NCBI RefSeq assembly: GCF_019203985.1
Contig: NZ_JAGSPD010000007.1
Coordinates: forward strand, 1-64,000
Source: Winogradskyella luteola
GTDB lineage: Bacteria; Bacteroidota; Bacteroidia; Flavobacteriales; Flavobacteriaceae
DNA: 64,000 bases
Direction of reading: 5' to 3'
Made by a program: the position numbers and the translations under genes. The notes beneath the pieces were generated by a model, which saw nothing but the letters and a program-made list of their open reading frames with translations, was not told the DNA's origin and searched no databases. Shown here piece after piece: positions 1-64,000 of this stretch (positions are counted from its first letter, which is position 1; each line of letters begins with the position of its first letter).

Positions 1-865
1 GTTGAATACTAAAATATCCATTCTTGATATCGGAATATCTTAAATCAGTAGAATCACAGTAACTCAAACCTGTATAGCATAGAAAAACAAATAGATCACG
101 ATACACATCCAGCTTTGCATTATTTGACAAGCCAAGTTCGATAATGCTTTTAAAATTATCATTGGTTAAACGAGGTTTTTCTGTTCGCTTAAAAGTGGTC
201 TTGATTCCCAAAAATGGGTTTCTGGTAATCTCTTCCTCCAAAAATAGTTTTGTAAAAAATGGCTTTATATTCTTAATTACACTATGAACCGATTGACCAT
301 TTAAAGCGATCTTATTATATTTTTTGTTTGGTTTCTTTAAGTAAGCAATAAACTTGGACGCGTGTTGTCTTTTGAACTCTGTCACATGCAATCTATCAAG
401 CTTTGTATGTTTTAAAAAGTTAGAAAAATGAGTAACTGATCTTTTGTAATTGTTTTTTGTTCCAGGAGCTTTATCCACATCAGGAAGAATATCATACTCG
501 TAAAAATGGTTTACAGCTTGGAGAATTGTTATTGTCTCATCCATTTTAACTCTGTTTAATAAATGATTAACAATTTCGTGAGGTGTTTTAGTTGCCATTT
601 GTGTTTTATGATCTCTTAAATAATGATGAAATTCATTTTCGACTTCATTGAGAAAAAGATTATAACTAAGATATTTTTTGTCTTTTGAATTAAAACGCTG
701 ATTCGTTTCAATCCAATTATCAATTTCAGATCCGATAATTGGAGTTAAACTTGTTTTTCCTTCCGCTTTTTTGCGGTTATGAAGGACTCTCAGATAAAAA
801 GGATAACGCTTGCCTTGTTCTAACTTTTTAGGGGCTTTGATGTAAAACTTTAATGTTGTTGCCAT
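1..865 (-). CDS. tyrosine-type site-specific integrase (partial, C-terminus outside window)
   Basis: The ATG at 865-863 opens a frame that stays open to the window edge (288 codons). It begins MATTLKFYIKAPKKL. The first ~90 residues look like the Bacteroidota arm DNA-binding domain. Residues ~110-205 form a helical SAM-like core-binding domain, and the catalytic domain begins near residue 215. The segment where phage integrases carry the first catalytic Arg (TGLR) reads FLCYTGLSYCDSTDL, so Ser replaces Arg. Variation at this position is, from memory, common in integrases of this phylum. The Arg/His/Tyr residues of the C-terminal part are not visible. It lies next to tRNA-Arg and probably catalyses integration and excision of an element lying to the left. 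Confidence 0.85.
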   Translation of the reverse strand, partial: MATTLKFYIKAPKKLEQGKRYPFYLRVLHNRKKAEGKTSLTPIIGSEIDNWIETNQRFNSKDKKYLSYNLFLNEVENEFHHYLRDHKTQMATKTPHEIVNHLLNRVKMDETITILQAVNHFYEYDILPDVDKAPGTKNNYKRSVTHFSNFLKHTKLDRLHVTEFKRQHASKFIAYLKKPNKKYNKIALNGQSVHSVIKNIKPFFTKLFLEEEITRNPFLGIKTTFKRTEKPRLTNDNFKSIIELGLSNNAKLDVYRDLFVFLCYTGLSYCDSTDLRYSDIKNGYFSIQ

Positions 866-1090
866 AATTTTTAAATTTTTAAAGGTTACTGATTTTTTTA
901 AAAAATTGTGGAACAAAAAAATGACATCAACTAAATTCAATAGAATCTAGTTGCAAGCTACAGCCCAAAACACAATCAAATTATTTCCAAATATTTGACC
1001 AAAATCCAAATTTTGGTGAAACATGTCTCACTTGGTGAAACAATAGTGAAACATTTTATGTGTTTTACCGAATCCAACTGAAAACAAAAA

Positions 1091-1116
1091 CCCCGTGTTT
1101 CCTACGAAACACGGGG
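1091..1116 (-). terminator. rho-independent terminator after tRNA-Arg
   Basis: A perfect 11-bp inverted repeat (CCCCGTGTTTC / GAAACACGGGG) with a 4-nt loop is followed on the minus strand by TTTTTGTTTT. It starts 27 nt beyond the 3' end of the tRNA, so it should end the tRNA transcript. Confidence 0.85.
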
Positions 1117-1143
1117 TAATGAATTTAATTGAACCTATTTTAG

Positions 1144-1217
1144 TGACCTCGAGAGGATTCGAACCTCCAACCCTCAGAGCCGAAATCTGATATTCTATCC
1201 AGTTGAACTACGAGGCC
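1144..1217 (-). tRNA. tRNA-Arg (anticodon TCG)
   Basis: A 74-nt cloverleaf. The acceptor stem is GGCCTCG/CGAGGTC with discriminator A. The anticodon stem TCAGA/TCTGA encloses loop TTTCGGC, so the anticodon is TCG and it reads CGA. The T-arm contains GGTTCGAATCC. The terminal CCA is not encoded, which is usual in this phylum. It lies 33 nt downstream of yqeY on the same strand and its 3' end faces the integrase. Confidence 0.95.
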
Positions 1218-1219
1218 AA

Positions 1220-1239
1220 ATCCCTGCTTTCGCAGGGAT
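1220..1239 (-). other. hairpin between yqeY and tRNA-Arg
   Basis: A perfect 8-bp stem ATCCCTGC/GCAGGGAT closes a loop that reads GAAA on the transcribed minus strand, a GNRA tetraloop. No U-tract follows, so it is more likely a processing or stability hairpin between yqeY mRNA and the tRNA than a terminator. The role is inferred. Confidence 0.4.
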
Positions 1240-1250
1240 CTCATGTTATA

Positions 1251-1700
1251 TTAAGACAACTTAGCTTTCACTATAGTAGAAATGGTTTTACCATCAGCTT
1301 GGCCAGCAAGTTGTTTGGAAACGATCCCCATAACTTTACCCATATCTTTCATACCTTCTGCCCCTACCTCATCAATTGTCATAACCACAACTTTTTCAAT
1401 CTCTTCTTCACTTAATGCTTCTGGTAAAAACTGGCTAATTACCTCAGCTTGATCAATCTCTGGCAATGCCAAATCCTTACGGTTCTGCTCTAAAAATATG
1501 GCTGCACTATCTTTGCGTTGCTTTACCATTTTAGACAAGATTTTAATTTCTTGTTCTTCAGTCAACTCTTCCCCAGAACCTGAAGCTGTCTTTGCTAATA
1601 ATATTTCTGCTTTTACCGCTCTTAATGCTGCTAAAGCCGTTTGATCTTTCTCCTTCATGGCTGTTTTCATAGCTGCCATCACATCATTTTGTAAGCTCAT
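1251..1700 (-). CDS. GatB/YqeY domain protein
   Basis: This 149-residue protein matches the YqeY family in length and pattern. It has an N-terminal helical region (LQNDVMAAMKTAMKEKDQ, then LRAVKAEI), the central KMVKQRKDSAAIF segment, and a C-terminal half resembling the tRNA-binding tail of GatB (MGKVMGIVSKQLAGQADG). Family members are proposed to aid tRNA amidotransferase or related tRNA-linked reactions, but no firm reaction is known. It follows ftsZ on the same strand behind a strong terminator and precedes tRNA-Arg by 33 nt, so it may be co-transcribed with the tRNA. Confidence 0.9.
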   Translation of the reverse strand: MSLQNDVMAAMKTAMKEKDQTALAALRAVKAEILLAKTASGSGEELTEEQEIKILSKMVKQRKDSAAIFLEQNRKDLALPEIDQAEVISQFLPEALSEEEIEKVVVMTIDEVGAEGMKDMGKVMGIVSKQLAGQADGKTISTIVKAKLS

Positions 1701-1785
1701 TTTCTCATAATTTAATTGATTTGCGAATATACTAAAAAGTTATGGTGAATTTTAGATAAAACCTTATATCAAATAAAAACAAAGA

Positions 1786-1812
1786 CCCAAAAAGTTGAGG
1801 GAACTTTTTGGG
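1786..1812 (-). terminator. terminator of the dcw cluster, downstream of ftsZ
   Basis: An 11-bp perfect stem CCCAAAAAGTT/AACTTTTTGGG with a 5-nt loop is followed on the minus strand by TCTTTGTTTTTA. It starts 38 nt past the ftsZ stop and separates the cell-division cluster from yqeY. Confidence 0.85.
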
Positions 1813-1850
1813 CCTGACAATGGTGCAAAACACTTAACTTAAACTTGCTA

Positions 1851-3779
1851 TTAATCTACGTTATCGTGTAAAAATGAATTATTACTTCTCAATTGAATAT
1901 CATCGTTATCATCTGTACCGACAGACATCCTAGAAGCGTTGGTTTCTGAAGAATGCTGTGCATCTTCTAAATTAACACCTTGTCTTTTATAAGCAGGTTC
2001 TTTTTCTATTTCGTCAATCTTTGCTGTATTGAACTTATAGTTAAAATCTTTCATATGCTTTCTACGCTCATCTGCACGTGCTTTAATGAGTTCGGAAATT
2101 GGGCTGTTCATAGGGTCGATTTCGTCCTCAATAGCTTCTTCATTATCTTCAACAGGAAGTACTTTTTTCTCAAAAACGATTTCTTCCTTTACTTCAACTT
2201 CTTTGGTATTTATATTCATCGAAGATTCAAAAGTTTCAAAATCGTCCAATGCATAGCGCTTCTCCCCTTCTTCATTCACTTCTGTAACCGAAATAATCTC
2301 CACAGGCTCGTTGACATTGATATCTTTTACATCTTCATCTAAACTGAAAAACATCTTTTCTTCTTCAGATTCTGGCTCTTCAACTTTTTCAGATTCATTG
2401 TTTGAGAGTGGTAAGTCGAATGTTAAGGTTATCTGCTCTTCTTCAGACTCAACCTCAAGCTCTTCTGCTTTATTTTCAATTGGCGTGATGATAAACTCCT
2501 CTGGTTCAACTTCAACTTCAGATTTAGTATCTAATACTTCATCATAAACCACATTCATATTCCTTAATAAATCTGTAGTGGGAATGATATCCATACCATT
2601 ATCTATTTTAGGCTCAACCTCATCTTCATCAATCAAAACATGTTTTACAATTGGCGTTTCTTTCTTCTCCTCCAAAACAATGTCTGGAGTAATAATCGCT
2701 GGTTCTTTTTCTTGCGTACTAAGCTCTTCCACGAGGTCTTCTTCTAAAGCATGAATTACTTTTTTGGTCTCAGTATTTGAAATTTCATTTTGTTGATCTA
2801 AATCAAATCCTGTAGCTATAATGGTAACAGCAATTGACTCTTGTAAAGACTCGTCTTCACCAACACCCATAATAATATTAGCACCATGCCCAGCTTCATT
2901 CTGAATATGGTCGTTGATTTCACCAATCTCGTCAATAGTAATTTCCTGAGAACCAGAAACGATAAGCAACAATACGTTTTTAGCTCCTGTGATTTTATTA
3001 TCGTTAAGTAATGGCGAATCTAAAGCTTTCATAATAGCTTCTTGTGCTCTGGTTTGTCCAGAGGCAGTAGCTGATCCCATAATGGCAGTTCCGCTATTGC
3101 TCAATACGGTCTTAGCATCACGTAAATCGATATTTTGCGTGTAGTGATGTGTAATGACTTCTGCTATTCCTCTTGAAGCCGTGGACAATACCTCATCAGC
3201 TTTTGAGAACCCAGCTTTAAAACCTAAGTTACCATAGACTTCGCGAAGTTTATTGTTATTTATAACGACCAATGAATCTACATGTGTACGCAGGTTTTCA
3301 ATACCACGTTGTGCCTGCTCATTACGCATTTTACCTTCAAACTGAAATGGCATCGTTACAATACCAACGGTAAGAATATCTAATTCTTTCGCCATTTTTG
3401 CAATGATTGGCGCAGCACCAGTACCTGTACCACCTCCCATACCAGCAGTGATAAATACCATCTTAGTATTGGTATCTAACATTCTGCGAATATCTTCTAA
3501 ACTCTCTACCGCTGCCTGCTCACCTACATCTGGGTTGGCTCCTGCACCTAACCCTTCGGTTAAGTTGACACCAAGTTGAATTTTGTTTGGAACTCCACTG
3601 TTTTGAAGTGCTTGTGCATCGGTATTACAAATCACAAAATCAACACCTTTAATTCCTTGTTGAAACATGTGATTAATGGCATTACTACCACCACCACCTA
3701 CACCAATGACTTTGATAACGTTAGATTGATGTTTGGGCAAATCAAATGAAATATTTCCAAATTCGTTGCTATTACTCAT
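1851..3779 (-). CDS. ftsZ: cell division protein FtsZ
   Basis: FtsZ is the tubulin-like GTPase that forms the cytokinetic ring. The N-terminal GTP-binding loop VGGGGSNA is near residues 27-34 and the tubulin signature GGGTGTG at 115-121. The catalytic T7 segment is in the region after residue 200. The GTPase and polymerisation domains end near residue 330. The protein then runs through about 300 residues rich in Glu, Val and Pro, so at 642 residues it is far longer than the 380-400 of typical FtsZ; a long acidic linker is common in Flavobacteriia. The last residues NNSFLHDNVD probably form the C-terminal tail that binds partners. It is the last gene of the cluster, 48 nt after ftsA, and is followed by a strong terminator. 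Confidence 0.98.
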   Translation of the reverse strand: MSNSNEFGNISFDLPKHQSNVIKVIGVGGGGSNAINHMFQQGIKGVDFVICNTDAQALQNSGVPNKIQLGVNLTEGLGAGANPDVGEQAAVESLEDIRRMLDTNTKMVFITAGMGGGTGTGAAPIIAKMAKELDILTVGIVTMPFQFEGKMRNEQAQRGIENLRTHVDSLVVINNNKLREVYGNLGFKAGFSKADEVLSTASRGIAEVITHHYTQNIDLRDAKTVLSNSGTAIMGSATASGQTRAQEAIMKALDSPLLNDNKITGAKNVLLLIVSGSQEITIDEIGEINDHIQNEAGHGANIIMGVGEDESLQESIAVTIIATGFDLDQQNEISNTETKKVIHALEEDLVEELSTQEKEPAIITPDIVLEEKKETPIVKHVLIDEDEVEPKIDNGMDIIPTTDLLRNMNVVYDEVLDTKSEVEVEPEEFIITPIENKAEELEVESEEEQITLTFDLPLSNNESEKVEEPESEEEKMFFSLDEDVKDINVNEPVEIISVTEVNEEGEKRYALDDFETFESSMNINTKEVEVKEEIVFEKKVLPVEDNEEAIEDEIDPMNSPISELIKARADERRKHMKDFNYKFNTAKIDEIEKEPAYKRQGVNLEDAQHSSETNASRMSVGTDDNDDIQLRSNNSFLHDNVD

Positions 3780-3827
3780 ACTTTTTGAGATTATGTGATT
3801 CTATATTTTGATTAATTAATTTTTCTA

Positions 3828-5156
3828 TCATTCTGCGTTGTCTAAAAACTCTTTAACACGCTCTGTTAACTTGTCTAAAAATGAACGGCGCTCTTTAACT
3901 GGTTCTTCAACTACAGCTTGTGGTTCTGTTTCAGAACCTTGCTCTACTTCAGCTTCACCATGCACTTCTTCTGCTTCTTCTGCCTTTTTACGATCTTGAC
4001 GTTTTAATCCATCCATAACCAAACCAACTGCTGTTGCGAATAACGGACTTGCAATGTCGTCGTCACTATCTCCTGCCAAATGCTCATTAGGGTAGCCTAT
4101 TCTGGTATCCATTCCTGTGATATATTCCACCAATTGCTTTAAATGCTTTAATTGGCTTCCACCACCTGTTAATACAATACCTGCAATTAGTTTTTTCTTT
4201 TGCTCTTCGTGACCGTAATTTTTTATCTCTACATAAACTTGCTCTATAATTTCTACAACTCTGGCATGAATTATTTTAGACAAGTTTTTTAATGTAATTT
4301 CCTTTGGTTCTCTTCCTCTAAGTCCTGGTATTGAGACTATCTCGTTATCTTTATTTTCACCTGGCCATGCTGAACCAAATTTCATTTTTAAAAGTTCGGC
4401 TTGCTTCTCTATAATGGAGCAACCCTCCTTTATATCTTCGGTAATGACATTACCGCCAAAAGGAATAACAGCAGTATGTCGGATGATTCCATCTTTAAAA
4501 ACGGCTAAATCTGTTGTCCCACCACCTATGTCAATCAATGCCACGCCTGCTTCTTTTTCTTCTTGACTTAATACGGCATTAGCAGAAGCGAGAGGTTCTA
4601 AGGTGATGCCCCCTAATTCCAATCCGGCACTTTTAACACATCTACCTATGTTTCTAATTGACGACACCTGTCCGACCACAACATGAAAATTAGCTTCCAA
4701 TCGTCCACCATACATACCTATTGGCTCCTTAATCTCTGCTTGCCCATCAACTTTAAACTCTTGTGGCAACACATGAATAATCTCCTCACCGGGCAGCATT
4801 ACCAATTTATGTACCTGATTGATTAAGCGATCTATATCCGTTTCATCGATTACCAATTCAGAATTTGCTCTTGTTATATAATCACTGTGTTGTAAACTGC
4901 GTATATGCTGACCTGCAATACCTACGGTTACTTCTTCAATCTTTTCTGATGCCGCAGCTTCTGCTTCTTGCACAGCTTGCTGAATCGATTGAATGGTCTG
5001 CGTAATATTATTTACCACACCACGATGCACACCCATACTTTTGGATTTGCCAACACCGAGAATCTCAACTTTACCATACTCATTTTTGCGACCAATCATG
5101 GCCACAATTTTTGTGGTTCCTATATCTAAACCTACTGATATGTCATGCTTGTCCAT
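3828..5156 (-). CDS. ftsA: cell division protein FtsA
   Basis: FtsA is an actin-like ATPase that anchors FtsZ at the membrane. It begins DISVGLDIGTTKIVAMIG, the phosphate-1 motif of the actin/Hsp70 fold. A second phosphate motif, ALIDIGGGTTDLAVF, is near residues 205-220, and an adenosine motif, VLTGGGSQLKHL, is near residue 330. The C-terminus has a charged Glu-rich spacer and then an amphipathic-looking helix, RRSFLDKLTERVKEFLDN, which fits the membrane-targeting tail. At 442 residues its length is normal. It is separated from ftsQ by 3 nt, so the two are translated from one message. Confidence 0.97.
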   Translation of the reverse strand: MDKHDISVGLDIGTTKIVAMIGRKNEYGKVEILGVGKSKSMGVHRGVVNNITQTIQSIQQAVQEAEAAASEKIEEVTVGIAGQHIRSLQHSDYITRANSELVIDETDIDRLINQVHKLVMLPGEEIIHVLPQEFKVDGQAEIKEPIGMYGGRLEANFHVVVGQVSSIRNIGRCVKSAGLELGGITLEPLASANAVLSQEEKEAGVALIDIGGGTTDLAVFKDGIIRHTAVIPFGGNVITEDIKEGCSIIEKQAELLKMKFGSAWPGENKDNEIVSIPGLRGREPKEITLKNLSKIIHARVVEIIEQVYVEIKNYGHEEQKKKLIAGIVLTGGGSQLKHLKQLVEYITGMDTRIGYPNEHLAGDSDDDIASPLFATAVGLVMDGLKRQDRKKAEEAEEVHGEAEVEQGSETEPQAVVEEPVKERRSFLDKLTERVKEFLDNAE

Positions 5157-5159
5157 AGT

Positions 5160-5882
5160 TTATATTTTGGTGCAAATCACTTGTTTATCAAATTTGAGAT
5201 TCACAAGCTTATAATTATCTAATATTTTGTCTTTCAATGCTTTTTGGTAAAAAGCCTTAAAATTGTTTATTTTCTTTTTTAGTTTTTTTAAAGTTCCTAG
5301 ATGAACTATAAAATCACTTTTTCGAATTTTAAAATCGATCGTTTTATCACTATTCTGACGAATTTCGATAACATGCTTTTTTAAGAATTCATCTTCATCG
5401 ACAGCTTTAGCAAATCGAAAAACTGTTTCAAGATCATTTTTCTTAATACTACCTGTAACTAGCGGTACTCTAGCAGCATAATTAGATGACAAAGGCATGT
5501 ACAACCCTTGGTCATCTATGTAATACGATGCATTAGTATTAACTCTTGCAATAGGTCGTTTTTGTTCGACTTCTGCTGAAAGCTCACCGTTTACTGACAT
5601 AAACACTTCTGCTCTCTTTATCATTGGGTTAGAATTTAGGGCAGTTTCTAACTCGTTCAAATCTATAATTTCTTTAGGCTGTTCCGTAACCGGTCGCTGA
5701 TTTTGTATTAACAATTTACTAACAGTGGCTTCTGTGATAAATAATTTGTTTTCTCCAACAAATTCTACATCCGGTTTAGAAACTTTTCTATTGTCATTTC
5801 TATATTTAGAAAACGCAAATAAGAAGCCTACCAAAAGGATTAAGCCAATGATTTTTATGTAGTTATAATTAATTCTCAACAC
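5160..5882 (-). CDS. ftsQ: cell division protein FtsQ/DivIB-like
   Basis: A bitopic membrane protein of 240 residues. It has a short cytoplasmic N-terminus, one membrane segment (IIGLILLVGFLFAF, ~residues 10-24), and an extracytoplasmic part with a POTRA-like region (ELETALNSNPMIKRAEVFMSVNGELSAEVEQKRPIARV). FtsQ links the early ring to the FtsW/FtsI synthase. The assigned start at 5882 is a GTG, followed directly by TTG, and overlaps the end of murC by 14 nt. No in-frame ATG lies upstream of the membrane segment. Position between murC and ftsA supports the call, because FtsQ sequences diverge strongly. Confidence 0.9.
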   Translation of the reverse strand: MLRINYNYIKIIGLILLVGFLFAFSKYRNDNRKVSKPDVEFVGENKLFITEATVSKLLIQNQRPVTEQPKEIIDLNELETALNSNPMIKRAEVFMSVNGELSAEVEQKRPIARVNTNASYYIDDQGLYMPLSSNYAARVPLVTGSIKKNDLETVFRFAKAVDEDEFLKKHVIEIRQNSDKTIDFKIRKSDFIVHLGTLKKLKKKINNFKAFYQKALKDKILDNYKLVNLKFDKQVICTKI

Positions 5883-7272
5883 TAAATGCTTCTTTTATAT
5901 GTTTTACTTCTTCACCAATATCTCCCGCACCAATGGTTAAAACAATCTGTGCATTGGATTTTTTAATTTCATCTATCAATGCTGACTTTGAAATCAGTTT
6001 TTTATTTTGATTTTCAATCTTTTCTAACAACCATTTTGAGGTCACACCTTCTATCGGCAATTCTCTTGCAGGGTAAATATCCAAAAGCAGCAATTCATCA
6101 AAATTTGAAAGACTTTGAGCAAATCCATCTATAAAATCACGAGTTCTTGTATAAAGATGTGGTTGAAAAATTGCCAAAACTCTCCTATCTGGATACATTT
6201 CCCTAACTGCTTGATATACTGCATTAATCTCTTCAGGGTGATGCGCATAATCATCAATAAACACAAAATCATCAGTCTTTATCTGGTATGTGAATCTTCG
6301 CTTAACACCTTTGTAAGATGCCAAACCCTTGGCGAGCTGGTTGTAAGGGCAACCAAAGTCAACAGCCATCGCCAGGGCTATTATTGCATTCGACAAATTA
6401 TGTCTACCAGGTAGGTTAAATTGAAAATCTTTATATAATCCGTTAGGTGTCTGCACATCAAACACATAACTTCCATTCTCTATTCTTACATTTTTAGCGC
6501 TATAATCTGAATTATCTTCCACTCCATAAGTAATACCCTTTAAAGGCAAACCATTTCTGATGAAAAGCTTTCCATTAGGTTTAATGCATTCAGAAAATTC
6601 TTTAAACGTCTTTACCAATTCTGAGGCATCACCATAAATATCTAAATGGTCAGCATCCATTGATGTAATACAAGCCAAATCTGGTGTCAGTGTTAAAAAT
6701 GAACGGTCGAATTCATCAGCTTCAACTACAGTAACATCAGTTCCGTTTAAGATTAGGTTTGAATTGTAATTCTCGCTTATACCACCTAAAAAAGCTGTAA
6801 CAGGTACATCACATACATTAAGTATATGACCCAGAATACTTGTTGTGGTTGTTTTTCCGTGAGTACCTGCAACTGCGAGGCATTTGGTTTGTTTTGTAAT
6901 TTCTCCTAAAACTGCCGAACGTTTTAAAACCTGAAAATTATTTAACTTAAAATAATTTAACTCGGAATGATTCTCTGGAATCGCCGGTGTGTAAACCACC
7001 AAAGTATCTTCTTTAATCAAATATTTAGGGTGAACCTCAGCAATATTGTCATTAAAATGAATATAAACTCCTAAATCTTGTAATGCTTTGGTTATATCGG
7101 TCGCTGTCTTGTCGTAACCTGCAACATGTTTTCCATTAGCTACAAAATAACGCGCTAATGCACTCATACCGATACCGCCGATACCGATAAAATAGACGTT
7201 AGCAGCCCATCCCAAACCCTTCCCAATAGGAAGGACTTTCTCATTATTCTCTATTTTATCAGTTTTACTCAT
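5869..7272 (-). CDS. murC: UDP-N-acetylmuramate--L-alanine ligase MurC
   Basis: MurC adds L-Ala to UDP-MurNAc in the cytoplasm using ATP. An N-terminal Rossmann domain carries VYFIGIGGIGMSALA (~residues 26-40). The Mur-ligase P-loop AGTHGKTTTTS is near residues 133-143. The C-terminal domain contains DDYAHHPEEI and FQPHLYTRT, which are typical of MurC. The length of 467 residues is normal. The extra ~22 residues before the Rossmann fold include a stretch encoded by a GGAAGG palindrome (7218-7234). The start lies 3 nt after the murG stop. Confidence 0.97.
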   Translation of the reverse strand: MSKTDKIENNEKVLPIGKGLGWAANVYFIGIGGIGMSALARYFVANGKHVAGYDKTATDITKALQDLGVYIHFNDNIAEVHPKYLIKEDTLVVYTPAIPENHSELNYFKLNNFQVLKRSAVLGEITKQTKCLAVAGTHGKTTTTSILGHILNVCDVPVTAFLGGISENYNSNLILNGTDVTVVEADEFDRSFLTLTPDLACITSMDADHLDIYGDASELVKTFKEFSECIKPNGKLFIRNGLPLKGITYGVEDNSDYSAKNVRIENGSYVFDVQTPNGLYKDFQFNLPGRHNLSNAIIALAMAVDFGCPYNQLAKGLASYKGVKRRFTYQIKTDDFVFIDDYAHHPEEINAVYQAVREMYPDRRVLAIFQPHLYTRTRDFIDGFAQSLSNFDELLLLDIYPARELPIEGVTSKWLLEKIENQNKKLISKSALIDEIKKSNAQIVLTIGAGDIGEEVKHIKEAFSVEN

Positions 7273-7275
7273 TAA

Positions 7276-8772
7276 CTATTCCCATTGTCTATCATTATAA
7301 TCGGACTTAAAATCATCCACGTTCTTAAACCCAGAATCTTTTAGTTTTTTAAAGTATGGCGTGAAATCAAAATCTTCTTTATAACTATCTTCTAAATCCC
7401 AAATCAAATCTGATACCCAACCCATCCATCTTGGTGGTGGATCATATCGTAATGCATAGTTTAATTTATCATTCTGAGTAAAACTTTGTTCCGCCATCCA
7501 TTTCCATAAAACTGACAAATGAGTTTCTCCTCCACCCATTCTCCATCTCATACTTACAGGATGAGATTTAGGCGCATAAATCCAAGGCGGTCGCACTTCC
7601 CCAAAGTTTTTAATTTCCTCGTCCCTCAATTTTACATACCAATCTTCAGTTTCTTCCCTCTGGGAAGACGGAAGATGGGCTTTCTTCAATAATTTTTCAA
7701 CCTCATCAACAATATCATTAGTTGCATTCACTAATGCCAAGGCTTCAATATTCTTACTTAATTCTTTTCTTTTTTCTTCATTTGAAATCAATTCAGAAAA
7801 CTGATTCTGAAATTCAGCGTCTAAATCTTTTTCTCGTATTAGCAAGGCCGCGTTTTTATCTGCAATCGCTTTTGCATTTTTGGTTTGATGATCTTCCGCC
7901 ACGTTAGGTGATGGGATAAAAATTGTAGGTTTTCCAACAATACATAACTCTGAAACCGAAATTGCACCAGCCCTTGAGATAATAATATCTGCCGCCGCAT
8001 AAGCCATATCCATGTTATTTAAAAAGGCATGAACCTGAACATGCTTCAATTCATCATTTTGCTTGTACCTATCGTAATACAACTTTCCACATTGCCAAAT
8101 CAACTGTACATCGAGTTCTTCAAAAAAATCAAGATTTGCTTCAATTAATTCATTTATGCGTCTTGCACCTAAGCTTCCGCCCAATACCAATAGTGTGTGC
8201 TTTCCATGCCTAAGCGCAAAAGCATCTTTCCCTTCAATATGTTTTCCTTTGGCTTCGAGTAAATCCTTTCTAATAGGGTTACCGGTAAGCCTTAACTTCT
8301 CTTTTGGGAAAAACTCCTCAAGTCCTTCATAAGCTACACAAATCACATTTACCTTTTTGCCAAGTAATTTATTGGTAATTCCAGGATAGGAATTTTGCTC
8401 TTGAATGAGACTAGGCACATTTTTAGAAGCTGCCATTTGCAACAGTGGGCCACTCGCAAAACCACCTGTGCCAATAACCACATTTGGCTTAAAGGTTTTT
8501 ATGATTTTTCTGGATCTTAAAAGGCTTATCAATAACTTAAACGGAAACATTAAATTTTTTAACGTCAATTTTCTTTGAATCCCAGAAATCCATAGACCTT
8601 CAATCCTATAACCAGCTTGAGGCACTTTATCCATCTCCATACGATCCGATGCACCAACGAATAAAAACTCAGCATCGGGATAACGCGATTTTAGCTCATC
8701 CGCAATGGCAACCGCGGGATAAATATGTCCTCCTGTTCCACCTCCTGATAATATAAATTTATAGTTACTCAT
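7276..8772 (-). CDS. murG: MurG glycosyltransferase fused to an uncharacterised C-terminal domain
   Basis: MurG transfers GlcNAc from UDP-GlcNAc to lipid I, giving lipid II at the inner membrane face. Residues 1-~370 are a complete MurG: the N-terminal acceptor loop [12 protein letters not shown] (~9-20), then GTGGFASGP (~99-107), [10 protein letters not shown] (~200) and [11 protein letters not shown] (~270) in the UDP-sugar domain. The family ends near here (about 365 residues), yet the frame continues for ~125 more residues. These are rich in Trp and Pro, with motifs [29 protein letters not shown] and [11 protein letters not shown]. The joining linker [10 protein letters not shown] is encoded by a palindrome (7652-7668). 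I do not recognise a characterised function for the tail. The start codon overlaps the ftsW stop by 1 nt. Confidence 0.96.
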
Positions 8773-9971
8773 TAAATCGTTTCACTTAAAATATCTAAAG
8801 GATTATCACCTTCAAAAATTTCTTTTTGCTTTATTTCTTCTCGCTTTGCGCTAACACTCAATATAATGCCAATGGCTAAACAGGTCATCCAAATGGACGT
8901 TCCCCCACTACTTATCAATGGCAAAGTTTGCCCAGTTACAGGAAATAATTCTACAGCAACCGCCATATTTATCAATGCCTGAAATACGATTGGCAGACCA
9001 ACTCCCAAGACTACCAATTTTCCAAAAATGGTATCGGACTTCTGAGATACTATAACAATTCTAAACAAAAGCCAGGAATACATAATGAGCAAGAACAACC
9101 CTCCTATTAACCCGTATTCTTCAATTATAATGGCAAATATGAAATCTGATGATGATTGTGGCAAAATATATTTAGTTGGACTCTTACCTGGACCTAGCCC
9201 GAAAACACCACCAGATGCAATCGCAGTTTTAGAGCGTTCTATTTGGTAATCGGCTTCCGTATCTTCGCCATTTGAGAAATTTTCGATTCTACTCATCCAA
9301 GTATCGACTCGGTTTGGCATGGCTTCAGGAAAAGCTTTTGCTACCAAAACAAACAGCACCAAAGACAATATACCAGTTCCTATGATTATTAAAAGATACC
9401 TAATAGGATAACCACCAATAAACGTCAGCATCATTACCATGGTAAAAATGATGGCTGTAGTTGAAAAATTGGCAGGAAGAATTAATATTAAAACAAAGAA
9501 TACGGGAACCCAAAGTGGCAAAACAGTGTCTTTAAAGGAAATTGATTTATCTCTTATTTTTGATAAATAACGTGCCACATAAACCATTAACACTACGGCT
9601 GCAAAAGTGGAAGTTTGAAATGACATATTCACCACGGGAATATTAATCCACCTACTGGTGTTGGTTCCAGATGTATTTGTTGATCCTTGTAAAATTGTAA
9701 TTAACAGCAATACCAAAACTACCGGAATCAGTATCATTGACAATCCCTTAAAGTATTTGTAGGGAATTTTGTGCATCGCAAACATAATTGCAAACCCAAG
9801 GGACAGATGCATAAAGTGTTTTACGAAAAATGAAAGCGTATTGCCACCTTCCCCATAATCTGCTAAATTACTGGCTGCACTGTACACAGGTAAAAAGGAA
9901 AAAATAGCCAACAGTGTGGCTATAGCCCAAATAGCTCTATCTCCTTTTATCTGTGAAAATATATTTCCCAT
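8772..9971 (-). CDS. ftsW: lipid II polymerase FtsW (SEDS family)
   Basis: A polytopic membrane protein of 399 residues with about ten hydrophobic segments. SEDS hallmarks are visible: [11 protein letters not shown] near the N-terminus, [35 protein letters not shown] in the centre (written here as the motif span around residues 265-300), and [11 protein letters not shown] near residue 355. FtsW polymerises glycan strands together with FtsI. I chose the ATG at 9971 ([15 protein letters not shown]) because the mature family begins this way. An in-frame ATG at 9992 would add seven residues but abuts a GGAAG-type palindrome. Confidence 0.95.
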
Positions 9972-10084
9972 CCCATCTGTCCTTTCGGACATTCTTCCTA
10001 AAAGGAAGAAAACTTTAGTTATAATTAATCTCTACTGTTAGCCCCAATCGCTTCTTCTCCCTGTGAAGAATTAAGTGGACTTTT

Positions 10085-11431
10085 TTATAAATTACGTACC
10101 GCATTTTTAAATTGACGTCCTCTGTCCTCATAATTTTCAAACAAATCGAAACTAGCACAAGCGGGCGATAACAGCACATTATCACCAGCACCCGCTACTT
10201 TATAAGCAATCTTAACAGCCTCACTCATATACTGTGTTTCTACAATAACATCAACCATATTACCAAAAGCCTCAAACAGTTTTTCGTTATCCACTCCCAA
10301 ACAGATAATGGCTTTTACTTTTTCATTCACAAAAGGGAATAACTCCTTATAATCATTTCCTTTATCTACTCCGCCAACTATCCAAACTGTAGGTGCATCC
10401 ATGCTTTCTAAAGCAAAATATGTAGCATTAACATTAGTGGCTTTAGAGTCATTGATGTATTGAACCTTATTGATTTTTAACACATGTTCTAATCGGTGCT
10501 CCACCCCTTGAAAATTCTCGAAACTCTCACGAATAGTTTGCTTTCTAATTTTGAGTAAATGCGCCACAGTAGAGGCTGCCATTGCATTTTTAATGTTATG
10601 TTTACCTTCTAATGTTATGTTTTCTGTTGGCATAATGATTTGATTGTTATCTATTGTTATTATTATCTTATTATTGTCTAAATACGCACCTTCTTCGATA
10701 GTTTTGGTCAATGAAAAAGGCAACTTTTTGGATTGAATTTGATTATGCTGAAGCCATTCTGAAATCACTTCGTCGTCTGCATCATAGATGAAATAATCAT
10801 CTTTTGTTTGATTTTCTGTAATTCTGAATTTTGAAGCTATATAGTTTTCAAACTTATACTCATAACGATCTAAATGATCTGGCGTAATATTCGTTAGAAT
10901 AGCAATCTTTGGGTTAAAATCGTGAATATCATCTAGCTGAAAACTACTGACTTCCAAAACATAATTATCATAGTTTTCTTCAAGAACTTGTTTTGCAAAA
11001 CTGTCCCCAATATTACCAGCCAACCCCACATCTAATTCTTGTTTGAGTAGATGGTGGGTTAATGTTGCAGTTGTTGTTTTACCATTGCTTCCGGTTATGG
11101 CAACTAATGTTGCATCCGTGTAGTTAGAAGCAAATTCAATTTCTGAAACCACTTTGATTCCTACCTCACGAATTTGTTTCACCAAATCCACTTTATCGGG
11201 AATTCCCGGGCTTTTCATAACCACATCTGCATCTAGAATCTTTGATTCTGTATGCTGCTTATCTTCAAATTCAATCTCATTATTTAAAAGAACGTTTTTA
11301 TACTTTTTTTTAATTTCTCCTTTGTCCGACACAAATACATCGTATCCTTTTGATTTTCCGAGTAATGCTGTGCCTATGCCACTTTCTCCTCCTCCTAATA
11401 TTACCAATCTTCCTTTCTTCATTTTATCCAT
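10085..11431 (-). CDS. murD: UDP-N-acetylmuramoyl-L-alanine--D-glutamate ligase MurD
   Basis: MurD adds D-Glu to UDP-MurNAc-L-Ala. The N-terminus reads LVILGGGESGIGTALLG, a Rossmann-like motif. The P-loop ITGSNGKTTTAT is near residues 112-123, and the C-terminal domain carries HRLEHV and NDSKATNVNAT, the MurD-specific pattern. The length of 448 residues is normal. Starts at 11431 or 11422 are both possible. An upstream 46-nt gap to mraY holds a small palindromic repeat, and a 113-nt gap separates it from ftsW. Confidence 0.97.
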   Translation of the reverse strand: MDKMKKGRLVILGGGESGIGTALLGKSKGYDVFVSDKGEIKKKYKNVLLNNEIEFEDKQHTESKILDADVVMKSPGIPDKVDLVKQIREVGIKVVSEIEFASNYTDATLVAITGSNGKTTTATLTHHLLKQELDVGLAGNIGDSFAKQVLEENYDNYVLEVSSFQLDDIHDFNPKIAILTNITPDHLDRYEYKFENYIASKFRITENQTKDDYFIYDADDEVISEWLQHNQIQSKKLPFSLTKTIEEGAYLDNNKIIITIDNNQIIMPTENITLEGKHNIKNAMAASTVAHLLKIRKQTIRESFENFQGVEHRLEHVLKINKVQYINDSKATNVNATYFALESMDAPTVWIVGGVDKGNDYKELFPFVNEKVKAIICLGVDNEKLFEAFGNMVDVIVETQYMSEAVKIAYKVAGAGDNVLLSPACASFDLFENYEDRGRQFKNAVRNL

Positions 11432-11445
11432 AATACATACTTACA

Positions 11446-11460
11446 AGGTTTTTGAAACCT
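11446..11460. repeat. small intergenic palindrome between mraY and murD
   Basis: A perfect AGGTTT-ttg-AAACCT inverted repeat fills much of the 46-nt gap and is flanked by CTCGCAGG. From memory, similar AGGTTTN-AAACCT palindromes are scattered between genes in Flavobacteriaceae. No U-tract follows on the minus strand, so a terminator role is unlikely. Confidence 0.4.
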
Positions 11461-11476
11461 CGCAGGATTACAATAA

Positions 11477-12718
11477 TTATCGAATTTTCAGGGTTACTAT
11501 AGATATAATGGCCAACAGGATTCCCACAATCCAAAATCGTGTTACAATCTTACTTTCGTGATATCCTGATTTTTGATAATGATGGTGTAAAGGCGACATT
11601 TTAAAAATCCGTCGTCCTTCACCATACTTCTTCCTTGTATATTTAAAATAGCTCACCTGCATCATAACCGATAAATTCTCTGCAAGGAAAATTCCACATA
11701 GAATTGGTATTAACCATTCTTTTCTAACCGCAATAGCTATTACGGCTATAATTCCTCCAATGGTTAAACTTCCTGTATCTCCCATAAACACTTGTGCCGG
11801 GTATGCATTGTACCATAAAAATCCAACCAATGCACCTACAAATGCTGCAATATAAATTGTGATTTCTTCTACCTGAGGGATGTACATGATGTTCAGATAT
11901 TTTGAAAAAATGATATTACCAGAAACCCATGCGAAAATCCCTAGGGTTAATACGACAATTGCAGAAGTACCTGCCGCCAAGCCATCAATGCCATCAGTAA
12001 GATTTGCTCCATTGGAAACAGCAGTAACAATTATTATGGTGACTAATATGAAAATAATCCAGGCGTACTTTTCCAAATTTGGACTAATCCAAGTGATTAG
12101 GTCTGAATAGTCAAATTCATTATTCTTTACAAACGGGATCGTCGTTTTGGTAGATTTCTCTGCCACATCAAACAATTGGGCTTCTTGTAAATTTGGGTTT
12201 TCAGCAAGCAACTCTCTTTGCTTTTGAAGTGGTAATTCTTCCTTTATGGTTACGTCTTCATGAAAATATAAGGTCAACCCAACTATAAGACCCAAGCCTA
12301 CCTGGCCAAGCACTTTAAACTTACCTTTTAAGCCTTCTTTGTCATTTTTGAATTTTTTTATATAATCATCAATAAATCCTATGGTACCCATCCAAAGTGT
12401 TGTAATGATGAGAAGAATGATATAGATGTTTTCAAGTTTTGCCAATAGCAAAACAGGAATCAATGTTGCCAGAATAATAATGATTCCACCCATTGTTGGC
12501 GTACCTGCCTTTTCTACCTGCCCCTCTAAACCTAAATCCCTTATGGTTTCACCTACTTGTTGCTTTTGCAAAAAACGAATGATACGTTTCCCGAAAATGG
12601 TAGAAATCAACAATGACAGAATAATAGCAACAGCAGCTCTAAAGGTTAAGAAACCAAAGAGTGATGCTCCTGGGAATTGGAATTGTTGTTCTAAATATTC
12701 AAATAAATAATACAGCAT
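11477..12718 (-). CDS. mraY: phospho-N-acetylmuramoyl-pentapeptide transferase MraY
   Basis: MraY transfers phospho-MurNAc-pentapeptide to undecaprenyl phosphate, making lipid I. It is a polytopic membrane enzyme with family motifs: [11 protein letters not shown] near residue 73, the catalytic [10 protein letters not shown] near 116, [16 protein letters not shown] near 235, and [11 protein letters not shown] and [12 protein letters not shown] near the end. A ~70-residue hydrophilic insertion (residues ~150-210, QREL to YSDL) lies between membrane segments and makes the protein 413 rather than ~360 residues; this is usual in Bacteroidota. The start immediately follows the murE stop. Confidence 0.97.
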
Positions 12719-14182
12719 CTATTTCTGTAATTGTTTTAAAAGTTCTCGTACGATTTTATAGTCATCAAAATCAAAGCGCTCCCCTTTAATCTCCTGATAT
12801 GTTTCGTGTCCTTTTCCTGCAATGAGTATAATGTCTTTAGCGTCTGCCATTTGGCAAGCTGTTTTAATCGCCTGCTTTCTATCTGTAATGGATAAGGTTT
12901 TTTTAAAGTTTTGGGGCTCAACCCCTTTTTCCATATCTTCAATAATGGCTTCTGGCACTTCACTTCTAGGATTATCACTTGTAAAAATCACTTTAGTACT
13001 TAAAACAGATGCGATATGCGCCATTTTAGGTCGCTTGCTTTTATCTCTATCACCACCACAACCCACTACTGTAATTAGCTCTTCATTTTTAGTACGTATG
13101 CTATTGATTGTTTCCAGTACATTTTTAAGTGCATCTGGTGTGTGCGCGTAATCAACAATAGCTGTTATTTTTTCATCCGAAATGAAATACTGAAAACGAC
13201 CTGAGACATTCTCAAGCTCACTTATTAACCTTAATATTTCGTTTTTTTCCAAGCCCATTAATTCAGCCGTTCCATAGATTGCCAAAATATTATATGCGTT
13301 GAAACTTCCTATTAAACGTGTCCACAATTCACTATCATTAACCTTTAACAACAAACCGCTAAACTCATTTTCTAAGATTTGCGCCCTGTAATCTGCATAG
13401 TTTTTTAAGGCATATGTGTACTTTTTAGCTGCAGTATTTTGAAGCATCACCAAACCGTTTTTATCGTCCATATTAGATAGGGCGAATGCATCTTTTGGCA
13501 AACCATCAAAAAAGGCTTTTTTCACATCTCTATATTCTGCAAATGTGTCGTGGTAGTCTAAATGATCATGAGAAAGGTTGGTGAAAATCCCACCTGTAAA
13601 CTTTAGACCTTCCGTTCTACTCTGATGAATACCGTGAGAACTTGCTTCCATAAAACAGAACTCCACACCTTCTTCATTCATCAACTTTAGATACTTATTT
13701 ATGGTCAATGAATCTGGTGTAGTATGTGTTGCTCTATAAGTAGCGTTATCCACCATAACCTTCACAGTAGACAACAGACCAACTTTATAGCCAGCTTTTT
13801 TAAATAGTTGATATAAAAGACTGGTAACGGTTGTCTTTCCATTTGTTCCCGTAACTCCGACAAGTTTTAGATTTTCTGACGGATGCTCGTAATAATTAGC
13901 TGCCATATAAGCTAATGCTTGATTTGAGCTGGCAACCTCTATATAAGTAACATCATCCTCAAGAGTCTCTGGAAGTGCCTCACAAATGATAGCTGATGCA
14001 CCAGCTTTTATAACATCTTCAATATATTTATGACCATCAGTTACTGTTCCTAAAATTGCTACAAAAACATCATTAGTTTTTATTTGTCGCGAGTCGAATT
14101 CAATCTTGTTAACAGCAATACTCGTGCTACCAACCACAGCATTTATGGTAACTTTATACAATATGTCTTTTAGTATCATCAT
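12719..14182 (-). CDS. murE: UDP-MurNAc-tripeptide synthetase MurE (meso-diaminopimelate type)
   Basis: MurE adds the third stem-peptide residue. The P-loop GVTGTNGKTTVTS is near residues 108-120. The substrate loop TSDNPRSE near residue 400 contains DNPR, which in characterised MurE enzymes marks specificity for meso-diaminopimelate, so the peptidoglycan is predicted to be DAP-type. The length of 487 residues is normal. Its ATG overlaps the ftsI stop by 4 nt, and the next gene, mraY, follows without a gap. Confidence 0.97.
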   Translation of the reverse strand: MMILKDILYKVTINAVVGSTSIAVNKIEFDSRQIKTNDVFVAILGTVTDGHKYIEDVIKAGASAIICEALPETLEDDVTYIEVASSNQALAYMAANYYEHPSENLKLVGVTGTNGKTTVTSLLYQLFKKAGYKVGLLSTVKVMVDNATYRATHTTPDSLTINKYLKLMNEEGVEFCFMEASSHGIHQSRTEGLKFTGGIFTNLSHDHLDYHDTFAEYRDVKKAFFDGLPKDAFALSNMDDKNGLVMLQNTAAKKYTYALKNYADYRAQILENEFSGLLLKVNDSELWTRLIGSFNAYNILAIYGTAELMGLEKNEILRLISELENVSGRFQYFISDEKITAIVDYAHTPDALKNVLETINSIRTKNEELITVVGCGGDRDKSKRPKMAHIASVLSTKVIFTSDNPRSEVPEAIIEDMEKGVEPQNFKKTLSITDRKQAIKTACQMADAKDIILIAGKGHETYQEIKGERFDFDDYKIVRELLKQLQK

Positions 14183-16191
14183 GATGCTTCTAAGATTATT
14201 GTTTGGTTAGGTTTTAACTTCTGATGCCTATCTACAGATTGTTTCTTTACAGTACCACTACCATTCAACTTTACCTTGACTTTAACCTGAAGATTCTCAA
14301 GCAAGGCAATAGCATCCATAGCTGGCATACCAACTACACTAGGCATTAACTGTTTATACTTACGTGCATTTTCGTAGTAATTCTCAAAATCTTGATCTAC
14401 TACATTAGTATTAAATTCTAAAGTTCTAACCTCTTCAATAATTGGCGTGTCTGTATAGATTTTTTGGGCAATACGTTTGAAAACCGGACCTGAAACATCT
14501 GCTCCATAGTAACCAACCTTTGTGCTTGGTTTATGAATAACGACAATACAAGAGTATTTAGGATTGTCTACCGGAAAGTAACCAGCAAATGAAGAAATGT
14601 ATTTTTTGTCCTTTCTCCATTCCTCATAGTTGGCATAATCCGTACGTGCAGTACCTGTTTTTCCTGCCATAGAAAAGGTTTCAGAATACATACGTCTTCC
14701 TGTACCACGTATCACAATATTTTTGAGAATATCTTGAATTTGAGATAGAGTTTTATCCGAACAAATTTTATCTACCAAAACTTCTTTTTCAAAAACCTCT
14801 ATATCCTTATCAAAGGACTTTACAGAACGAATAAATCGTGGCTTAATCAACTCACCATTATTAGCTATAGCATTATAAAATGCCAAAGTTTGTAGTGGTG
14901 TCATCGTAAGGTTATAGCCATATGCCATTGACGGCAACGCATTTCTACTCCAATTACTTGCACCTGGCCTAGGAATATCGGGCTTACCCTCACCTATGAT
15001 TGAAACACCTAGCGGTTGATCTAGCTTCCATTTGCTTAACCTATCCAAAAACTTTTTTGGTTTTTTAGAATAATTGTCATCAATAATTGTCGCCAAACCA
15101 ATGTTAGAAGATACTTCTAGAGCTCTGGCTGCTGATATTTTTCCATATCCTTTACCCGAATCATTAATAGGACGACCATAAAACATTTTTCTACCATTTT
15201 TGGTATCAATCACTGTCGAAGTATCAATCACTTTATCCTCTAAAGCAGCCATCATAGCCATAACCTTAAAAGTAGAGCCTGGCTCATGGCTCTCCCCTAC
15301 TGCATAATTCAACTTTTCGTAGTATGTTCCTTTTGATGTTTTCGCCAAGTTTGAAATTGCCCTAATTTCTCCCGTTTTTACATCCATCACCACAACGCAA
15401 CCATGTTCCGCTTCATATTTTTCAAGCTGACCCAATAGCGAATGATGCGCTATATCTTGAATATTAACATCAATAGTTGTATACAAGTCATAGCCGTCTT
15501 GAGGCTCAACCTGATCATAATCCGCAATAGGTTTCCATTGCCCATTACCTATTTTTTGTTTTAGTCGTTCCCCTTTTTTGCCTCTCAAATATTTCTCACC
15601 AAAAGCCCCATCAATACCAACTCTTGTGGCATAATTATTTTCATCTATTTTTTCGTACCCGATTGATCGCGCAGCAATTTCTCCCATTGGATGCTCACGT
15701 CTTGTAGTTTGCTCAACGATTAACCCTCCTTTTATCGCGCCAAGATTTAAGAGCGGAAAATTGCGCATCTTGATGTAATCTGAATAACTAATATTTTTAG
15801 CTAAGAGAAAATATCTGTTTTTGTTGTTACGCGCTTTACGAATTATATTTTTGTAGTATGAAGCTGATTTGCCTTTGTAAACCGAAAGTGAATCTGCCAA
15901 TGCCCCAATATGCTCATTGAACACAGCATCTTTAGCCTGTATAGCATCTATTCTTATATCATATTTTGGAATAGATGTCGCCAACAAACTGCCATCTGCA
16001 GAATATACATTGCCACGATTGGGCTCTATAGGAAATCTTTGTATTGTACGTTTTTCAGCAAGTGCCCTATATTCATCTCCTTGAATAAACTGAATGCTAC
16101 ACAATTTAAAAACTACGGCCAATGCAAAGACAAACATGCAGCCTGCCACAAAGTACAATCTGTTTAATATGTTGGTTTCTGTTGTTGCCAA
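14179..16191 (-). CDS. ftsI: penicillin-binding protein FtsI (septal transpeptidase) with C-terminal PASTA domain
   Basis: FtsI is the septal transpeptidase partner of FtsW. One N-terminal membrane segment (LYFVAGCMFVFALAVVF, ~12-29) is followed by a PBP dimerisation domain. The transpeptidase domain has the active-site SxxK motif GSTFK near residue 307, an SSN motif near 365 and KTGTA near 515. The last ~60 residues (MPSVVGMPAMDAIALLENL onward) form a single PASTA repeat. The length of 670 residues is typical for Bacteroidota. It starts 3 nt after ftsL. Confidence 0.96.
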   Translation of the reverse strand: MATTETNILNRLYFVAGCMFVFALAVVFKLCSIQFIQGDEYRALAEKRTIQRFPIEPNRGNVYSADGSLLATSIPKYDIRIDAIQAKDAVFNEHIGALADSLSVYKGKSASYYKNIIRKARNNKNRYFLLAKNISYSDYIKMRNFPLLNLGAIKGGLIVEQTTRREHPMGEIAARSIGYEKIDENNYATRVGIDGAFGEKYLRGKKGERLKQKIGNGQWKPIADYDQVEPQDGYDLYTTIDVNIQDIAHHSLLGQLEKYEAEHGCVVVMDVKTGEIRAISNLAKTSKGTYYEKLNYAVGESHEPGSTFKVMAMMAALEDKVIDTSTVIDTKNGRKMFYGRPINDSGKGYGKISAARALEVSSNIGLATIIDDNYSKKPKKFLDRLSKWKLDQPLGVSIIGEGKPDIPRPGASNWSRNALPSMAYGYNLTMTPLQTLAFYNAIANNGELIKPRFIRSVKSFDKDIEVFEKEVLVDKICSDKTLSQIQDILKNIVIRGTGRRMYSETFSMAGKTGTARTDYANYEEWRKDKKYISSFAGYFPVDNPKYSCIVVIHKPSTKVGYYGADVSGPVFKRIAQKIYTDTPIIEEVRTLEFNTNVVDQDFENYYENARKYKQLMPSVVGMPAMDAIALLENLQVKVKVKLNGSGTVKKQSVDRHQKLKPNQTIILEAS

Positions 16192-16194
16192 AGC

Positions 16195-16515
16195 TTACTC
16201 CTGATTCGATTTAACTCTAATTTTTGTAGGCGGAATTTCAGAAATCTGAATTCCTTTTTTTGCTACCTTATTTATAATGGACGACTCCATTTTTAACCGC
16301 ATTAGTTTTGAACGGCCATCTACAAAAGCAGATCTTAATTCTTTTACTTCGTTAGTGAGTCTTGCAATCTCGTGTACTTTTTTGTCTGCACTATGAGAAC
16401 TCGCTATCATAATAATGGCCAGGAATGAAATAAAAATGATGATGCGCCAATTTTTAAACGAATCATCACTGATTAGAAATTTTCCACGTAATATGCTATA
16501 GATGTTTTTTTTCAT
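16195..16515 (-). CDS. ftsL: FtsL-like cell division protein
   Basis: A 106-residue bitopic protein. It has a cytoplasmic N-terminus, one membrane segment (IIIFISFLAIIMIASS, ~25-40), then a coiled-coil-like stretch (VHEIARLTNEVKELRSAF). It lies between rsmH and ftsI, the usual place of ftsL. FtsL, with FtsQ and a FtsB partner, activates FtsW/FtsI. Sequence conservation is low, so the call rests on topology, size and position. Confidence 0.88.
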   Translation of the reverse strand: MKKNIYSILRGKFLISDDSFKNWRIIIFISFLAIIMIASSHSADKKVHEIARLTNEVKELRSAFVDGRSKLMRLKMESSIINKVAKKGIQISEIPPTKIRVKSNQE

Positions 16516-16602
16516 ACTACCTTCTGCGTAGGCAGAAATCTTTTATTATTCTAATTTATCTTTCAGAAATACTTCGACTGCGCCCAGTGTAACAATATTT
16601 CT

Positions 16603-17499
16603 TTATATCTTCTCAGCAATCCTCAACTTTGCACTTCGTGCTCTGTTATTCATTTTTATTTCTTCTTGTGATGGCACTATTAATCCATTCACTTTTTTTA
16701 ACGGGACTTCAAAATTCCCATACACATCACGCTCTGGCTCACCTTCAAACAAACCGTTTCTTATAAAGCGTTTTACCAATCTATCCTCTAAAGAGTGGTA
16801 CGAGATAAAACTCAACCTTCCACCAACTTTTAGAATTTCTGGCATTTGCATTAGCAATTCTTTTAACACTTCAATCTCTTGATTCACCTCTATTCTAATG
16901 GCTTGATAGATTTGAGCCAACACCTTATTTTCTTTTCTGTGATTAAGAAATTGCTTTAAAACTATCTTTAGGCGTTCACTAGTTTCAATAGGTATATTTT
17001 TTCGTTCTGAGACTATAACTCTTGCCATAGCTGGCGCCTGCCTTAACTCTCCGTACTGAAACAAAACTGCTCTAAGCTGCTCTTCCTCATATTCATTAAT
17101 TACTTCAAAAGCGGATAACTTACTATCCTGATTCATTCTCATGTCCAGCTTTGCATCAAAACGGGTTGAAAAGCCTCGCTCAGCAACATCAAACTGGTGC
17201 GACGACACCCCAAAATCAGCCAAAACACCATCAACCTCTTTCACGCCATAAAATCTTAAGAACCTTTTTATATATCTGAAGTTCTCATTTATAAGAACAA
17301 ATCGATCATCCTCAATCGCATTTGCTAAAGCATCTTTATCCTGATCGAATGCATATAATTTTCCATTTGCTCCAAGACGAGATAGAATCTCTCTACTATG
17401 ACCCCCACCACCAAATGTGACATCGACATAAACTCCATCTGGCCTTACATCTAGACCATCAACCGTCTCTTTGAGCAAAACTGCGTTATGATATTCCAT
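16603..17499 (-). CDS. rsmH: 16S rRNA (cytosine-1402-N4)-methyltransferase RsmH
   Basis: RsmH methylates N4 of C1402 in 16S rRNA using S-adenosylmethionine. Visible motifs are HNAVLLKETVDGL at the start, the SAM-binding VDVTFGGGGHSREIL near residues 28-42, DGVLADFGVSSHQFD near 100, and SYHSLEDRLVKRF near 240. About 298 residues is normal. I chose the ATG at 17499 (MEYHNAV); an ATG at 17508 adds three residues. Either start overlaps the end of mraZ, so translation is probably coupled. Confidence 0.96.
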   Translation of the reverse strand: MEYHNAVLLKETVDGLDVRPDGVYVDVTFGGGGHSREILSRLGANGKLYAFDQDKDALANAIEDDRFVLINENFRYIKRFLRFYGVKEVDGVLADFGVSSHQFDVAERGFSTRFDAKLDMRMNQDSKLSAFEVINEYEEEQLRAVLFQYGELRQAPAMARVIVSERKNIPIETSERLKIVLKQFLNHRKENKVLAQIYQAIRIEVNQEIEVLKELLMQMPEILKVGGRLSFISYHSLEDRLVKRFIRNGLFEGEPERDVYGNFEVPLKKVNGLIVPSQEEIKMNNRARSAKLRIAEKI

Positions 17500-17956
17500 C
17501 GTCACCATCCTCTTGTCCCATTACTTCTTCAGCTAAATCGGCAAAATCTGAAGCTGCATCATCAATCGCCTTCTCGTATTTAGTCTTATCCCAGATTTCT
17601 ATAATGTTTACTGCAGAAGCCAAAACCACCTCTTTTGTAATACCAGAAAATCCAATCAAATCTTTGGGAATTAATAAGCGACCAGCATTATCAACCTCTA
17701 CCACTTTTACCCCAGCTGTAAAGCGTCTTATAAAATCATTATTCTTTTTCTTGAAACGATTTAGTTTATTCACTTTAGCCATCAACGCGTTCCATTCTGC
17801 CATAGGATAAAGCTCCAAACATGGCTGAAACACAGCACGCTTAAGCACAAAGCCATCTTGCAAAGCAGCAGACAACTGCTTCTTTAAAACCGCTGGAATC
17901 ATTAATCTTCCTTTGGTATCCGCTTTGCACTCATATGTTCCTATAAATGAATTCAA
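17486..17956 (-). CDS. mraZ: transcriptional regulator MraZ (TTG start)
   Basis: MraZ is a two-repeat AbrB-like DNA-binding protein that usually represses its own dcw operon. The first repeat reads GTYECKADTKGRLMIPAVLKK and the second AGRLLIPKDLIGFSGI near residue 90. The protein has 156 residues, slightly longer than usual because of an acidic C-terminus. No ATG fits the conserved N-terminus; the frame starts with TTG at 17956-17954 (TTG AAT TCA TTT ATA GGA). It is first in the cluster and overlaps rsmH. A promoter and MraZ-type repeats lie just upstream. Confidence 0.95.
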   Translation of the reverse strand: MNSFIGTYECKADTKGRLMIPAVLKKQLSAALQDGFVLKRAVFQPCLELYPMAEWNALMAKVNKLNRFKKKNNDFIRRFTAGVKVVEVDNAGRLLIPKDLIGFSGITKEVVLASAVNIIEIWDKTKYEKAIDDAASDFADLAEEVMGQEDGDDGIS

Positions 17957-17989
17957 GATGTTTTATTTCCCACTTAAACGATTAAGATT

Positions 17990-17997
17990 CAAATATA
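17990..17997 (-). promoter_or_regulatory. predicted -7 promoter element of the dcw cluster
   Basis: The minus strand reads TATATTTG, an exact match to the Bacteroidota -7 consensus TAnnTTTG. The predicted start of transcription is near 17984, about 28 nt before the mraZ TTG. The -33 region coincides with the MraZ-type repeats at 18008-18032. Confidence 0.6.
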
Positions 17998-18007
17998 TTG
18001 AAAATTT

Positions 18008-18032
18008 TACCACATTTTACCACAGAATCCCA
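18008..18032 (-). promoter_or_regulatory. candidate MraZ operator (three TGGNA repeats, 10-bp period)
   Basis: On the minus strand TGGGA, TGGTA and TGGTA are spaced exactly 5 nt apart (10-bp period). Characterised MraZ proteins bind three or four TGGGN-like direct repeats separated by 5 nt. The array overlaps the -33 region of the predicted dcw promoter, so binding would block transcription. Assignment by pattern; not tested. Confidence 0.6.
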
Positions 18033-18204
18033 CTTTTGTTAATAAGTTTTATGTCTCTATTTTTTTGAAGGACATACAATTGAGTAACATCAGTGTATTA
18101 GAGAAATTTTGAGCGTGGGAATTATTAACACCTAAACCTCTGTGATTTTGAGTCAAAAAAATTCAAAAGCATTAATTCTATTTATTTTACAAAGGATTTA
18201 GTTA

Positions 18205-18212
18205 TATTTGTT
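18205..18212 (+). promoter_or_regulatory. predicted -7 promoter element of the alpha/beta hydrolase gene
   Basis: TATATTTG is an exact match to TAnnTTTG. It lies 26 nt before the ATG at 18239, giving a predicted leader of about 20 nt. It is divergent from the dcw promoter. Confidence 0.55.
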
Positions 18213-18238
18213 TTTAACACAAAGCACTAACTTTATAG

Positions 18239-19003
18239 ATGGCACACCTTTTAAAAAAAGAAAAGGAATATAGTTATATTGAAGTAGGAGAAGGCACACC
18301 AATTATTGTGCTTCACGGATTAATGGGAGGTTTAAGTAATTTCGATGCTGTTACTGACTTTTTCAGCTCCAATGGTTATAAAGTGGTAATTCCCGAATTA
18401 CCGATTTACACCACGTCACTTATAAAAACCAACGTTAAAAATTTTGCTAATTACCTTAAAGATTTTATTGAATTTAAAGGTTTTGACGAAGTTATCTTAT
18501 TAGGAAACTCTCTTGGTGGGCATGTTGGTTTGTATCATACAAAATTATATCCTGAAAAGGTCAAAGGTTTAGTTATTACTGGAAGCTCTGGACTATACGA
18601 AAGTGCTATGGGCGGCGGCTACACAAAGCGTAGCGATTACGAAGTTATAAAGAAGAAAGCGCAAGATGTATTCTATGACCCAGCTGTTGCAACCAAAGAC
18701 ATTGTTGATGAAGTTTATAAAACTGTAAACGACAGGAATAAACTGATAAAAACCTTAGCCATTGCTAAAAGTGCCATTAGACACAACATGGCAAAAGACC
18801 TACCAAAAATGCACACTCCAACCTGTATTATTTGGGGAAAAAATGACAATGTGACTCCACCTGAAGTTGCTGAAGAATTTCATGAATTGTTACCCAATTC
18901 TGATCTGTTTTGGATTGACAAGTGCGGGCATGCGGCAATGATGGAACATCCTGAGGAATTCAATACAATTTTGAATGGGTGGCTTGAAAAACGAAAACTA
19001 TAA
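18239..19003 (+). CDS. alpha/beta-fold hydrolase
   Basis: A 254-residue cytoplasmic alpha/beta hydrolase. An oxyanion-hole motif HGLMGGLSNF is at ~24-33. The nucleophile elbow GNSLGGH is near 89-95, an acid is probably in WGKNDNVTPPE (~199-209), and the catalytic His is in CGHAAMMEHPEEF near 232. No signal peptide. The substrate is not predictable; such proteins include esterases and C-C bond hydrolases. It has its own promoter, opposite to the dcw cluster, and is followed by engB. Confidence 0.85.
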   Translation: MAHLLKKEKEYSYIEVGEGTPIIVLHGLMGGLSNFDAVTDFFSSNGYKVVIPELPIYTTSLIKTNVKNFANYLKDFIEFKGFDEVILLGNSLGGHVGLYHTKLYPEKVKGLVITGSSGLYESAMGGGYTKRSDYEVIKKKAQDVFYDPAVATKDIVDEVYKTVNDRNKLIKTLAIAKSAIRHNMAKDLPKMHTPTCIIWGKNDNVTPPEVAEEFHELLPNSDLFWIDKCGHAAMMEHPEEFNTILNGWLEKRKL

Positions 19004-19101
19004 GTCTATTCTTAATCTTTTCCCAAGGAAAGGAAGCACTCTTATGGAAAAACACTAAACGTTTAATTTAAATGAGATTCCCGTTTTCATGGGAACTAAA
19101 G

Positions 19102-19710
19102 ATGAGAATAAAATCTGCTGAATTTGTAATGAGTAATTCTGATGTGGCTAAATGTCCTAAGAATCCTATCCCAGAATATGCTTTCATTGGCAGAAGTAAT
19201 GTTGGCAAATCTTCATTAATCAATATGCTTACTGACCGAAAAAGTTTAGCCAAGACTTCTGGTCGACCTGGTAAAACACAGCTTATAAACCACTTTATAA
19301 TCAATGACAGTTGGTATCTGGTAGACTTACCGGGTTATGGCTATGCTAGAGTGTCAAAAACTTCCAAAAAGAAGTTTCAAAAGTTTATTACCAATTATTT
19401 TGAGCAACGCAAGCAATTGGTATCTGCTTTTGTTTTGGTAGATATACGCCATAAGCCTCAACCCATCGATTTAGAGTTTATGCAGTATTTGGGAGAAAGC
19501 GGCATTCCGTTTGGAATTATTTTCACCAAAGCAGATAAATTGAAACCTCAGGCTATTGACAGACAAGTTGAAAATTATTGTAATGTTCTTTTGAAAACTT
19601 GGGAAGAACTGCCACCTTACTTCATTACATCTTCGAGTAAAAAGATTGGACAAGAGGCCGTTCTAAGTTTTATTGAAGATACTAATACAGAGATTAATGC
19701 CTTGCAATAA
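19102..19710 (+). CDS. engB: ribosome biogenesis GTP-binding protein EngB/YsxC
   Basis: EngB is a small essential-type GTPase acting in large ribosomal subunit assembly. Motifs: G1 GRSNVGKSSL near residue 31, G2 region SGRPGKTQLINHF, G3 DLPGYGYA near 80, G4 TKADK near 146 and a C-terminal SSSKK (G5) near 180. I placed the start at 19102 (MRIKSAEFVMSNSD), where the family begins; an ATG at 19072 would add ten non-conserved residues. The resulting 202 residues is the normal size. Confidence 0.95.
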   Translation: MRIKSAEFVMSNSDVAKCPKNPIPEYAFIGRSNVGKSSLINMLTDRKSLAKTSGRPGKTQLINHFIINDSWYLVDLPGYGYARVSKTSKKKFQKFITNYFEQRKQLVSAFVLVDIRHKPQPIDLEFMQYLGESGIPFGIIFTKADKLKPQAIDRQVENYCNVLLKTWEELPPYFITSSSKKIGQEAVLSFIEDTNTEINALQ

Positions 19711-19724
19711 CTCTTTCTAAGCTT

Positions 19725-20528
19725 ATGAAAGTTAACTTTTTACTTATAGGTGCGGCAAAATCTGCCACAACCAGTTTAAGCGCAGGGCTAGCACAACATC
19801 CCGATATTTGTTTCAGCACCCCTAAAGAGCCCGATTTCTTTAATAGAGCGGATTGGAGATTACAGTTAGACGATTATCATTCTTTATTTAAAAAGTCGGC
19901 AAAACTATATGGTGAAGGTTCAACAAATTACTCCAAATACCCACGTTATAACAAAAACATCGTCAGTGATATATATGAGTACAATTCCGATATGAAAATC
20001 ATTTATATAATGCGGCATCCAATAGATAGACTACTGTCTTATTATATACATAGCTATAACAGAGGTTACGAAACCATCAACGACGTAAATATAGCCCTAA
20101 AGACAGGCCAGCACTACATCGATACCGGCAAATATGCAATGCAGATTGAACCCTACATTAAGACCTTTGGTAAATCCAATGTACTATTATTGTTCTTCGA
20201 AGACTTTATAAATGACCCAAAAAAAACAACCAACCAAGTTTTTGACTTTTTACATTTACCGCTATTTGTCCTGAACAGTAAATCTCTTAATATCAACAAA
20301 AGTTTTAATAGACGTACTTTACACCACAAGTATGATGACCCAAAAAGTTTTGGTGCCAAACTAAATAAATTAATTCAGATTTTACGAAACTATTCCAATT
20401 CAGATTTTATTGACCAAAAACCATTAATTTCAGAAGCTACAAAAGCTTATGTAATTGAGCATTGCAAAGAGGACATTTTGAAGATTGAAAAAATAGCTCA
20501 AAGGGATTTATCTCATTGGATGCACTAA
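19725..20528 (+). CDS. PAPS-dependent sulfotransferase domain protein
   Basis: This 267-residue protein begins VNFLLIGAAKSATTSLSAGL, the 5'-phosphosulfate-binding loop of the sulfotransferase fold. It has a 3'-phosphate-binding region MRHPIDRLLSYYIHSYNRG near residues 96-115. It should transfer sulfate from PAPS to an unknown carbohydrate or lipid acceptor. There is no membrane segment and no adjacent sulfate-activation or glycosyltransferase genes, so the acceptor cannot be inferred. It starts 14 nt after engB, and its stop overlaps that of the convergent permease gene. Confidence 0.85.
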   Translation: MKVNFLLIGAAKSATTSLSAGLAQHPDICFSTPKEPDFFNRADWRLQLDDYHSLFKKSAKLYGEGSTNYSKYPRYNKNIVSDIYEYNSDMKIIYIMRHPIDRLLSYYIHSYNRGYETINDVNIALKTGQHYIDTGKYAMQIEPYIKTFGKSNVLLLFFEDFINDPKKTTNQVFDFLHLPLFVLNSKSLNINKSFNRRTLHHKYDDPKSFGAKLNKLIQILRNYSNSDFIDQKPLISEATKAYVIEHCKEDILKIEKIAQRDLSHWMH

Positions 20529-21619
20529 GTCTTCACATCCAAGGCATCACGCAAAGCATTCCCAACTAACATGAAAGCCATAACAAGCAACATAATACAT
20601 AGCCCCGGAATCAGGGCTAAGTACGGCTTTCCTAGGATAATATAATTGTAATGGTCTTTTATCATCGCACCCCAACTTGCCATTGGTGGTTGCGCACCAA
20701 TACCTAAAAAGCTTAAACCACTTTCTATTAAAATAGCTGCTGCAAAATTAGCAGCTGAAATCACAATCAGTGGCCCAAAAATATTTGGCAGGATGTGTTT
20801 AGTAATAATTCTGTAGTCATTATAACCTAAAGCTCTAGCCGCAGTAACGTACTGCATTTCTTTAGCACTAATAATTTGTCCGCGAACTACTCTTGCTACC
20901 TCTACCCACATTGTTAAACCCACAGCAATAAAGACTTGCCAAAAGCCTTTTCCCAATGCTAACGTTATAGCAATTACCAATAACAATGTTGGTATAGACC
21001 AAGTGACATTAATAACCCACATAATTAGCGCATCTACTCTTCCACCGTAATAACCCGCTAGACTTCCCATTAAAAGCCCAACTATAAGTGAAATAAAAAC
21101 TGCTACAAAACCGATAAAAAAAGATATTCGTGAGCCAATTAGAATACGGCTTAAATAATCTCTACCATATTTATCTGTACCGAAAATAAAGCTTCGATTG
21201 TCGATGTAGGATCTATAATCTGAATTGGGGAATTGACCTAATTCAACTTGTTTTTCTAAACCTATCAATCCATCTGAAGCATATTCAATATAAGTTAGAG
21301 CATTAGCACCAACTTTGTAGGATGCTATCGGAATTTCGGTATCCGTATTTTTCTTTCCGAAAAATAATTTTGAAAAAAAGTTTTGATCAGATTGTATTCC
21401 TGAGGGAATGGTTAACATTTGCACTTCAAATCCAGGAGACTTGGAATGAATGGACAGGTGCATCTGGTTGGCATTCTCAGAAGCGTCTGGTGCGAATATA
21501 TAAGCGAAAATTGAAATGAAACCAATACATCCGATAACCATCAAACTAAAAACGCCCCAAAAGTTCTTTTTAAACTTTTGGAGCGCCAAACTTGTAAGTG
21601 AGTTATTGTGATTTTTCAT
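20525..21619 (-). CDS. ABC transporter permease, OppC/DppC type
   Basis: An inner-membrane subunit of a peptide/nickel-type ABC importer. It has an N-terminal membrane segment (GVFSLMVIGCIGFISIFAYIF), a ~100-residue periplasmic loop, then a five-segment transport domain with the EAA loop (AARALGYNDYRIITKHILPNI) near residue 260. FGTDKYGRDYLSRILIG is the conserved entry to the domain. I chose the start at 21619 (MKNHNNS). No companion permease, ATPase or binding-protein gene adjoins it, so partners must be encoded elsewhere. Stops of this gene and the sulfotransferase gene overlap. Confidence 0.9.
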   Translation of the reverse strand: MKNHNNSLTSLALQKFKKNFWGVFSLMVIGCIGFISIFAYIFAPDASENANQMHLSIHSKSPGFEVQMLTIPSGIQSDQNFFSKLFFGKKNTDTEIPIASYKVGANALTYIEYASDGLIGLEKQVELGQFPNSDYRSYIDNRSFIFGTDKYGRDYLSRILIGSRISFFIGFVAVFISLIVGLLMGSLAGYYGGRVDALIMWVINVTWSIPTLLLVIAITLALGKGFWQVFIAVGLTMWVEVARVVRGQIISAKEMQYVTAARALGYNDYRIITKHILPNIFGPLIVISAANFAAAILIESGLSFLGIGAQPPMASWGAMIKDHYNYIILGKPYLALIPGLCIMLLVMAFMLVGNALRDALDVKT

Positions 21620-21768
21620 TTTATAAATACACTCCCTATAGTCCCGCTTCGGCAAGCTCAGCACATCGCCTTAAAGGGGACAATCTCAAAAACTATTGAT
21701 ATTTAAGATTATTTTTCTTTTGTAATTAAACGCATCATAGAATCCGATATGTGCAAATTAAACTCTAA

Positions 21769-23943
21769 TCAATTCTTAACTCCTGCAACGTTATTTTTTA
21801 TCGCATAAGTCATCTTTAAATCGTTTAGTACATTTAAGGCTTCTTCTATATATACATCTTTTGCTAAACTTTTGTGCCACCGCTCACGCTTCTCTTTTAA
21901 GACTGAATCTTGCTCCATCAACTTTATCTCATATGGCAATGAACTAAATGTTAAATTGGTGCTGTATTCAGATAGTTTTTCAAATCGTTTTGCCTCTTCT
22001 TCATTGAGTTCCATTTCTTTTTTATACGCATCATAATTCAACGAATATATTTCACGATCTCTAATCTTCTTAACCCATTTAGCATTAGCGTCGATTAGCT
22101 TTAACTGCTCGTTGTTGGCCATACGTGCTTTGCTTCTTTCAATAGTTGTATCGTAATCAAAATAATTTCCCCATAGGTCATAATCTACAGCATCAATCTT
22201 ATCCCAAGGTAATGGATTCTCTTGATCTTTTTCTCCAATATTTATATAGCTATAACGATCTGGAACTACCACGTCACTTTTAACTCCTTCCAACTGGGTA
22301 GAACCACCATTAACTCTATAAAATTTCTGAGTGGTAAACTTTAAAGCCCCCATATCTCCATTAGAATTGTTACGCACCATTCTATTTAAATCCAATACAT
22401 TCTGCACAGTTCCTTTTCCGTAGGTTTGCTTACTTCCAATTACTATGGCACGCTTATAATCTTGCATTGCAGCAGCTAAAATTTCTGAAGCAGAAGCTGA
22501 TAATTCATTTACCATGATTACCAATGGCCCATCCCAAATAATGGCTTTATCTTTATCTTTAAGAACTTCTTTAGGTTCTCCTGTAGTTTTAACTTGCACG
22601 ATTGGACCTTCTTCAATAAATAGACCTGCAATATCTACAACGGTTTGCAGCGATCCACCACCATTATTTCTAAGATCTAAAACTAAACCTTCGATACCTT
22701 CTTCTTTGAGTCTAAGAATCTCCTTCTTAATATCTGAAGCTGCATTACGCTTATTATAATCTTCGAAATTGATATAAAACTTAGGTAAATTAATAACCCC
22801 AAACTTTTTATCTTCTTTAATAACGGTTGATGATTTTGCATAAGTCTCCTCAATCTCTACTATATCTCTTGTGATTGAAATCTCCTCAATGGTACCATCT
22901 ACCTTTTTGAGCGTTAAATTAACAATGGTTTCTTTTGGCCCTTTGATCAATTTTATGGCATCATCTAAACGCATCCCAACAACATTAACTGGTGCTTCTT
23001 CATCTTCTTGTCTTACCTTCATGATTTCATCACCTACTTCGAGTTCGTTTGCTCTCCATGCTGGTCCACCACTAATAATTTCATTTACAATGATCGCATC
23101 CATCTTTTTCTGTAATCTTGCTCCAATACCTTCAAAATTTCCAGACATAGCGACATCGAATCGGTCTTTGTCCTCTGGTGCAAAATAGAATGTATGCGGA
23201 TCGAATTCCTCTACAATTGCATTTATATATACTGCAAACCAATCCTTACGCTGCCTATCATCAATGAAATCGTAAAGCTCATCAAGCGAACGTTTTGTCA
23301 TTTCTCTTGCTTCTTTTTCTATTTCTTTTAGAGATTTCTTCTCATTGGTTTTAAACTTTTCGTTTTCAGCAGAAAATGCACTCTCCGGAAGATTATTAGT
23401 TTCTAAATCTGTATTGCGCTGCGAAACGGCATCATCGTAATTTGCAATAGTAGAAAACTTAAGCTGTTGTCTCCAACGCTCTTTCATTTCACGCTTATTG
23501 GATGCATAATTCAAATTTTCGTAGTCAGAAGAATAGGTTTCCTCTTTTGAAAAATCGAAAGGTTTATCCAAAATTTCAGAATAAATCTTTTTAGATTCTT
23601 CTATTCGCTTCAATAATCGCTCGTGCGTAATGCTAAAAAAGGACACATCATATGCTTTTATCTGATCATCAATCTGATCTTTGTAAGCTTCAAATTCTTT
23701 GATGTCCGATTCGTAAAAATAACGCTTAAACGGATCTAATTGATTTAAGTAATCTTCAAACACATTAGCCGAAAATTCATCATTTATATCTTGAGGGTTA
23801 AAATGCCCTTGGTCTAGGACATAGGTAATCAGTTGTATTAGTAATTTGTCTTTATCTGGATCATCAAACTTTTTGCTCGTAAAACTACATGAAGCAAAAG
23901 CGATTAATAACGCTAACAATAAAAATTTATAATTCCCTTTCAT
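21769..23943 (-). CDS. prc: C-terminal processing peptidase (Prc/Tsp, S41 family), lipoprotein
   Basis: A periplasmic or lipid-anchored serine protease of 724 residues. The N-terminus MKGNYKFLLLALLIAFASC is a lipoprotein signal with Cys at ~19. An N-terminal helical domain is followed by a PDZ domain (ISGGPAWRANELEVGDEIMKV region, ~residues 285-365). The S41 domain carries the catalytic Ser in NELSASASEIL and Lys in GSKQTYGKGTVQ. The remaining 150 residues resemble the DUF3340-type C-terminal domain of Tsp. Tsp enzymes trim or degrade envelope proteins, including PBP-related factors. An upstream ATG at 23976 is less likely because it precedes the signal peptide. Confidence 0.93.
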   Translation of the reverse strand: MKGNYKFLLLALLIAFASCSFTSKKFDDPDKDKLLIQLITYVLDQGHFNPQDINDEFSANVFEDYLNQLDPFKRYFYESDIKEFEAYKDQIDDQIKAYDVSFFSITHERLLKRIEESKKIYSEILDKPFDFSKEETYSSDYENLNYASNKREMKERWRQQLKFSTIANYDDAVSQRNTDLETNNLPESAFSAENEKFKTNEKKSLKEIEKEAREMTKRSLDELYDFIDDRQRKDWFAVYINAIVEEFDPHTFYFAPEDKDRFDVAMSGNFEGIGARLQKKMDAIIVNEIISGGPAWRANELEVGDEIMKVRQEDEEAPVNVVGMRLDDAIKLIKGPKETIVNLTLKKVDGTIEEISITRDIVEIEETYAKSSTVIKEDKKFGVINLPKFYINFEDYNKRNAASDIKKEILRLKEEGIEGLVLDLRNNGGGSLQTVVDIAGLFIEEGPIVQVKTTGEPKEVLKDKDKAIIWDGPLVIMVNELSASASEILAAAMQDYKRAIVIGSKQTYGKGTVQNVLDLNRMVRNNSNGDMGALKFTTQKFYRVNGGSTQLEGVKSDVVVPDRYSYINIGEKDQENPLPWDKIDAVDYDLWGNYFDYDTTIERSKARMANNEQLKLIDANAKWVKKIRDREIYSLNYDAYKKEMELNEEEAKRFEKLSEYSTNLTFSSLPYEIKLMEQDSVLKEKRERWHKSLAKDVYIEEALNVLNDLKMTYAIKNNVAGVKN

Positions 23944-24112
23944 CTGTTTAAATTTTATAGTTCGTACCATAAACAAGTCTCAATAATTCACTAAAATAGC
24001 AGAAAAAACCGTGCCATAAAAAAACAAGGCACTAATTTTTTGTTAAAGGTACTATTCCATACAATTCGTAAGCTTTTAGTATTTTTACGCTATTAAAAGT
24101 AAGCTGAAGCAT

Positions 24113-24883
24113 ATGAGTAAACGTCCTTTGATTTTAGTGACCAATGATGATGGTATTACCGCACCCGGAATTAGAGCCTTGATTTCTGTAATGAACACTA
24201 TTGGAGATGTGGTTGTAGTAGCACCAGACAGCCCTCAAAGTGGAATGGGACATGCAATTACAGTAAACGCAACACTATATATCGAAAATGTGGAAATTGA
24301 TGGAAAACAACAAGAATATAGTTGTTCTGGTACACCGGCAGATTGTGTAAAACTGGCGGTAAGGGAGATTTTAGACCGAAAACCAGATATTTGTGTCTCT
24401 GGTATTAACCATGGCTCTAACTCTTCTATAAATGTTATTTATTCTGGTACAATGAGTGCTGCACTAGAAGCTGGTATCGAAGGTATTCCTGCCATTGGGT
24501 TTTCATTATTGGACTATAATTGGAATGCCAATTTTGAACATTGCAAACCTTTTGTAGAAACCATTACAAAGCAAGTTTTAGAACACGGCTTACCAGATGG
24601 AGTTGTTCTGAATGTTAACCTTCCCAACTTAAACGGAGAAGACATTAAAGGTATAAAAGTTTGCAGACAAGCGCGTGCCAATTGGGTAGAAGAGTTTGAT
24701 AAACGCACCAACCCTATGGGTCGTGATTATTATTGGTTGGCTGGTAAATTTGTAAATATGGACAATGGCGAAGACACCGATGAATGGGCTTTAGCAAATG
24801 GTTATGTATCTGTAGTACCTGTTCAGTTTGATTTAACAGCACACCACACTATACAAAAGCTAAACACTTGGAAATTAAATTAA
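24113..24883 (+). CDS. surE: 5'/3'-nucleotidase SurE
   Basis: SurE is a metal-dependent survival nucleotidase that removes phosphate from nucleoside monophosphates. The N-terminal metal motif LVTNDDGITAPGI is at ~7-19, and SGMGHAIT and GINHGSNSSINVIYSGTMSAA (~100-120) are the other conserved blocks. The length of 256 residues is normal. It heads a plus-strand group surE / small membrane protein / lpxB / NlpC-P60 lipoprotein with short gaps, a common Flavobacteriia order. Confidence 0.96.
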   Translation: MSKRPLILVTNDDGITAPGIRALISVMNTIGDVVVVAPDSPQSGMGHAITVNATLYIENVEIDGKQQEYSCSGTPADCVKLAVREILDRKPDICVSGINHGSNSSINVIYSGTMSAALEAGIEGIPAIGFSLLDYNWNANFEHCKPFVETITKQVLEHGLPDGVVLNVNLPNLNGEDIKGIKVCRQARANWVEEFDKRTNPMGRDYYWLAGKFVNMDNGEDTDEWALANGYVSVVPVQFDLTAHHTIQKLNTWKLN

Positions 24884-24920
24884 GTTTCATTAATTAAAAT
24901 TACCGCTTTTGCGGAAAAAA

Positions 24921-25208
24921 ATGACTAAAAAAGAAATAACAATTGGTTTTTTTGTTGGATTAATTGCTGCAACTTTCGGACTGATTGTTGCTATTCAAAT
25001 TTTTGGAAAGTCCGATGACTGGGGACAAGTTGTTTCGCAAGCTATAAAAAATGGCACACTTACAAAATTGATGAGCATTGGCGCCTTATTAAACCTAGGT
25101 GCTTTCTTTTTGTTTCTGAAGAAAAATCAAGATCAAAGAGCTAAAGGTGTATTAATTGCTACATTACTTATTTTTATTACAACGATGGTTATAAAATTTA
25201 TAAACTAA
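24921..25208 (+). CDS. small membrane protein of unknown function
   Basis: A 95-residue protein with three predicted membrane segments: ITIGFFVGLIAATFGLIVAIQ, LMSIGALLNLGAFFLFL and VLIATLLIFITTMVIKF. The ATG at 24921 (MTKKEITIG) is the start. It is joined to lpxB without a gap (stop at 25208, lpxB ATG at 25209), so translation is probably coupled and a role near lipid A synthesis or the envelope is possible. I do not recognise a named family. Confidence 0.7.
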   Translation: MTKKEITIGFFVGLIAATFGLIVAIQIFGKSDDWGQVVSQAIKNGTLTKLMSIGALLNLGAFFLFLKKNQDQRAKGVLIATLLIFITTMVIKFIN

Positions 25209-26330
25209 ATGAAGTATTATATCATTGCTGGCGAAGCTTCGGGCGATTTGCATGGTTCTAATCTTATGAAAGCCTTATTAAAACAAGATGATAAGGCTGA
25301 TATAAGATTTTGGGGAGGAGACTTAATGCGTGCTGTTGGCGGTGAATTGGTTATGCATTACAAAGAACGTCAGTTTATGGGTTTTGCAGAAGTGATTTTT
25401 AACCTCCGAAAGATCGCTAAGCATATAAAATTCTGTAAAAGTGATATTGAAAAATTTCAGCCAGATGTTATTGTTTTTATTGATAATTCTGGCTTTAATT
25501 TAAGAATTGCCAAATGGGCCAAATCACGCAAATTTAAAACGCATTATTATATATCCCCTCAAGTTTGGGCATCTAGAGCGAGTCGAATAGAAAAAATTAA
25601 ACGCGATGTTGACCAAATGTACTGCATTTTACCTTTTGAAAAAAAATTTTACAAAACATACAATTACGATGTACACTTTGTTGGCCACCCGTTAATTGAT
25701 GCCATTGCAGACCGTCCCCAGACTAATGAAAATGAATTTAGAAAAATACATCAACTCAGTGCCAAACCCATAATAGCCTTATTGCCTGGAAGCAGAAAGC
25801 AAGAAATCACCAAGATGCTCGGCATTATGCTAAATGTGGTTGATGATTTTGAAGATTATCAATTCGTTATTGCTGGAGCTCCAAGTCAAGATTACGAATT
25901 TTATAAAGATTTCATCAAGCAAGAAAATGTGAGTTTTATTTCTAATAAAACCTATGATTTATTAAGCATTTCGAATGCTGCCTTAGTAACCTCTGGCACA
26001 GCAACTTTAGAAACCGCATTATATAAAGTTCCGCAAGTAGTGTGTTATAAAGCCAATGCCATTTCCTATCAAATTGCGAAGCGCATTATTACTTTAAAGT
26101 TTATTTCGTTGGTTAATCTAATAATGGATCGTGAGGTAGTTACTGAACTTATTCAAGGTGATTTAAACAAGAAACGCCTCAAAAAAGAACTTTCCGATAT
26201 ATTAAACTTCGATAAGCGCGAACAACTATTTTTAGACTACTATGACTTAGAACAAAAACTTGGTGGTAAAGGGGCGAGTGAGAATACGGCGAGGTTAATC
26301 TTTAATGCTGTTAGAAATTCAAACAACTAA
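25209..26330 (+). CDS. lpxB: lipid-A-disaccharide synthase LpxB
   Basis: LpxB condenses UDP-2,3-diacylglucosamine with lipid X to form the lipid A disaccharide, on the inner membrane surface. Motifs: YYIIAGEASGDLHGSNL at the start, FWGGDLMRAVGGE near 34, YYISPQVWASR near 115, and LPGSRKQEI near 193; SGTATLETALY near 260 belongs to the GT-B fold. The length of 373 residues is normal. Its presence shows an outer membrane with lipid A. Confidence 0.96.
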   Translation: MKYYIIAGEASGDLHGSNLMKALLKQDDKADIRFWGGDLMRAVGGELVMHYKERQFMGFAEVIFNLRKIAKHIKFCKSDIEKFQPDVIVFIDNSGFNLRIAKWAKSRKFKTHYYISPQVWASRASRIEKIKRDVDQMYCILPFEKKFYKTYNYDVHFVGHPLIDAIADRPQTNENEFRKIHQLSAKPIIALLPGSRKQEITKMLGIMLNVVDDFEDYQFVIAGAPSQDYEFYKDFIKQENVSFISNKTYDLLSISNAALVTSGTATLETALYKVPQVVCYKANAISYQIAKRIITLKFISLVNLIMDREVVTELIQGDLNKKRLKKELSDILNFDKREQLFLDYYDLEQKLGGKGASENTARLIFNAVRNSNN

Positions 26331-26353
26331 ATTCCAAATCTCAAAAGCTATAG

Positions 26354-26863
26354 ATGAAGCGATTACTACCAATACTATTACTAGCTCTCTTATTAAGCAG
26401 TTGCAAATCCAAAAAATCATATTCCAACAAAAAAAGGCAAACCCATACGGTTAAGGTCAATACGACTGCAAAACCGTCTGAAGAAGCTGAAACCATTGCT
26501 AAATACGCCAAAAAATTCAATGGTACACGCTATAAATATGGCGGCACCACAAAACGCGGTATGGATTGCTCTGGTTTGGTATACACATCATTTAAAGACA
26601 ATAAAGTTTCTGTACCCAGAACTACAAGAGATTTATCGAGTTATGGTGATTGGATAGATTTAAAAGAAGTCAATGTTGGTGATTTGGTATTTTTTGCCAC
26701 TAAAAAAAATAGCCGTAGAGTTAACCATGTTGGTATTGTAACAAATGTTCGACCTGGCAATGTTGAGTTTATCCATGCCTCAACCAGTAGAGGTGTTATA
26801 ATTTCATCATTAGCCGAAAAGTATTGGTATTTTGCTTTTGTACAGGCGAGGCGCGTGCTATAA
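26354..26863 (+). CDS. NlpC/P60-family lipoprotein, probable peptidoglycan endopeptidase
   Basis: A 169-residue protein with a lipoprotein signal (LLPILLLALLLSSC, Cys ~17). After a basic spacer comes an NlpC/P60 domain with catalytic Cys in GMDCSGLV (~72-79), His in NHVGIV (~125) and the third residue probably His in FIHAST (~141). Such enzymes cleave D-Glu/DAP links in stem peptides, which fits the meso-DAP prediction from MurE. It follows lpxB by 23 nt. Confidence 0.92.
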   Translation: MKRLLPILLLALLLSSCKSKKSYSNKKRQTHTVKVNTTAKPSEEAETIAKYAKKFNGTRYKYGGTTKRGMDCSGLVYTSFKDNKVSVPRTTRDLSSYGDWIDLKEVNVGDLVFFATKKNSRRVNHVGIVTNVRPGNVEFIHASTSRGVIISSLAEKYWYFAFVQARRVL

Positions 26864-27009
26864 AATAAATTTCTATCAACTGACGCATCCAAAATACATT
26901 AGATTTCCTAATTTAATTTCATTCTAATTATTAATAATAAAATAACAAAGTTTACATTAGGAACACCTTTTCTTAATAATCCATTCAGCATCTGTTAACG
27001 TAGTCAAAG

Positions 27010-27017
27010 TAGTTTTG
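27010..27017 (+). promoter_or_regulatory. predicted -7 promoter element of the PhoX-like/peroxidase pair
   Basis: TAGTTTTG matches TAnnTTTG exactly and lies 23 nt before the ATG at 27041, so the leader would be about 18 nt. A -33 element is not obvious. Confidence 0.5.
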
Positions 27018-27040
27018 TTTCAACAAATAATAAAACTACC

Positions 27041-28498
27041 ATGAAAACACTTAAACACATTTCAATTCTTTTTACCTTATGTTGCTTATTATCCTGCAAC
27101 GACGATGATGACAACAATCGCCAGTCCCCAAACTTGGTTGACTTACAATCACACTCTGACACACCAGTTTTACTAAAATTAGAGCCAGAATTCTCGAGTG
27201 TAAACATTTACAACTTTTTGAGTTCTGAAGACCAATTAGAAAACACACCAAATTTTGTGTATGGTTCTATGGCTGATGGTGCTGGATTGTTAAAAAACAA
27301 TGACAATACTTACACGCTTATCAATAATATTGAAGCTGATTATTCTATTGCCAGGATTACTTTAGACGAAACCTTTAAGCCTATAGCTGGCGATTACATT
27401 CTAAATGCAGCAGCTACTGCTTCTACTGCACAATGCTCTGGATCTCTCATTACGATGGAAGAACATGGGTTTGGCCCACTATATCTTTCTGGCGGAGAAT
27501 GGGGAGGATCTTCTAAAGGCGTTTTTGCTACCGACCCCTATAAATCAGCAAATTCTGCTTCCTCTGCATTAATGTTGCCAGCGTTTGGGCAATGGTCTAC
27601 TGAAAATGCCGTAGTTATCGGAAAAGATGCCTACCCAAACAAAACTGTAGCCTTTATTGGAGACGATCATTCTGACAACACTATCCCTTCTGGCCAGTTA
27701 GGGATGTATGTTGGAGATTTTGGAGACTTAAACGGCGGACAACTTTACGGTTTACGAGTAACGCAGGCTGGTATCAACTTTGAAATGGATATGCAAGAGG
27801 GCGTATCATATCCCATGAATTTTGTTGCCTTGAACGAAACCAATATAGACTTATTGGATGCTGAGGCAAAAACTAAGGGCGTAATGGGGTTCTCTAGATT
27901 AGAAGATATTGATTGGAGAAGGGGTTCTGCATATAACAACAGGGAAATCTATTTTTGTGTTACAGGAAGACAAAAACCAGATTTAGTTGGTAAAGGAACA
28001 ACTTATGGCCGTATCTATAAAGTCGTTTTAAATGAAAATGACCCATCTGGTGCCGGAACTATAACATGTGTATTGGATGGAGATTTAACCAATGGCGTTG
28101 CCAAAGCATTTCATAGCCCTGACAATATTTTAGTTACTGAAAACTACGCTTACATACAAGAAGATCCCAATGGCTATTTTGATACCGCAGACAAAACCCA
28201 TTTTGCAAGACTATACCAATACAACCTTAATACAGGTGCTCTAAAAGTTGTATTGGAATGTGACCAAACAACAGCAGCAGGTCTAGGCTATGGAACAATT
28301 GACAGAATATGGGAGCTTACAGGCATGATTGACATCTCTGACGTGATAGGAGTCGATGAATCCTTTATTTTGATTACTCAGAATCATGGTTGGGAACCAG
28401 CCGACGGCTCTGCGTTTACCGATCCTAATGCAAACCCAGATCCTGATAGCAGAAAAGAAGGAAGTATGTTATACGTGCTCCAAGGATTAGACCGATAA
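27041..28498 (+). CDS. PhoX/DUF839-like lipoprotein
   Basis: A 485-residue secreted protein with lipoprotein signal LFTLCCLLSC (Cys ~19) followed by an acidic run NDDDD. This resembles the acidic stretch after the Cys in surface-exported Bacteroidota lipoproteins. The body has repeated beta-strand patterns with segments YGSMADGAGLL, CSGSLITMEEHGF, YVGDFGDLNGGQLYGL and FARLYQYNLNTG, which recall the PhoX/DUF839 beta-propeller phosphatase group. Metal-ligand residues cannot be assigned securely, so phosphatase activity is unproven. It is followed after 2 nt by a di-haem peroxidase. Confidence 0.6.
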   Translation: MKTLKHISILFTLCCLLSCNDDDDNNRQSPNLVDLQSHSDTPVLLKLEPEFSSVNIYNFLSSEDQLENTPNFVYGSMADGAGLLKNNDNTYTLINNIEADYSIARITLDETFKPIAGDYILNAAATASTAQCSGSLITMEEHGFGPLYLSGGEWGGSSKGVFATDPYKSANSASSALMLPAFGQWSTENAVVIGKDAYPNKTVAFIGDDHSDNTIPSGQLGMYVGDFGDLNGGQLYGLRVTQAGINFEMDMQEGVSYPMNFVALNETNIDLLDAEAKTKGVMGFSRLEDIDWRRGSAYNNREIYFCVTGRQKPDLVGKGTTYGRIYKVVLNENDPSGAGTITCVLDGDLTNGVAKAFHSPDNILVTENYAYIQEDPNGYFDTADKTHFARLYQYNLNTGALKVVLECDQTTAAGLGYGTIDRIWELTGMIDISDVIGVDESFILITQNHGWEPADGSAFTDPNANPDPDSRKEGSMLYVLQGLDR

Positions 28499-28500
28499 TT

Positions 28501-30294
28501 ATGAAATATTTAAACTCAAAAAAGGCATACATTGTTTTTGTATGCCTTTTTTCAATCGTTTTTGGTTGTAAGGACAATACACCCAATTATTCTGAAGTAA
28601 TTACAAAAACAAAGCAGCCCCTAGACGTATTAGAACTCAATTACAAAAAACTACTCAATAACTGCATTAATAATTTAAACGCCCTAGAACATTGCGAAGA
28701 TTATGAAACTGCCCTAAAATACTATACAAAAGCCAGGCATAACTTTAAATCCCTAGAACCTATACTTGCATTTGTGGACAAGAACAATTACATGTCGCTC
28801 AATGCCCCCAACATTCTTAAAGTTGAAGAAGAAGATGCTACCGATATAAAAATCAAAAAGCCCTTTGGTTTTCAGGTTATAGAAGAAGCACTACATGATG
28901 ATGCCCTTAGTTTAAAGGATGTTGCAAAAGTTACCCAAATTACTAAAAACCGACTAAAACTTATAGAGCAAAACACACAACTTAAATTAAAGAATTACCA
29001 TGTCATTTGGTTACTGAGAGATCAAATAACAAGAATGGCTCTTACAGGAATAACAGGCTTTGATTCACCTGTTCTAGAAAATTCACTTGAAGAAGCCAAA
29101 TTGAACTACACAACATTAAAAAATATATTGAACCTATACTCCAACAATTTTAAAAGTCTAGATTTATTAAACGAATGGAAAAAAGAGATTAGTGTATCAC
29201 AAGATATGCTGAGTGGTGATTTTAATACTTTCAACAGATATAGTTTTATAAAAAACCATACACACAAACAGTTGAAGTTGTTGAATAAAACAGTATACGA
29301 TTGGAATGTGAACTTTCCTTTTGCGTTGGCATTCAATAATGATATGACCTCATTGTTTTCCCATAACACTTTTAATATTGATTTTTTTGCCAATTATGTA
29401 GAAAAAGATTCAATACGAGATAAAAAATCAAAGCTTGGCAAAATACTTTTTAACGATAAGCGCCTTTCAAGAGACCAAACCATGAACTGCGCCACTTGTC
29501 ATAAACAGGAACTTGCATTTACAGACGGACTTAAAAACTTTCCGGAGCAAAAACGCAATACACCTACGTTGACATATGCCGCATTGCAACAGAGCATGTT
29601 TTATGATGGTCGTACGGGAAATCTAGAGGGCCAAATTGTGGATGTGGTAAACAATAAGGATGAATTTCACAGTAATTTAGAAGACTTGTCTTTAGTAGTA
29701 AAATCAGATTCTACATACACAAATTTCTTTAATAGGCTTTACGAAAAAGGTGTTAACGATGCCAACATTAGAAATGCTATTGCCGTTTATATTAGAAGTC
29801 TAAACAAGTTCAATTCAAAATTCGACAATAACATCAATGCTTTGGAAAACACAATAACCGAATCTGAAATAAATGGTTTTAATCTATTTATGGGTAAGGC
29901 GAAATGTGCCACTTGCCATTTTGCTCCCGTTTTTAACGGCACTGTACCACCTAACTTTACAGAAACCGAGTTTGAATTGTTAGGTGTCCCAAAATCCAAG
30001 CATCTTCCTGCAGTTACCGATACCGATTTGGGACGGCATGATGTATTTAACACCCCTGAACGCAAGCATTTTTTTAAAACCCCAACCGTAAGAAATATTT
30101 CTAAAACAGCACCTTATATGCACAATGGTATTTATGATGATTTAGAAGAACTTATGGATTTTTACAATAACGGTGGTGGTGCCGGGCTAGGACTTGAGTT
30201 TGAATACCAAACCCTACCATCTGATTCCTTAAATTTAAATGCAGATGAGATAAAGGACATTATTGCCTTTATGAAAAGTCTAGAGGACAATTGA
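28501..30294 (+). CDS. di-haem cytochrome c peroxidase/MauG-like lipoprotein
   Basis: A periplasmic 597-residue protein. The lipoprotein signal (AYIVFVCLFSIVFGC, Cys ~23) is followed by ~290 mostly helical residues and then a cytochrome c peroxidase domain with two haem motifs: NCATCHKQ near residue 330 and KCATCHFAP near 468. The C-terminal segment PYMHNGIYDDLEELMDFYNNGG is typical of the CCP/MauG family. It reduces peroxide or oxidises a protein partner; which one is unclear. It follows the PhoX-like gene by 2 nt. A strong terminator-like hairpin lies inside its signal-peptide codons (28518-28552). The 3' 120 bp is duplicated at 32651-32771. Confidence 0.9.
   Translation: MKYLNSKKAYIVFVCLFSIVFGCKDNTPNYSEVITKTKQPLDVLELNYKKLLNNCINNLNALEHCEDYETALKYYTKARHNFKSLEPILAFVDKNNYMSLNAPNILKVEEEDATDIKIKKPFGFQVIEEALHDDALSLKDVAKVTQITKNRLKLIEQNTQLKLKNYHVIWLLRDQITRMALTGITGFDSPVLENSLEEAKLNYTTLKNILNLYSNNFKSLDLLNEWKKEISVSQDMLSGDFNTFNRYSFIKNHTHKQLKLLNKTVYDWNVNFPFALAFNNDMTSLFSHNTFNIDFFANYVEKDSIRDKKSKLGKILFNDKRLSRDQTMNCATCHKQELAFTDGLKNFPEQKRNTPTLTYAALQQSMFYDGRTGNLEGQIVDVVNNKDEFHSNLEDLSLVVKSDSTYTNFFNRLYEKGVNDANIRNAIAVYIRSLNKFNSKFDNNINALENTITESEINGFNLFMGKAKCATCHFAPVFNGTVPPNFTETEFELLGVPKSKHLPAVTDTDLGRHDVFNTPERKHFFKTPTVRNISKTAPYMHNGIYDDLEELMDFYNNGGGAGLGLEFEYQTLPSDSLNLNADEIKDIIAFMKSLEDN
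28518..28552 (+). terminator. terminator-like hairpin inside the peroxidase signal-peptide codons
   Basis: AAAAAAGGCATAC and GTATGCCTTTTTT form a perfect 13-bp stem around a 9-nt loop, with the 3' arm ending in six T. It has all the marks of an intrinsic terminator for the PhoX-like gene, yet lies at codons ~6-18 of the next gene. Whether it terminates in vivo may depend on translation of the peroxidase start. Confidence 0.6.
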
Positions 30295-30431
30295 CCGTTA
30301 AAATAATCGCACCATAAAAAAGCTGTAGTGTATATTACTTTAGTGACTTATTGTAATGAAGTTACTAAATTTTAATATCATAAAGCTTACTGCATGCTTA
30401 ATCTTAGGGATTATCCCTGCGCATTATTTTG
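30174..30431 (+). repeat. left copy of a ~258-bp direct repeat (peroxidase 3' end + comEC 5' end)
   Basis: This block matches 32651-32908 at a constant offset of 2477 nt with only scattered differences. It covers the last ~40 codons of the peroxidase, the intergenic gap and the first ~25 codons of comEC. Weaker similarity continues to about 30475. It is one footprint of a tandem duplication. Confidence 0.9.
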
Positions 30432-30484
30432 TTAACGACGCTAGAGTTTCGTATGGTGCTATTATACTATTTTTGTTTGTTTAG
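30356..30484 (+). pseudogene. comEC 5' remnant
   Basis: The first 25 codons are identical in protein (MKLLNFNIIKLTACLILGII to HYF) to intact comEC at 32833. Similarity then fades (VSYGAIILFLF against VSLCIIIILLAF) and the frame stops at TAG 30482-30484 after 42 residues. It sits in the same position after the peroxidase gene as intact comEC does after the peroxidase fragment at 32771. Its end overlaps the last codons of the opposite-strand gene at 30467. Confidence 0.85.
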
Positions 30485-31021
30485 GATTAAACTTGTTGGC
30501 ACTGAGAATCCTTTTTTTGGCTTTGTTCTATCAAAAGTTACTTTTCCACGCTCTGTCTCAACTAAAGTCCATGAAGCTTTACCATTTTTTAATATTTCAA
30601 ATGTAACCTTTCCATATTTTTTATAGCCAGTATCGAAAAAGCTAAAACAAATTTTATCTTCAAATTGATCATCCCATTCACTTTCATAAACTAGAGTCTT
30701 ATTACTTTCATTGCTATATTTACAATCATTACTTGTATTAGAATGGCAATAAATACCTTTTAAAACTTTAACATAATTACCTGTAATCTTTGAAAGCTCT
30801 TTAACACTCATAATTTGAACCTTGAATGTTGTATTAGCATCTTTATAAATCCACTCACCTTCAAATTTTTCCGATACTTTGTCAGGAACTTTATAGGTAA
30901 TTCCTTTTTTTGATGATTTAGGCCACACTTTACCTTTTTGCACTATTATTTCATCTTTTTCTTGTGCGCTTATATTCATTATGTTTAAAACTATTGCTAT
31001 TATAAATATTAAATTTTTCAT
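30467..31021 (-). CDS. secreted protein of unknown function (DUF6705-like?)
   Basis: A 184-residue protein with a signal peptide (LIFIIAIVLNIMNISAQ, cleavage near 20). The mature part has alternating beta-strand character: FEGEWIYKDANTTFKVQIM, a YVKVLKGIYC stretch, and a paired YGKVTFEILKNGKASW. This resembles small secreted Flavobacteriia lipocalin-like proteins such as DUF6705, but I am not certain. It is one of two reverse-oriented genes that sit within the remains of a duplicated comEC. AT-rich like its neighbour. Confidence 0.6.
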   Translation of the reverse strand: MKNLIFIIAIVLNIMNISAQEKDEIIVQKGKVWPKSSKKGITYKVPDKVSEKFEGEWIYKDANTTFKVQIMSVKELSKITGNYVKVLKGIYCHSNTSNDCKYSNESNKTLVYESEWDDQFEDKICFSFFDTGYKKYGKVTFEILKNGKASWTLVETERGKVTFDRTKPKKGFSVPTSLILNKQK

Positions 31022-32551
31022 TTTTTTGTTTTTGTTTTTGTTTTATATTAATTACAATCACCATTAACTATGCCATTGTTCCTATTCAAGTTTAGTTTTT
31101 CCCAACTGTCAAAGTTTGAGCTTCCTTTAGTTAAAATTAATCCTGAATCCTCTAATGCTTTTAACAATGCTATCTCGCGAGCTGTTATTTGATTTTCCCC
31201 ACTACTAATTAGGGTCATATATTCTAAAGTATAAGCACTAAACCATGTATTGAAACTTTCTTGTGAACTCAGATTTGTGTTTCCGAAGTTGCTAAACTCA
31301 TCAGCATTATCAATTACAATTGTATAAGCTGTATCTTGTGGAGTGACAACACTAAAGATAAATGTGTCAGTATTCTGTATTAGATCATAATTATATAACT
31401 CATATAGTCCAACTATATCTCCTGGTGAAAATATTGAATCACCCATTCCAAAATGTGAATGCAAAAACCCGGCAATAGGTGATTGTGGATTTATATCAAT
31501 ATATTGTTCACTTGCATTACCGTCAATAGGCGTATAAACATTATCACCTTCTAACCCTATATAATAACCTTTCTCATAATTAAGTCCTGTGCTGTTTTTC
31601 AGATCATTCATTTTATTTTTAAATTCAATATCGGTGCCGAGACTATTTATTTTATCACATGGGTCGCTGGATGGTGTAGCTACAGTGCCAGAAGATCCAC
31701 CACTTGCTCCAGCATCCCAAGAATTAACACCACTACCATTGCCTTGATCAAATATATCCGATATAACAACATAATTTACTGGTGGTCTACCTCTTTCTAC
31801 AATGATAACGATTTCATCTAATTCACCACAATAACTGCAAGCTGAAAAAGGACAGTCCGGGCAATCTGGATTAGTCTTAGCACTCGTCATTAATTCCCCA
31901 ATTCCAATTTGGCTACTACTAATATATTCTGAGTTTAAAATACCGTTAAGAACTTTATAACCATATAAGAAATCACCCGATAAATCTGTAATTAATACAT
32001 CACCCGAAAAAACTTCGTCTGTTGAGTTTTCATCACTAACCATACTAAAAATAACACTTTGTATTTCGTTATCAATCTCTAAAAACAATATTCTACTATA
32101 ATGATGATCGTAAATAGTGGTAGCAGGAAAAATTGTTAAAAGCTCATCACTGTTGGTGATTTCTTCTTGTACAGCATTATCAGATACGGAAACTAAGTAA
32201 CTATCTTCTGTAATTGTTTTATTAACTATGCCTTGATTATTTAAGTTCAAAAATTCTAACGCATCATTTATTTCTACAGTCTTGAAATTCCCTTCCGTTG
32301 TTTGCTCTTCTTCTTTCTTTTCACATGTAAAAAGAAGAATTGGTATTCCAAGGATAAGTATTCCGAACTTAAGATAAGTTTCAAGTTTTCTATGTTTCAT
32401 TTAATGTAGGTTTTTTTGTTCATAATCAAACTTAGGCTTAGATAATGTAATATTAAACTGATAATGAGTAAATTGTATTTTTAGATAAGTAAAACACATC
32501 ATTGACTTATTGAAATAAATTACAAAACTATCTATAAGACACTTTTTTCTT
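30485..32551. other. two-gene insertion within a decayed comEC copy
   Basis: This segment lies between a comEC 5' remnant (ending ~30484) and a comEC 3' remnant (starting ~32552). It replaces the ~1.6-1.9 kb of comEC that should be there. It holds two minus-strand genes and no recombinase or clear terminal repeat. The stretch 32401-32551 upstream of the lipoprotein gene has no gene and probably carries its promoter. Borders are estimated from where comEC similarity stops. Confidence 0.65.
31048..32400 (-). CDS. lipoprotein with JAB/MPN-like metalloprotease motif
   Basis: A 450-residue protein with lipoprotein signal ILGIPILLFTC (Cys ~26) and a Glu-rich start. Residues ~180-200 carry four Cys (CPDCPFSACSYC). 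A C-terminal domain from ~245 begins DPCDKINSLGTDIEFKNKM. It contains AGFLHSHFGMGDSIFSPGDI near 310-330, close to the JAMM metal motif HxH-x7-S-x2-D but with eight residues between His and Ser. A Glu upstream (NASEQYIDI) could complete the site. A similar domain occurs, from memory, in many Bacteroidota secreted proteins. It could be a deubiquitinase-like peptidase, but activity is unproven. It lies with the 184-residue gene in the comEC insertion. Confidence 0.7.
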   Translation of the reverse strand: MKHRKLETYLKFGILILGIPILLFTCEKKEEEQTTEGNFKTVEINDALEFLNLNNQGIVNKTITEDSYLVSVSDNAVQEEITNSDELLTIFPATTIYDHHYSRILFLEIDNEIQSVIFSMVSDENSTDEVFSGDVLITDLSGDFLYGYKVLNGILNSEYISSSQIGIGELMTSAKTNPDCPDCPFSACSYCGELDEIVIIVERGRPPVNYVVISDIFDQGNGSGVNSWDAGASGGSSGTVATPSSDPCDKINSLGTDIEFKNKMNDLKNSTGLNYEKGYYIGLEGDNVYTPIDGNASEQYIDINPQSPIAGFLHSHFGMGDSIFSPGDIVGLYELYNYDLIQNTDTFIFSVVTPQDTAYTIVIDNADEFSNFGNTNLSSQESFNTWFSAYTLEYMTLISSGENQITAREIALLKALEDSGLILTKGSSNFDSWEKLNLNRNNGIVNGDCN

Positions 32552-32771
32552 ACAAAAGTCACATCAGTTAATGGTATGCCATAATCTAGACTCTATAAAG
32601 CAGCATAGCGGTAACGTAATTAGAAATTATAAAGTTGGTGAACTCGTCAATAGTGGTGAGGGGCTGGGCCTTGAGTTTGAATACCAAACCCTGCCAGCTG
32701 ATTCCCTAAATTTAAATACCGATGAGATAAAGGACATCATTGCCTTTATGAAAAGTCTAGAGGACAATTGA
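32552..32771 (+). pseudogene. chimeric remnant: comEC 3' fragment joined to peroxidase 3' fragment
   Basis: The first ~100 nt match comEC 34473-34572 (protein LDSIKQHSGNVIRNYKVGEL against MDSIKQRNDNVISNYKVGEL). At about 32651 the sequence switches to the last ~40 codons of the peroxidase (GLGLEFEYQTLPADSLNLN) and ends at the same stop codon. An open frame of 66 codons spans the junction but lacks any complete domain. This is the breakpoint expected from tandem duplication of a unit running from the peroxidase 3' end to the comEC 3' end. Confidence 0.85.
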
Positions 32772-32908
32772 CCGTTAAAATAATCGCACCATAAAAAAGC
32801 TATAGTGTATATTACTTTAGTGACTTATTGTAATGAAGTTACTAAATTTTAATATCATAAAGCTTACTGCATGCTTAATCTTAGGGATTATCCCTGCGCA
32901 TTATTTTG
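32651..32908 (+). repeat. right copy of the ~258-bp direct repeat
   Basis: It matches 30174-30431 at an offset of 2477 nt. The comEC start region is essentially identical; the peroxidase part has several synonymous or near-synonymous changes (CTG for CTA, GCT for TCT, ACC for GCA). This copy leads into intact comEC. Confidence 0.9.
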
Positions 32909-34863
32909 ATCTTGACACTAACGTTTCGTTATGTATTATCATTATACTATTAGCTTTCTTAGGTGGTTATTGGTTAGTTCTTCGCCAAAAAATAAACCGT
33001 TCGCCCTATTTTGCGCTCTTGACATTTTTCTGCATGATTGGTATTGGCATTAACACCTACAATATTAAAAATGAAAAATTAAGATCAGAGCATTATACCA
33101 ATATTCACAAAAAACATGAACCTGTAGCATTAGATTTTAAAATTGAAGAACGGTTAAAACCAGATGCCTTTAGCAACAAATATATTGTTTCAGTAAAATC
33201 TATTGCAAATAAAAAGGCTTCAGGAAAATTGCTTATCAATGTAAGACGAGATTCAACATCTACAATTTTACCAGTTGATACCGTTTTATTTACATCAGTT
33301 GAACTTGAAACCATTCAAAAGCCACTAAACCCTCATCAATTCGATTATAGTAAGTTTTTAGAATTGAGACAGGTTTACCATCAACTGTATGTAGAACAAT
33401 CTGAACTCTTCTTGGTCTCAAATGAGAAAACCACTATTTACGGTCTTGCAGACCAGTTAAGAATATCAATCAACGAGAAGCTTATTACCGCCGGATTTAA
33501 GGACGATGCTTTAAGCATCATAAATGCTTTATTACTTGGCCAACGCCAAACTATAAACAAAAGCACTTACAACAATTATGTAAACTCTGGTACCATTCAC
33601 ATTTTAGCAGTTTCTGGACTTCATGTTGGTATTTTACTTTTGATTCTAAATTTTATACTTAGACCGCTACTTTACTTTAAATATGGCAATTTTATTAGAC
33701 CTCTAATTATTGTTATTTTACTTTGGGTTTTTGCCATTATTGCTGGCTTATCTCCGTCAGTGACTCGTGCTGTAACTATGTTTAGCATTATTAGTATTGC
33801 CATGCACCTTAAGCGTCCTACAAATATTTACAACACCTTGGCGATTTCTGCATTTTTTATACTTTTGGTTAAACCTCATTTTTTATTTTCAGTGGGGTTT
33901 CAAATGAGTTATTTAGCGGTTTTAGGTATTGTGAGTGTTCAACCCATAATCTATAGTTTATGGCGACCTAAATATTGGATTTTGGATAAACCGTGGCAAA
34001 TTTTTACAGTGACACTAGCTGCCCAATTTGGTGTTTTGCCTATAAGTCTGTTTTATTTTCATCAGTTTCCCGGTCTGTTTTTTATCTCTAATATTGTGGT
34101 TATTCCATTTTTGGGTTTGATTCTAGGCCTGGGACTGTTGGTTATCGCTTTAGCATTATTGAATATGTCACACAGCTATATTACCACTTCTTATAGCTAT
34201 ATTATTGATAGCCTAAATGAGTTTATTGCTTGGATTGCACAATTTGAAAGCTTTCTTTTTAGGGATATTCCATTTACTTTGTTACAAATGGCATTGAGTT
34301 ATTTCATTATTGTGACTTTCGTTAATACCTACAAAACCAAGATTTTTAGATGGGTAACATTGTGTTTAGTAGGAATAATTGCCTTTCAGAGCACGATGAT
34401 TTATAATAAAATTACGGCTCAAGATGATGCGTTTATCGTTTTCAACAAAAGTCGTTTTACTATAATTGGACAAAAAAGCGGCCATCAGTTAATAGTACAT
34501 CATAACATGGATTCTATAAAGCAGCGTAACGACAATGTTATAAGCAATTATAAGGTTGGTGAATTGATTGATTCTATTTCAAAAGATAGCCTACAACATA
34601 TTTACCAATTTAAGGATAAGACCATTTTGGTTATTGACAGTTTGGCAGTATATAAAGGTATTAGATTTAAGACCAATTATGTACTGATACGTAATTCACC
34701 AAGATTAAATCTCAATCGTGTTATTGACACTTTAAAACCTACGCAGGTTATAGTAGACGCTAGCAATTACAAGTCTTATGTAAAGCGTTGGAAAGCAACA
34801 TGTGCAAAAAGAAAAATCCCTTTCCATTACACAAATGAAAAGGGAGCTTTTATTCTAGAATAA
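32833..34863 (+). CDS. comEC: ComEC/Rec2-family DNA uptake channel protein
   Basis: A 676-residue inner-membrane protein. N-terminal membrane segments are followed by an OB-like periplasmic domain (DUF4131 region, ~residues 90-190) and then the Competence domain with ILAVSGLHVGILLLIL near 255. That is followed by many membrane segments (ending ~520) and a C-terminal ~140-residue soluble part. In full-length ComEC this last part is a metallo-beta-lactamase domain; here I see no HxHxDH, so it is reduced or degenerate. This is the intact copy; two decayed fragments lie upstream. It probably moves single-stranded DNA across the inner membrane. Confidence 0.92.
   Translation: MKLLNFNIIKLTACLILGIIPAHYFDLDTNVSLCIIIILLAFLGGYWLVLRQKINRSPYFALLTFFCMIGIGINTYNIKNEKLRSEHYTNIHKKHEPVALDFKIEERLKPDAFSNKYIVSVKSIANKKASGKLLINVRRDSTSTILPVDTVLFTSVELETIQKPLNPHQFDYSKFLELRQVYHQLYVEQSELFLVSNEKTTIYGLADQLRISINEKLITAGFKDDALSIINALLLGQRQTINKSTYNNYVNSGTIHILAVSGLHVGILLLILNFILRPLLYFKYGNFIRPLIIVILLWVFAIIAGLSPSVTRAVTMFSIISIAMHLKRPTNIYNTLAISAFFILLVKPHFLFSVGFQMSYLAVLGIVSVQPIIYSLWRPKYWILDKPWQIFTVTLAAQFGVLPISLFYFHQFPGLFFISNIVVIPFLGLILGLGLLVIALALLNMSHSYITTSYSYIIDSLNEFIAWIAQFESFLFRDIPFTLLQMALSYFIIVTFVNTYKTKIFRWVTLCLVGIIAFQSTMIYNKITAQDDAFIVFNKSRFTIIGQKSGHQLIVHHNMDSIKQRNDNVISNYKVGELIDSISKDSLQHIYQFKDKTILVIDSLAVYKGIRFKTNYVLIRNSPRLNLNRVIDTLKPTQVIVDASNYKSYVKRWKATCAKRKIPFHYTNEKGAFILE
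34806..34844 (-). terminator. terminator for the DUF3857 genes, inside the 3' end of comEC
   Basis: CCCTTTCCATT and AATGAAAAGGG pair over 11 positions with one mismatch around a 5-nt loop. On the minus strand the hairpin is followed by ATTTTTCTTTTTG. It lies 28 nt beyond the stop of the minus-strand gene at 34872, within codons of convergent comEC. Confidence 0.6.
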
Positions 34864-34871
34864 GTACTGTT

Positions 34872-36818
34872 TTAAGGCTGTGCTTTTGCTAATACGATTT
34901 GTTCTTTCTGTTTGTTAATCATTTGATTAAAGAACTCTTTTAGAAAAAGATATGAATCTGCACTCATAGTAGCTTCATTAAGCTCAAGAGATGATGATAG
35001 TTGGATTTTGTTTCCAATCACCTTTGACACAAAATTAAATTCTCCAAGCCCATTTGGAATTTTAACGGCTACGGGCCCAGGGTTGGATTCTAACACATAG
35101 CCTTCGGGAAATGCAATATTAACCATGTACCTATTTTTCATTGGGTATCCAAAATCTATGGGAAATGCCCTCGTTTCAGATCGAAATGGATTCTCATTAA
35201 TCTTTAAGAATAGAAGCGGTTGGATATATATTTTACCGTCGATAATATCGGCACTAGACTCTTTGTAGAAATCATACGATTCAGAAACATAGCCCTTATA
35301 GTCATCTGTGTTTTTGGCTTCGTAATTTGATATTTCGATATTTTCTAAAACTTCCTCTTTTTCAGTAATGAACGCATCTAAATCACGGTTTTTAAAGTTC
35401 TGTCTAAATTCATAAGCACTGTGATTGGTATGTCTAGATTTGATATTTCCCTCAATAATGCCTTCTTCATCTAATTTGGCAGTAACCATGTATTGAGATT
35501 CACCTGTTTTTGGTGTAGAAATACCTACCTTCTTCCATACAAGTTTATTGTTATCAACTAAAATTCCTTGCCAATTGTAGTCTTTAAGCGGCAATAGATT
35601 AACATCGCTAAATTCATCTGTTGCATCCAAAAAGTATCTTTTACTGTTTATGTAAGCATAGGCTATAACATAATTTAATCTATCGACTGTTGGAAAAAAT
35701 GGAATCAAATTATCCTTAGTGCTTATTATCAGAGGATTAGCATCAATACCCGCATATCTTAACATAGCCACTAGAGTAAGATTAACGTCCGCAGCATTAC
35801 CTTTTTTCTCCTTAATTGCGTTGCGTATGCCTTTTTGAAAATACTTCCCATCTAATCCATTCCACTTAATATTTTGTTTTACGTGCTTAAAAATGGCATT
35901 CATTTTTTCAATATCATTTTCTTTATCCGCAATTATCGCGTCCAAAGTATCATCAAAAGATCTTGTTTTATCTAATTCTTCTTTATAATCTTCTGTACTC
36001 CCTATAGTCTTGGCCACGTCACCCCAAGTTTTTGCAAAATATCTACCACTACTTCCGTGTCTTTCAATTGAAACGAGCTCAAAAACCACTCCCGCTCTAT
36101 AATTATCGATATTATCAACAAAACTTTCTTCCTTTAGAGCTGGCACATCATTTAAGGTGTAATTTAGGACGTCTACAGACATACCTATAGCATTGTCCTG
36201 CTTCAACGTATGTTTTGGCGAAAAACTTAAATAACCTTTTTGTTTAGCATTAAAATTATATCCTTTAGGTGTTCTAATTTCTGCCTCTAATCGCTTTATT
36301 GGTATATCGTATTGAAATCTGAACTCATCAATATTAAAATAAAAAGGTGATGAAATTTTATATCTAATATCCATCACAGAACCTTCTTTTACATTAGGTA
36401 ATGTGAATTTTACTTGATTATAATTATAGCTATACTCGGTTTTAAAAATTTGATCTTTATCTAGTGCTGTTTTTTCAATCTTACCGTCTATCAAATTAAA
36501 CGTGTAGGCCTTTATTCTGCTAACTCTCTCTTTTGTATTTCTACTTTTATATAAATTTAAACTTACAGTAGCCTTATCAAAACCATCTTTATTATATATT
36601 TTTATGCGCTTATGTATCTCAGTGATAAGCTCTACACCTATGGAACTAGAAACAAAATAAGTTTCTTGATTCTTATACAAAATAACAGCATTGGCCGATG
36701 AGTCTTTATCATAGTGTTTTTCTAAAAGCTCAGCTTTATCAACTTTACCAAACTTTGGGGATTGAGAAAAAACAAATTGAACAGAAACCAAACTTAAAAG
36801 TAGATATATTTTTTTCAT
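34872..36818 (-). CDS. DUF3857 / transglutaminase-like protein, catalytic Cys apparently lost
   Basis: A secreted protein of 648 residues (signal peptide ending VQFVFSQ, ~19). An N-terminal DUF3857 beta domain (~50-220) is followed by a transglutaminase-like domain. Where active members have GDCKD, this one reads KKGNAADVNLTLVAMLRYAGI (~335-355), so the Cys is replaced. A conserved Asp lies in YFLDATDEFSD near 395. The C-terminal ~200 residues are beta-rich. It probably works with the neighbouring paralogue, 5 nt upstream. Role unknown. Confidence 0.85.
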   Translation of the reverse strand: MKKIYLLLSLVSVQFVFSQSPKFGKVDKAELLEKHYDKDSSANAVILYKNQETYFVSSSIGVELITEIHKRIKIYNKDGFDKATVSLNLYKSRNTKERVSRIKAYTFNLIDGKIEKTALDKDQIFKTEYSYNYNQVKFTLPNVKEGSVMDIRYKISSPFYFNIDEFRFQYDIPIKRLEAEIRTPKGYNFNAKQKGYLSFSPKHTLKQDNAIGMSVDVLNYTLNDVPALKEESFVDNIDNYRAGVVFELVSIERHGSSGRYFAKTWGDVAKTIGSTEDYKEELDKTRSFDDTLDAIIADKENDIEKMNAIFKHVKQNIKWNGLDGKYFQKGIRNAIKEKKGNAADVNLTLVAMLRYAGIDANPLIISTKDNLIPFFPTVDRLNYVIAYAYINSKRYFLDATDEFSDVNLLPLKDYNWQGILVDNNKLVWKKVGISTPKTGESQYMVTAKLDEEGIIEGNIKSRHTNHSAYEFRQNFKNRDLDAFITEKEEVLENIEISNYEAKNTDDYKGYVSESYDFYKESSADIIDGKIYIQPLLFLKINENPFRSETRAFPIDFGYPMKNRYMVNIAFPEGYVLESNPGPVAVKIPNGLGEFNFVSKVIGNKIQLSSSLELNEATMSADSYLFLKEFFNQMINKQKEQIVLAKAQP

Positions 36819-36823
36819 TATAA

Positions 36824-38740
36824 TTAATTTATTGCTTTTAGTACTATTTTTGAATTATCGTTTTTAGATACTTTCTTTCTAAAACTTCTGTAATCCTCAT
36901 AATCTGTTTTAGGATATTCTCCTTTTTTTATCAATAACTTTCGTTTATAAATAAGCTTACCTTCTTCTTGCCTAACAGTAAAACTGTACTCCCCAAATTT
37001 ATTTTTTATCTCCACATTATCAGGCATTGCTTCAATTTCATAATTTTTTGGAATCACAAAAATGAACACATCTTCATCGAGATAACCTCGAGTTATATCT
37101 ACTGGTGATTTTCTGTTTCTATACCTATTGGGAACGTAAGTGTTTTGGTTTAAAGCATTTGGTTTAAAAAGAATTCTGTCGCCAGTTTGTGTTGTGTAGT
37201 TTTGGGCTGAAACATCCAGCGTTTCTGTAAATTCAATATGGGTTTTATCATTATGGAACTTGTACTTATCTACCATCAGATCATTTATATAACCCCAATT
37301 CTTCTTGTAAAAATTTATTACATCTTTATCAGATTGTCTTTCTATTGAGAAACGATTGTCATATCTTAAACCTTCAGTTTTCCTTGTAACGTGAGCTATA
37401 ATACCGCCATAACTGTCAAATTTTATATCTGCTTGTGTTAACTGATAATTTAAACTATCGGGATAAATTGTGGTTTTAACTATTTCGCTAGAATCAGGTT
37501 TAACTATAAGAACATTTCTATTATCCGTAAAATCTCCTATGAAGTTAAAAGGGTGTATCTGACTAGTGCAATCTAGCCATAACATATCATCCTCGTGTGG
37601 TATTGCCAATATAATGTGGTTACCTTGCTCTAGTGAAGCAAAATCATCTTCTAGATCAATCGGATCAGTACCTGCTTCAACAATAGAATAATAAGATTCA
37701 ACTCCTGCAACTTCTAATAAGGATTGTGTATAATTAGTTAATCCCTTACAATCGCCGTATTTTAGTTCGTCAACTTCTAATGCAGGGATTGGTTGCACAC
37801 CACCAATACCAACCTGTACGCTAATGTACCTTGTATTATTTTGAACGTATTCGAAAATCTGTTTTGCTTTTTCAACAGGGTCTTCAATGTTAGAAGTCAT
37901 ATCCAAAACTTCTTGTTTGGTTTCTTCAGTAATTTCATTTCTTCCCGAAAGGAGTGCATTATAAACCCAATCTCCAAATTCTTTCCAGTTTTTAGCTTTA
38001 CCTTCCACTCCATAAAAACTAAAACTTTCCACTGCTACCATCACTTGAGGGATCATTTTATAAAGCGAAGGACTTAAACTCTCTGGCGCTAAAGGTTTAG
38101 CATTTTGCAATAAATATTGTAAAGAACTTGCTGTATTCGACTTTTTTAACTCTAATTCGTCTAAATTCTTTTCCTTATATCTCAAACCTAGGCTTGCTTT
38201 ATCTACCAAGCGATATGAATCTTTTTGTACACTAACATAGTAACTTGTCAATGGTCTCCATGTTGGTATTGCAGCAGTATTTGATGTTTCAGTTTCGCAT
38301 ATAAACTCTACGGTATAAGGATATGAAACAGGGTCATATGCCATAGCAACGACCCGAGAATCGGAATATAAAGTCCCTCCATCTACTGCACTATGATCTA
38401 TAAAATCTCTTCTCTTTATTTTTTTAATCTCTTCACCTTCAGCGTTAAAAATCCTAGCTCCAATTTTTTTGATCTTATTGTATCTATCATAACCAGAATA
38501 TGCTTGTGTTGCTAAATTACCTTGTTCGTTAAGTACAGTCACTATTCGCTTTTCAGTGATCTTCATTCGATCATTAGATTCTATCTCAATAAGTACGTCG
38601 TTGAATCTCACCACAGCATTGGCCTTGGTCATTAATTCTGGTGGGATAGTAGAGGAATCATACAAAGATTCTTCTTGCGAAAAACTACAGTAGGCAATAA
38701 GGATTAAGAAAATAGATAGAATAGGTTTTTTGTGGGGCAT
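36824..38740 (-). CDS. DUF3857 / transglutaminase-like protein, catalytic residues present
   Basis: A secreted 638-residue protein (signal IFLILIAYCSFSQ, ~21). The DUF3857 domain covers ~60-230. The transglutaminase-like domain has Cys in KYGDCKGLTNYTQSLL (~330), His in QGNHIILAI (~375) and Asp in WLDCTSQIHPF (~388), the expected Cys-His-Asp triad. C-terminal beta domain as in its downstream paralogue. The two form an operon with a 5-nt gap. Known members of the fold are peptidases or cross-linking enzymes; no substrate is known. Confidence 0.88.
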   Translation of the reverse strand: MPHKKPILSIFLILIAYCSFSQEESLYDSSTIPPELMTKANAVVRFNDVLIEIESNDRMKITEKRIVTVLNEQGNLATQAYSGYDRYNKIKKIGARIFNAEGEEIKKIKRRDFIDHSAVDGGTLYSDSRVVAMAYDPVSYPYTVEFICETETSNTAAIPTWRPLTSYYVSVQKDSYRLVDKASLGLRYKEKNLDELELKKSNTASSLQYLLQNAKPLAPESLSPSLYKMIPQVMVAVESFSFYGVEGKAKNWKEFGDWVYNALLSGRNEITEETKQEVLDMTSNIEDPVEKAKQIFEYVQNNTRYISVQVGIGGVQPIPALEVDELKYGDCKGLTNYTQSLLEVAGVESYYSIVEAGTDPIDLEDDFASLEQGNHIILAIPHEDDMLWLDCTSQIHPFNFIGDFTDNRNVLIVKPDSSEIVKTTIYPDSLNYQLTQADIKFDSYGGIIAHVTRKTEGLRYDNRFSIERQSDKDVINFYKKNWGYINDLMVDKYKFHNDKTHIEFTETLDVSAQNYTTQTGDRILFKPNALNQNTYVPNRYRNRKSPVDITRGYLDEDVFIFVIPKNYEIEAMPDNVEIKNKFGEYSFTVRQEEGKLIYKRKLLIKKGEYPKTDYEDYRSFRKKVSKNDNSKIVLKAIN

Positions 38741-38853
38741 GTAAGAGTAAAATTTTATTTATGCTGAGCAATATATAAAGTATATACAGTTTTACAAATG
38801 ACAATTATCATATTTCCCTGCTCATCTAAATTTTATGCAGTTCATAGAGATAA

Positions 38854-39387
38854 TTACACTTTTTTCTTGGACATTGATCTCTTTTTAATGATAAAAACCA
38901 TAATTAAAACTATAAAACAGGGCAAACCTATGTATTTTAATTCACTAACAATAACCCTAATCCCCCATTCTGAAAAGAATTGCTCAAAACCAATTGGCGA
39001 GACCCTAATCGCTCTAAAAGGAAAAAAGTATCTGGAGTTTTCAAAAGGAATAAAAAAACCCACACCCTTTCCACCCGAAGTCATTGCGTCTAAAATACCG
39101 TGGGAAAGTATTGATAAAAACATAACTATAGCAAAAACCCACTTTCTAGTCTTACCAAATAATAGCGACAGCAAAATACACCAAATTAAGGCAAACAAAA
39201 TAGAATGCGTAAAACCTCTATGACCTAAAGGGTGAGCATAAGGAATACCAAATTTAAACGCTAAAACATCGATATCTGGTAAAATAGCTGAACCAATGGC
39301 TAAAAACAAAAGTAGCTTACTTGACTTATAATCAATGATTTTCGATGTCGTAAACGCCACTAATCCATGACCAAAAATAGATGCCAT
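38854..39387 (-). CDS. YdjM-type membrane metal-dependent hydrolase
   Basis: A 177-residue inner-membrane protein of the YdjM/DUF457 type. It begins MASIFGHGLVAFTTSKI, has GSAILPDIDVLAF near 32-44 and HPLGHRGFTHSILFAL near 52-67, and carries SHGILDAMTSGGKG near 95. The His/Asp pattern is the proposed metal site. Four or five membrane segments follow. Its start overlaps the dtd stop by one base (TAATG), so translation is coupled. Homologues are linked to the SOS response or membrane phospholipase-like activity, but the reaction is not established. Confidence 0.85.
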   Translation of the reverse strand: MASIFGHGLVAFTTSKIIDYKSSKLLLFLAIGSAILPDIDVLAFKFGIPYAHPLGHRGFTHSILFALIWCILLSLLFGKTRKWVFAIVMFLSILSHGILDAMTSGGKGVGFFIPFENSRYFFPFRAIRVSPIGFEQFFSEWGIRVIVSELKYIGLPCFIVLIMVFIIKKRSMSKKKV

Positions 39388-39839
39388 TATGCTCTGTGTT
39401 TTGAATCTATGATAATAGTTACTGGCCCGTCATTTATTAAACTCACTTTCATATCGGAGCCAAAATCACCTGTTTGAATCGATTTTCCCAATTCCCCTTG
39501 AAGTCTTTTTACAAATTTTTCATATAAAGAAATCGCAATATCTGGTTTTGCTGCTTTAATATAACTTGGACGATTTCCTTTTCTTGTACTGGCATGAAGT
39601 GTGAATTGACTTACCACGATAATATCTCCCCCCGAATCTAGCACAGATACATTCATAATACCATTTTCGTCTGGAAAAACCCGAAGATTTACAATCTTTT
39701 TGCACATCCAATCTATATCGTCTTGGGTATCCTCATCTACAACACCCAATAATACCAAAAGTCCTTTTTGAATAGAAGCAACCTTTTTTTGACCTATAGT
39801 TACCGAGGCTTCTAAAACCCTTTGTATTACTATTTTCAT
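39387..39839 (-). CDS. dtd: D-aminoacyl-tRNA deacylase
   Basis: Dtd hydrolyses D-aminoacyl-tRNA (and Gly-tRNA-Ala) for translation quality control. It begins MKIVIQRVLEASVTI, with LLVLLGVVDEDTQDDI near 30, the SQFTLHASTRKGNRPSY catalytic region near 77-93, and NDGPVTIIID with the Gly-cisPro-type motif near the end. The length of 150 residues is normal. Lies downstream of rsgA (148-nt gap) and overlaps the YdjM-type gene. Confidence 0.95.
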   Translation of the reverse strand: MKIVIQRVLEASVTIGQKKVASIQKGLLVLLGVVDEDTQDDIDWMCKKIVNLRVFPDENGIMNVSVLDSGGDIIVVSQFTLHASTRKGNRPSYIKAAKPDIAISLYEKFVKRLQGELGKSIQTGDFGSDMKVSLINDGPVTIIIDSKHRA

Positions 39840-39987
39840 CTCTTTAAGTTCTTATCAGAATCTTTTTAGTCATTTAACCTTGTTAATGATTTAACCTTTG
39901 GTTGCCAAATATCAACTAAGCCTTCCCGTCATTTTCTGCAAAAATGAAACTCTACTTTTTTGAAAAAATAATTTTGTGTACAACAAT

Positions 39988-40938
39988 TTACTTTTCATCC
40001 CAATTGTCGGTTCGGTAATGTTCATCTTCACCTTCGAGTATTTGAAGATAGCTTCTATACCTTGAGTAGGAAACCTCATCATCCTCGAGTGCTTCTTTAA
40101 CGGCGCATTTTGGTTCTTTAAGATGTAGACAATTATTGAATTTACAATCTTGTTTTAATGCAAAAAACTCAGGAAAATAATCCCCAACTTCCTCCCTTTC
40201 CATGTCGACTACTCCAAAACCTTTTATACCAGGTGTATCTATAATCTTTGCGCCGAAACTCAAATCGAACATTTCTGCAAAAGTTGTTGTATGTTGGCCT
40301 TGCATATGCTGTTGGGAAATCTCTTTGGTCTTTAAATCTAAAGCAGGTTCTATTGCATTGACCAGAGTAGACTTACCCACACCAGAATGACCTGCAAACA
40401 TACTCACTTTATCCACCATAAGGGTTTTTACCTTATCGATATTTTTACCATTTGTGGCAGATATTTCTATGCATTCATAACCTATTTTTCTATAAATACC
40501 CATTAAATATTTTACTTCTAGCACTGCATCTTCGTCATAAGAATCTACCTTATTGAACAACAAAACTGTTTTAACCGAATAGGCCTCAGCAGTCACCAAA
40601 AAACGATCGATAAAGCTCGAAAACGTGGGTGGGTTATCTATGGTAATTAAGAGAAAGACCTGATCTATATTAGATGCAATGATATGTGTTTGTTTGGATA
40701 AGTTTACAGACTTACGAACAATATAATTTTTGCGTTCTTCAATTCTATTGATGACGCCAGTTTCGGCATTGTTCTTTGTTTCTAATTCAAACTCAACTAT
40801 ATCACCAACGGCTATGGGATTAGTACTCTTTATACCTTCCAATCTAAATCTACCTTTAATTCTGCATTCGTAGAATTTACCGTTCATTGTTTTAACGGTA
40901 TACCAGCTTCCGGTAGATTTATATACTGTCCCTGTCAT
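39988..40938 (-). CDS. rsgA: ribosome small subunit-dependent GTPase RsgA
   Basis: A circularly permuted GTPase that acts in late 30S maturation. It has an N-terminal OB domain (residues ~1-75), then G4 LLFNKVDSY near 130, G1 AGHSGVGKSTLVNAI near 183 and G3 IIDTPGIKGFG near 230. A C-terminal zinc finger carries CKFNNCLHLKEPKCAV near 272. The length of 316 residues is normal. It is divergent from the small gene at 41022. Confidence 0.96.
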   Translation of the reverse strand: MTGTVYKSTGSWYTVKTMNGKFYECRIKGRFRLEGIKSTNPIAVGDIVEFELETKNNAETGVINRIEERKNYIVRKSVNLSKQTHIIASNIDQVFLLITIDNPPTFSSFIDRFLVTAEAYSVKTVLLFNKVDSYDEDAVLEVKYLMGIYRKIGYECIEISATNGKNIDKVKTLMVDKVSMFAGHSGVGKSTLVNAIEPALDLKTKEISQQHMQGQHTTTFAEMFDLSFGAKIIDTPGIKGFGVVDMEREEVGDYFPEFFALKQDCKFNNCLHLKEPKCAVKEALEDDEVSYSRYRSYLQILEGEDEHYRTDNWDEK

Positions 40939-41021
40939 TAATAAAATTTGCTAGTAACAAAGTAACAACTTTTTACTAGAAAAGTATTTACTTTATAGGC
41001 TTAAAACAAACATTGACAATC

Positions 41022-41492
41022 ATGAAAAAAAATTTATTAATTATCGGATTAATTATCATGGGGCTTATTTTATTCTCATTTGTAGACCAAAATCAAACCC
41101 CTAACGTAGAATACAAAGTGATTACTAGTGTAGAATCAATTGTTCCAAGTGGGTTAGGTCGTTCTAGGTTAATATCATCTAATGCAGAAAGAGACTATTC
41201 AGAATTTACGTCTGAGCAAACTGAAGATAACAATACCAGAAATAAGTCCAAGAGAAAAAATATCCGCGTTAAGGATTTTGAAGAAACAAAACTTTTAAAT
41301 TTTTACAATATTGGTGGTATTCGTTTTCAAAATATTGTGGCAAACGACGCCGTAATAACTTCTAAATTAATTGCAATGGGAAAAGATGGATGGGAACTTA
41401 CATTTGTATCTAGCTCATCAGAAAGTGATGCCGGTGAAGGAGATGGCCAAGGCATATTTGTTACAAGATATATTTTTAAGAGACATTTTTAA
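41022..41492 (+). CDS. small exported protein of unknown function (DUF4177-like core)
   Basis: 156 residues from the ATG at 41022. An N-terminal hydrophobic segment (LLIIGLIIMGLILFSFV) is a signal anchor. The rest has VEYKVITSVESI early and, at the end, IAMGKDGWELTFVSSSSES followed by FVTRYIFKR. The 'YKVI ... GWEL ... YIFKR' pattern recalls DUF4177 proteins, here with an inserted charged region. A bidirectional terminator follows. Function unknown. Confidence 0.65.
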   Translation: MKKNLLIIGLIIMGLILFSFVDQNQTPNVEYKVITSVESIVPSGLGRSRLISSNAERDYSEFTSEQTEDNNTRNKSKRKNIRVKDFEETKLLNFYNIGGIRFQNIVANDAVITSKLIAMGKDGWELTFVSSSSESDAGEGDGQGIFVTRYIFKRHF

Positions 41493-41506
41493 GTCAAAAA
41501 TTAATA

Positions 41507-41536
41507 AAAAAAGGCTCATAAATACGAGCCTTTTTT
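41507..41536. terminator. bidirectional terminator between the small exported protein and aroA
   Basis: AAAAAAGGCTC and GAGCCTTTTTT form an 11-bp perfect stem with an 8-nt loop between convergent genes. Runs of T on both strands allow termination in both directions. Confidence 0.85.
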
Positions 41537-41540
41537 GTTT

Positions 41541-42623
41541 TTAATGATTAATAATTTCTTCTTGATGGTTAATCGATTCTTGGTGTATCGCCTTAAACAT
41601 CCTAAGTATAAACTCTTCACTTAAGTTCTTCTCCTCACCCTCTAAAATCATTTTGCCCAAGATTTCATTCCAACGTTTATTCTGAAGCACCGCAACATTA
41701 TGCTTCTTTTTCAACATTCCTATATCATCTGCCACTTGCATACGTTTCCCTAAAATTTCAATCAATCGGTGATCTATAACATCAATCTTTGTCCTTAGGG
41801 TATTTATCTTGTTCTTAAATTCTGCAGCTTCGCCGACTTCTTTCCTAATTCTTAAATCTTCAGTATACTTTACTAAAGTCTCTGGCGTAATCTGCTGTGC
41901 GGCATCACTCCATGCGTTGTCTGGATCGTGATGTGTCTCTATCATCAATCCATCATAATTTAAGTCTAATGCAGTCTGGCTTAAATCGAAAATGATATCC
42001 CTTCGTCCTGCAATATGCGAAGGATCTAATATTAACGGTAAATCTGGAAAACGATTCTGTAGATCTACAGCAATTTGCCATTCGGGATTGTTTCTGTACC
42101 GCGTTTTCTCGTAGGTCGAAAAACCTCTATGAATCACTCCAAGATTGTTAATGTTGTTGGTATAAAAGCGTTCGACCGCGCCTAGCCATAATGACAAATC
42201 TGGATTCACTGGATTTTTAATCAAAATGGGTTTATCTGTCCCTTTTAATGCATCTGCAATATCTTGAACTATAAAAGGACTTACAGTAGTTCTTGCTCCT
42301 ATCCAAAGTATATCAACATCATGCTTTAAAGCCAATTCTACATGGTTGGCATTGGCAACCTCCGTGGTAATCCTCATACCAGTTTCTTCTTTGGCTCTTT
42401 GCAGCCATTTTAAACCTAAAGCTCCTACTCCTTCAAAATTACCTGGCCTTGTTCTTGGTTTCCAAATACCAGCTCTAAAAACCGTGGCATCACTATCTTT
42501 CAATTGATGTGCAATTTTTAAGACCTGATCTTCTGTTTCGGCACTACATGGGCCAGCAATGACAAGAGGGTGATTGAGGTTAAAGGCATCTAACCAATTT
42601 CGTAATTCTTTTTTATTTTCCAT
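41541..42623 (-). CDS. aroA: bifunctional 3-deoxy-7-phosphoheptulonate synthase / chorismate mutase
   Basis: Residues ~1-260 are a DAHP synthase (type I, KDPS-like): HPLVIAGPCSAETEDQV near 18-34, FRAGIWKPRTRPGNFEG near 50-66, and DPSHIAGRRD near 202. Residues ~268-355 are an AroQ-type chorismate mutase (LRTKIDVIDHRLIEILGKRM). The enzyme thus commits carbon to the shikimate pathway and also converts chorismate to prephenate. It is last in the pheA-aminotransferase-tyrA-aroA operon, 6 nt after tyrA. The name aroA follows Bacillus/Bacteroidota usage for DAHP synthase, not EPSP synthase. Confidence 0.93.
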   Translation of the reverse strand: MENKKELRNWLDAFNLNHPLVIAGPCSAETEDQVLKIAHQLKDSDATVFRAGIWKPRTRPGNFEGVGALGLKWLQRAKEETGMRITTEVANANHVELALKHDVDILWIGARTTVSPFIVQDIADALKGTDKPILIKNPVNPDLSLWLGAVERFYTNNINNLGVIHRGFSTYEKTRYRNNPEWQIAVDLQNRFPDLPLILDPSHIAGRRDIIFDLSQTALDLNYDGLMIETHHDPDNAWSDAAQQITPETLVKYTEDLRIRKEVGEAAEFKNKINTLRTKIDVIDHRLIEILGKRMQVADDIGMLKKKHNVAVLQNKRWNEILGKMILEGEEKNLSEEFILRMFKAIHQESINHQEEIINH

Positions 42624-42629
42624 TTGCTA

Positions 42630-43502
42630 TTAATCTGTTTGGGGTTGGATTGAATTAATTCCGTTTAATATATCTTTTATATGGTTTGTTGTTTCCATTT
42701 CATTGTAGACCGCTTCAAAATCTTCGGCCTCCATAAGCTTTTTAAAGTGTTTTAGGTTATTGATGTACTCATCTAAAGTTTCAATAACATTGGTCTTGTT
42801 TTGCTTGAAGATTGGTGTCCACATTGCTGGCGAACTTTTAGCTAAACGCACAGTACTTTCAAAACCACTACCAGCCATATCAAAAATATCGCGCTCGTTT
42901 TTTTCTTTTTCAATTACGGTTTTACCTAGCATAAACGAACTTATGTGCGATAAATGTGATACATAAGCAATATGTTTATCGTGTGCCTTTGGGTTCATGT
43001 ACCGTATGCGCATTCCTAATTCTGAAAATAACTTTAGAGCTTTTTCCTGAAGCTTAAAAGCCGTCTCTTCTACCTCACATATAATATTGGTCTTGCCTTT
43101 GTATAAGCCATGAACTGCAGCACAAGGCCCAGAATGTTCCGTACCGGCAATAGGATGTGCTGCAAGGAAATTTCTACGTTTGGGATGATTCTTAACCTTT
43201 AAACAAATATCCTCTTTGGTTGAACCCACATCAAATACAATGGTCTCGTCCGATACGCAGTCTAAAACATTTGGTAAAACTTTTAAGGTAGCATCAACAG
43301 GAATTGCCACAATGACCAAATCAGCTTTATTTAAATCCTCAAAGCTTACCTTTTTATCAATGATGCCCAGCTCAATAGCTTTGTTTAAGTAATTGCCATT
43401 TCTGTCTATGCCAAAAATGGTACAATCAGGATTTTGTTTCTTTATGTCCAATGCGAAACTGCCACCAATTAAACCAACTCCTATGATAAATATGTTCTTC
43501 AT
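42630..43502 (-). CDS. tyrA: prephenate dehydrogenase
   Basis: TyrA oxidises prephenate to 4-hydroxyphenylpyruvate for tyrosine synthesis. The NAD-binding motif IIGVGLIGGSFALDI is at residues ~5-19. DVGSTKEDI near 92 and AAHPIAGTEHSGP near 114 are the family's conserved active-site segments. The C-terminal helical domain contains YVSHLSHISSFML. The length of 290 residues is normal. It lies 10 nt after the aminotransferase gene and 6 nt before aroA. Confidence 0.94.
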   Translation of the reverse strand: MKNIFIIGVGLIGGSFALDIKKQNPDCTIFGIDRNGNYLNKAIELGIIDKKVSFEDLNKADLVIVAIPVDATLKVLPNVLDCVSDETIVFDVGSTKEDICLKVKNHPKRRNFLAAHPIAGTEHSGPCAAVHGLYKGKTNIICEVEETAFKLQEKALKLFSELGMRIRYMNPKAHDKHIAYVSHLSHISSFMLGKTVIEKEKNERDIFDMAGSGFESTVRLAKSSPAMWTPIFKQNKTNVIETLDEYINNLKHFKKLMEAEDFEAVYNEMETTNHIKDILNGINSIQPQTD

Positions 43503-43512
43503 GTACTTCTAT

Positions 43513-44655
43513 TTATAATCTAGCTATTGCCTCTTTTATTGTTACTTCTGGCGCGCATAACGAAAAACGTACATAGCCTTCTCCATTACTTCCAAAAACT
43601 GTTCCTGGTGCTATAAAAATGGAATATTTTTTTAGTATTAAATCTGTGAACTCTTCAGATTTCACTTTAGGCGGTAACTTTGCCCAAACAAACATCCCTG
43701 TTGCATACTTATCGTGAGTACAATTTAACTTACTAACTAATTCCCATATTAGCTCACGTCTTTGTTCGTAAACACTATTTAAACTTACAAACCACATATC
43801 CGAACATTTTAATGCTTCAATAGCACCTTTTTGAATACCATAAAACATACCAGAATCCATATTGCTCTTTACTTTTAGTACTGCACTTAAATACTCATAA
43901 TTACCCACCAACATACCAACTCTCCAACCCGACATGTTAAATGTTTTACTCAATGAATTTAACTCTAAACAAACTTGCTTGGCATTGTTATATCTCATAA
44001 TGCTAATAGGTCTATCGTTGAGCACAAAACTATAGGGGTTATCATTTACAATAAGTATGTTATGGCGTTTACCAAAGGCTATGACCTCATCATAAAACTT
44101 GTTAGGTGCATTTGCTCCTGTGGGCATGTGTGGGTAATTGATCCACATTATCTTTACCTTACTTAAATTCATGCGCTCTAAAGCAATAAAATCTGGTAAC
44201 CAATTGTTATCTTCCTTTAAATCATAAAAAATCGGCTTAGCCCCTAAAAGCTTGGTTACCGAGGTATAGGTTGGGTAACCAGGATTTGGCACCAACACTT
44301 TATCTCCTTTATTTAAAAATGCCATAGAGATATGCATAATACCTTCTTTGCTACCTAATAATGGTAATATTTCTGTTTTACCACTTAGATTAACCTTATA
44401 GCGTTTCTTGTAAAAATTTGCGATTTCTTCTCTTAACTCGGGCAATCCTTGATAGCTTTGGTATTTATTTGCTCCATCATCTTCCAAGCCTTCTTTTAAT
44501 TGTAAGACTGCGTTAGATGGCGGCAATAAATCAGGACTTCCAATACCGAGGTTGATAATTGGTTTCCCTTGTGATTTTAGAAATGCTACTTCTCGCAATT
44601 TTTTAGAAAAGTAGTATTCTTCTACGTGTTTTAAACGGTTGGCAACTTCGATCAT
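43513..44655 (-). CDS. class I/II PLP-dependent aminotransferase
   Basis: A fold-type I aminotransferase of 380 residues. GIGSPDLLPPS is near 37, NPGYPTYTSV near 123, and the PLP lysine is in NSLSKTFNMSGWRVGML near 230-246. The C-terminal Arg of the carboxylate clamp is likely in VRFSLCAPE. Its place between pheA and tyrA strongly suggests it aminates phenylpyruvate and 4-hydroxyphenylpyruvate, or prephenate. By sequence it resembles aspartate or LL-diaminopimelate aminotransferases. Overlaps the pheA stop by 4 nt. Confidence 0.92.
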   Translation of the reverse strand: MIEVANRLKHVEEYYFSKKLREVAFLKSQGKPIINLGIGSPDLLPPSNAVLQLKEGLEDDGANKYQSYQGLPELREEIANFYKKRYKVNLSGKTEILPLLGSKEGIMHISMAFLNKGDKVLVPNPGYPTYTSVTKLLGAKPIFYDLKEDNNWLPDFIALERMNLSKVKIMWINYPHMPTGANAPNKFYDEVIAFGKRHNILIVNDNPYSFVLNDRPISIMRYNNAKQVCLELNSLSKTFNMSGWRVGMLVGNYEYLSAVLKVKSNMDSGMFYGIQKGAIEALKCSDMWFVSLNSVYEQRRELIWELVSKLNCTHDKYATGMFVWAKLPPKVKSEEFTDLILKKYSIFIAPGTVFGSNGEGYVRFSLCAPEVTIKEAIARL

Positions 44656-45479
44656 AATCTTGCGTTTTTATATTCGCCCAACACTTTAAAATTTTCTGCC
44701 ATTAATTGCATTATTGCGTTTGCTTTTTTATAATCTTCGTAGTCTTCAAAAGTGATGTCTACAAAAAAAGCATACTTCCAAGGTGTATCAATTTTTGGCA
44801 AGGATTGAATTTTGGTTAGGTTGAGTTTACAATCACTCATTACATTGAGTATCGTAGCTAAGCTACCACGTTTGTGATCTAATTCAAACTTTAGAGAAGC
44901 TTTATTGATGGCTTTTCGTTCAACCTTACTATTTTCTCGCTTAACAATGGCAAAGCGGGTTTCATTATGCTTAATGGTTTGAATACTTTCTGCTAGAACC
45001 TCCAAATTATACATCTTAGCAGCATTTTTACTGGCAATAGCTGCAATTCCACTTAAATTTTGTTCTACTATTTGTTTGGCAACATCAGCGGTATCCTTGG
45101 CTTCCACTAATCTTATATGCGGATAGTTCTTCAAAAATACCTTGCATTGTAACAAAGCCATAGGGTGAGAATGTACCTCTAATATTGACGCTATAGTTTG
45201 CCCTTTTAAAGCCATTAGATTATGCTGAATATCTAGATAGTATTCACCGACTATAGACAAGTTATGGTTGTCAATAAGTGCATAATTAGGAATAATAGAA
45301 CCCGCAATAGAATTTTCTAATGCCATAACAATATTATCCGTATCGCCTTCCATAAGACGATCTACCGCACTATCAAACGACATGCACTCCACTACTTCTG
45401 TTTTTGTGCCGAAGTATTGTTGAGCAACCTCATGATGAAATGAGCCTTTTATACCTTGTATTGCTATTGGTTTTTTCAA
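44652..45479 (-). CDS. pheA: prephenate dehydratase (TTG start)
   Basis: PheA makes phenylpyruvate from prephenate. The catalytic domain begins IAIQGIKGSFHHEVAQQYFG, with MALENSIAGSI near 52-62 and the catalytic Thr in NETRFAIV near 167-174. A C-terminal ACT domain (LKFELDHKRGSLATILNVM, ~193-211) probably gives Phe feedback inhibition. No chorismate mutase is fused; that activity sits on AroA. The start is TTG (45479-45477); an upstream ATG gives only a three-codon frame. A terminator hairpin and an aromatic-rich leader peptide lie directly upstream, so transcription is likely attenuated. Confidence 0.94.
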   Translation of the reverse strand: MKKPIAIQGIKGSFHHEVAQQYFGTKTEVVECMSFDSAVDRLMEGDTDNIVMALENSIAGSIIPNYALIDNHNLSIVGEYYLDIQHNLMALKGQTIASILEVHSHPMALLQCKVFLKNYPHIRLVEAKDTADVAKQIVEQNLSGIAAIASKNAAKMYNLEVLAESIQTIKHNETRFAIVKRENSKVERKAINKASLKFELDHKRGSLATILNVMSDCKLNLTKIQSLPKIDTPWKYAFFVDITFEDYEDYKKANAIMQLMAENFKVLGEYKNARL

Positions 45480-45493
45480 ATTAGAATTTCATT

Positions 45494-45526
45494 CAAAGAA
45501 AAAGTCCCGATTAAATCGAGACTTTT
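45494..45526 (-). terminator. attenuator terminator upstream of pheA
   Basis: On the minus strand AAAAGTCTCGA and TCGGGACTTTT form an 11-bp stem (one G-U) with a 5-nt loop, followed by TCTTTG. It lies after the leader peptide and 15 nt before the pheA start, where an attenuator would be. Confidence 0.7.
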
Positions 45527-45552
45527 AAAAACTATATTTTAAATAAAACATA

Positions 45553-45618
45553 CTAAGCCCCGTTCCTTTTGTTATAAAAGAAATAAAACCAGTTGTAATA
45601 TGTTTTAGATGTGTTCAT
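45553..45618 (-). CDS. aromatic-rich leader peptide of the pheA-aroA operon
   Basis: A 21-codon frame (ATG 45618-45616, TAG 45555-45553) contains the block YYNWFYFFY at codons 7-15: four Tyr, three Phe and one Trp in nine residues. Such a run is very unlikely by chance upstream of Phe/Tyr synthesis genes. RNA spanning codons 4-7 (45607-45599, TAAAACATA) is perfectly complementary to the nine bases right after the stop codon (45552-45544, TATGTTTTA). A ribosome stalled on the aromatic codons would break this pairing and free the second strand to disturb the terminator at 45494-45526. This matches classic amino-acid attenuation. Expression is unproven. Confidence 0.75.
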   Translation of the reverse strand: MNTSKTYYNWFYFFYNKRNGA

Positions 45619-45631
45619 GTTTATTATGTGG

Positions 45632-45639
45632 CTAAAGTA
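45632..45639 (-). promoter_or_regulatory. predicted promoter of the pheA leader
   Basis: The minus strand reads TACTTTAG, one mismatch from TAnnTTTG. A TTTTG sits about 18-19 nt upstream in the -33 position. The predicted start near 45626 would leave only about 8 nt before the leader-peptide ATG. Tentative. Confidence 0.4.
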
Positions 45640-45728
45640 ACCAATAAAATGAAAAAACAAAACCGATTAAACCAATTTTTATATTTATACGTTTAGTATT
45701 TGATTATTTTTACAAAAACTTGACCTAA

Positions 45729-46622
45729 ATGTCTATCGAAGTTAAAAACATTACAAAACGCTATAAAGACCAAAAGGCACTAAACAATGTATCCTTTAAA
45801 GTCAATGATGCTGAAATCGTTGGATTTCTTGGTCCGAATGGCGCAGGTAAGTCAACCATGATGAAGATTTTAACGACTTACATTAATGCTTCTGAAGGTG
45901 CTGCTAGCGTCAATGGTTTTGATGTGGTTTCAGATAAAAAGAATGTGCAACGTAGCGTAGGCTATTTACCTGAGCACAATCCGCTTTATACCGACTTATA
46001 CGTAAAAGAGTATTTAAACTTTAATGCCAATGTTTACGGCACATCTAAATCTAGAATTGACAAAGTTATTGAACTCACAGGCCTTTCTCCTGAAGCTCAT
46101 AAAAAAATAGCACAGCTATCTAAAGGTTACCGGCAACGTGTGGGTTTAGCAAATGCGTTATTACACAATCCTGATGTATTGATTTTAGATGAACCTACAA
46201 CTGGTTTGGATCCCAATCAATTAGTAGAAATTAGAAATTTGATTAGAACCATTGGCAAAGAGAAAACCGTATTTCTCTCAACCCATATTATGCAAGAAGT
46301 TGAAGCGATGTGCGACCGTGTGATTATTATCAATAAAGGTGAAGTTGTAGCCGATAAATATTTGAAAGATTTAAGAGATGGGCAAGAGCAAATCGTAGTC
46401 GTGGAATTTGATTATCGAGTAGAAGATGCTTTTTTAAATAAACTCCCTAAAGTAACAGATGTAAAAAACCCTATAGGTTTTGTTTATGAAATTACGTTTT
46501 CTACAAAAGACGATATGCGATCTCATGTTTTTGACTTTGCACATGATAATGAATTGAAAATTCTTCAGTTGAACCAGAAAAATGCAAGTTTAGAAAGTTT
46601 GTTTAGGGAATTGACGAGTTGA
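45729..46622 (+). CDS. gldA: ABC transporter ATP-binding protein GldA (gliding motility-associated)
   Basis: The ATPase of a three-part exporter linked to gliding in Flavobacteriia. Walker A GPNGAGKSTMMKIL at ~36-49, Q-loop near 83, signature LSKGYRQRVGLANAL near 134, Walker B VLILDEPTTGLD near 155 and switch His in STHIM near 187. The ~80-residue C-terminal extension after the ATPase core is typical of GldA and related natA-type proteins. The length of 297 residues is normal for GldA. No gldF/gldG genes adjoin, which is also usual. Confidence 0.88.
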   Translation: MSIEVKNITKRYKDQKALNNVSFKVNDAEIVGFLGPNGAGKSTMMKILTTYINASEGAASVNGFDVVSDKKNVQRSVGYLPEHNPLYTDLYVKEYLNFNANVYGTSKSRIDKVIELTGLSPEAHKKIAQLSKGYRQRVGLANALLHNPDVLILDEPTTGLDPNQLVEIRNLIRTIGKEKTVFLSTHIMQEVEAMCDRVIIINKGEVVADKYLKDLRDGQEQIVVVEFDYRVEDAFLNKLPKVTDVKNPIGFVYEITFSTKDDMRSHVFDFAHDNELKILQLNQKNASLESLFRELTS

Positions 46623-46661
46623 GAAAATAGACCTTAGATCACTTGGCTTTTAGATTATAGA

Positions 46662-47408
46662 CTAGTTAAAAATCAATTCTCCAATATAGATTTCCTCGAC
46701 ATCAACCAAAGGTGGTTCGTTAACAGAAATGACATCTCCAGTTCCTCGTATCAATCCGGTTAGGCTTAATTGCGGATTTACAATCATATCGTTACTTCCA
46801 CGATGACTTATCACCACGTTTTGAGCAATTAAATCCTCACCTTCAAAACGACCAGAGCCAGAGAAAAAACTAACCGAAAGATTGTCAGTATTTCCGTTAA
46901 TATAGAATGACGAAATATTATTGGATATAATATTTAAATTCTGATTGTTGATGCTTAGCCTATAATCTCCTACAGTAAAAGCTACATTTTCATTAACGTC
47001 TTCTGAAATTAAACTTAAATTGGGATAAGATAGTGTTCCGTTTGATGACACTTCGTACTGTGACGAATTTCTTATCTCTGTTAAGACAGGAGTCTCAACA
47101 TATATTTTTGTAATACCAAAATCTCTCACATAATTGCAGTTATTATCGTCAGTAAGCACTAATCTATTTCCAATGACTTCCGCTTTAACATCATTAATTA
47201 AATTTTCCCCTGTTTCAATAACAACTTTGTAATCTGCTGCTTGAGTAATAATTAATTCTACGTCTCTGTTAACCAGAATTCTTTCAAAACTAGATATTAC
47301 AACTTCCTCTTGGATAATACTTCCTGCAGTTTGAAAACAATCATTAGCATCCTCGCTATTACAAGCAAAAATTAATACTATGAATACATAAATAAATTTT
47401 CTCATCAT
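46662..47408 (-). CDS. DUF2807 (GIN domain) lipoprotein
   Basis: A 248-residue lipoprotein (signal FIYVFIVLIFAC, Cys ~16). The body is a right-handed beta-helix-like DUF2807 domain. It begins SSFERILVNRDVELIITQ and continues with repeated strands ending in N/S-rich turns, such as SINNQNLNIISNNISSFYINGNTDNL. Proteins of this domain are thought to sit on the cell surface as adhesins or sensors; no enzyme function is known. Start at 47408 or 47405 (MM). Confidence 0.85.
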   Translation of the reverse strand: MMRKFIYVFIVLIFACNSEDANDCFQTAGSIIQEEVVISSFERILVNRDVELIITQAADYKVVIETGENLINDVKAEVIGNRLVLTDDNNCNYVRDFGITKIYVETPVLTEIRNSSQYEVSSNGTLSYPNLSLISEDVNENVAFTVGDYRLSINNQNLNIISNNISSFYINGNTDNLSVSFFSGSGRFEGEDLIAQNVVISHRGSNDMIVNPQLSLTGLIRGTGDVISVNEPPLVDVEEIYIGELIFN

Positions 47409-47483
47409 TTAATTAAAAATTGATTCAGTCCTCACCTCGACAATGTTTCGATAAGCCCAGTACGACACACAAGAATGACAAAT

Positions 47484-48578
47484 CTATAACCTGACTCCTA
47501 CCCCAAATTCAACAGCTTCGGCTTTTGCACCATGAGACTTTAAAGTCATGGCTCCAAAAAATTTCTTACCAAAATAACGTTTTAAGCCTATTCTAATATA
47601 TGTTCTCCCTTCAAAATCAAAAGGGTAGTAAACGTAATAACCCAGTTGTGTTTCTATGGACATTCTATTAATAAACAACTCATGCCCAACAAACAAACCA
47701 ACACGTTTGTAATCTTCATCACCGCTCACATTTTCTTCAGGAAAAGCAACCGATTGGTAATAAATCAATTCTTCCAAAAACTTGGAAAAAAATACATCTG
47801 CACCAAGTTGAATGGCACTGACATGGCTTAAGCGTTTATCTGCATAAGCAGACACAATATAAAACGGAAACTGACCACTACCAATAACATCACTTTGATT
47901 AATACCTGTCCTAAATGCAATATTATACTTAATGCGTTCTGTAAATTTCTCGTCACTTAAGTTGTCTATATATTCTGAGTTCTCTTCGTCTAAATCATAA
48001 GTAAGTCCTAAATTAAAAGCTACAGTGTTTACACTTGTGTTTGGAGCTTTAACATTGGCGTTAGAATAATGTATTAAAGATAAACCTGCTTGCAAACCCA
48101 CACGATTAAAGAGACGCTCTTTCTTATAATTTACCATCATATAAGTAGAACTCAATATATGCGATCCAAAAGCTATATTTTTATGATTATCTACTTTATC
48201 GTAAGGATTGGTATTATAAGCTAAACCTTGCCCAATGCGTAACATTAAATTTCGTTTAAAGAAATAAAAATTATAATGTGCGTAAAGTCCATAATTTTCG
48301 CCTAAAACTTCATTTCTTAAATTCTGAAAGATGAAAGACGCTCCATAATCAGGATAGTTATACCGCTGTTGCCAATCTTCGTTTCCAAAGGTCTTTTTAT
48401 TCCAACTAAAAATAACACCTTCGGGATGGCCAGTAATTAAATGCAGTATATCATTATTATGAAGTGCAATATTTCCTGAGAAATAATTGAGATCAAAATA
48501 TGAATCTAAAGCTTCCTCGTTTTGCGAAAACAAGGAAAGTCCGAATAGAATTATTAAACTCGTAAGCCAGTACTTCAT
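47484..48578 (-). CDS. PagL-like acyloxyacyl hydrolase (lipid A deacylase family)
   Basis: A 364-residue outer-membrane beta-barrel protein with signal peptide (LIILFGLSLFSQ, ~19). The segment LIHYSNANVKAPNTSVNTVAFNLG near residue 170 resembles the catalytic HxSNA motif of PagL, the lipid A 3-O-deacylase. Alternating hydrophobic/aromatic strands fill the rest. PagL is much shorter (~185 residues), and long versions are common in Bacteroidota, so the exact substrate is uncertain. It is probably a lipid A-modifying enzyme. Confidence 0.75.
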   Translation of the reverse strand: MKYWLTSLIILFGLSLFSQNEEALDSYFDLNYFSGNIALHNNDILHLITGHPEGVIFSWNKKTFGNEDWQQRYNYPDYGASFIFQNLRNEVLGENYGLYAHYNFYFFKRNLMLRIGQGLAYNTNPYDKVDNHKNIAFGSHILSSTYMMVNYKKERLFNRVGLQAGLSLIHYSNANVKAPNTSVNTVAFNLGLTYDLDEENSEYIDNLSDEKFTERIKYNIAFRTGINQSDVIGSGQFPFYIVSAYADKRLSHVSAIQLGADVFFSKFLEELIYYQSVAFPEENVSGDEDYKRVGLFVGHELFINRMSIETQLGYYVYYPFDFEGRTYIRIGLKRYFGKKFFGAMTLKSHGAKAEAVEFGVGVRL

Positions 48579-48806
48579 AAATAAATGGTTACTGGCAAAA
48601 GTAAGAGAATATTTAATTTATAATAACGTTGCCAATAAAGATACTACAGTTATTAGCAATAATTTAAATGCAAACCTAAGTTCTATTTTATACTTTTTCA
48701 TGATTTAGGGTTTTTTCAAAATTCTATAATATCTGGGATTAGAAGTTTATCTATAGCTAAAGAAACCGTTATTAAAACATTATATAAATCAACTTACCTA
48801 TTTAGA

Positions 48807-49877
48807 TTAATGCAATTGAGCCGATAATTTTAAAACATCAGACAAGACCCCTCTTGCCGTAACAGTTTTTCCTGCGCCAGCACCCTGAATTACCAAAGGC
48901 TGTTCTTTGTAAGCTTCAGTATAAAATTCAAATAACGTATCTGCTCCTTTTAGTTGACCCAATGGTGAAGCTTTAGGCTCTGAAATCAATTTTACTTCCA
49001 ATGAATTATTAACTGTATCTAATTCACCCACGTAACGCAGAACTGATTTAGGTTTTTGTATCTTTTTACTATTTTCAAAAACAGAATTCAGCTCATAAGA
49101 ACGCGCTCTAAACTGTTTTAAACTTGTTTGCCCATTAAGTTTTTTAGGCACCAAAGATTCTATCTTCACTTGGCTTAACTCAGCCTTTACTCCAAGTTCT
49201 CTTGCTAAAATCAATAGTTTTCTGGCCACATCTTTTCCAGATAAATCATCCCTAGGATCTGGCTCTGTTAAACCTGCTTCAGAAGCATTATTGAGTATCT
49301 CATTAAAGGGTAAATCTTCTTCAGAAAATCGATTAAAAATATAACTTAAAGACCCCGAAAACACACCTCTTATTTTAGTGATATTTTCACCAGATTGATG
49401 CAAGTTTTTTACAGTTTCAATTATTGGCAGCCCAGCGCCGACATTAGTTTCGTATAAAAACCTCCTGTCATTCCTTTTTAAGACTTTTCTTAAATTTTCA
49501 TAGAATTTATGACTTAACGTATTCGCTACTTTATTTGCTGAGATAATATGGAACCCATTTTCAATAAGCAGTTCGTAATTATTTACAAACTCCTTACTTG
49601 CAGTGAGATCAATGGCAATGGTATTTTTGGCATCAATGGATTTAAAATACTTAATAATATCCATAATATTGTAAGGTTCAGAAAAAATCTCAAAGTCGAC
49701 TTTCCAATTCCCATCAGTCTCATTTGCAAAAAAGGCCAATTTTGAATTTGCAATTACAGGAATCCGTATATCTAATTGCTGTTCATTTTTTAGCTTATGC
49801 TTAAGCTTTTGAATTTGATTGATTAACGTAGAACCTACATTACCAATTCCGAATATAGCTAGATTTATAGTTGTCAT
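48807..49877 (-). CDS. homoserine dehydrogenase (monofunctional, ThrA C-terminal type)
   Basis: A 356-residue enzyme reducing aspartate semialdehyde to homoserine. NAD(P)-binding LAIFGIGNVGSTLI at ~6-19, the active-site region ETNVGAGLPIIETVKNL near 165-181, GVFSGSLSYIFN near 193 and DPRDDLSGKDVARKLLIL near 228. It lacks an aspartokinase domain and a C-terminal ACT domain. It is last in metY-metX-hom and overlaps metX by 38 nt, feeding homoserine to MetX. Confidence 0.92.
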   Translation of the reverse strand: MTTINLAIFGIGNVGSTLINQIQKLKHKLKNEQQLDIRIPVIANSKLAFFANETDGNWKVDFEIFSEPYNIMDIIKYFKSIDAKNTIAIDLTASKEFVNNYELLIENGFHIISANKVANTLSHKFYENLRKVLKRNDRRFLYETNVGAGLPIIETVKNLHQSGENITKIRGVFSGSLSYIFNRFSEEDLPFNEILNNASEAGLTEPDPRDDLSGKDVARKLLILARELGVKAELSQVKIESLVPKKLNGQTSLKQFRARSYELNSVFENSKKIQKPKSVLRYVGELDTVNNSLEVKLISEPKASPLGQLKGADTLFEFYTEAYKEQPLVIQGAGAGKTVTARGVLSDVLKLSAQLH

Positions 49878-50856
49878 TTTTTTCGATTTTTAAATTAAAA
49901 ACTGGTTGTAATAGCTTGGCTAATTGATGGTATTCGATTAGAAAAGCATCGTGTCCATCATTAGATTTCAGCTCACCAATGGTAACGTTTTCCTTAACTG
50001 ATTTTAGCTCAACAAACGTACTCCAGTTCTCATCCGACTTAAATAATAAATCGGAGTTAATAGTTATAATGTGGATGTGTGCTTCTATACGTTTTGCCAC
50101 ATCTGTAAAGCTATTTTTCCCTTGGGTAACGTCTATGGTCTTTAAAATTTGGTTCATCATTTTATAGGCCGAAAGTTTAAAACGAAGATTCAGCTTTTCA
50201 CCATGATGCTTTAGCCACGCCTCAATGTTATAAATAGCTTTGGATTTTTTTGATCTATTGAATTTTGAAGTAACCGACTCTGGTGTTCTATAAAATGTCA
50301 TAGCGTGTAGCCGCGCATCACTTATAGGCTGAGACGAATGATTTAATATTTCATCTTGAATAAAACAATTACCGATTACCCAGTCAGTAGATTTCCAATC
50401 TGTAGCAATAGGAACAATATAATCCGCTAAACTAGGTCGCAAGGCAGCTAATTCCCAAGTAACTCCTCCACCAACTGAAGCGCCAATAACAGCATGTAGA
50501 TGGTAAATATTGAGGCGATTTAAACCTTCTGAAAAAAGCCTCGCAATATCCCTAGCCGTAAATTCTTTGTAATATTTTGTGAAAGATTCATCAATATCAC
50601 CAAAGCCGTTTCCAGGGCAATTAAATGCTAAAACACAATATCTATTTGTGTCTATGACCTTGTCTTTTCCCACGATATCATTCCACCAACCATTTTCTCC
50701 TGTAACTTGTGAGTTTCCTGTTAAAGCATGATTGACTAAAACAATAGGATAATCAGCTATCGGTTTCCCAAAAATCTGATATGATAATCTCAGGTTTATT
50801 CTTCTCCCGCTGCAAAGTTCAAAATGATCGAACTCTATATATTGAAGTACACTCAT
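49840..50856 (-). CDS. metX: homoserine O-acetyltransferase (MetX type)
   Basis: An alpha/beta-hydrolase-fold acyltransferase that activates homoserine for sulfhydrylation. LVNHALTGNSQV near 35 is the oxyanion region, VIGASVGGGVTWELA near 123 the nucleophile elbow with Ser, Asp is probably in TINSDLLFKSDE near 260, and His is in NDGHDAFL near 300. I chose the start at 50856 (MSVLQYIEFDHF); ATGs at 50871 and 50901 are possible. MetX usually has GGSMGG, so this version is divergent. Acetyl versus succinyl specificity cannot be read here. Confidence 0.88.
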   Translation of the reverse strand: MSVLQYIEFDHFELCSGRRINLRLSYQIFGKPIADYPIVLVNHALTGNSQVTGENGWWNDIVGKDKVIDTNRYCVLAFNCPGNGFGDIDESFTKYYKEFTARDIARLFSEGLNRLNIYHLHAVIGASVGGGVTWELAALRPSLADYIVPIATDWKSTDWVIGNCFIQDEILNHSSQPISDARLHAMTFYRTPESVTSKFNRSKKSKAIYNIEAWLKHHGEKLNLRFKLSAYKMMNQILKTIDVTQGKNSFTDVAKRIEAHIHIITINSDLLFKSDENWSTFVELKSVKENVTIGELKSNDGHDAFLIEYHQLAKLLQPVFNLKIEKNDNYKSSYIRNW

Positions 50857-50956
50857 AAAAAAAGATTTCATTATTAATTTTGGTGATTGATAATAAATCA
50901 AACCGAGCGAGACCTATCACTCAGTTTGATTAACACAACACTAATAGATTAAGGTA

Positions 50957-52249
50957 TTAAACTAAATGCGGTTTATTTACCCACTGAAAAGCTTCTTTTA
51001 AGTCTGCTTTTAAATCTTCAATATTTTCCAAACCAACAGACAAACGAATTAAGTCTTTTGTTACTCCTGTACTTTCTTGAGCTTCATCGCTCAATTGCTG
51101 ATGTGTTGTACTTGCTGGATGAATAATCAATGATTTTGTATCTCCTATATTGGCTAAAAGTGAAAACAGTTGTGTCTTGTCCGCAATGGTTTTTGCAGGT
51201 TCATAACCACCATCTACACCAAAAGTTACAATACCGCTCTGTCCTTCTGGCAAGTATTTTTTAGCAAGATTTCTGTATTTGCTTGTTGCTAATCCAGGGT
51301 AGTTGACCCAAGTAACTTCGGGTTGTTCTTGCAACCATTTTGCAAGTTCGAGTGCATTTTCGCTATGCCTTTTTATACGTAACTCCAATGTTTCTAAACC
51401 TTGTATAATCTGAAATGCATTAAATGGGCTCAGCGCACCTCCATAATCCCTTAAACCCTCAATCCTTACCTTAGCAATAAAAGCAGCAGCTTCTAAAGCT
51501 TCGCTATATATTAATCCATGATAACCTGCTGATGGTTCTGTAAATTCTGGGAATTTCCCATTGGCCCAATCAAAAGTACCTGCATCAATGATGACTCCGC
51601 CAAGTGCTGTTCCATTACCATTGATATATTTTGTTAGCGAATGAATAACAATATTGGCACCATAATCAATTGGGTTTAACAAATAAGGAGTCGCCACCGT
51701 ATTATCCACTATCAAAGGTACTTTATACGCTTTGGCCTCTTTTGAAATGGCTTCTATATCTAGGACATCGAGTTTTGGATTACCAAGTGATTCAATAAAA
51801 AACGCTCTTGTATTTTCCTGAGCTGCCTTATTTAAGTTTTCTGGATTTGAAGGATCTACAAATGTTGTTGTAACACCATGTCTTGGAAGTGTTACGTTCA
51901 ACAAATTATACGTACCACCATATAAACTATTTGAAGCGACAATATGATCTCCAGCTTTGAGTAGTGTAAGCAATGTCGTAGCTATTGCCGATGTTCCCGA
52001 AGCTGTAACAACTGCAGCAATACCGCCTTCTAAGGCTGCTAATCGCTGTTCTAAAATATCATTGGTGGGGTTGTTGATTCTAGTGTATATGTTTCCTGTT
52101 TCTGCCAAAGAAAATAGATTGGCAGCATGATCCGAATCATTAAACACATACGCTGTCGATTGATAAATAGGAACTGCCCTTGTTCCTCCATTGTTTTGGA
52201 CATCGTGCCCTGCATGCAACGCCTTCGTTGCGAATTTTTGCGTACTCAT
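50957..52249 (-). CDS. metY: O-acetylhomoserine aminocarboxypropyltransferase (sulfhydrylase) MetY
   Basis: A PLP enzyme that makes homocysteine from O-acetylhomoserine and sulfide. It begins FATKALHAGHDVQNNGGTRA. YTRINNPTNDILEQRLAALEGG near 55-76 and the PLP lysine in VIHSLTKYINGNGTALGG near 205 mark the Cys/Met metabolism family. The length of 430 residues fits MetY rather than the shorter MetB. It is first in the metY-metX-hom operon, 120 nt after a SAM-I riboswitch. Confidence 0.95.
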   Translation of the reverse strand: MSTQKFATKALHAGHDVQNNGGTRAVPIYQSTAYVFNDSDHAANLFSLAETGNIYTRINNPTNDILEQRLAALEGGIAAVVTASGTSAIATTLLTLLKAGDHIVASNSLYGGTYNLLNVTLPRHGVTTTFVDPSNPENLNKAAQENTRAFFIESLGNPKLDVLDIEAISKEAKAYKVPLIVDNTVATPYLLNPIDYGANIVIHSLTKYINGNGTALGGVIIDAGTFDWANGKFPEFTEPSAGYHGLIYSEALEAAAFIAKVRIEGLRDYGGALSPFNAFQIIQGLETLELRIKRHSENALELAKWLQEQPEVTWVNYPGLATSKYRNLAKKYLPEGQSGIVTFGVDGGYEPAKTIADKTQLFSLLANIGDTKSLIIHPASTTHQQLSDEAQESTGVTKDLIRLSVGLENIEDLKADLKEAFQWVNKPHLV

Positions 52250-52369
52250 TTTTCTAGTTTTTTGAGTTAAAATAAATTAAACCAAAAGCCAAATGCGCCT
52301 TAAAAAAGCGTACTTAATAGAAAAATGTTATAAAGAAATTGCTAATCACAGATGAGTAATTAGTCTCGA

Positions 52370-52490
52370 GTTATCTATCCGAATTTACAAAAAATGACTT
52401 GCACATTCAAGTAGAATTTAGCACCTTCTTAGTGAATCTAAGGGTTGCTAAGGCTTCAACGGGTCTATTCCCTCCACCTTTCTTGATAAC
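52370..52490 (-). promoter_or_regulatory. SAM-I (S-box) riboswitch upstream of metY
   Basis: The minus strand shows SAM-I core elements in order: GTTATCAAGAAAGGTGGAGG, GGGAATAGACCCGTTGAAGC, CTTAGCAACCC, a P3 hairpin CTTAG/CTAAG, and AAGGTGCTAAATTC. P1 is GTTATC (52490-52485) with GATAAC (52375-52370). It lies in the leader of metY-metX-hom, so SAM should switch methionine synthesis off. The following 120 nt before metY shows no clear terminator, so the switching mode is unknown. Confidence 0.93.
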
Positions 52491-52520
52491 ATTTCAGTAA
52501 GTGTTTGAACTTTGTGAGTA

Positions 52521-52528
52521 CAAATATT
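52521..52528 (-). promoter_or_regulatory. predicted promoter of the SAM-I-metY operon
   Basis: The minus strand reads AATATTTG, one mismatch from TAnnTTTG. A TTTTG lies exactly 20 nt upstream in the -33 position. Transcription would start near 52515, just before the riboswitch at 52490. Confidence 0.4.
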
Positions 52529-52714
52529 GCATTACAAAAATTTAATTTCAAAATAATTTGACCACTTTTTTATTTTTTTAACAATCCAAAACTACACAAT
52601 TCACTGTAAATAAAACTCTTAAGCCAAGAAAGCAACATTAAATACTTATCACAATCATTCTATTTTTAAGATTTACTTATCAGTTAAAGACTTTCTATCT
52701 TAAATTTTAATCTT

Positions 52715-52722
52715 TACTTTTG
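52715..52722 (+). promoter_or_regulatory. predicted -7 promoter element of metK
   Basis: TACTTTTG matches TAnnTTTG. The predicted start near 52728 lies about 30 nt before the SAM-II-like element, giving a leader of about 200 nt. No clear -33 element. Confidence 0.45.
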
Positions 52723-52758
52723 CCAAGGCTATTTAAATTTTAAACAGTCTTAAAATTA

Positions 52759-52851
52759 AGAGGAAAAATTTGCCTGATTGCAACCTCTCTGTTTTTTTTA
52801 TTTTAGAAACAGATACCTAAATAACTTTTAGGGATAAAAATGCTAAAACAG
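52759..52851 (+). promoter_or_regulatory. candidate SAM-II riboswitch upstream of metK
   Basis: The stretch has the SAM-II core in order: P1 AGAGG (52759-52763), a U/A-rich loop ending ATTGCAA (52777-52783), P1' CCTCT (52784-52788), then GATAAAAATGCTAAAACAG (52833-52851). CTG at 52774-52776 can pair with CAG at 52849-52851 as the pseudoknot. Known SAM-II RNAs have a loop ending in AUUGCAA and a 3' part GAUAAA..GCUAAA..GG. Two extra hairpins (CTGTTT/AAACAG and CCTAAA/TTTAGG) are inserted between P1' and the 3' core. The gene downstream, metK, makes SAM, which fits. The distance to the start codon is 78 nt. Confidence 0.6.
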
Positions 52852-52929
52852 AAAGTAACCCACTTTTGTAGCGACAAAGCAATCACCGAAATTCCTTTTT
52901 AGTTTAATAACCTTAACAAAAAGATATTT

Positions 52930-54183
52930 ATGCCATATTTATTTACTTCTGAAAGTGTTTCGGAAGGACATCCAGATAAAGTAGCAGATCAAATAAGTGA
53001 TGCTTTAATTGATAATTTTTTAGCCTTTGACCCAGAATCTAAAGTGGCCTGTGAAACATTGGTCACTACTGGTCAAGTTGTGCTTGCTGGCGAGGTAAAA
53101 TCCAACACCTACTTAGATGTACAAAAAATAGCGAGAGATACGATCAACAAAATTGGTTATACCAAGAGTGAATATATGTTTGACGGTAATTCTTGCGGTG
53201 TGTTCTCGGCAATACACGAACAGTCGGAAGATATTAATCGTGGTGTGGACAGAGCTTCTAAAGAAGAACAAGGTGCTGGCGATCAAGGAATGATGTTTGG
53301 CTATGCGACAAATGAAACCAATAACTATATGCCCCTGGCTTTAGATATTTCTCATTTAATCCTAAAAGAGTTAGCAGCACTTCGTCGCGAAAATTTGGAT
53401 ATCACCTATTTAAGACCAGATTCTAAAAGCCAGGTTACAATAGAATACAGTGATGATAACACACCTCAGCGTATTGATGCTATTGTCATTTCTACCCAAC
53501 ACGATGATTTTGACTCTGATGATGCCATGCTAGCAAAAATTAGAAAAGATATTGTTGAGATATTAATCCCTAGAGTCGTTGCTAAAGTACCAGATCATAT
53601 TAAACCACTGTTTAATAACGATATTACGTATCACATTAACCCAACAGGTAAATTTGTTATTGGTGGGCCTCATGGGGATACAGGTTTAACTGGTCGGAAA
53701 ATTATTGTGGATACTTATGGCGGAAAAGGTGCACATGGTGGTGGTGCTTTTTCTGGTAAAGACCCAAGTAAAGTAGACAGAAGTGCAGCTTATGCAACAC
53801 GGCATATCGCTAAGAATTTAGTTGCAGCAGGACTTTGTGAAGAGGTATTAGTACAAGTCTCTTATGCAATTGGTGTTGTAGAACCTATGGGAATATTTGT
53901 GGACACCTATGGCACTTGTCCTTTTAACTTAACCGATGGAGAAATTGCAAAGAAAGTTGAAGCTATTTTTGATATGCGACCAGCCGCAATTGAAAATCGT
54001 TTAAAGTTGCGTCAACCAATGTATAGTGAAACAGCCGCATATGGCCATATGGGAAGACAAAATGAAGTCGTAAATAAAACCTTCGATCAACCTTATGGAG
54101 AACCTATTTCTATTGATGTTGAATTGTTCACATGGGAAAAACTTGATTATGTGGATAAAGTAAAATCGGCATTCGGTATTTAG
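52930..54183 (+). CDS. metK: S-adenosylmethionine synthetase
   Basis: MetK makes S-adenosylmethionine from methionine and ATP. It begins [20 protein letters not shown], with DQGMMFGYA near 118, and [21 protein letters not shown] plus [17 protein letters not shown] near 245-285 as the nucleotide and phosphate sites. The length of 417 residues is normal for the phylum. Transcribed opposite to the metY operon; its leader carries a SAM-II-like element. A terminator follows 30 nt after the stop. Confidence 0.97.
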
Positions 54184-54212
54184 TACGCATAATAAGCTTA
54201 TAGCTTTTATAA

Positions 54213-54237
54213 CCTCACAAACATTGTGGGGTTTTTT
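54213..54237 (+). terminator. rho-independent terminator after metK
   Basis: CCTCACA and TGTGGGG form a 7-bp stem (one G-U) with a 5-nt loop, followed by TTTTTT. It begins 30 nt after the metK stop. Confidence 0.85.
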
Positions 54238-54323
54238 GTTTAGTCAATTTATAAAAAGGTAGGGAATTATTAAATCTATCTGTTTTATAAGAAAGATTAG
54301 CAACTCAATTAAATCAATACATT

Positions 54324-56141
54324 ATGAAAAACATTAAAAATTTCCCAAATCTTATTTTAATGCTTCTACTTTCGTTATTCCTAGCAACGTCTTGTGAAAA
54401 AGACGATGGTGGTTCTGGAAGTGGAGAACAACAAGAAAATATTCCAGATACATTCTCAGAATATTTTGGCAACCAAATATCAAGGGATTTCCTTGGAAAT
54501 GTTATCGATACTGACAGAAACCCAATCGAAGGCGTTACCATTACCATTGGAAATCAAACAGCCATCACGGACAGTAATGGTATATTCATTTTAAACGATG
54601 CTAATGTTAATGAACGTTTTGGCTATATAAAGGCTGAGAAAACGGGCTACATTCATGGATCACGAAGTGTCGTGCCCAGCAATGGAACCAACAAAGTAAC
54701 TATTATGTTACTTGATGCTACTGTAACTGGCACCGTAAATAGTGGAACATCAGAAACTATAACTGCTAACGGTGGCAGTTCGGTTAGTTTTGACGGTAAT
54801 TTTATGAAGGAAGATGGCTCTGCATATTCGGGCTCTGTGGATGTGATCATGCATCACTTAGACCCATCAGACGAGGATATGTCCATGCAGATGCCAGGAA
54901 TGCTCTATGCACAAAATGAAGATGGTGCAGAACGTATGTTACAAACCTTAGGTATGCTTGCCGTAGAATTAAGAGGCTCTGGTGGTGAAGATTTAAATTT
55001 AGCAGAAGGGTCAACGTCTGAAATCAAGATTCCTGTGGATGCGAGTTTAATCAGTATAGCACCTGCTACCATTCCATTGTGGTATTTTGATGAAGTCAAT
55101 GGCTACTGGAAAGAAGAAGGAGTGGCTACACTACAAGGTAATATGTATGTTGGTACGGTTTCACATTTTTCGTTTTGGAACTGCGATATACCAGCTCAAG
55201 CGATTACACTTTGTGTCACTGTTACTGATGAAGATGGCAACGCCCTAAACAATCTAAATGTAACCATAACAAGTGGAACATTTGGTACAAGAGGAGGCTA
55301 TACCAATGAAAATGGTGAGGTTTGCGGTTATGTACCTAGCAATGAAAGCTTAGAACTCAATGTTTATAGTTATGAACTGTGTGGAGATGCTACATTACTT
55401 ACAGAAATAGTTGGGCCATTTAGTACAGACTCTAGTATCTCAGTTATTTTACCTAGTAATCCAGACATAATACAAGAAACTATTACAGGTAACTTTAATA
55501 CCTGTAGTGGTGATGCTGTTACCGATGGCTATGTACAAGTTTCTTATGGTAACCAAACCTTTACAGATGTTGTTAGCGACGGAACTTTTGAAGTCAATTT
55601 ATTACGATGTACAGATAATGACACTTTTGGTATAGAAGGAAGTGATTTTGTTAACCTTCAGTCTACAGATAGTATTAGTTACACGTTTACAACTCCATTG
55701 ACTAATATTGGCACCATTAGCGCATGCAATACAATTACGGAGTTTATACAATACACTATTGATGATGGTGATTCAGTATTTTTGACGGAAAATATTGATG
55801 CAAGCTTTTACATGAGTGGTGATATGCTTCCTAGATTAGGTATATCATCATATTCTAATGACCAAGAAGATTTTTTCTATTTTCAATTTAGACTCAATGA
55901 CAATCCTCCTTATACTGGAGAATATTTGGCAAATGGATTTGGAGACGCCATAGGCTTTGGGTCAGAAAGTCAAGATTTACCATTTTTTGATGCTAACCCA
56001 AATAATACTGTAATTAGTAATATTACTAGCTTTGGCGACGTTGGAGACTATATTGATATTAACTTTAGTGGTGATTTCGTAAGTGTTAATGGCAATATAA
56101 GTTCCGTTACAGGAATAATCCATGTGCTGAGAGATAACTAA
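54324..56141 (+). CDS. surface lipoprotein with carboxypeptidase-regulatory-like domain, copy 1
   Basis: A 605-residue lipoprotein: signal LLLSLFLATSC (Cys ~25), then EKDD, which fits the lipoprotein export signal described for surface lipoproteins of Flavobacteriaceae (Lys followed by two acidic residues after the Cys). Residues ~50-110 form a CarboxypepD_reg-like Ig fold (GNVIDTDRNPIEGVTITIG). A second such domain starts near 290 (LCVTVTDEDGNALNNLNV). The C-terminal ~120 residues differ from copy 2 (FYMSGDMLPRLGIS). The nucleotide block 54427-55780 appears identical in copy 2. No enzymatic motif seen; probably adhesion or carbohydrate-related. Confidence 0.8.
   Translation: MKNIKNFPNLILMLLLSLFLATSCEKDDGGSGSGEQQENIPDTFSEYFGNQISRDFLGNVIDTDRNPIEGVTITIGNQTAITDSNGIFILNDANVNERFGYIKAEKTGYIHGSRSVVPSNGTNKVTIMLLDATVTGTVNSGTSETITANGGSSVSFDGNFMKEDGSAYSGSVDVIMHHLDPSDEDMSMQMPGMLYAQNEDGAERMLQTLGMLAVELRGSGGEDLNLAEGSTSEIKIPVDASLISIAPATIPLWYFDEVNGYWKEEGVATLQGNMYVGTVSHFSFWNCDIPAQAITLCVTVTDEDGNALNNLNVTITSGTFGTRGGYTNENGEVCGYVPSNESLELNVYSYELCGDATLLTEIVGPFSTDSSISVILPSNPDIIQETITGNFNTCSGDAVTDGYVQVSYGNQTFTDVVSDGTFEVNLLRCTDNDTFGIEGSDFVNLQSTDSISYTFTTPLTNIGTISACNTITEFIQYTIDDGDSVFLTENIDASFYMSGDMLPRLGISSYSNDQEDFFYFQFRLNDNPPYTGEYLANGFGDAIGFGSESQDLPFFDANPNNTVISNITSFGDVGDYIDINFSGDFVSVNGNISSVTGIIHVLRDN
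54427..55780 (+). repeat. 1354-bp direct repeat, copy 1
   Basis: Reading both copies side by side, this block equals 56363-57716 (offset 1936) with no difference that I could see. The encoded proteins are identical from QQENIPDTFSEYF to YTIDDGDSV. Flanks diverge abruptly on both sides. It covers most of the two lipoprotein genes. Confidence 0.9.
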
Positions 56142-56163
56142 AGCTCATAAATATATTTTTAGT

Positions 56164-56200
56164 AAAAGCCTTCTTATAATAAGAGGGCTTTTCTTTTTTT
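56164..56200 (+). terminator. terminator after lipoprotein copy 1
   Basis: AAAAGCCTTCTT and AAGAGGGCTTTT form a 12-bp stem with one G-U pair and a 5-nt loop, followed by CTTTTTTT. The two lipoprotein genes are therefore probably separate transcripts. Confidence 0.85.
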
Positions 56201-56268
56201 ATAAGAATTTTCACGCAACCATTTATTGATTTTTACATCTATTAAAAAAGAAAACTAAATCAATCGCT

Positions 56269-58077
56269 ATGAAATCAACAAAAATTATCTCAACACTGCT
56301 GTTCACTTTTCTGTCACTACTTTCTTCTTGTCAAAAAGATGATGGTATCTCAGAACGCAACCAACAACAAGAAAATATTCCAGATACATTCTCAGAATAT
56401 TTTGGCAACCAAATATCAAGGGATTTCCTTGGAAATGTTATCGATACTGACAGAAACCCAATCGAAGGCGTTACCATTACCATTGGAAATCAAACAGCCA
56501 TCACGGACAGTAATGGTATATTCATTTTAAACGATGCTAATGTTAATGAACGTTTTGGCTATATAAAGGCTGAGAAAACGGGCTACATTCATGGATCACG
56601 AAGTGTCGTGCCCAGCAATGGAACCAACAAAGTAACTATTATGTTACTTGATGCTACTGTAACTGGCACCGTAAATAGTGGAACATCAGAAACTATAACT
56701 GCTAACGGTGGCAGTTCGGTTAGTTTTGACGGTAATTTTATGAAGGAAGATGGCTCTGCATATTCGGGCTCTGTGGATGTGATCATGCATCACTTAGACC
56801 CATCAGACGAGGATATGTCCATGCAGATGCCAGGAATGCTCTATGCACAAAATGAAGATGGTGCAGAACGTATGTTACAAACCTTAGGTATGCTTGCCGT
56901 AGAATTAAGAGGCTCTGGTGGTGAAGATTTAAATTTAGCAGAAGGGTCAACGTCTGAAATCAAGATTCCTGTGGATGCGAGTTTAATCAGTATAGCACCT
57001 GCTACCATTCCATTGTGGTATTTTGATGAAGTCAATGGCTACTGGAAAGAAGAAGGAGTGGCTACACTACAAGGTAATATGTATGTTGGTACGGTTTCAC
57101 ATTTTTCGTTTTGGAACTGCGATATACCAGCTCAAGCGATTACACTTTGTGTCACTGTTACTGATGAAGATGGCAACGCCCTAAACAATCTAAATGTAAC
57201 CATAACAAGTGGAACATTTGGTACAAGAGGAGGCTATACCAATGAAAATGGTGAGGTTTGCGGTTATGTACCTAGCAATGAAAGCTTAGAACTCAATGTT
57301 TATAGTTATGAACTGTGTGGAGATGCTACATTACTTACAGAAATAGTTGGGCCATTTAGTACAGACTCTAGTATCTCAGTTATTTTACCTAGTAATCCAG
57401 ACATAATACAAGAAACTATTACAGGTAACTTTAATACCTGTAGTGGTGATGCTGTTACCGATGGCTATGTACAAGTTTCTTATGGTAACCAAACCTTTAC
57501 AGATGTTGTTAGCGACGGAACTTTTGAAGTCAATTTATTACGATGTACAGATAATGACACTTTTGGTATAGAAGGAAGTGATTTTGTTAACCTTCAGTCT
57601 ACAGATAGTATTAGTTACACGTTTACAACTCCATTGACTAATATTGGCACCATTAGCGCATGCAATACAATTACGGAGTTTATACAATACACTATTGATG
57701 ATGGTGATTCAGTATTATTATTTGAAAACTTTTCAGCTGCATTTAACGAAAACCTCAATAGCTCTTCTGCTCCTAGTATAGATATCGTAGGGCGAGGCAA
57801 TAATCAAGTTGATTGTTTTTATTTAAATGGTCGATTGGATAACTCAAACTATCTGGGAACATATGACCACATCAACTATGATATCCTTAACGATACTGGA
57901 TTTTTCATCGGCGAATGCATAAGCATTTCAGACGAAAATAATAGTATTATTTATAACCTTTCGGCCATAGGCGAAATCGGTGAATACATTGATATAAATT
58001 TCAGCGGATCTTATGAAGATAATAATGGCAACCCTCACACAATTAATGGAGTTGTACATGTCTTAAGAGACCAATAG
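56269..58077 (+). CDS. surface lipoprotein with carboxypeptidase-regulatory-like domain, copy 2
   Basis: A 602-residue paralogue of the gene at 54324. Its signal peptide is different (LLFTFLSLLSSC, Cys ~21) but is again followed by QKDD, the surface-export type. Residues ~32-482 are identical to copy 1. The last ~120 residues diverge (LFENFSAAFNENLNSSSAPSI onward) but end alike (GVVHVLRDQ against GIIHVLRDN), which points to a shared ancestral fold with diversified loops. The shared core with different ends suggests gene conversion between the copies. Confidence 0.8.
   Translation: MKSTKIISTLLFTFLSLLSSCQKDDGISERNQQQENIPDTFSEYFGNQISRDFLGNVIDTDRNPIEGVTITIGNQTAITDSNGIFILNDANVNERFGYIKAEKTGYIHGSRSVVPSNGTNKVTIMLLDATVTGTVNSGTSETITANGGSSVSFDGNFMKEDGSAYSGSVDVIMHHLDPSDEDMSMQMPGMLYAQNEDGAERMLQTLGMLAVELRGSGGEDLNLAEGSTSEIKIPVDASLISIAPATIPLWYFDEVNGYWKEEGVATLQGNMYVGTVSHFSFWNCDIPAQAITLCVTVTDEDGNALNNLNVTITSGTFGTRGGYTNENGEVCGYVPSNESLELNVYSYELCGDATLLTEIVGPFSTDSSISVILPSNPDIIQETITGNFNTCSGDAVTDGYVQVSYGNQTFTDVVSDGTFEVNLLRCTDNDTFGIEGSDFVNLQSTDSISYTFTTPLTNIGTISACNTITEFIQYTIDDGDSVLLFENFSAAFNENLNSSSAPSIDIVGRGNNQVDCFYLNGRLDNSNYLGTYDHINYDILNDTGFFIGECISISDENNSIIYNLSAIGEIGEYIDINFSGSYEDNNGNPHTINGVVHVLRDQ
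56363..57716 (+). repeat. 1354-bp direct repeat, copy 2
   Basis: The second copy of the block at 54427-55780. The sharp loss of identity at 57717, in the middle of conserved reading frames, marks the conversion or duplication edge. Confidence 0.9.
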
Positions 58078-58146
58078 AATAAAAGGAAACGAAAAGCCTT
58101 ATCCACTTCGGATTTGCCAGGTTAGAAGAGAAGGCATCCTTTTAAT

Positions 58147-60954
58147 TTATAAAGTATAAGTCAATCGAAACGTTACGAACCGCGCCTGTATAAAGGTCTC
58201 AGAACTAAATACTGAGATATTACCAGCTCCATTGCTAATATTAGAGTCAATGTCTAATAAGTTAGAGGCGATTAATGAGTATTCCCATTTGGCATCTCTA
58301 TTCTTTCTGTAACGTAAAGAGGCATCCCAAGTTTTAAAGGATTCTTTATTGCCGTCGTTATTTTGCTCTGTAAAGGTAAAATCCGTAATAAAGGTTAAGG
58401 CATCCCATACATAAGCATCGAACCTTACAGATGGTGCATGTGTGATAAATTTTGTTGAGTTACTTCCCTGGTCATTATCGTTAACCGTATATCTATATCT
58501 TAACCTAACATTTGGTGCTTCTCTAAAGTTGGTTCTTATTTCTGGTGAGTAGCTCTGTGTAAAACTCTCGTTTAAGGATTGCCTCCCCTGTACAAACTGG
58601 TTAAGCTTACTATACGAGAAGTTTGCTCCTAATCGTGCTCTAATTTTCCCAAAAGTACGTTCTACACGACCAAAAACTGTAGCGTTTTCATCCGCAAATT
58701 GCGAATTAAAGAACGAACTTGTTCTAATAACACTTTCAAAATTTGTTAAGGAACGTATCTGGTCTTCATTAATACTATAATTAACCCCAGCAAAAACATT
58801 GGTGTAGTTAAATAAATTAAAACTACTATAGAATAACCTAAAATTATGTGATAAGGCATTTTGTAATTCTGGATTACCAAATTGAATACTATTAAAATTA
58901 TTTAAGACCAAGCCTTCAGCTATATTGGTGACATCCGTAAAAGTGTTGGTCATGTTATAGTTGAGTTGTAAAGCTTCACTTTTCTTAAACTGAATTCGCA
59001 TTTCAAAATCTGGCAACACATCAAAGAAGTTATCTTTAAATGTATTATTTGCTTGTGTATTTTGATTGCTATAGGCATGAAAAGATACTCCAGGCGTAAA
59101 GATGAATTTACCGGTTTTAAATCGATAATGCACACCCAAATACACATCACTAAAGCGGTATTCAACATCTTCATTTTCAGCAGATAACAAATTACCATCT
59201 AAATCTGTGAGTATTGGTGTTGGATCTAAACGTGTATCATCATCTAAAAACTGAAAGAGATTTGAATTGAACTTTTGGTTACTAAAAATTGTCCCCAAAG
59301 TAAGATTGATATTGCTCTTAGAATTCAAAATATTATAATAATCTAACTTTACATCTAATTGGTTACTCTTAACACGTCGTTCCTGATTAATATTGTAATT
59401 GAACTGATCTCTGTTGAAACCGAGATTTTCAGCAGTTTCATCAAAAGCATCTTCATCTGGCAACATATCATTGGGGTCGTTACCATTATCATTATTTGTA
59501 GGATCATTTACCAGCAAAGCATTATAAAACGGATCCTCATCTTTTAGAAGATGTTGTACCTCGAGTGCAAAAATATTATCCTCATTTAAAGTGTAGTAGT
59601 AATTTAGATTTTGGTTGATACTATAAGGATTTACCTGGTCTACTTGGTCTGTACTACCTACTACGGATGAGAATAAATCCTGGCGTTCTTCATCATCAGA
59701 AATACGTGCTAAAATATCGTAATCTAATTGATTGTTTACATTAGGTTTGTAAGATGCACTCAACTTCGCTATAGCTTGATTTGAAGCTTCTCTACCACTT
59801 TGTACTGTAGATTCATCTGGCGGTAAACTTGCCGATTCGTCTATTGGAGTACTTGGGTCATCTTCTACTTCAATATAGTCAATAAAGCTTTCCTCTCTAG
59901 TTCTTAAGCGACTGCTGTTGTATATTAAAAACCCACTTAAGTCCAAAGCTTTATTTGGGGAATAGCTAAAGTTAGCTGTGGCTAATTTTGTAATAACTTC
60001 TTGGGCATTTTGTATATTGGTAAGACCTCCAAGCCCATTGTCACCCAAGTTAATACTGGTTCCACTTGTTCTACTTGGCAATCTAAATCCTCCACCAAAA
60101 CCTCTTAAATCTCTGTTAGTAAGTGCCACTTCCCCAATATTATTCATATCGCCAATAATATTGATACTGTATTTTGGACTATAATAAAATAGCTTGGGCT
60201 GTACTAAATATAATTCATCATTTGGAGATGGTGCGGCACCAGCACCTGCAGTAATGTCTCCAAACCAAAAATTTTCTTTACCTTCTTTTAGTTTGATATT
60301 TATGGCTACATTGTCTTGGTTATTGGTAACACTACGCAACTGACCAACCTCAGAATAATTACGCAATACCTGAACTTTATCCACAGCATTGGATGGAATA
60401 TTTTTAGTAGCCAGTTTGGTATCTCCATCAAAAAAATCCTTACCATTTACCATAAGTTTACTTACCGTTTTCCCTTCGACTTCAATCTGTCCATCTTCAT
60501 TAATCTCAACACCCGGTAACTTTTCTAGAACATCTTCCAACTTTCGTTCTGACCCATTTTTAAAGGAATCTGCATTGTATATAAGTGTATCACCTTTAAT
60601 GGTCACTGGCATCTCATAAGTGAGCTCCACAGCATCTAACGCGTTATCAGTAAGCAATTTAAAGTCTTTGAGGATATTTGCTTCTTTGGTAGAAACAACT
60701 TCCTCAAAAGTCTTTAGGCCGATATAGCTCACTTGGATTTTATATGTTGCGTTTTTACCTAAAGCCAAAACGTATTTACCTTTATCGTTAGTAATAGCAT
60801 AAGACTCTAAAGCACTGGTTTGTTGATTAATGGCAATAACATTAGCTAACTCTAAAGGGTTACCAATACTATCTTTTACAATACCCTGCATTTTAATTTG
60901 GGCAAAAGAATAGCTTGCTACTACACAGCATAGTAGTACTAATAATTTTCTCAT
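58147..60954 (-). CDS. TonB-dependent-receptor-like outer-membrane protein
   Basis: A 935-residue outer-membrane protein with signal peptide (LLVLLCCVVASYSFA, ~18). An N-terminal CarboxypepD_reg-like domain (MQGIVKDSIGNPLELANVIA, ~22-110) is followed by a plug (KLEDVLEKLPGVEINEDGQIEVEG, ~140-165) and a C-terminal beta-barrel of the OMP_b-brl family ending TFRLTYTL. No TonB box is evident. Members may transport oligosaccharides, peptides or siderophores. It follows a GLPGLI gene by 23 nt, so the two are probably one operon. Confidence 0.88.
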   Translation of the reverse strand: MRKLLVLLCCVVASYSFAQIKMQGIVKDSIGNPLELANVIAINQQTSALESYAITNDKGKYVLALGKNATYKIQVSYIGLKTFEEVVSTKEANILKDFKLLTDNALDAVELTYEMPVTIKGDTLIYNADSFKNGSERKLEDVLEKLPGVEINEDGQIEVEGKTVSKLMVNGKDFFDGDTKLATKNIPSNAVDKVQVLRNYSEVGQLRSVTNNQDNVAINIKLKEGKENFWFGDITAGAGAAPSPNDELYLVQPKLFYYSPKYSINIIGDMNNIGEVALTNRDLRGFGGGFRLPSRTSGTSINLGDNGLGGLTNIQNAQEVITKLATANFSYSPNKALDLSGFLIYNSSRLRTREESFIDYIEVEDDPSTPIDESASLPPDESTVQSGREASNQAIAKLSASYKPNVNNQLDYDILARISDDEERQDLFSSVVGSTDQVDQVNPYSINQNLNYYYTLNEDNIFALEVQHLLKDEDPFYNALLVNDPTNNDNGNDPNDMLPDEDAFDETAENLGFNRDQFNYNINQERRVKSNQLDVKLDYYNILNSKSNINLTLGTIFSNQKFNSNLFQFLDDDTRLDPTPILTDLDGNLLSAENEDVEYRFSDVYLGVHYRFKTGKFIFTPGVSFHAYSNQNTQANNTFKDNFFDVLPDFEMRIQFKKSEALQLNYNMTNTFTDVTNIAEGLVLNNFNSIQFGNPELQNALSHNFRLFYSSFNLFNYTNVFAGVNYSINEDQIRSLTNFESVIRTSSFFNSQFADENATVFGRVERTFGKIRARLGANFSYSKLNQFVQGRQSLNESFTQSYSPEIRTNFREAPNVRLRYRYTVNDNDQGSNSTKFITHAPSVRFDAYVWDALTFITDFTFTEQNNDGNKESFKTWDASLRYRKNRDAKWEYSLIASNLLDIDSNISNGAGNISVFSSETFIQARFVTFRLTYTL

Positions 60955-60977
60955 AAGTTGATTAGATTGTGTTGTTT

Positions 60978-61886
60978 TTAGTTTCTTCGACCACCTCCGC
61001 GACCTCTTCGGCCACCATACATTTCGCGCATTTCTTGCATTTTCTTAGTGATAATTTCGTTATACTCGGCTTGGGTCACCTCTTCTCCTTTTTCAGGTTT
61101 TTCTATATTGTCTTTTTCTTCAGGGTTCATTACAATCTTAGTACATAAAATTGTTGTTCTATCTGCACTCACTTCCAAAATAAGTCCCGGTAAACCCCAA
61201 AAATCATCAGGACCTTGATTAATCGGTATTTGTGGTGTGTACCATGCCACAACTTCTATAGTTTTTGGAACTTCAATGTCTTGCATTGGGTCGTCACTTG
61301 TTTTTGTTGAATCCTTAGCAACTTTCCCTTTGGCCTTTTCTTTATCATCATTTTTTGATCCTTGCCCCGGCCCTCGTCTTCGCATGCTTCTCCAATCAAA
61401 TTTATCAACAGTTTTTGTAGCTGTAGCTTTAAAGCATGTGTACTGACCTATTTGTTTGGTTTCTGTTCCCATTTTCCACTCCAAGCCTTTCAGTTCATCT
61501 TTAATCAAAAACTGTTTACCAAAAAATTCTTGATCTTGTAGCATTTCTTTGGTCTTAACATTTTTATATTTGGGTCCACCCGTAAAGCTACTTCCAAAAC
61601 GACCAAAGCCTCCGCCAGATCCAGGAGCTTCAAGTTTTTCATCCTCTTCGTATATGGATTCCGTTTTATTAAAAGTTAGTATGTACTCTTTTTCTAAAAA
61701 TTTTTTCATACGCGCTTCTACTTCCTTTTTTCGTTCTGGTGTCATTTCTCGTCCTCCCCACTGATCGAGATCCATTGTGGTTTTGGACATATAATGAGCT
61801 TTACCTTGAAAATCTTGCGAAAAAGAAAATAGACCAGTGCATATAGCAACTATTAATAATATGGTTTTTGAAATTGAGGTTTTCAT
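60978..61886 (-). CDS. GLPGLI family protein 1
   Basis: A secreted 302-residue protein (signal ILLIVAICTGLFSFS, ~23). The family hallmark WGLPGLILEVS is near residue 225. The upstream VAWYTPQIPINQGPDDF and downstream TTILCTKIVMNPEE segments are conserved with the two paralogues. The C-terminus is Arg/Gly-rich (MYGGRRGRGGGRR) and the middle contains a charged Lys/Asp insert. The family's function is unknown; genes are often next to TonB-type receptors, as here. It has its own TAnnTTTG promoter. Confidence 0.92.
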   Translation of the reverse strand: MKTSISKTILLIVAICTGLFSFSQDFQGKAHYMSKTTMDLDQWGGREMTPERKKEVEARMKKFLEKEYILTFNKTESIYEEDEKLEAPGSGGGFGRFGSSFTGGPKYKNVKTKEMLQDQEFFGKQFLIKDELKGLEWKMGTETKQIGQYTCFKATATKTVDKFDWRSMRRRGPGQGSKNDDKEKAKGKVAKDSTKTSDDPMQDIEVPKTIEVVAWYTPQIPINQGPDDFWGLPGLILEVSADRTTILCTKIVMNPEEKDNIEKPEKGEEVTQAEYNEIITKKMQEMREMYGGRRGRGGGRRN

Positions 61887-61909
61887 CTTAAAGGTTTAAT
61901 GTTGAACTA

Positions 61910-61917
61910 CAAATGTA
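61910..61917 (-). promoter_or_regulatory. predicted -7 promoter element of the GLPGLI 1 / TonB-type pair
   Basis: The minus strand reads TACATTTG, matching TAnnTTTG, 24 nt before the start codon at 61886. The rest of the gap to 62069 shows no gene. Confidence 0.5.
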
Positions 61918-62069
61918 ATCTTAAATATCATTTAGTCTTTCATTAGATAAGCCTTACATTGATAGAATTCAATCTGATTAATATTGAACTCGTTTAATAG
62001 AGTTCTTGTGATTTGACCTATTTAGATGCTAAAGGTTAAATTTAATTGTGCTAAACTTATGTTAATTTA

Positions 62070-62933
62070 TTAACCTCGTCTACGCCCCATTCTGTTATTA
62101 CGGAATTCTTTCATTTTCTCTACTATGGTTTCTTGATATTTTGCTTTGGTTATCTCTTTACCTTTATCTGGAGCTTCAATCTCTAACTTCTCTTCGGGAT
62201 TCATTACTATTTTAGTACAAAGCATTGTGGTATTACCAGCACTAACCTCTAAAATTAAACCTGGAAGTCCCCAATATTCTAGTGGCCCATGACTAACGGG
62301 TATTTGCGGAGAATACCAAGCTTCAACATCTGTCATCGCAACTGTAGTCTCTTCTGTTTCTGTACTTTCGGTATCAGATTCTTTAACGGTATTGTTAGCA
62401 TTTCTTAATCGGCTCCATGAAAAATCATACCATGCTAAATCGTTGGTTGGAATAGATGCCGTAGCTTTAAAGCACATATAATTGCCTATCTGTTTCGTTT
62501 CTTTTCCCAGTTCCCAATCTATGTCTTGTAATTTATCTTTCACCAAAAACTTTTTTCCGTAGAATTCTTGACTTTGAATCTGCACATCTGTCTTTACATT
62601 TTTATACTGTTTCCCTGGCGCAAAATTCTTTCCCCAAGAATCAGTCGCTCCAGACATGGCATCTAACTTTTCGTCTTCGTAAAACAATGCTTCTTCTTTA
62701 TTAAAGGTCAGTATGTATTCTTTTTTTAACCTATTTTTAAGTCTTGCCTTAACTTGCTTTTTCTGTTCTTCACTTAGTCTTGCTCCCCATCTTCCCAATT
62801 CCAAAGTAGACTTTGAGATATAATGGGCTTGTCCCTGAAACTCATCAGTCTTAGATTGAGTTACTGGATTAAAATCATTGGGGAAAAAAAATAATACTAT
62901 TATTAAGCTAAGCTTAAATGCTATTGATTTCAT
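62070..62933 (-). CDS. GLPGLI family protein 2
   Basis: A 287-residue secreted protein (hydrophobic N-terminus AFKLSLIIVLFFFPNDF). It carries YWGLPGLILEVS near 225, with VEAWYSPQIPVSHGPLEYW just before it and TTMLCTKIVMNPEE after. A Ser/Glu/Thr-rich insert (ESDTESTETEETT) replaces the Lys/Asp insert of protein 1. It ends NRMGRRRG. The gap to gene 1 (183 nt) allows separate transcription. Confidence 0.92.
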   Translation of the reverse strand: MKSIAFKLSLIIVLFFFPNDFNPVTQSKTDEFQGQAHYISKSTLELGRWGARLSEEQKKQVKARLKNRLKKEYILTFNKEEALFYEDEKLDAMSGATDSWGKNFAPGKQYKNVKTDVQIQSQEFYGKKFLVKDKLQDIDWELGKETKQIGNYMCFKATASIPTNDLAWYDFSWSRLRNANNTVKESDTESTETEETTVAMTDVEAWYSPQIPVSHGPLEYWGLPGLILEVSAGNTTMLCTKIVMNPEEKLEIEAPDKGKEITKAKYQETIVEKMKEFRNNRMGRRRG

Positions 62934-63036
62934 GATATGAAAGTATTAATGTTAATGCTGTTCAACAAAACTACACGAACATTAAACAAAAATGATTTGA
63001 TTTATCATAAAATTAACTCCTTCAACATATTAATCC

Positions 63037-63894
63037 TTAACCGCCTATAGTGAAACTCATACTTTCCCCATTTCTATCTCCTTTTTTTGGTCTAAAACGC
63101 TCCATCATTTCTTTAGCCTTTTTATCCATAATCTTATCATACTTCTCCTGATTGACCTCTTTACCTTTTGTAGGTTCTGCGATTTCAATCTTTTCTTTAG
63201 GGTTTAGTACAATCTTACTACAAATTACAGTAAGTTTTCCGTCATGCACTTCTAGGATTAAACCCGGTAAGCCTTGGTAATAATCTGGCCCATTATTTAC
63301 AGGAATTTGTGGTGTGTACCACGCAGTAACGGTACGCTCTTCCATATCTGGCTCTTCATCTTCCCCTTTCATTTCTTCATCATTTGTACTTGAAAATAAT
63401 CTCGGTTTTTCAACCATCTTGGTGAATATTGCTTTATAACATTGGTATTCCCCAATGTATTTCGTTTCGGACTTCAACTCCCAATCAATTTTTTCGAGAT
63501 TATCTTTCACTAGAAATATCTTACCATAAGTATCTACTTTTTCAGAAAATCTCTGATCTTTTGTATTTTTATAGAGCACATCAGAACCACCGCCACCTCC
63601 AATACTGACAATTCTAACACCTTCACCTAAACCAGCATTGGGTTTATCCAATTCTTCCTCTTGTTTATACACAGACTCTTCTTTATTAAAGGTTAACTTA
63701 AAGGTCTTTTGAAACTGTTTTTTCATCATTTCCACCATCTTGGATTGCATTTCAGGATTTACCTGAGTACTATCTAGCTTAATATCTAATTGCCTCTGAG
63801 TTTTGTAAGTCGCAATACCCTGAAAATCTTGTGCTTGCAAAGTCGCTACCAAACTCAAAAGCGCCATAATCAATGTCCGTATGAGTGTTGTCAT
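63037..63894 (-). CDS. GLPGLI family protein 3
   Basis: A 285-residue secreted protein (signal LIMALLSLVATLQA, ~21). YQGLPGLILEVHDG lies near 225, after VTAWYTPQIPVNNGPDYY. It has a Gly-rich segment SIGGGGGSDVL near 100 and an acidic insert. The C-terminus lacks the Arg/Gly tail of proteins 1 and 2. It lies first in the row of three, 103 nt before gene 2. The remaining 106 bases to the window end hold no gene that I can support. Confidence 0.92.
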   Translation of the reverse strand: MTTLIRTLIMALLSLVATLQAQDFQGIATYKTQRQLDIKLDSTQVNPEMQSKMVEMMKKQFQKTFKLTFNKEESVYKQEEELDKPNAGLGEGVRIVSIGGGGGSDVLYKNTKDQRFSEKVDTYGKIFLVKDNLEKIDWELKSETKYIGEYQCYKAIFTKMVEKPRLFSSTNDEEMKGEDEEPDMEERTVTAWYTPQIPVNNGPDYYQGLPGLILEVHDGKLTVICSKIVLNPKEKIEIAEPTKGKEVNQEKYDKIMDKKAKEMMERFRPKKGDRNGESMSFTIGG

Positions 63895-64000
63895 TTTACT
63901 GAATTTTAAGTGTTACACTACAAATATGTATAAACTATTTTTTCTATTGAGTTAATGAACGTTAACGTGTGTTAAGCGATTAGTTTTACTTAAGTATTAC

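Follow-up and report, generated by a model that had tools for sequence, protein, structure and literature searches.

The region upstream of the pheA operon of Winogradskyella luteola is best explained as a ribosome-mediated transcription attenuator of a phenylalanine/tyrosine operon, a reading to which, judging from sequence and predicted folding, we give a probability of about 0.92. An earlier sequence-only reading of this DNA had proposed such a mechanism, and conservation, covariation, spacing and predicted folds all support it. In the 64,000-nucleotide stretch that was analysed (the window), the minus strand carries pheA, an aminotransferase gene, tyrA and a gene for a DAHP synthase/chorismate mutase, preceded by a short leader frame and a terminator hairpin. 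The first gene, pheA, begins with TTG (44652 to 45479, minus strand) and has prephenate dehydratase as its best NCBIfam match (198.7 bits, cut-off 219); the closest named relatives of its product are from Winogradskyella, with up to 91% identity. It is followed on the same strand by a class I aminotransferase (43513 to 44655), which matches many aminotransferase NCBIfam models, those listed all falling below their cut-offs, by the prephenate dehydrogenase gene tyrA (42630 to 43502; 400.5 bits, cut-off 295), and by a DAHP synthase fused to chorismate mutase, called aroA in the sequence-only reading (41541 to 42623; 198.7 bits, cut-off 279). Among the best NCBIfam matches of the four genes, only that of tyrA exceeds its cut-off. 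A 249-nt intergenic stretch separates pheA from a divergent gene on the plus strand, named from its sequence as an ABC-type ATPase (45729 to 46622), and contains, in order along the minus strand, a predicted promoter, the leader frame and the terminator hairpin with its run of U's.

The leader peptide frame, MNTSKTYYNWFYFFYNKRNGA, extends over 21 codons from ATG to TAG (45618 to 45553, minus strand), which bears out the 21-codon frame that had been proposed upstream of the operon on the same strand. The putative control codons, 7 to 15 (45574 to 45600, minus strand), read YYNWFYFFY, so that eight of the nine are aromatic. Could a T-rich stretch near an ordinary terminator simply have been read by chance as Phe and Tyr codons? 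The region is AT-rich, and six or more aromatic codons in ten are found in 5.3% of shuffles. Eight or more per ten-codon stretch, however, appear in only 7 of 2000 dinucleotide shuffles of the 300 nt upstream of W. luteola pheA, and across the family an aromatic score of at least 7 is reached by 154 of 162 real regions compared with 3 of 810 shuffles, while at least six aromatic codons in ten occur on just 5 of the 162 opposite strands. The stems, moreover, covary, and conservation across the family speaks strongly against coincidence, the probability of which we regard as practically negligible. The leader RNA of W. luteola is also more stably folded than every one of 200 shuffles (z -4.74). 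A coding signature at the third codon position was sought within the genus and was not found, this position varying less than the other two (mean entropy 0.20, compared with 0.26 and 0.38), and the nucleotide record alone is thus no proof that the leader is translated.

The arrangement is nearly universal in the sampled family. Of the 162 Flavobacteriaceae loci, 130 represent the genera, out of 149, in which PheA was matched, and 32 come from additional genomes of the family; 156 of the 162 have, within 300 nt of pheA, at least six aromatic codons in ten followed by a terminator; the conserved Tyr/Phe leader that had been suggested as a check in related Flavobacteriaceae is therefore present. 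Two of the other six loci (L050 and L108) show an aromatic leader and then a hairpin farther up, when 700-900 nt are read, and two (L033 and L129) have only 128 and 373 nt of sequence available upstream of pheA. In the remaining two (L122 and L145) there is no aromatic leader in the 704 and 696 nt upstream of pheA. A set of 80 named loci, which partly duplicates the 162, gives a similar picture: the aromatic frame lies within 300 nt in 75, farther upstream in three more, and two offer only 128-150 nt. The gene order pheA, aminotransferase, tyrA, DAHP synthase is found in 78 of these 80, the other two having no DAHP synthase match in the available DNA. Outside the family, leader and terminator were found in 31 of 44 loci of the same class and 4 of 16 from the rest of the phylum, and an aromatic leader in none of eight same-order genomes (f2, L180-L187), whose PheA proteins are only 29-34% identical; these 68 loci are a non-random sample, PheA matches having been obtained in 340 of 395 genomes and most of the phylum being unread. 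We regard the attenuator as a real device of an ordinary type and, given its spread, probably an old one. In three named Gelidibacter loci (L298, L300, L302) and in L050, which is probably the same as L302, 234-574 nt lie between the leader stop and pheA. TTG or GTG starts of pheA are frequent in Winogradskyella and its relatives (L232-L311), where they possibly serve to keep expression low.

Promoters of Bacteroidota follow the consensus TTG-N17-21-TAnnTTnG. Ahead of the W. luteola leader, a predicted promoter of this type consists of a -33 element TTG (45660 to 45658, minus strand) and a -7 element TACTTTAG (45639 to 45632, minus strand). The complete pattern is present in 113 of 156 family loci compared with 1.5% of shuffles, and TAnnTTnG in 152 of 156 compared with 21%. 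Transcription is accordingly predicted, from sequence, to begin a few bases beyond the -7 element, ahead of the leader ATG.

The intrinsic terminator hairpin, AAAAGTCTCGAT-TTA-ATCGGGACTTTT (45526 to 45500, minus strand), has a predicted folding energy of -13.0 kcal/mol and a short, interrupted U tract that ends at 45495, 15 nt ahead of the TTG of pheA at 45479, as had been described from the sequence alone. A simple terminator scan of the W. luteola region lists no terminator here, in our reading because the U's are engaged in A-U pairing within the stem. The hairpin is supported by covariation in 110 aligned relatives, where 62 double-change cells are counted; shuffles give 3.3, and a slid helix no more than 10.

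Two segments on the minus strand are central to the switch. Segment 2, CGGGGCUU / CGGGGCTT (45562 to 45555), is the predicted 5' side of the antiterminator, on the evidence of folding and covariation, and overlaps the last codons of the leader and its stop; segment 3, AAGUCUCG / AAGTCTCG (45524 to 45517), is the 5' arm of the terminator and is common to both structures. The sequence-only reading had instead paired a downstream A/U-rich segment, TTTAAAA, with TTTTAAA in the region of the terminator arm. That complementarity exists, but as the main antiterminator it was rejected, because the G-C core of that arm would stay unpaired, whereas CGGGGCUU:AAGUCUCG belongs to the minimum-energy fold predicted for nascent RNA in the stalled state and is the likely antiterminator.

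Pairing of these arms is well maintained in the family. The antiterminator duplex has a mean energy of -12.0 kcal/mol, compared with -8.2 when the arms are taken from other genomes and -6.0 in shuffles, and reaches p<=0.05 in 134 of 156 loci. Once the 7 of these 156 loci without an arm of the form searched for are left out, 117 of the remaining 149 make seven or eight of the eight pairs with their own arm, against 28% with arms of another core. The tree requires a minimum of 26 changes in the class of the terminator arm, some of them being C/T exchanges that are tolerated by G, and yet pairing at six of six positions, in any of three registers, is retained in 140 of the 149. When the hexamer is held to a strict single register, 104 of 146 family loci pair fully; the shuffle rate of 8% applies to this single-register test alone and was computed over the 173 loci of a wider set.

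The compensatory changes that the sequence-only reading had called for in the stems are thus present, within limits. The family alignment holds 110 relatives, taken from 154 distinct pieces after near-duplicates and the most divergent sequences were left out, and in it seven of the eight antiterminator pairs show double changes, in 58 cells, the corresponding figures in shuffles being 4.8 and 21.5. Sliding the helix by two columns still gives 51 double-change cells, but only 49.7% of cells are then paired compared with 74.2% in the proper register. We attribute part of the shortfall in the latter figure to clades whose pairing is shifted by one base. The column pair 26:87 of the antiterminator illustrates the constraint: among the 110 relatives there are 67 A-U, 39 G-C and 4 G-U combinations and none that is unpaired. 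Column 87 belongs to both stems, and carries either C, in which case both partners are G, or T, in which case they are A or G; an A opposite C at this column is absent on the antiterminator side. The relatedness of the sequences sets a limit. For the best covarying column, with four changes, a comparison of phylogenetically independent pairs gave three supported pairs (one the same way, none the other, two without difference), which is not significant. The genus alignment is uninformative on antiterminator covariation: it holds no double changes, its 92.4% of paired cells are matched in every shuffle, and in 25 of 46 rows the eighth pair is not made.

How might such a leader work? Predicted folds of W. 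luteola RNA in three states suggest an answer. With a ribosome stalled at Tyr15 and RNA made as far as the terminator 5' arm, CGGGGCUU:AAGUCUCG forms together with an inner A/U stem (-11.6 kcal/mol); with the ribosome at the stop codon, the terminator alone folds (-13.0 kcal/mol); and with no ribosome, a long hairpin between segment 1 and segment 2 (-16.6) is predicted in addition to the terminator. Taking as the criterion at least six arm bases paired upstream, the antiterminator is predicted in the stalled state in 155 of 156 family leaders, against 33% of stalled-state shuffles. With the ribosome at the stop it is predicted in none of the 156 (in two if five arm bases suffice), although less RNA is left free in that state and pairing is lowered by this alone. 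It is also predicted in 103 of 156 free RNAs, implying that the untranslated state would not always terminate. In the complete W. luteola leader, even with the ribosome stalled, the terminator is more stable than the antiterminator (-15.9 against -11.6), and co-transcriptional, kinetic trapping would thus be required.

The spacing of the leader is consistent with this scheme. Counting aromatic codons that lie at least 6 nt ahead of segment 2, the distance from the last of them to segment 2 is 12-15 nt in 128 of 156 family leaders and 14 nt in 60, W. luteola included. The position of the stop codon, by comparison, is loose, lying anywhere between 8 nt ahead of the start of segment 2 and 27 nt beyond it, and in much of the genus the leader stops right behind its last aromatic codons, ahead of segment 2. 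On the sequence evidence, it is the placement of the codons that is kept and not the end of the peptide, which suits a stall sensor.

We infer from these features where transcription starts, that the leader is translated, that ribosomes stall on it, and that it responds to Phe and Tyr. RNA polymerase would start just ahead of the leader with a ribosome following. When charged tRNA-Phe or tRNA-Tyr is scarce, the ribosome would stall within codons 7 to 15. With the last aromatic codon in the A site, the ribosome footprint would bring its edge, at the measured spacing of 14 nt, just ahead of segment 2, which could then pair with the emerging 5' arm of the terminator, block the terminator and allow the operon to be read. 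With an ample supply of both amino acids, the ribosome would advance to the stop codon and cover segment 2, the terminator would form, and transcription would end before pheA.

The leader could alternatively control the translation of pheA, by coupling or reinitiation, and not its transcription. The TTG or GTG start of pheA in many relatives, and the closeness of pheA to the leader in W. luteola, would fit such a role. This contrasts, however, with the presence between leader and pheA of a terminator with a U tract in 156 of 162 loci, with the distances of 234-574 nt in L050, L298, L300 and L302, and with the fact that the switch segments pair with the terminator and not with the pheA start. 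Control of pheA translation is thus very unlikely, compared with attenuation of transcription.

A further element, expected of a classical attenuator, is a possible protector hairpin. Segment 1, TAAAACATA (45607 to 45599, codons 4 to 7, minus strand), is perfectly complementary to TATGTTTTA (45552 to 45544, minus strand), the nine bases directly after the stop. The exact complementarity that had been pointed out here is real, and it is kept within the genus, with 94.2% of cells paired and three double-change cells. Across the family it is only weakly supported, the hairpin reaching p<=0.05 against shuffles in just 35 of 156 loci (median p 0.18), and in the genus consensus fold segment 2 pairs weakly with codons 10 to 12 instead.

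Which amino acids are sensed? Phe and Tyr codons are both present in all 156 family leaders and Trp codons in 100. Phe and Tyr are the likely signals because both are found among the final four codons of the aromatic run in 151 of 156 leaders, Trp being found there in only 6; Trp codons may possibly have a role, but are mostly farther from the switch. It is likely, from sequence, that Phe and Tyr are both sensed, in keeping with an operon that makes both. We consider it rather probable that one leader family extends across the Flavobacteriaceae and a large part of the Bacteroidia and responds to Phe and Tyr together; if true, a shortage of either amino acid would open a single operon that makes both, in a phylum where ribosomes appear to begin translation mostly without Shine-Dalgarno pairing.

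The best-known counterparts are the pheA and trp attenuators of Escherichia coli, with their leaders pheL and trpL. The W. luteola element shares with them a frame of regulatory codons, an arm common to antiterminator and terminator, and a stop codon near segment 2. It differs in its predicted Bacteroidota promoter and in the weak conservation of the protector hairpin. Whereas E. coli pheL reportedly senses Phe alone, leaders of the W. luteola type have conserved codons for both Phe and Tyr, ahead of an operon that makes both. The Rfam Phe_leader model (RF01859) scores 20 bits against W. luteola sequence (gathering score 55, E 0.45), below the threshold for membership. The Bacteroid-trp motif (RF01692), which we take to be a trp leader, gives no match to the W. 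luteola region at E up to 10. This motif appears as a cis-regulatory RNA of Bacteroidetes in Weinberg et al. (2010, PMC2864571). A T-box, a riboswitch or a known Rfam leader was considered and rejected: no Rfam model reaches its gathering score in the region, and the six hits obtained at E up to 10 include neither a T-box nor a known riboswitch, the best being SpF39_sRNA (31.2 bits, cut-off 60, E 0.023).

The device is not without precedent in the phylum. An abstract by Vitreschak et al. from 2004 is said to report attenuators in some Bacteroidetes/Chlorobi. A study of Flavobacterium psychrophilum in ISME Communications (2021), reportedly with Guerin as first author, bears directly on pheA. 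The available text of that study reports strong indications that amino-acid operons are attenuated by leader peptides, and names a conserved structured 5' element of pheA, without Rfam hits, that is reported to occur in other Flavobacteriaceae genera (PMC9723704); the device, of which the sequence-only reading knew no described case for this operon in Flavobacteriia, is therefore not wholly undescribed. That element resembles the one in W. luteola in being structured, upstream of pheA and without Rfam hits, and the two are presumably the same. In the text seen, the F. psychrophilum paper differs from the present analysis in giving no leader sequence, antiterminator, comparative test or Phe/Tyr specificity. 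Short frames in long 5' UTRs of Bacteroides thetaiotaomicron have also been described as reminiscent of leader peptides (PMC7366714). We found no detailed description of a Flavobacteriaceae pheA-operon attenuator in the open-access literature, subscription journals being mostly outside the search; as far as the open-access text can be read, the attenuator has already been named at pheA but apparently not dissected before.

The present analysis thus supplies a testable anatomy for a regulatory element that the literature text seen only names, and offers a putative natural Phe/Tyr sensor. Because attenuation depends on a ribosome that trails RNA polymerase closely, such leaders are also handles on transcription-translation coupling in Bacteroidota, and the alignments could become an Rfam family.

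There is another way in which the same terminator could be governed, namely by a switch that senses a metabolite, a tRNA or a protein, the short frame being incidental. Such a switch would be expected to show the same alternation of terminator and antiterminator, and the codon-position pattern of the frame in the genus is not coding-like. Against this, no Rfam family reaches its gathering score in the region, and what is conserved ahead of the antiterminator is a Phe/Tyr-rich frame whose last aromatic codon lies at a narrowly ranging distance from segment 2. Elsewhere in the W. luteola genome, furthermore, hisG and trpE are preceded not by leaders of the Phe/Tyr type but by His- and Trp-rich ones. 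The hisG leader (L312/L313; contigs C12 and C50, with trpE) reads MNFIQLHHHFHIIAQAR and includes HHHFH, the leader before the best trpE match reads MKTKTNHTWWWNFSNSCS and includes WWW, and inspection by eye shows a terminator-like hairpin after each. A sensing switch is therefore extremely unlikely, in comparison with an attenuator read by the ribosome, the same device apparently serving two more operons with other amino acids. A corresponding leader was sought at ilvD, for which the W. luteola genome has no ILVD_EDD_N match.

Finally, the window contains two further regulatory RNAs. A SAM-I (S box) riboswitch (52368 to 52492, minus strand) precedes a gene that resembles O-acetylhomoserine sulfhydrylase, and a SAM-II (long loop) riboswitch (52754 to 52856, plus strand) precedes metK, both genes being named from their sequence. 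Two different classes of SAM riboswitch thus stand back to back on opposite strands.
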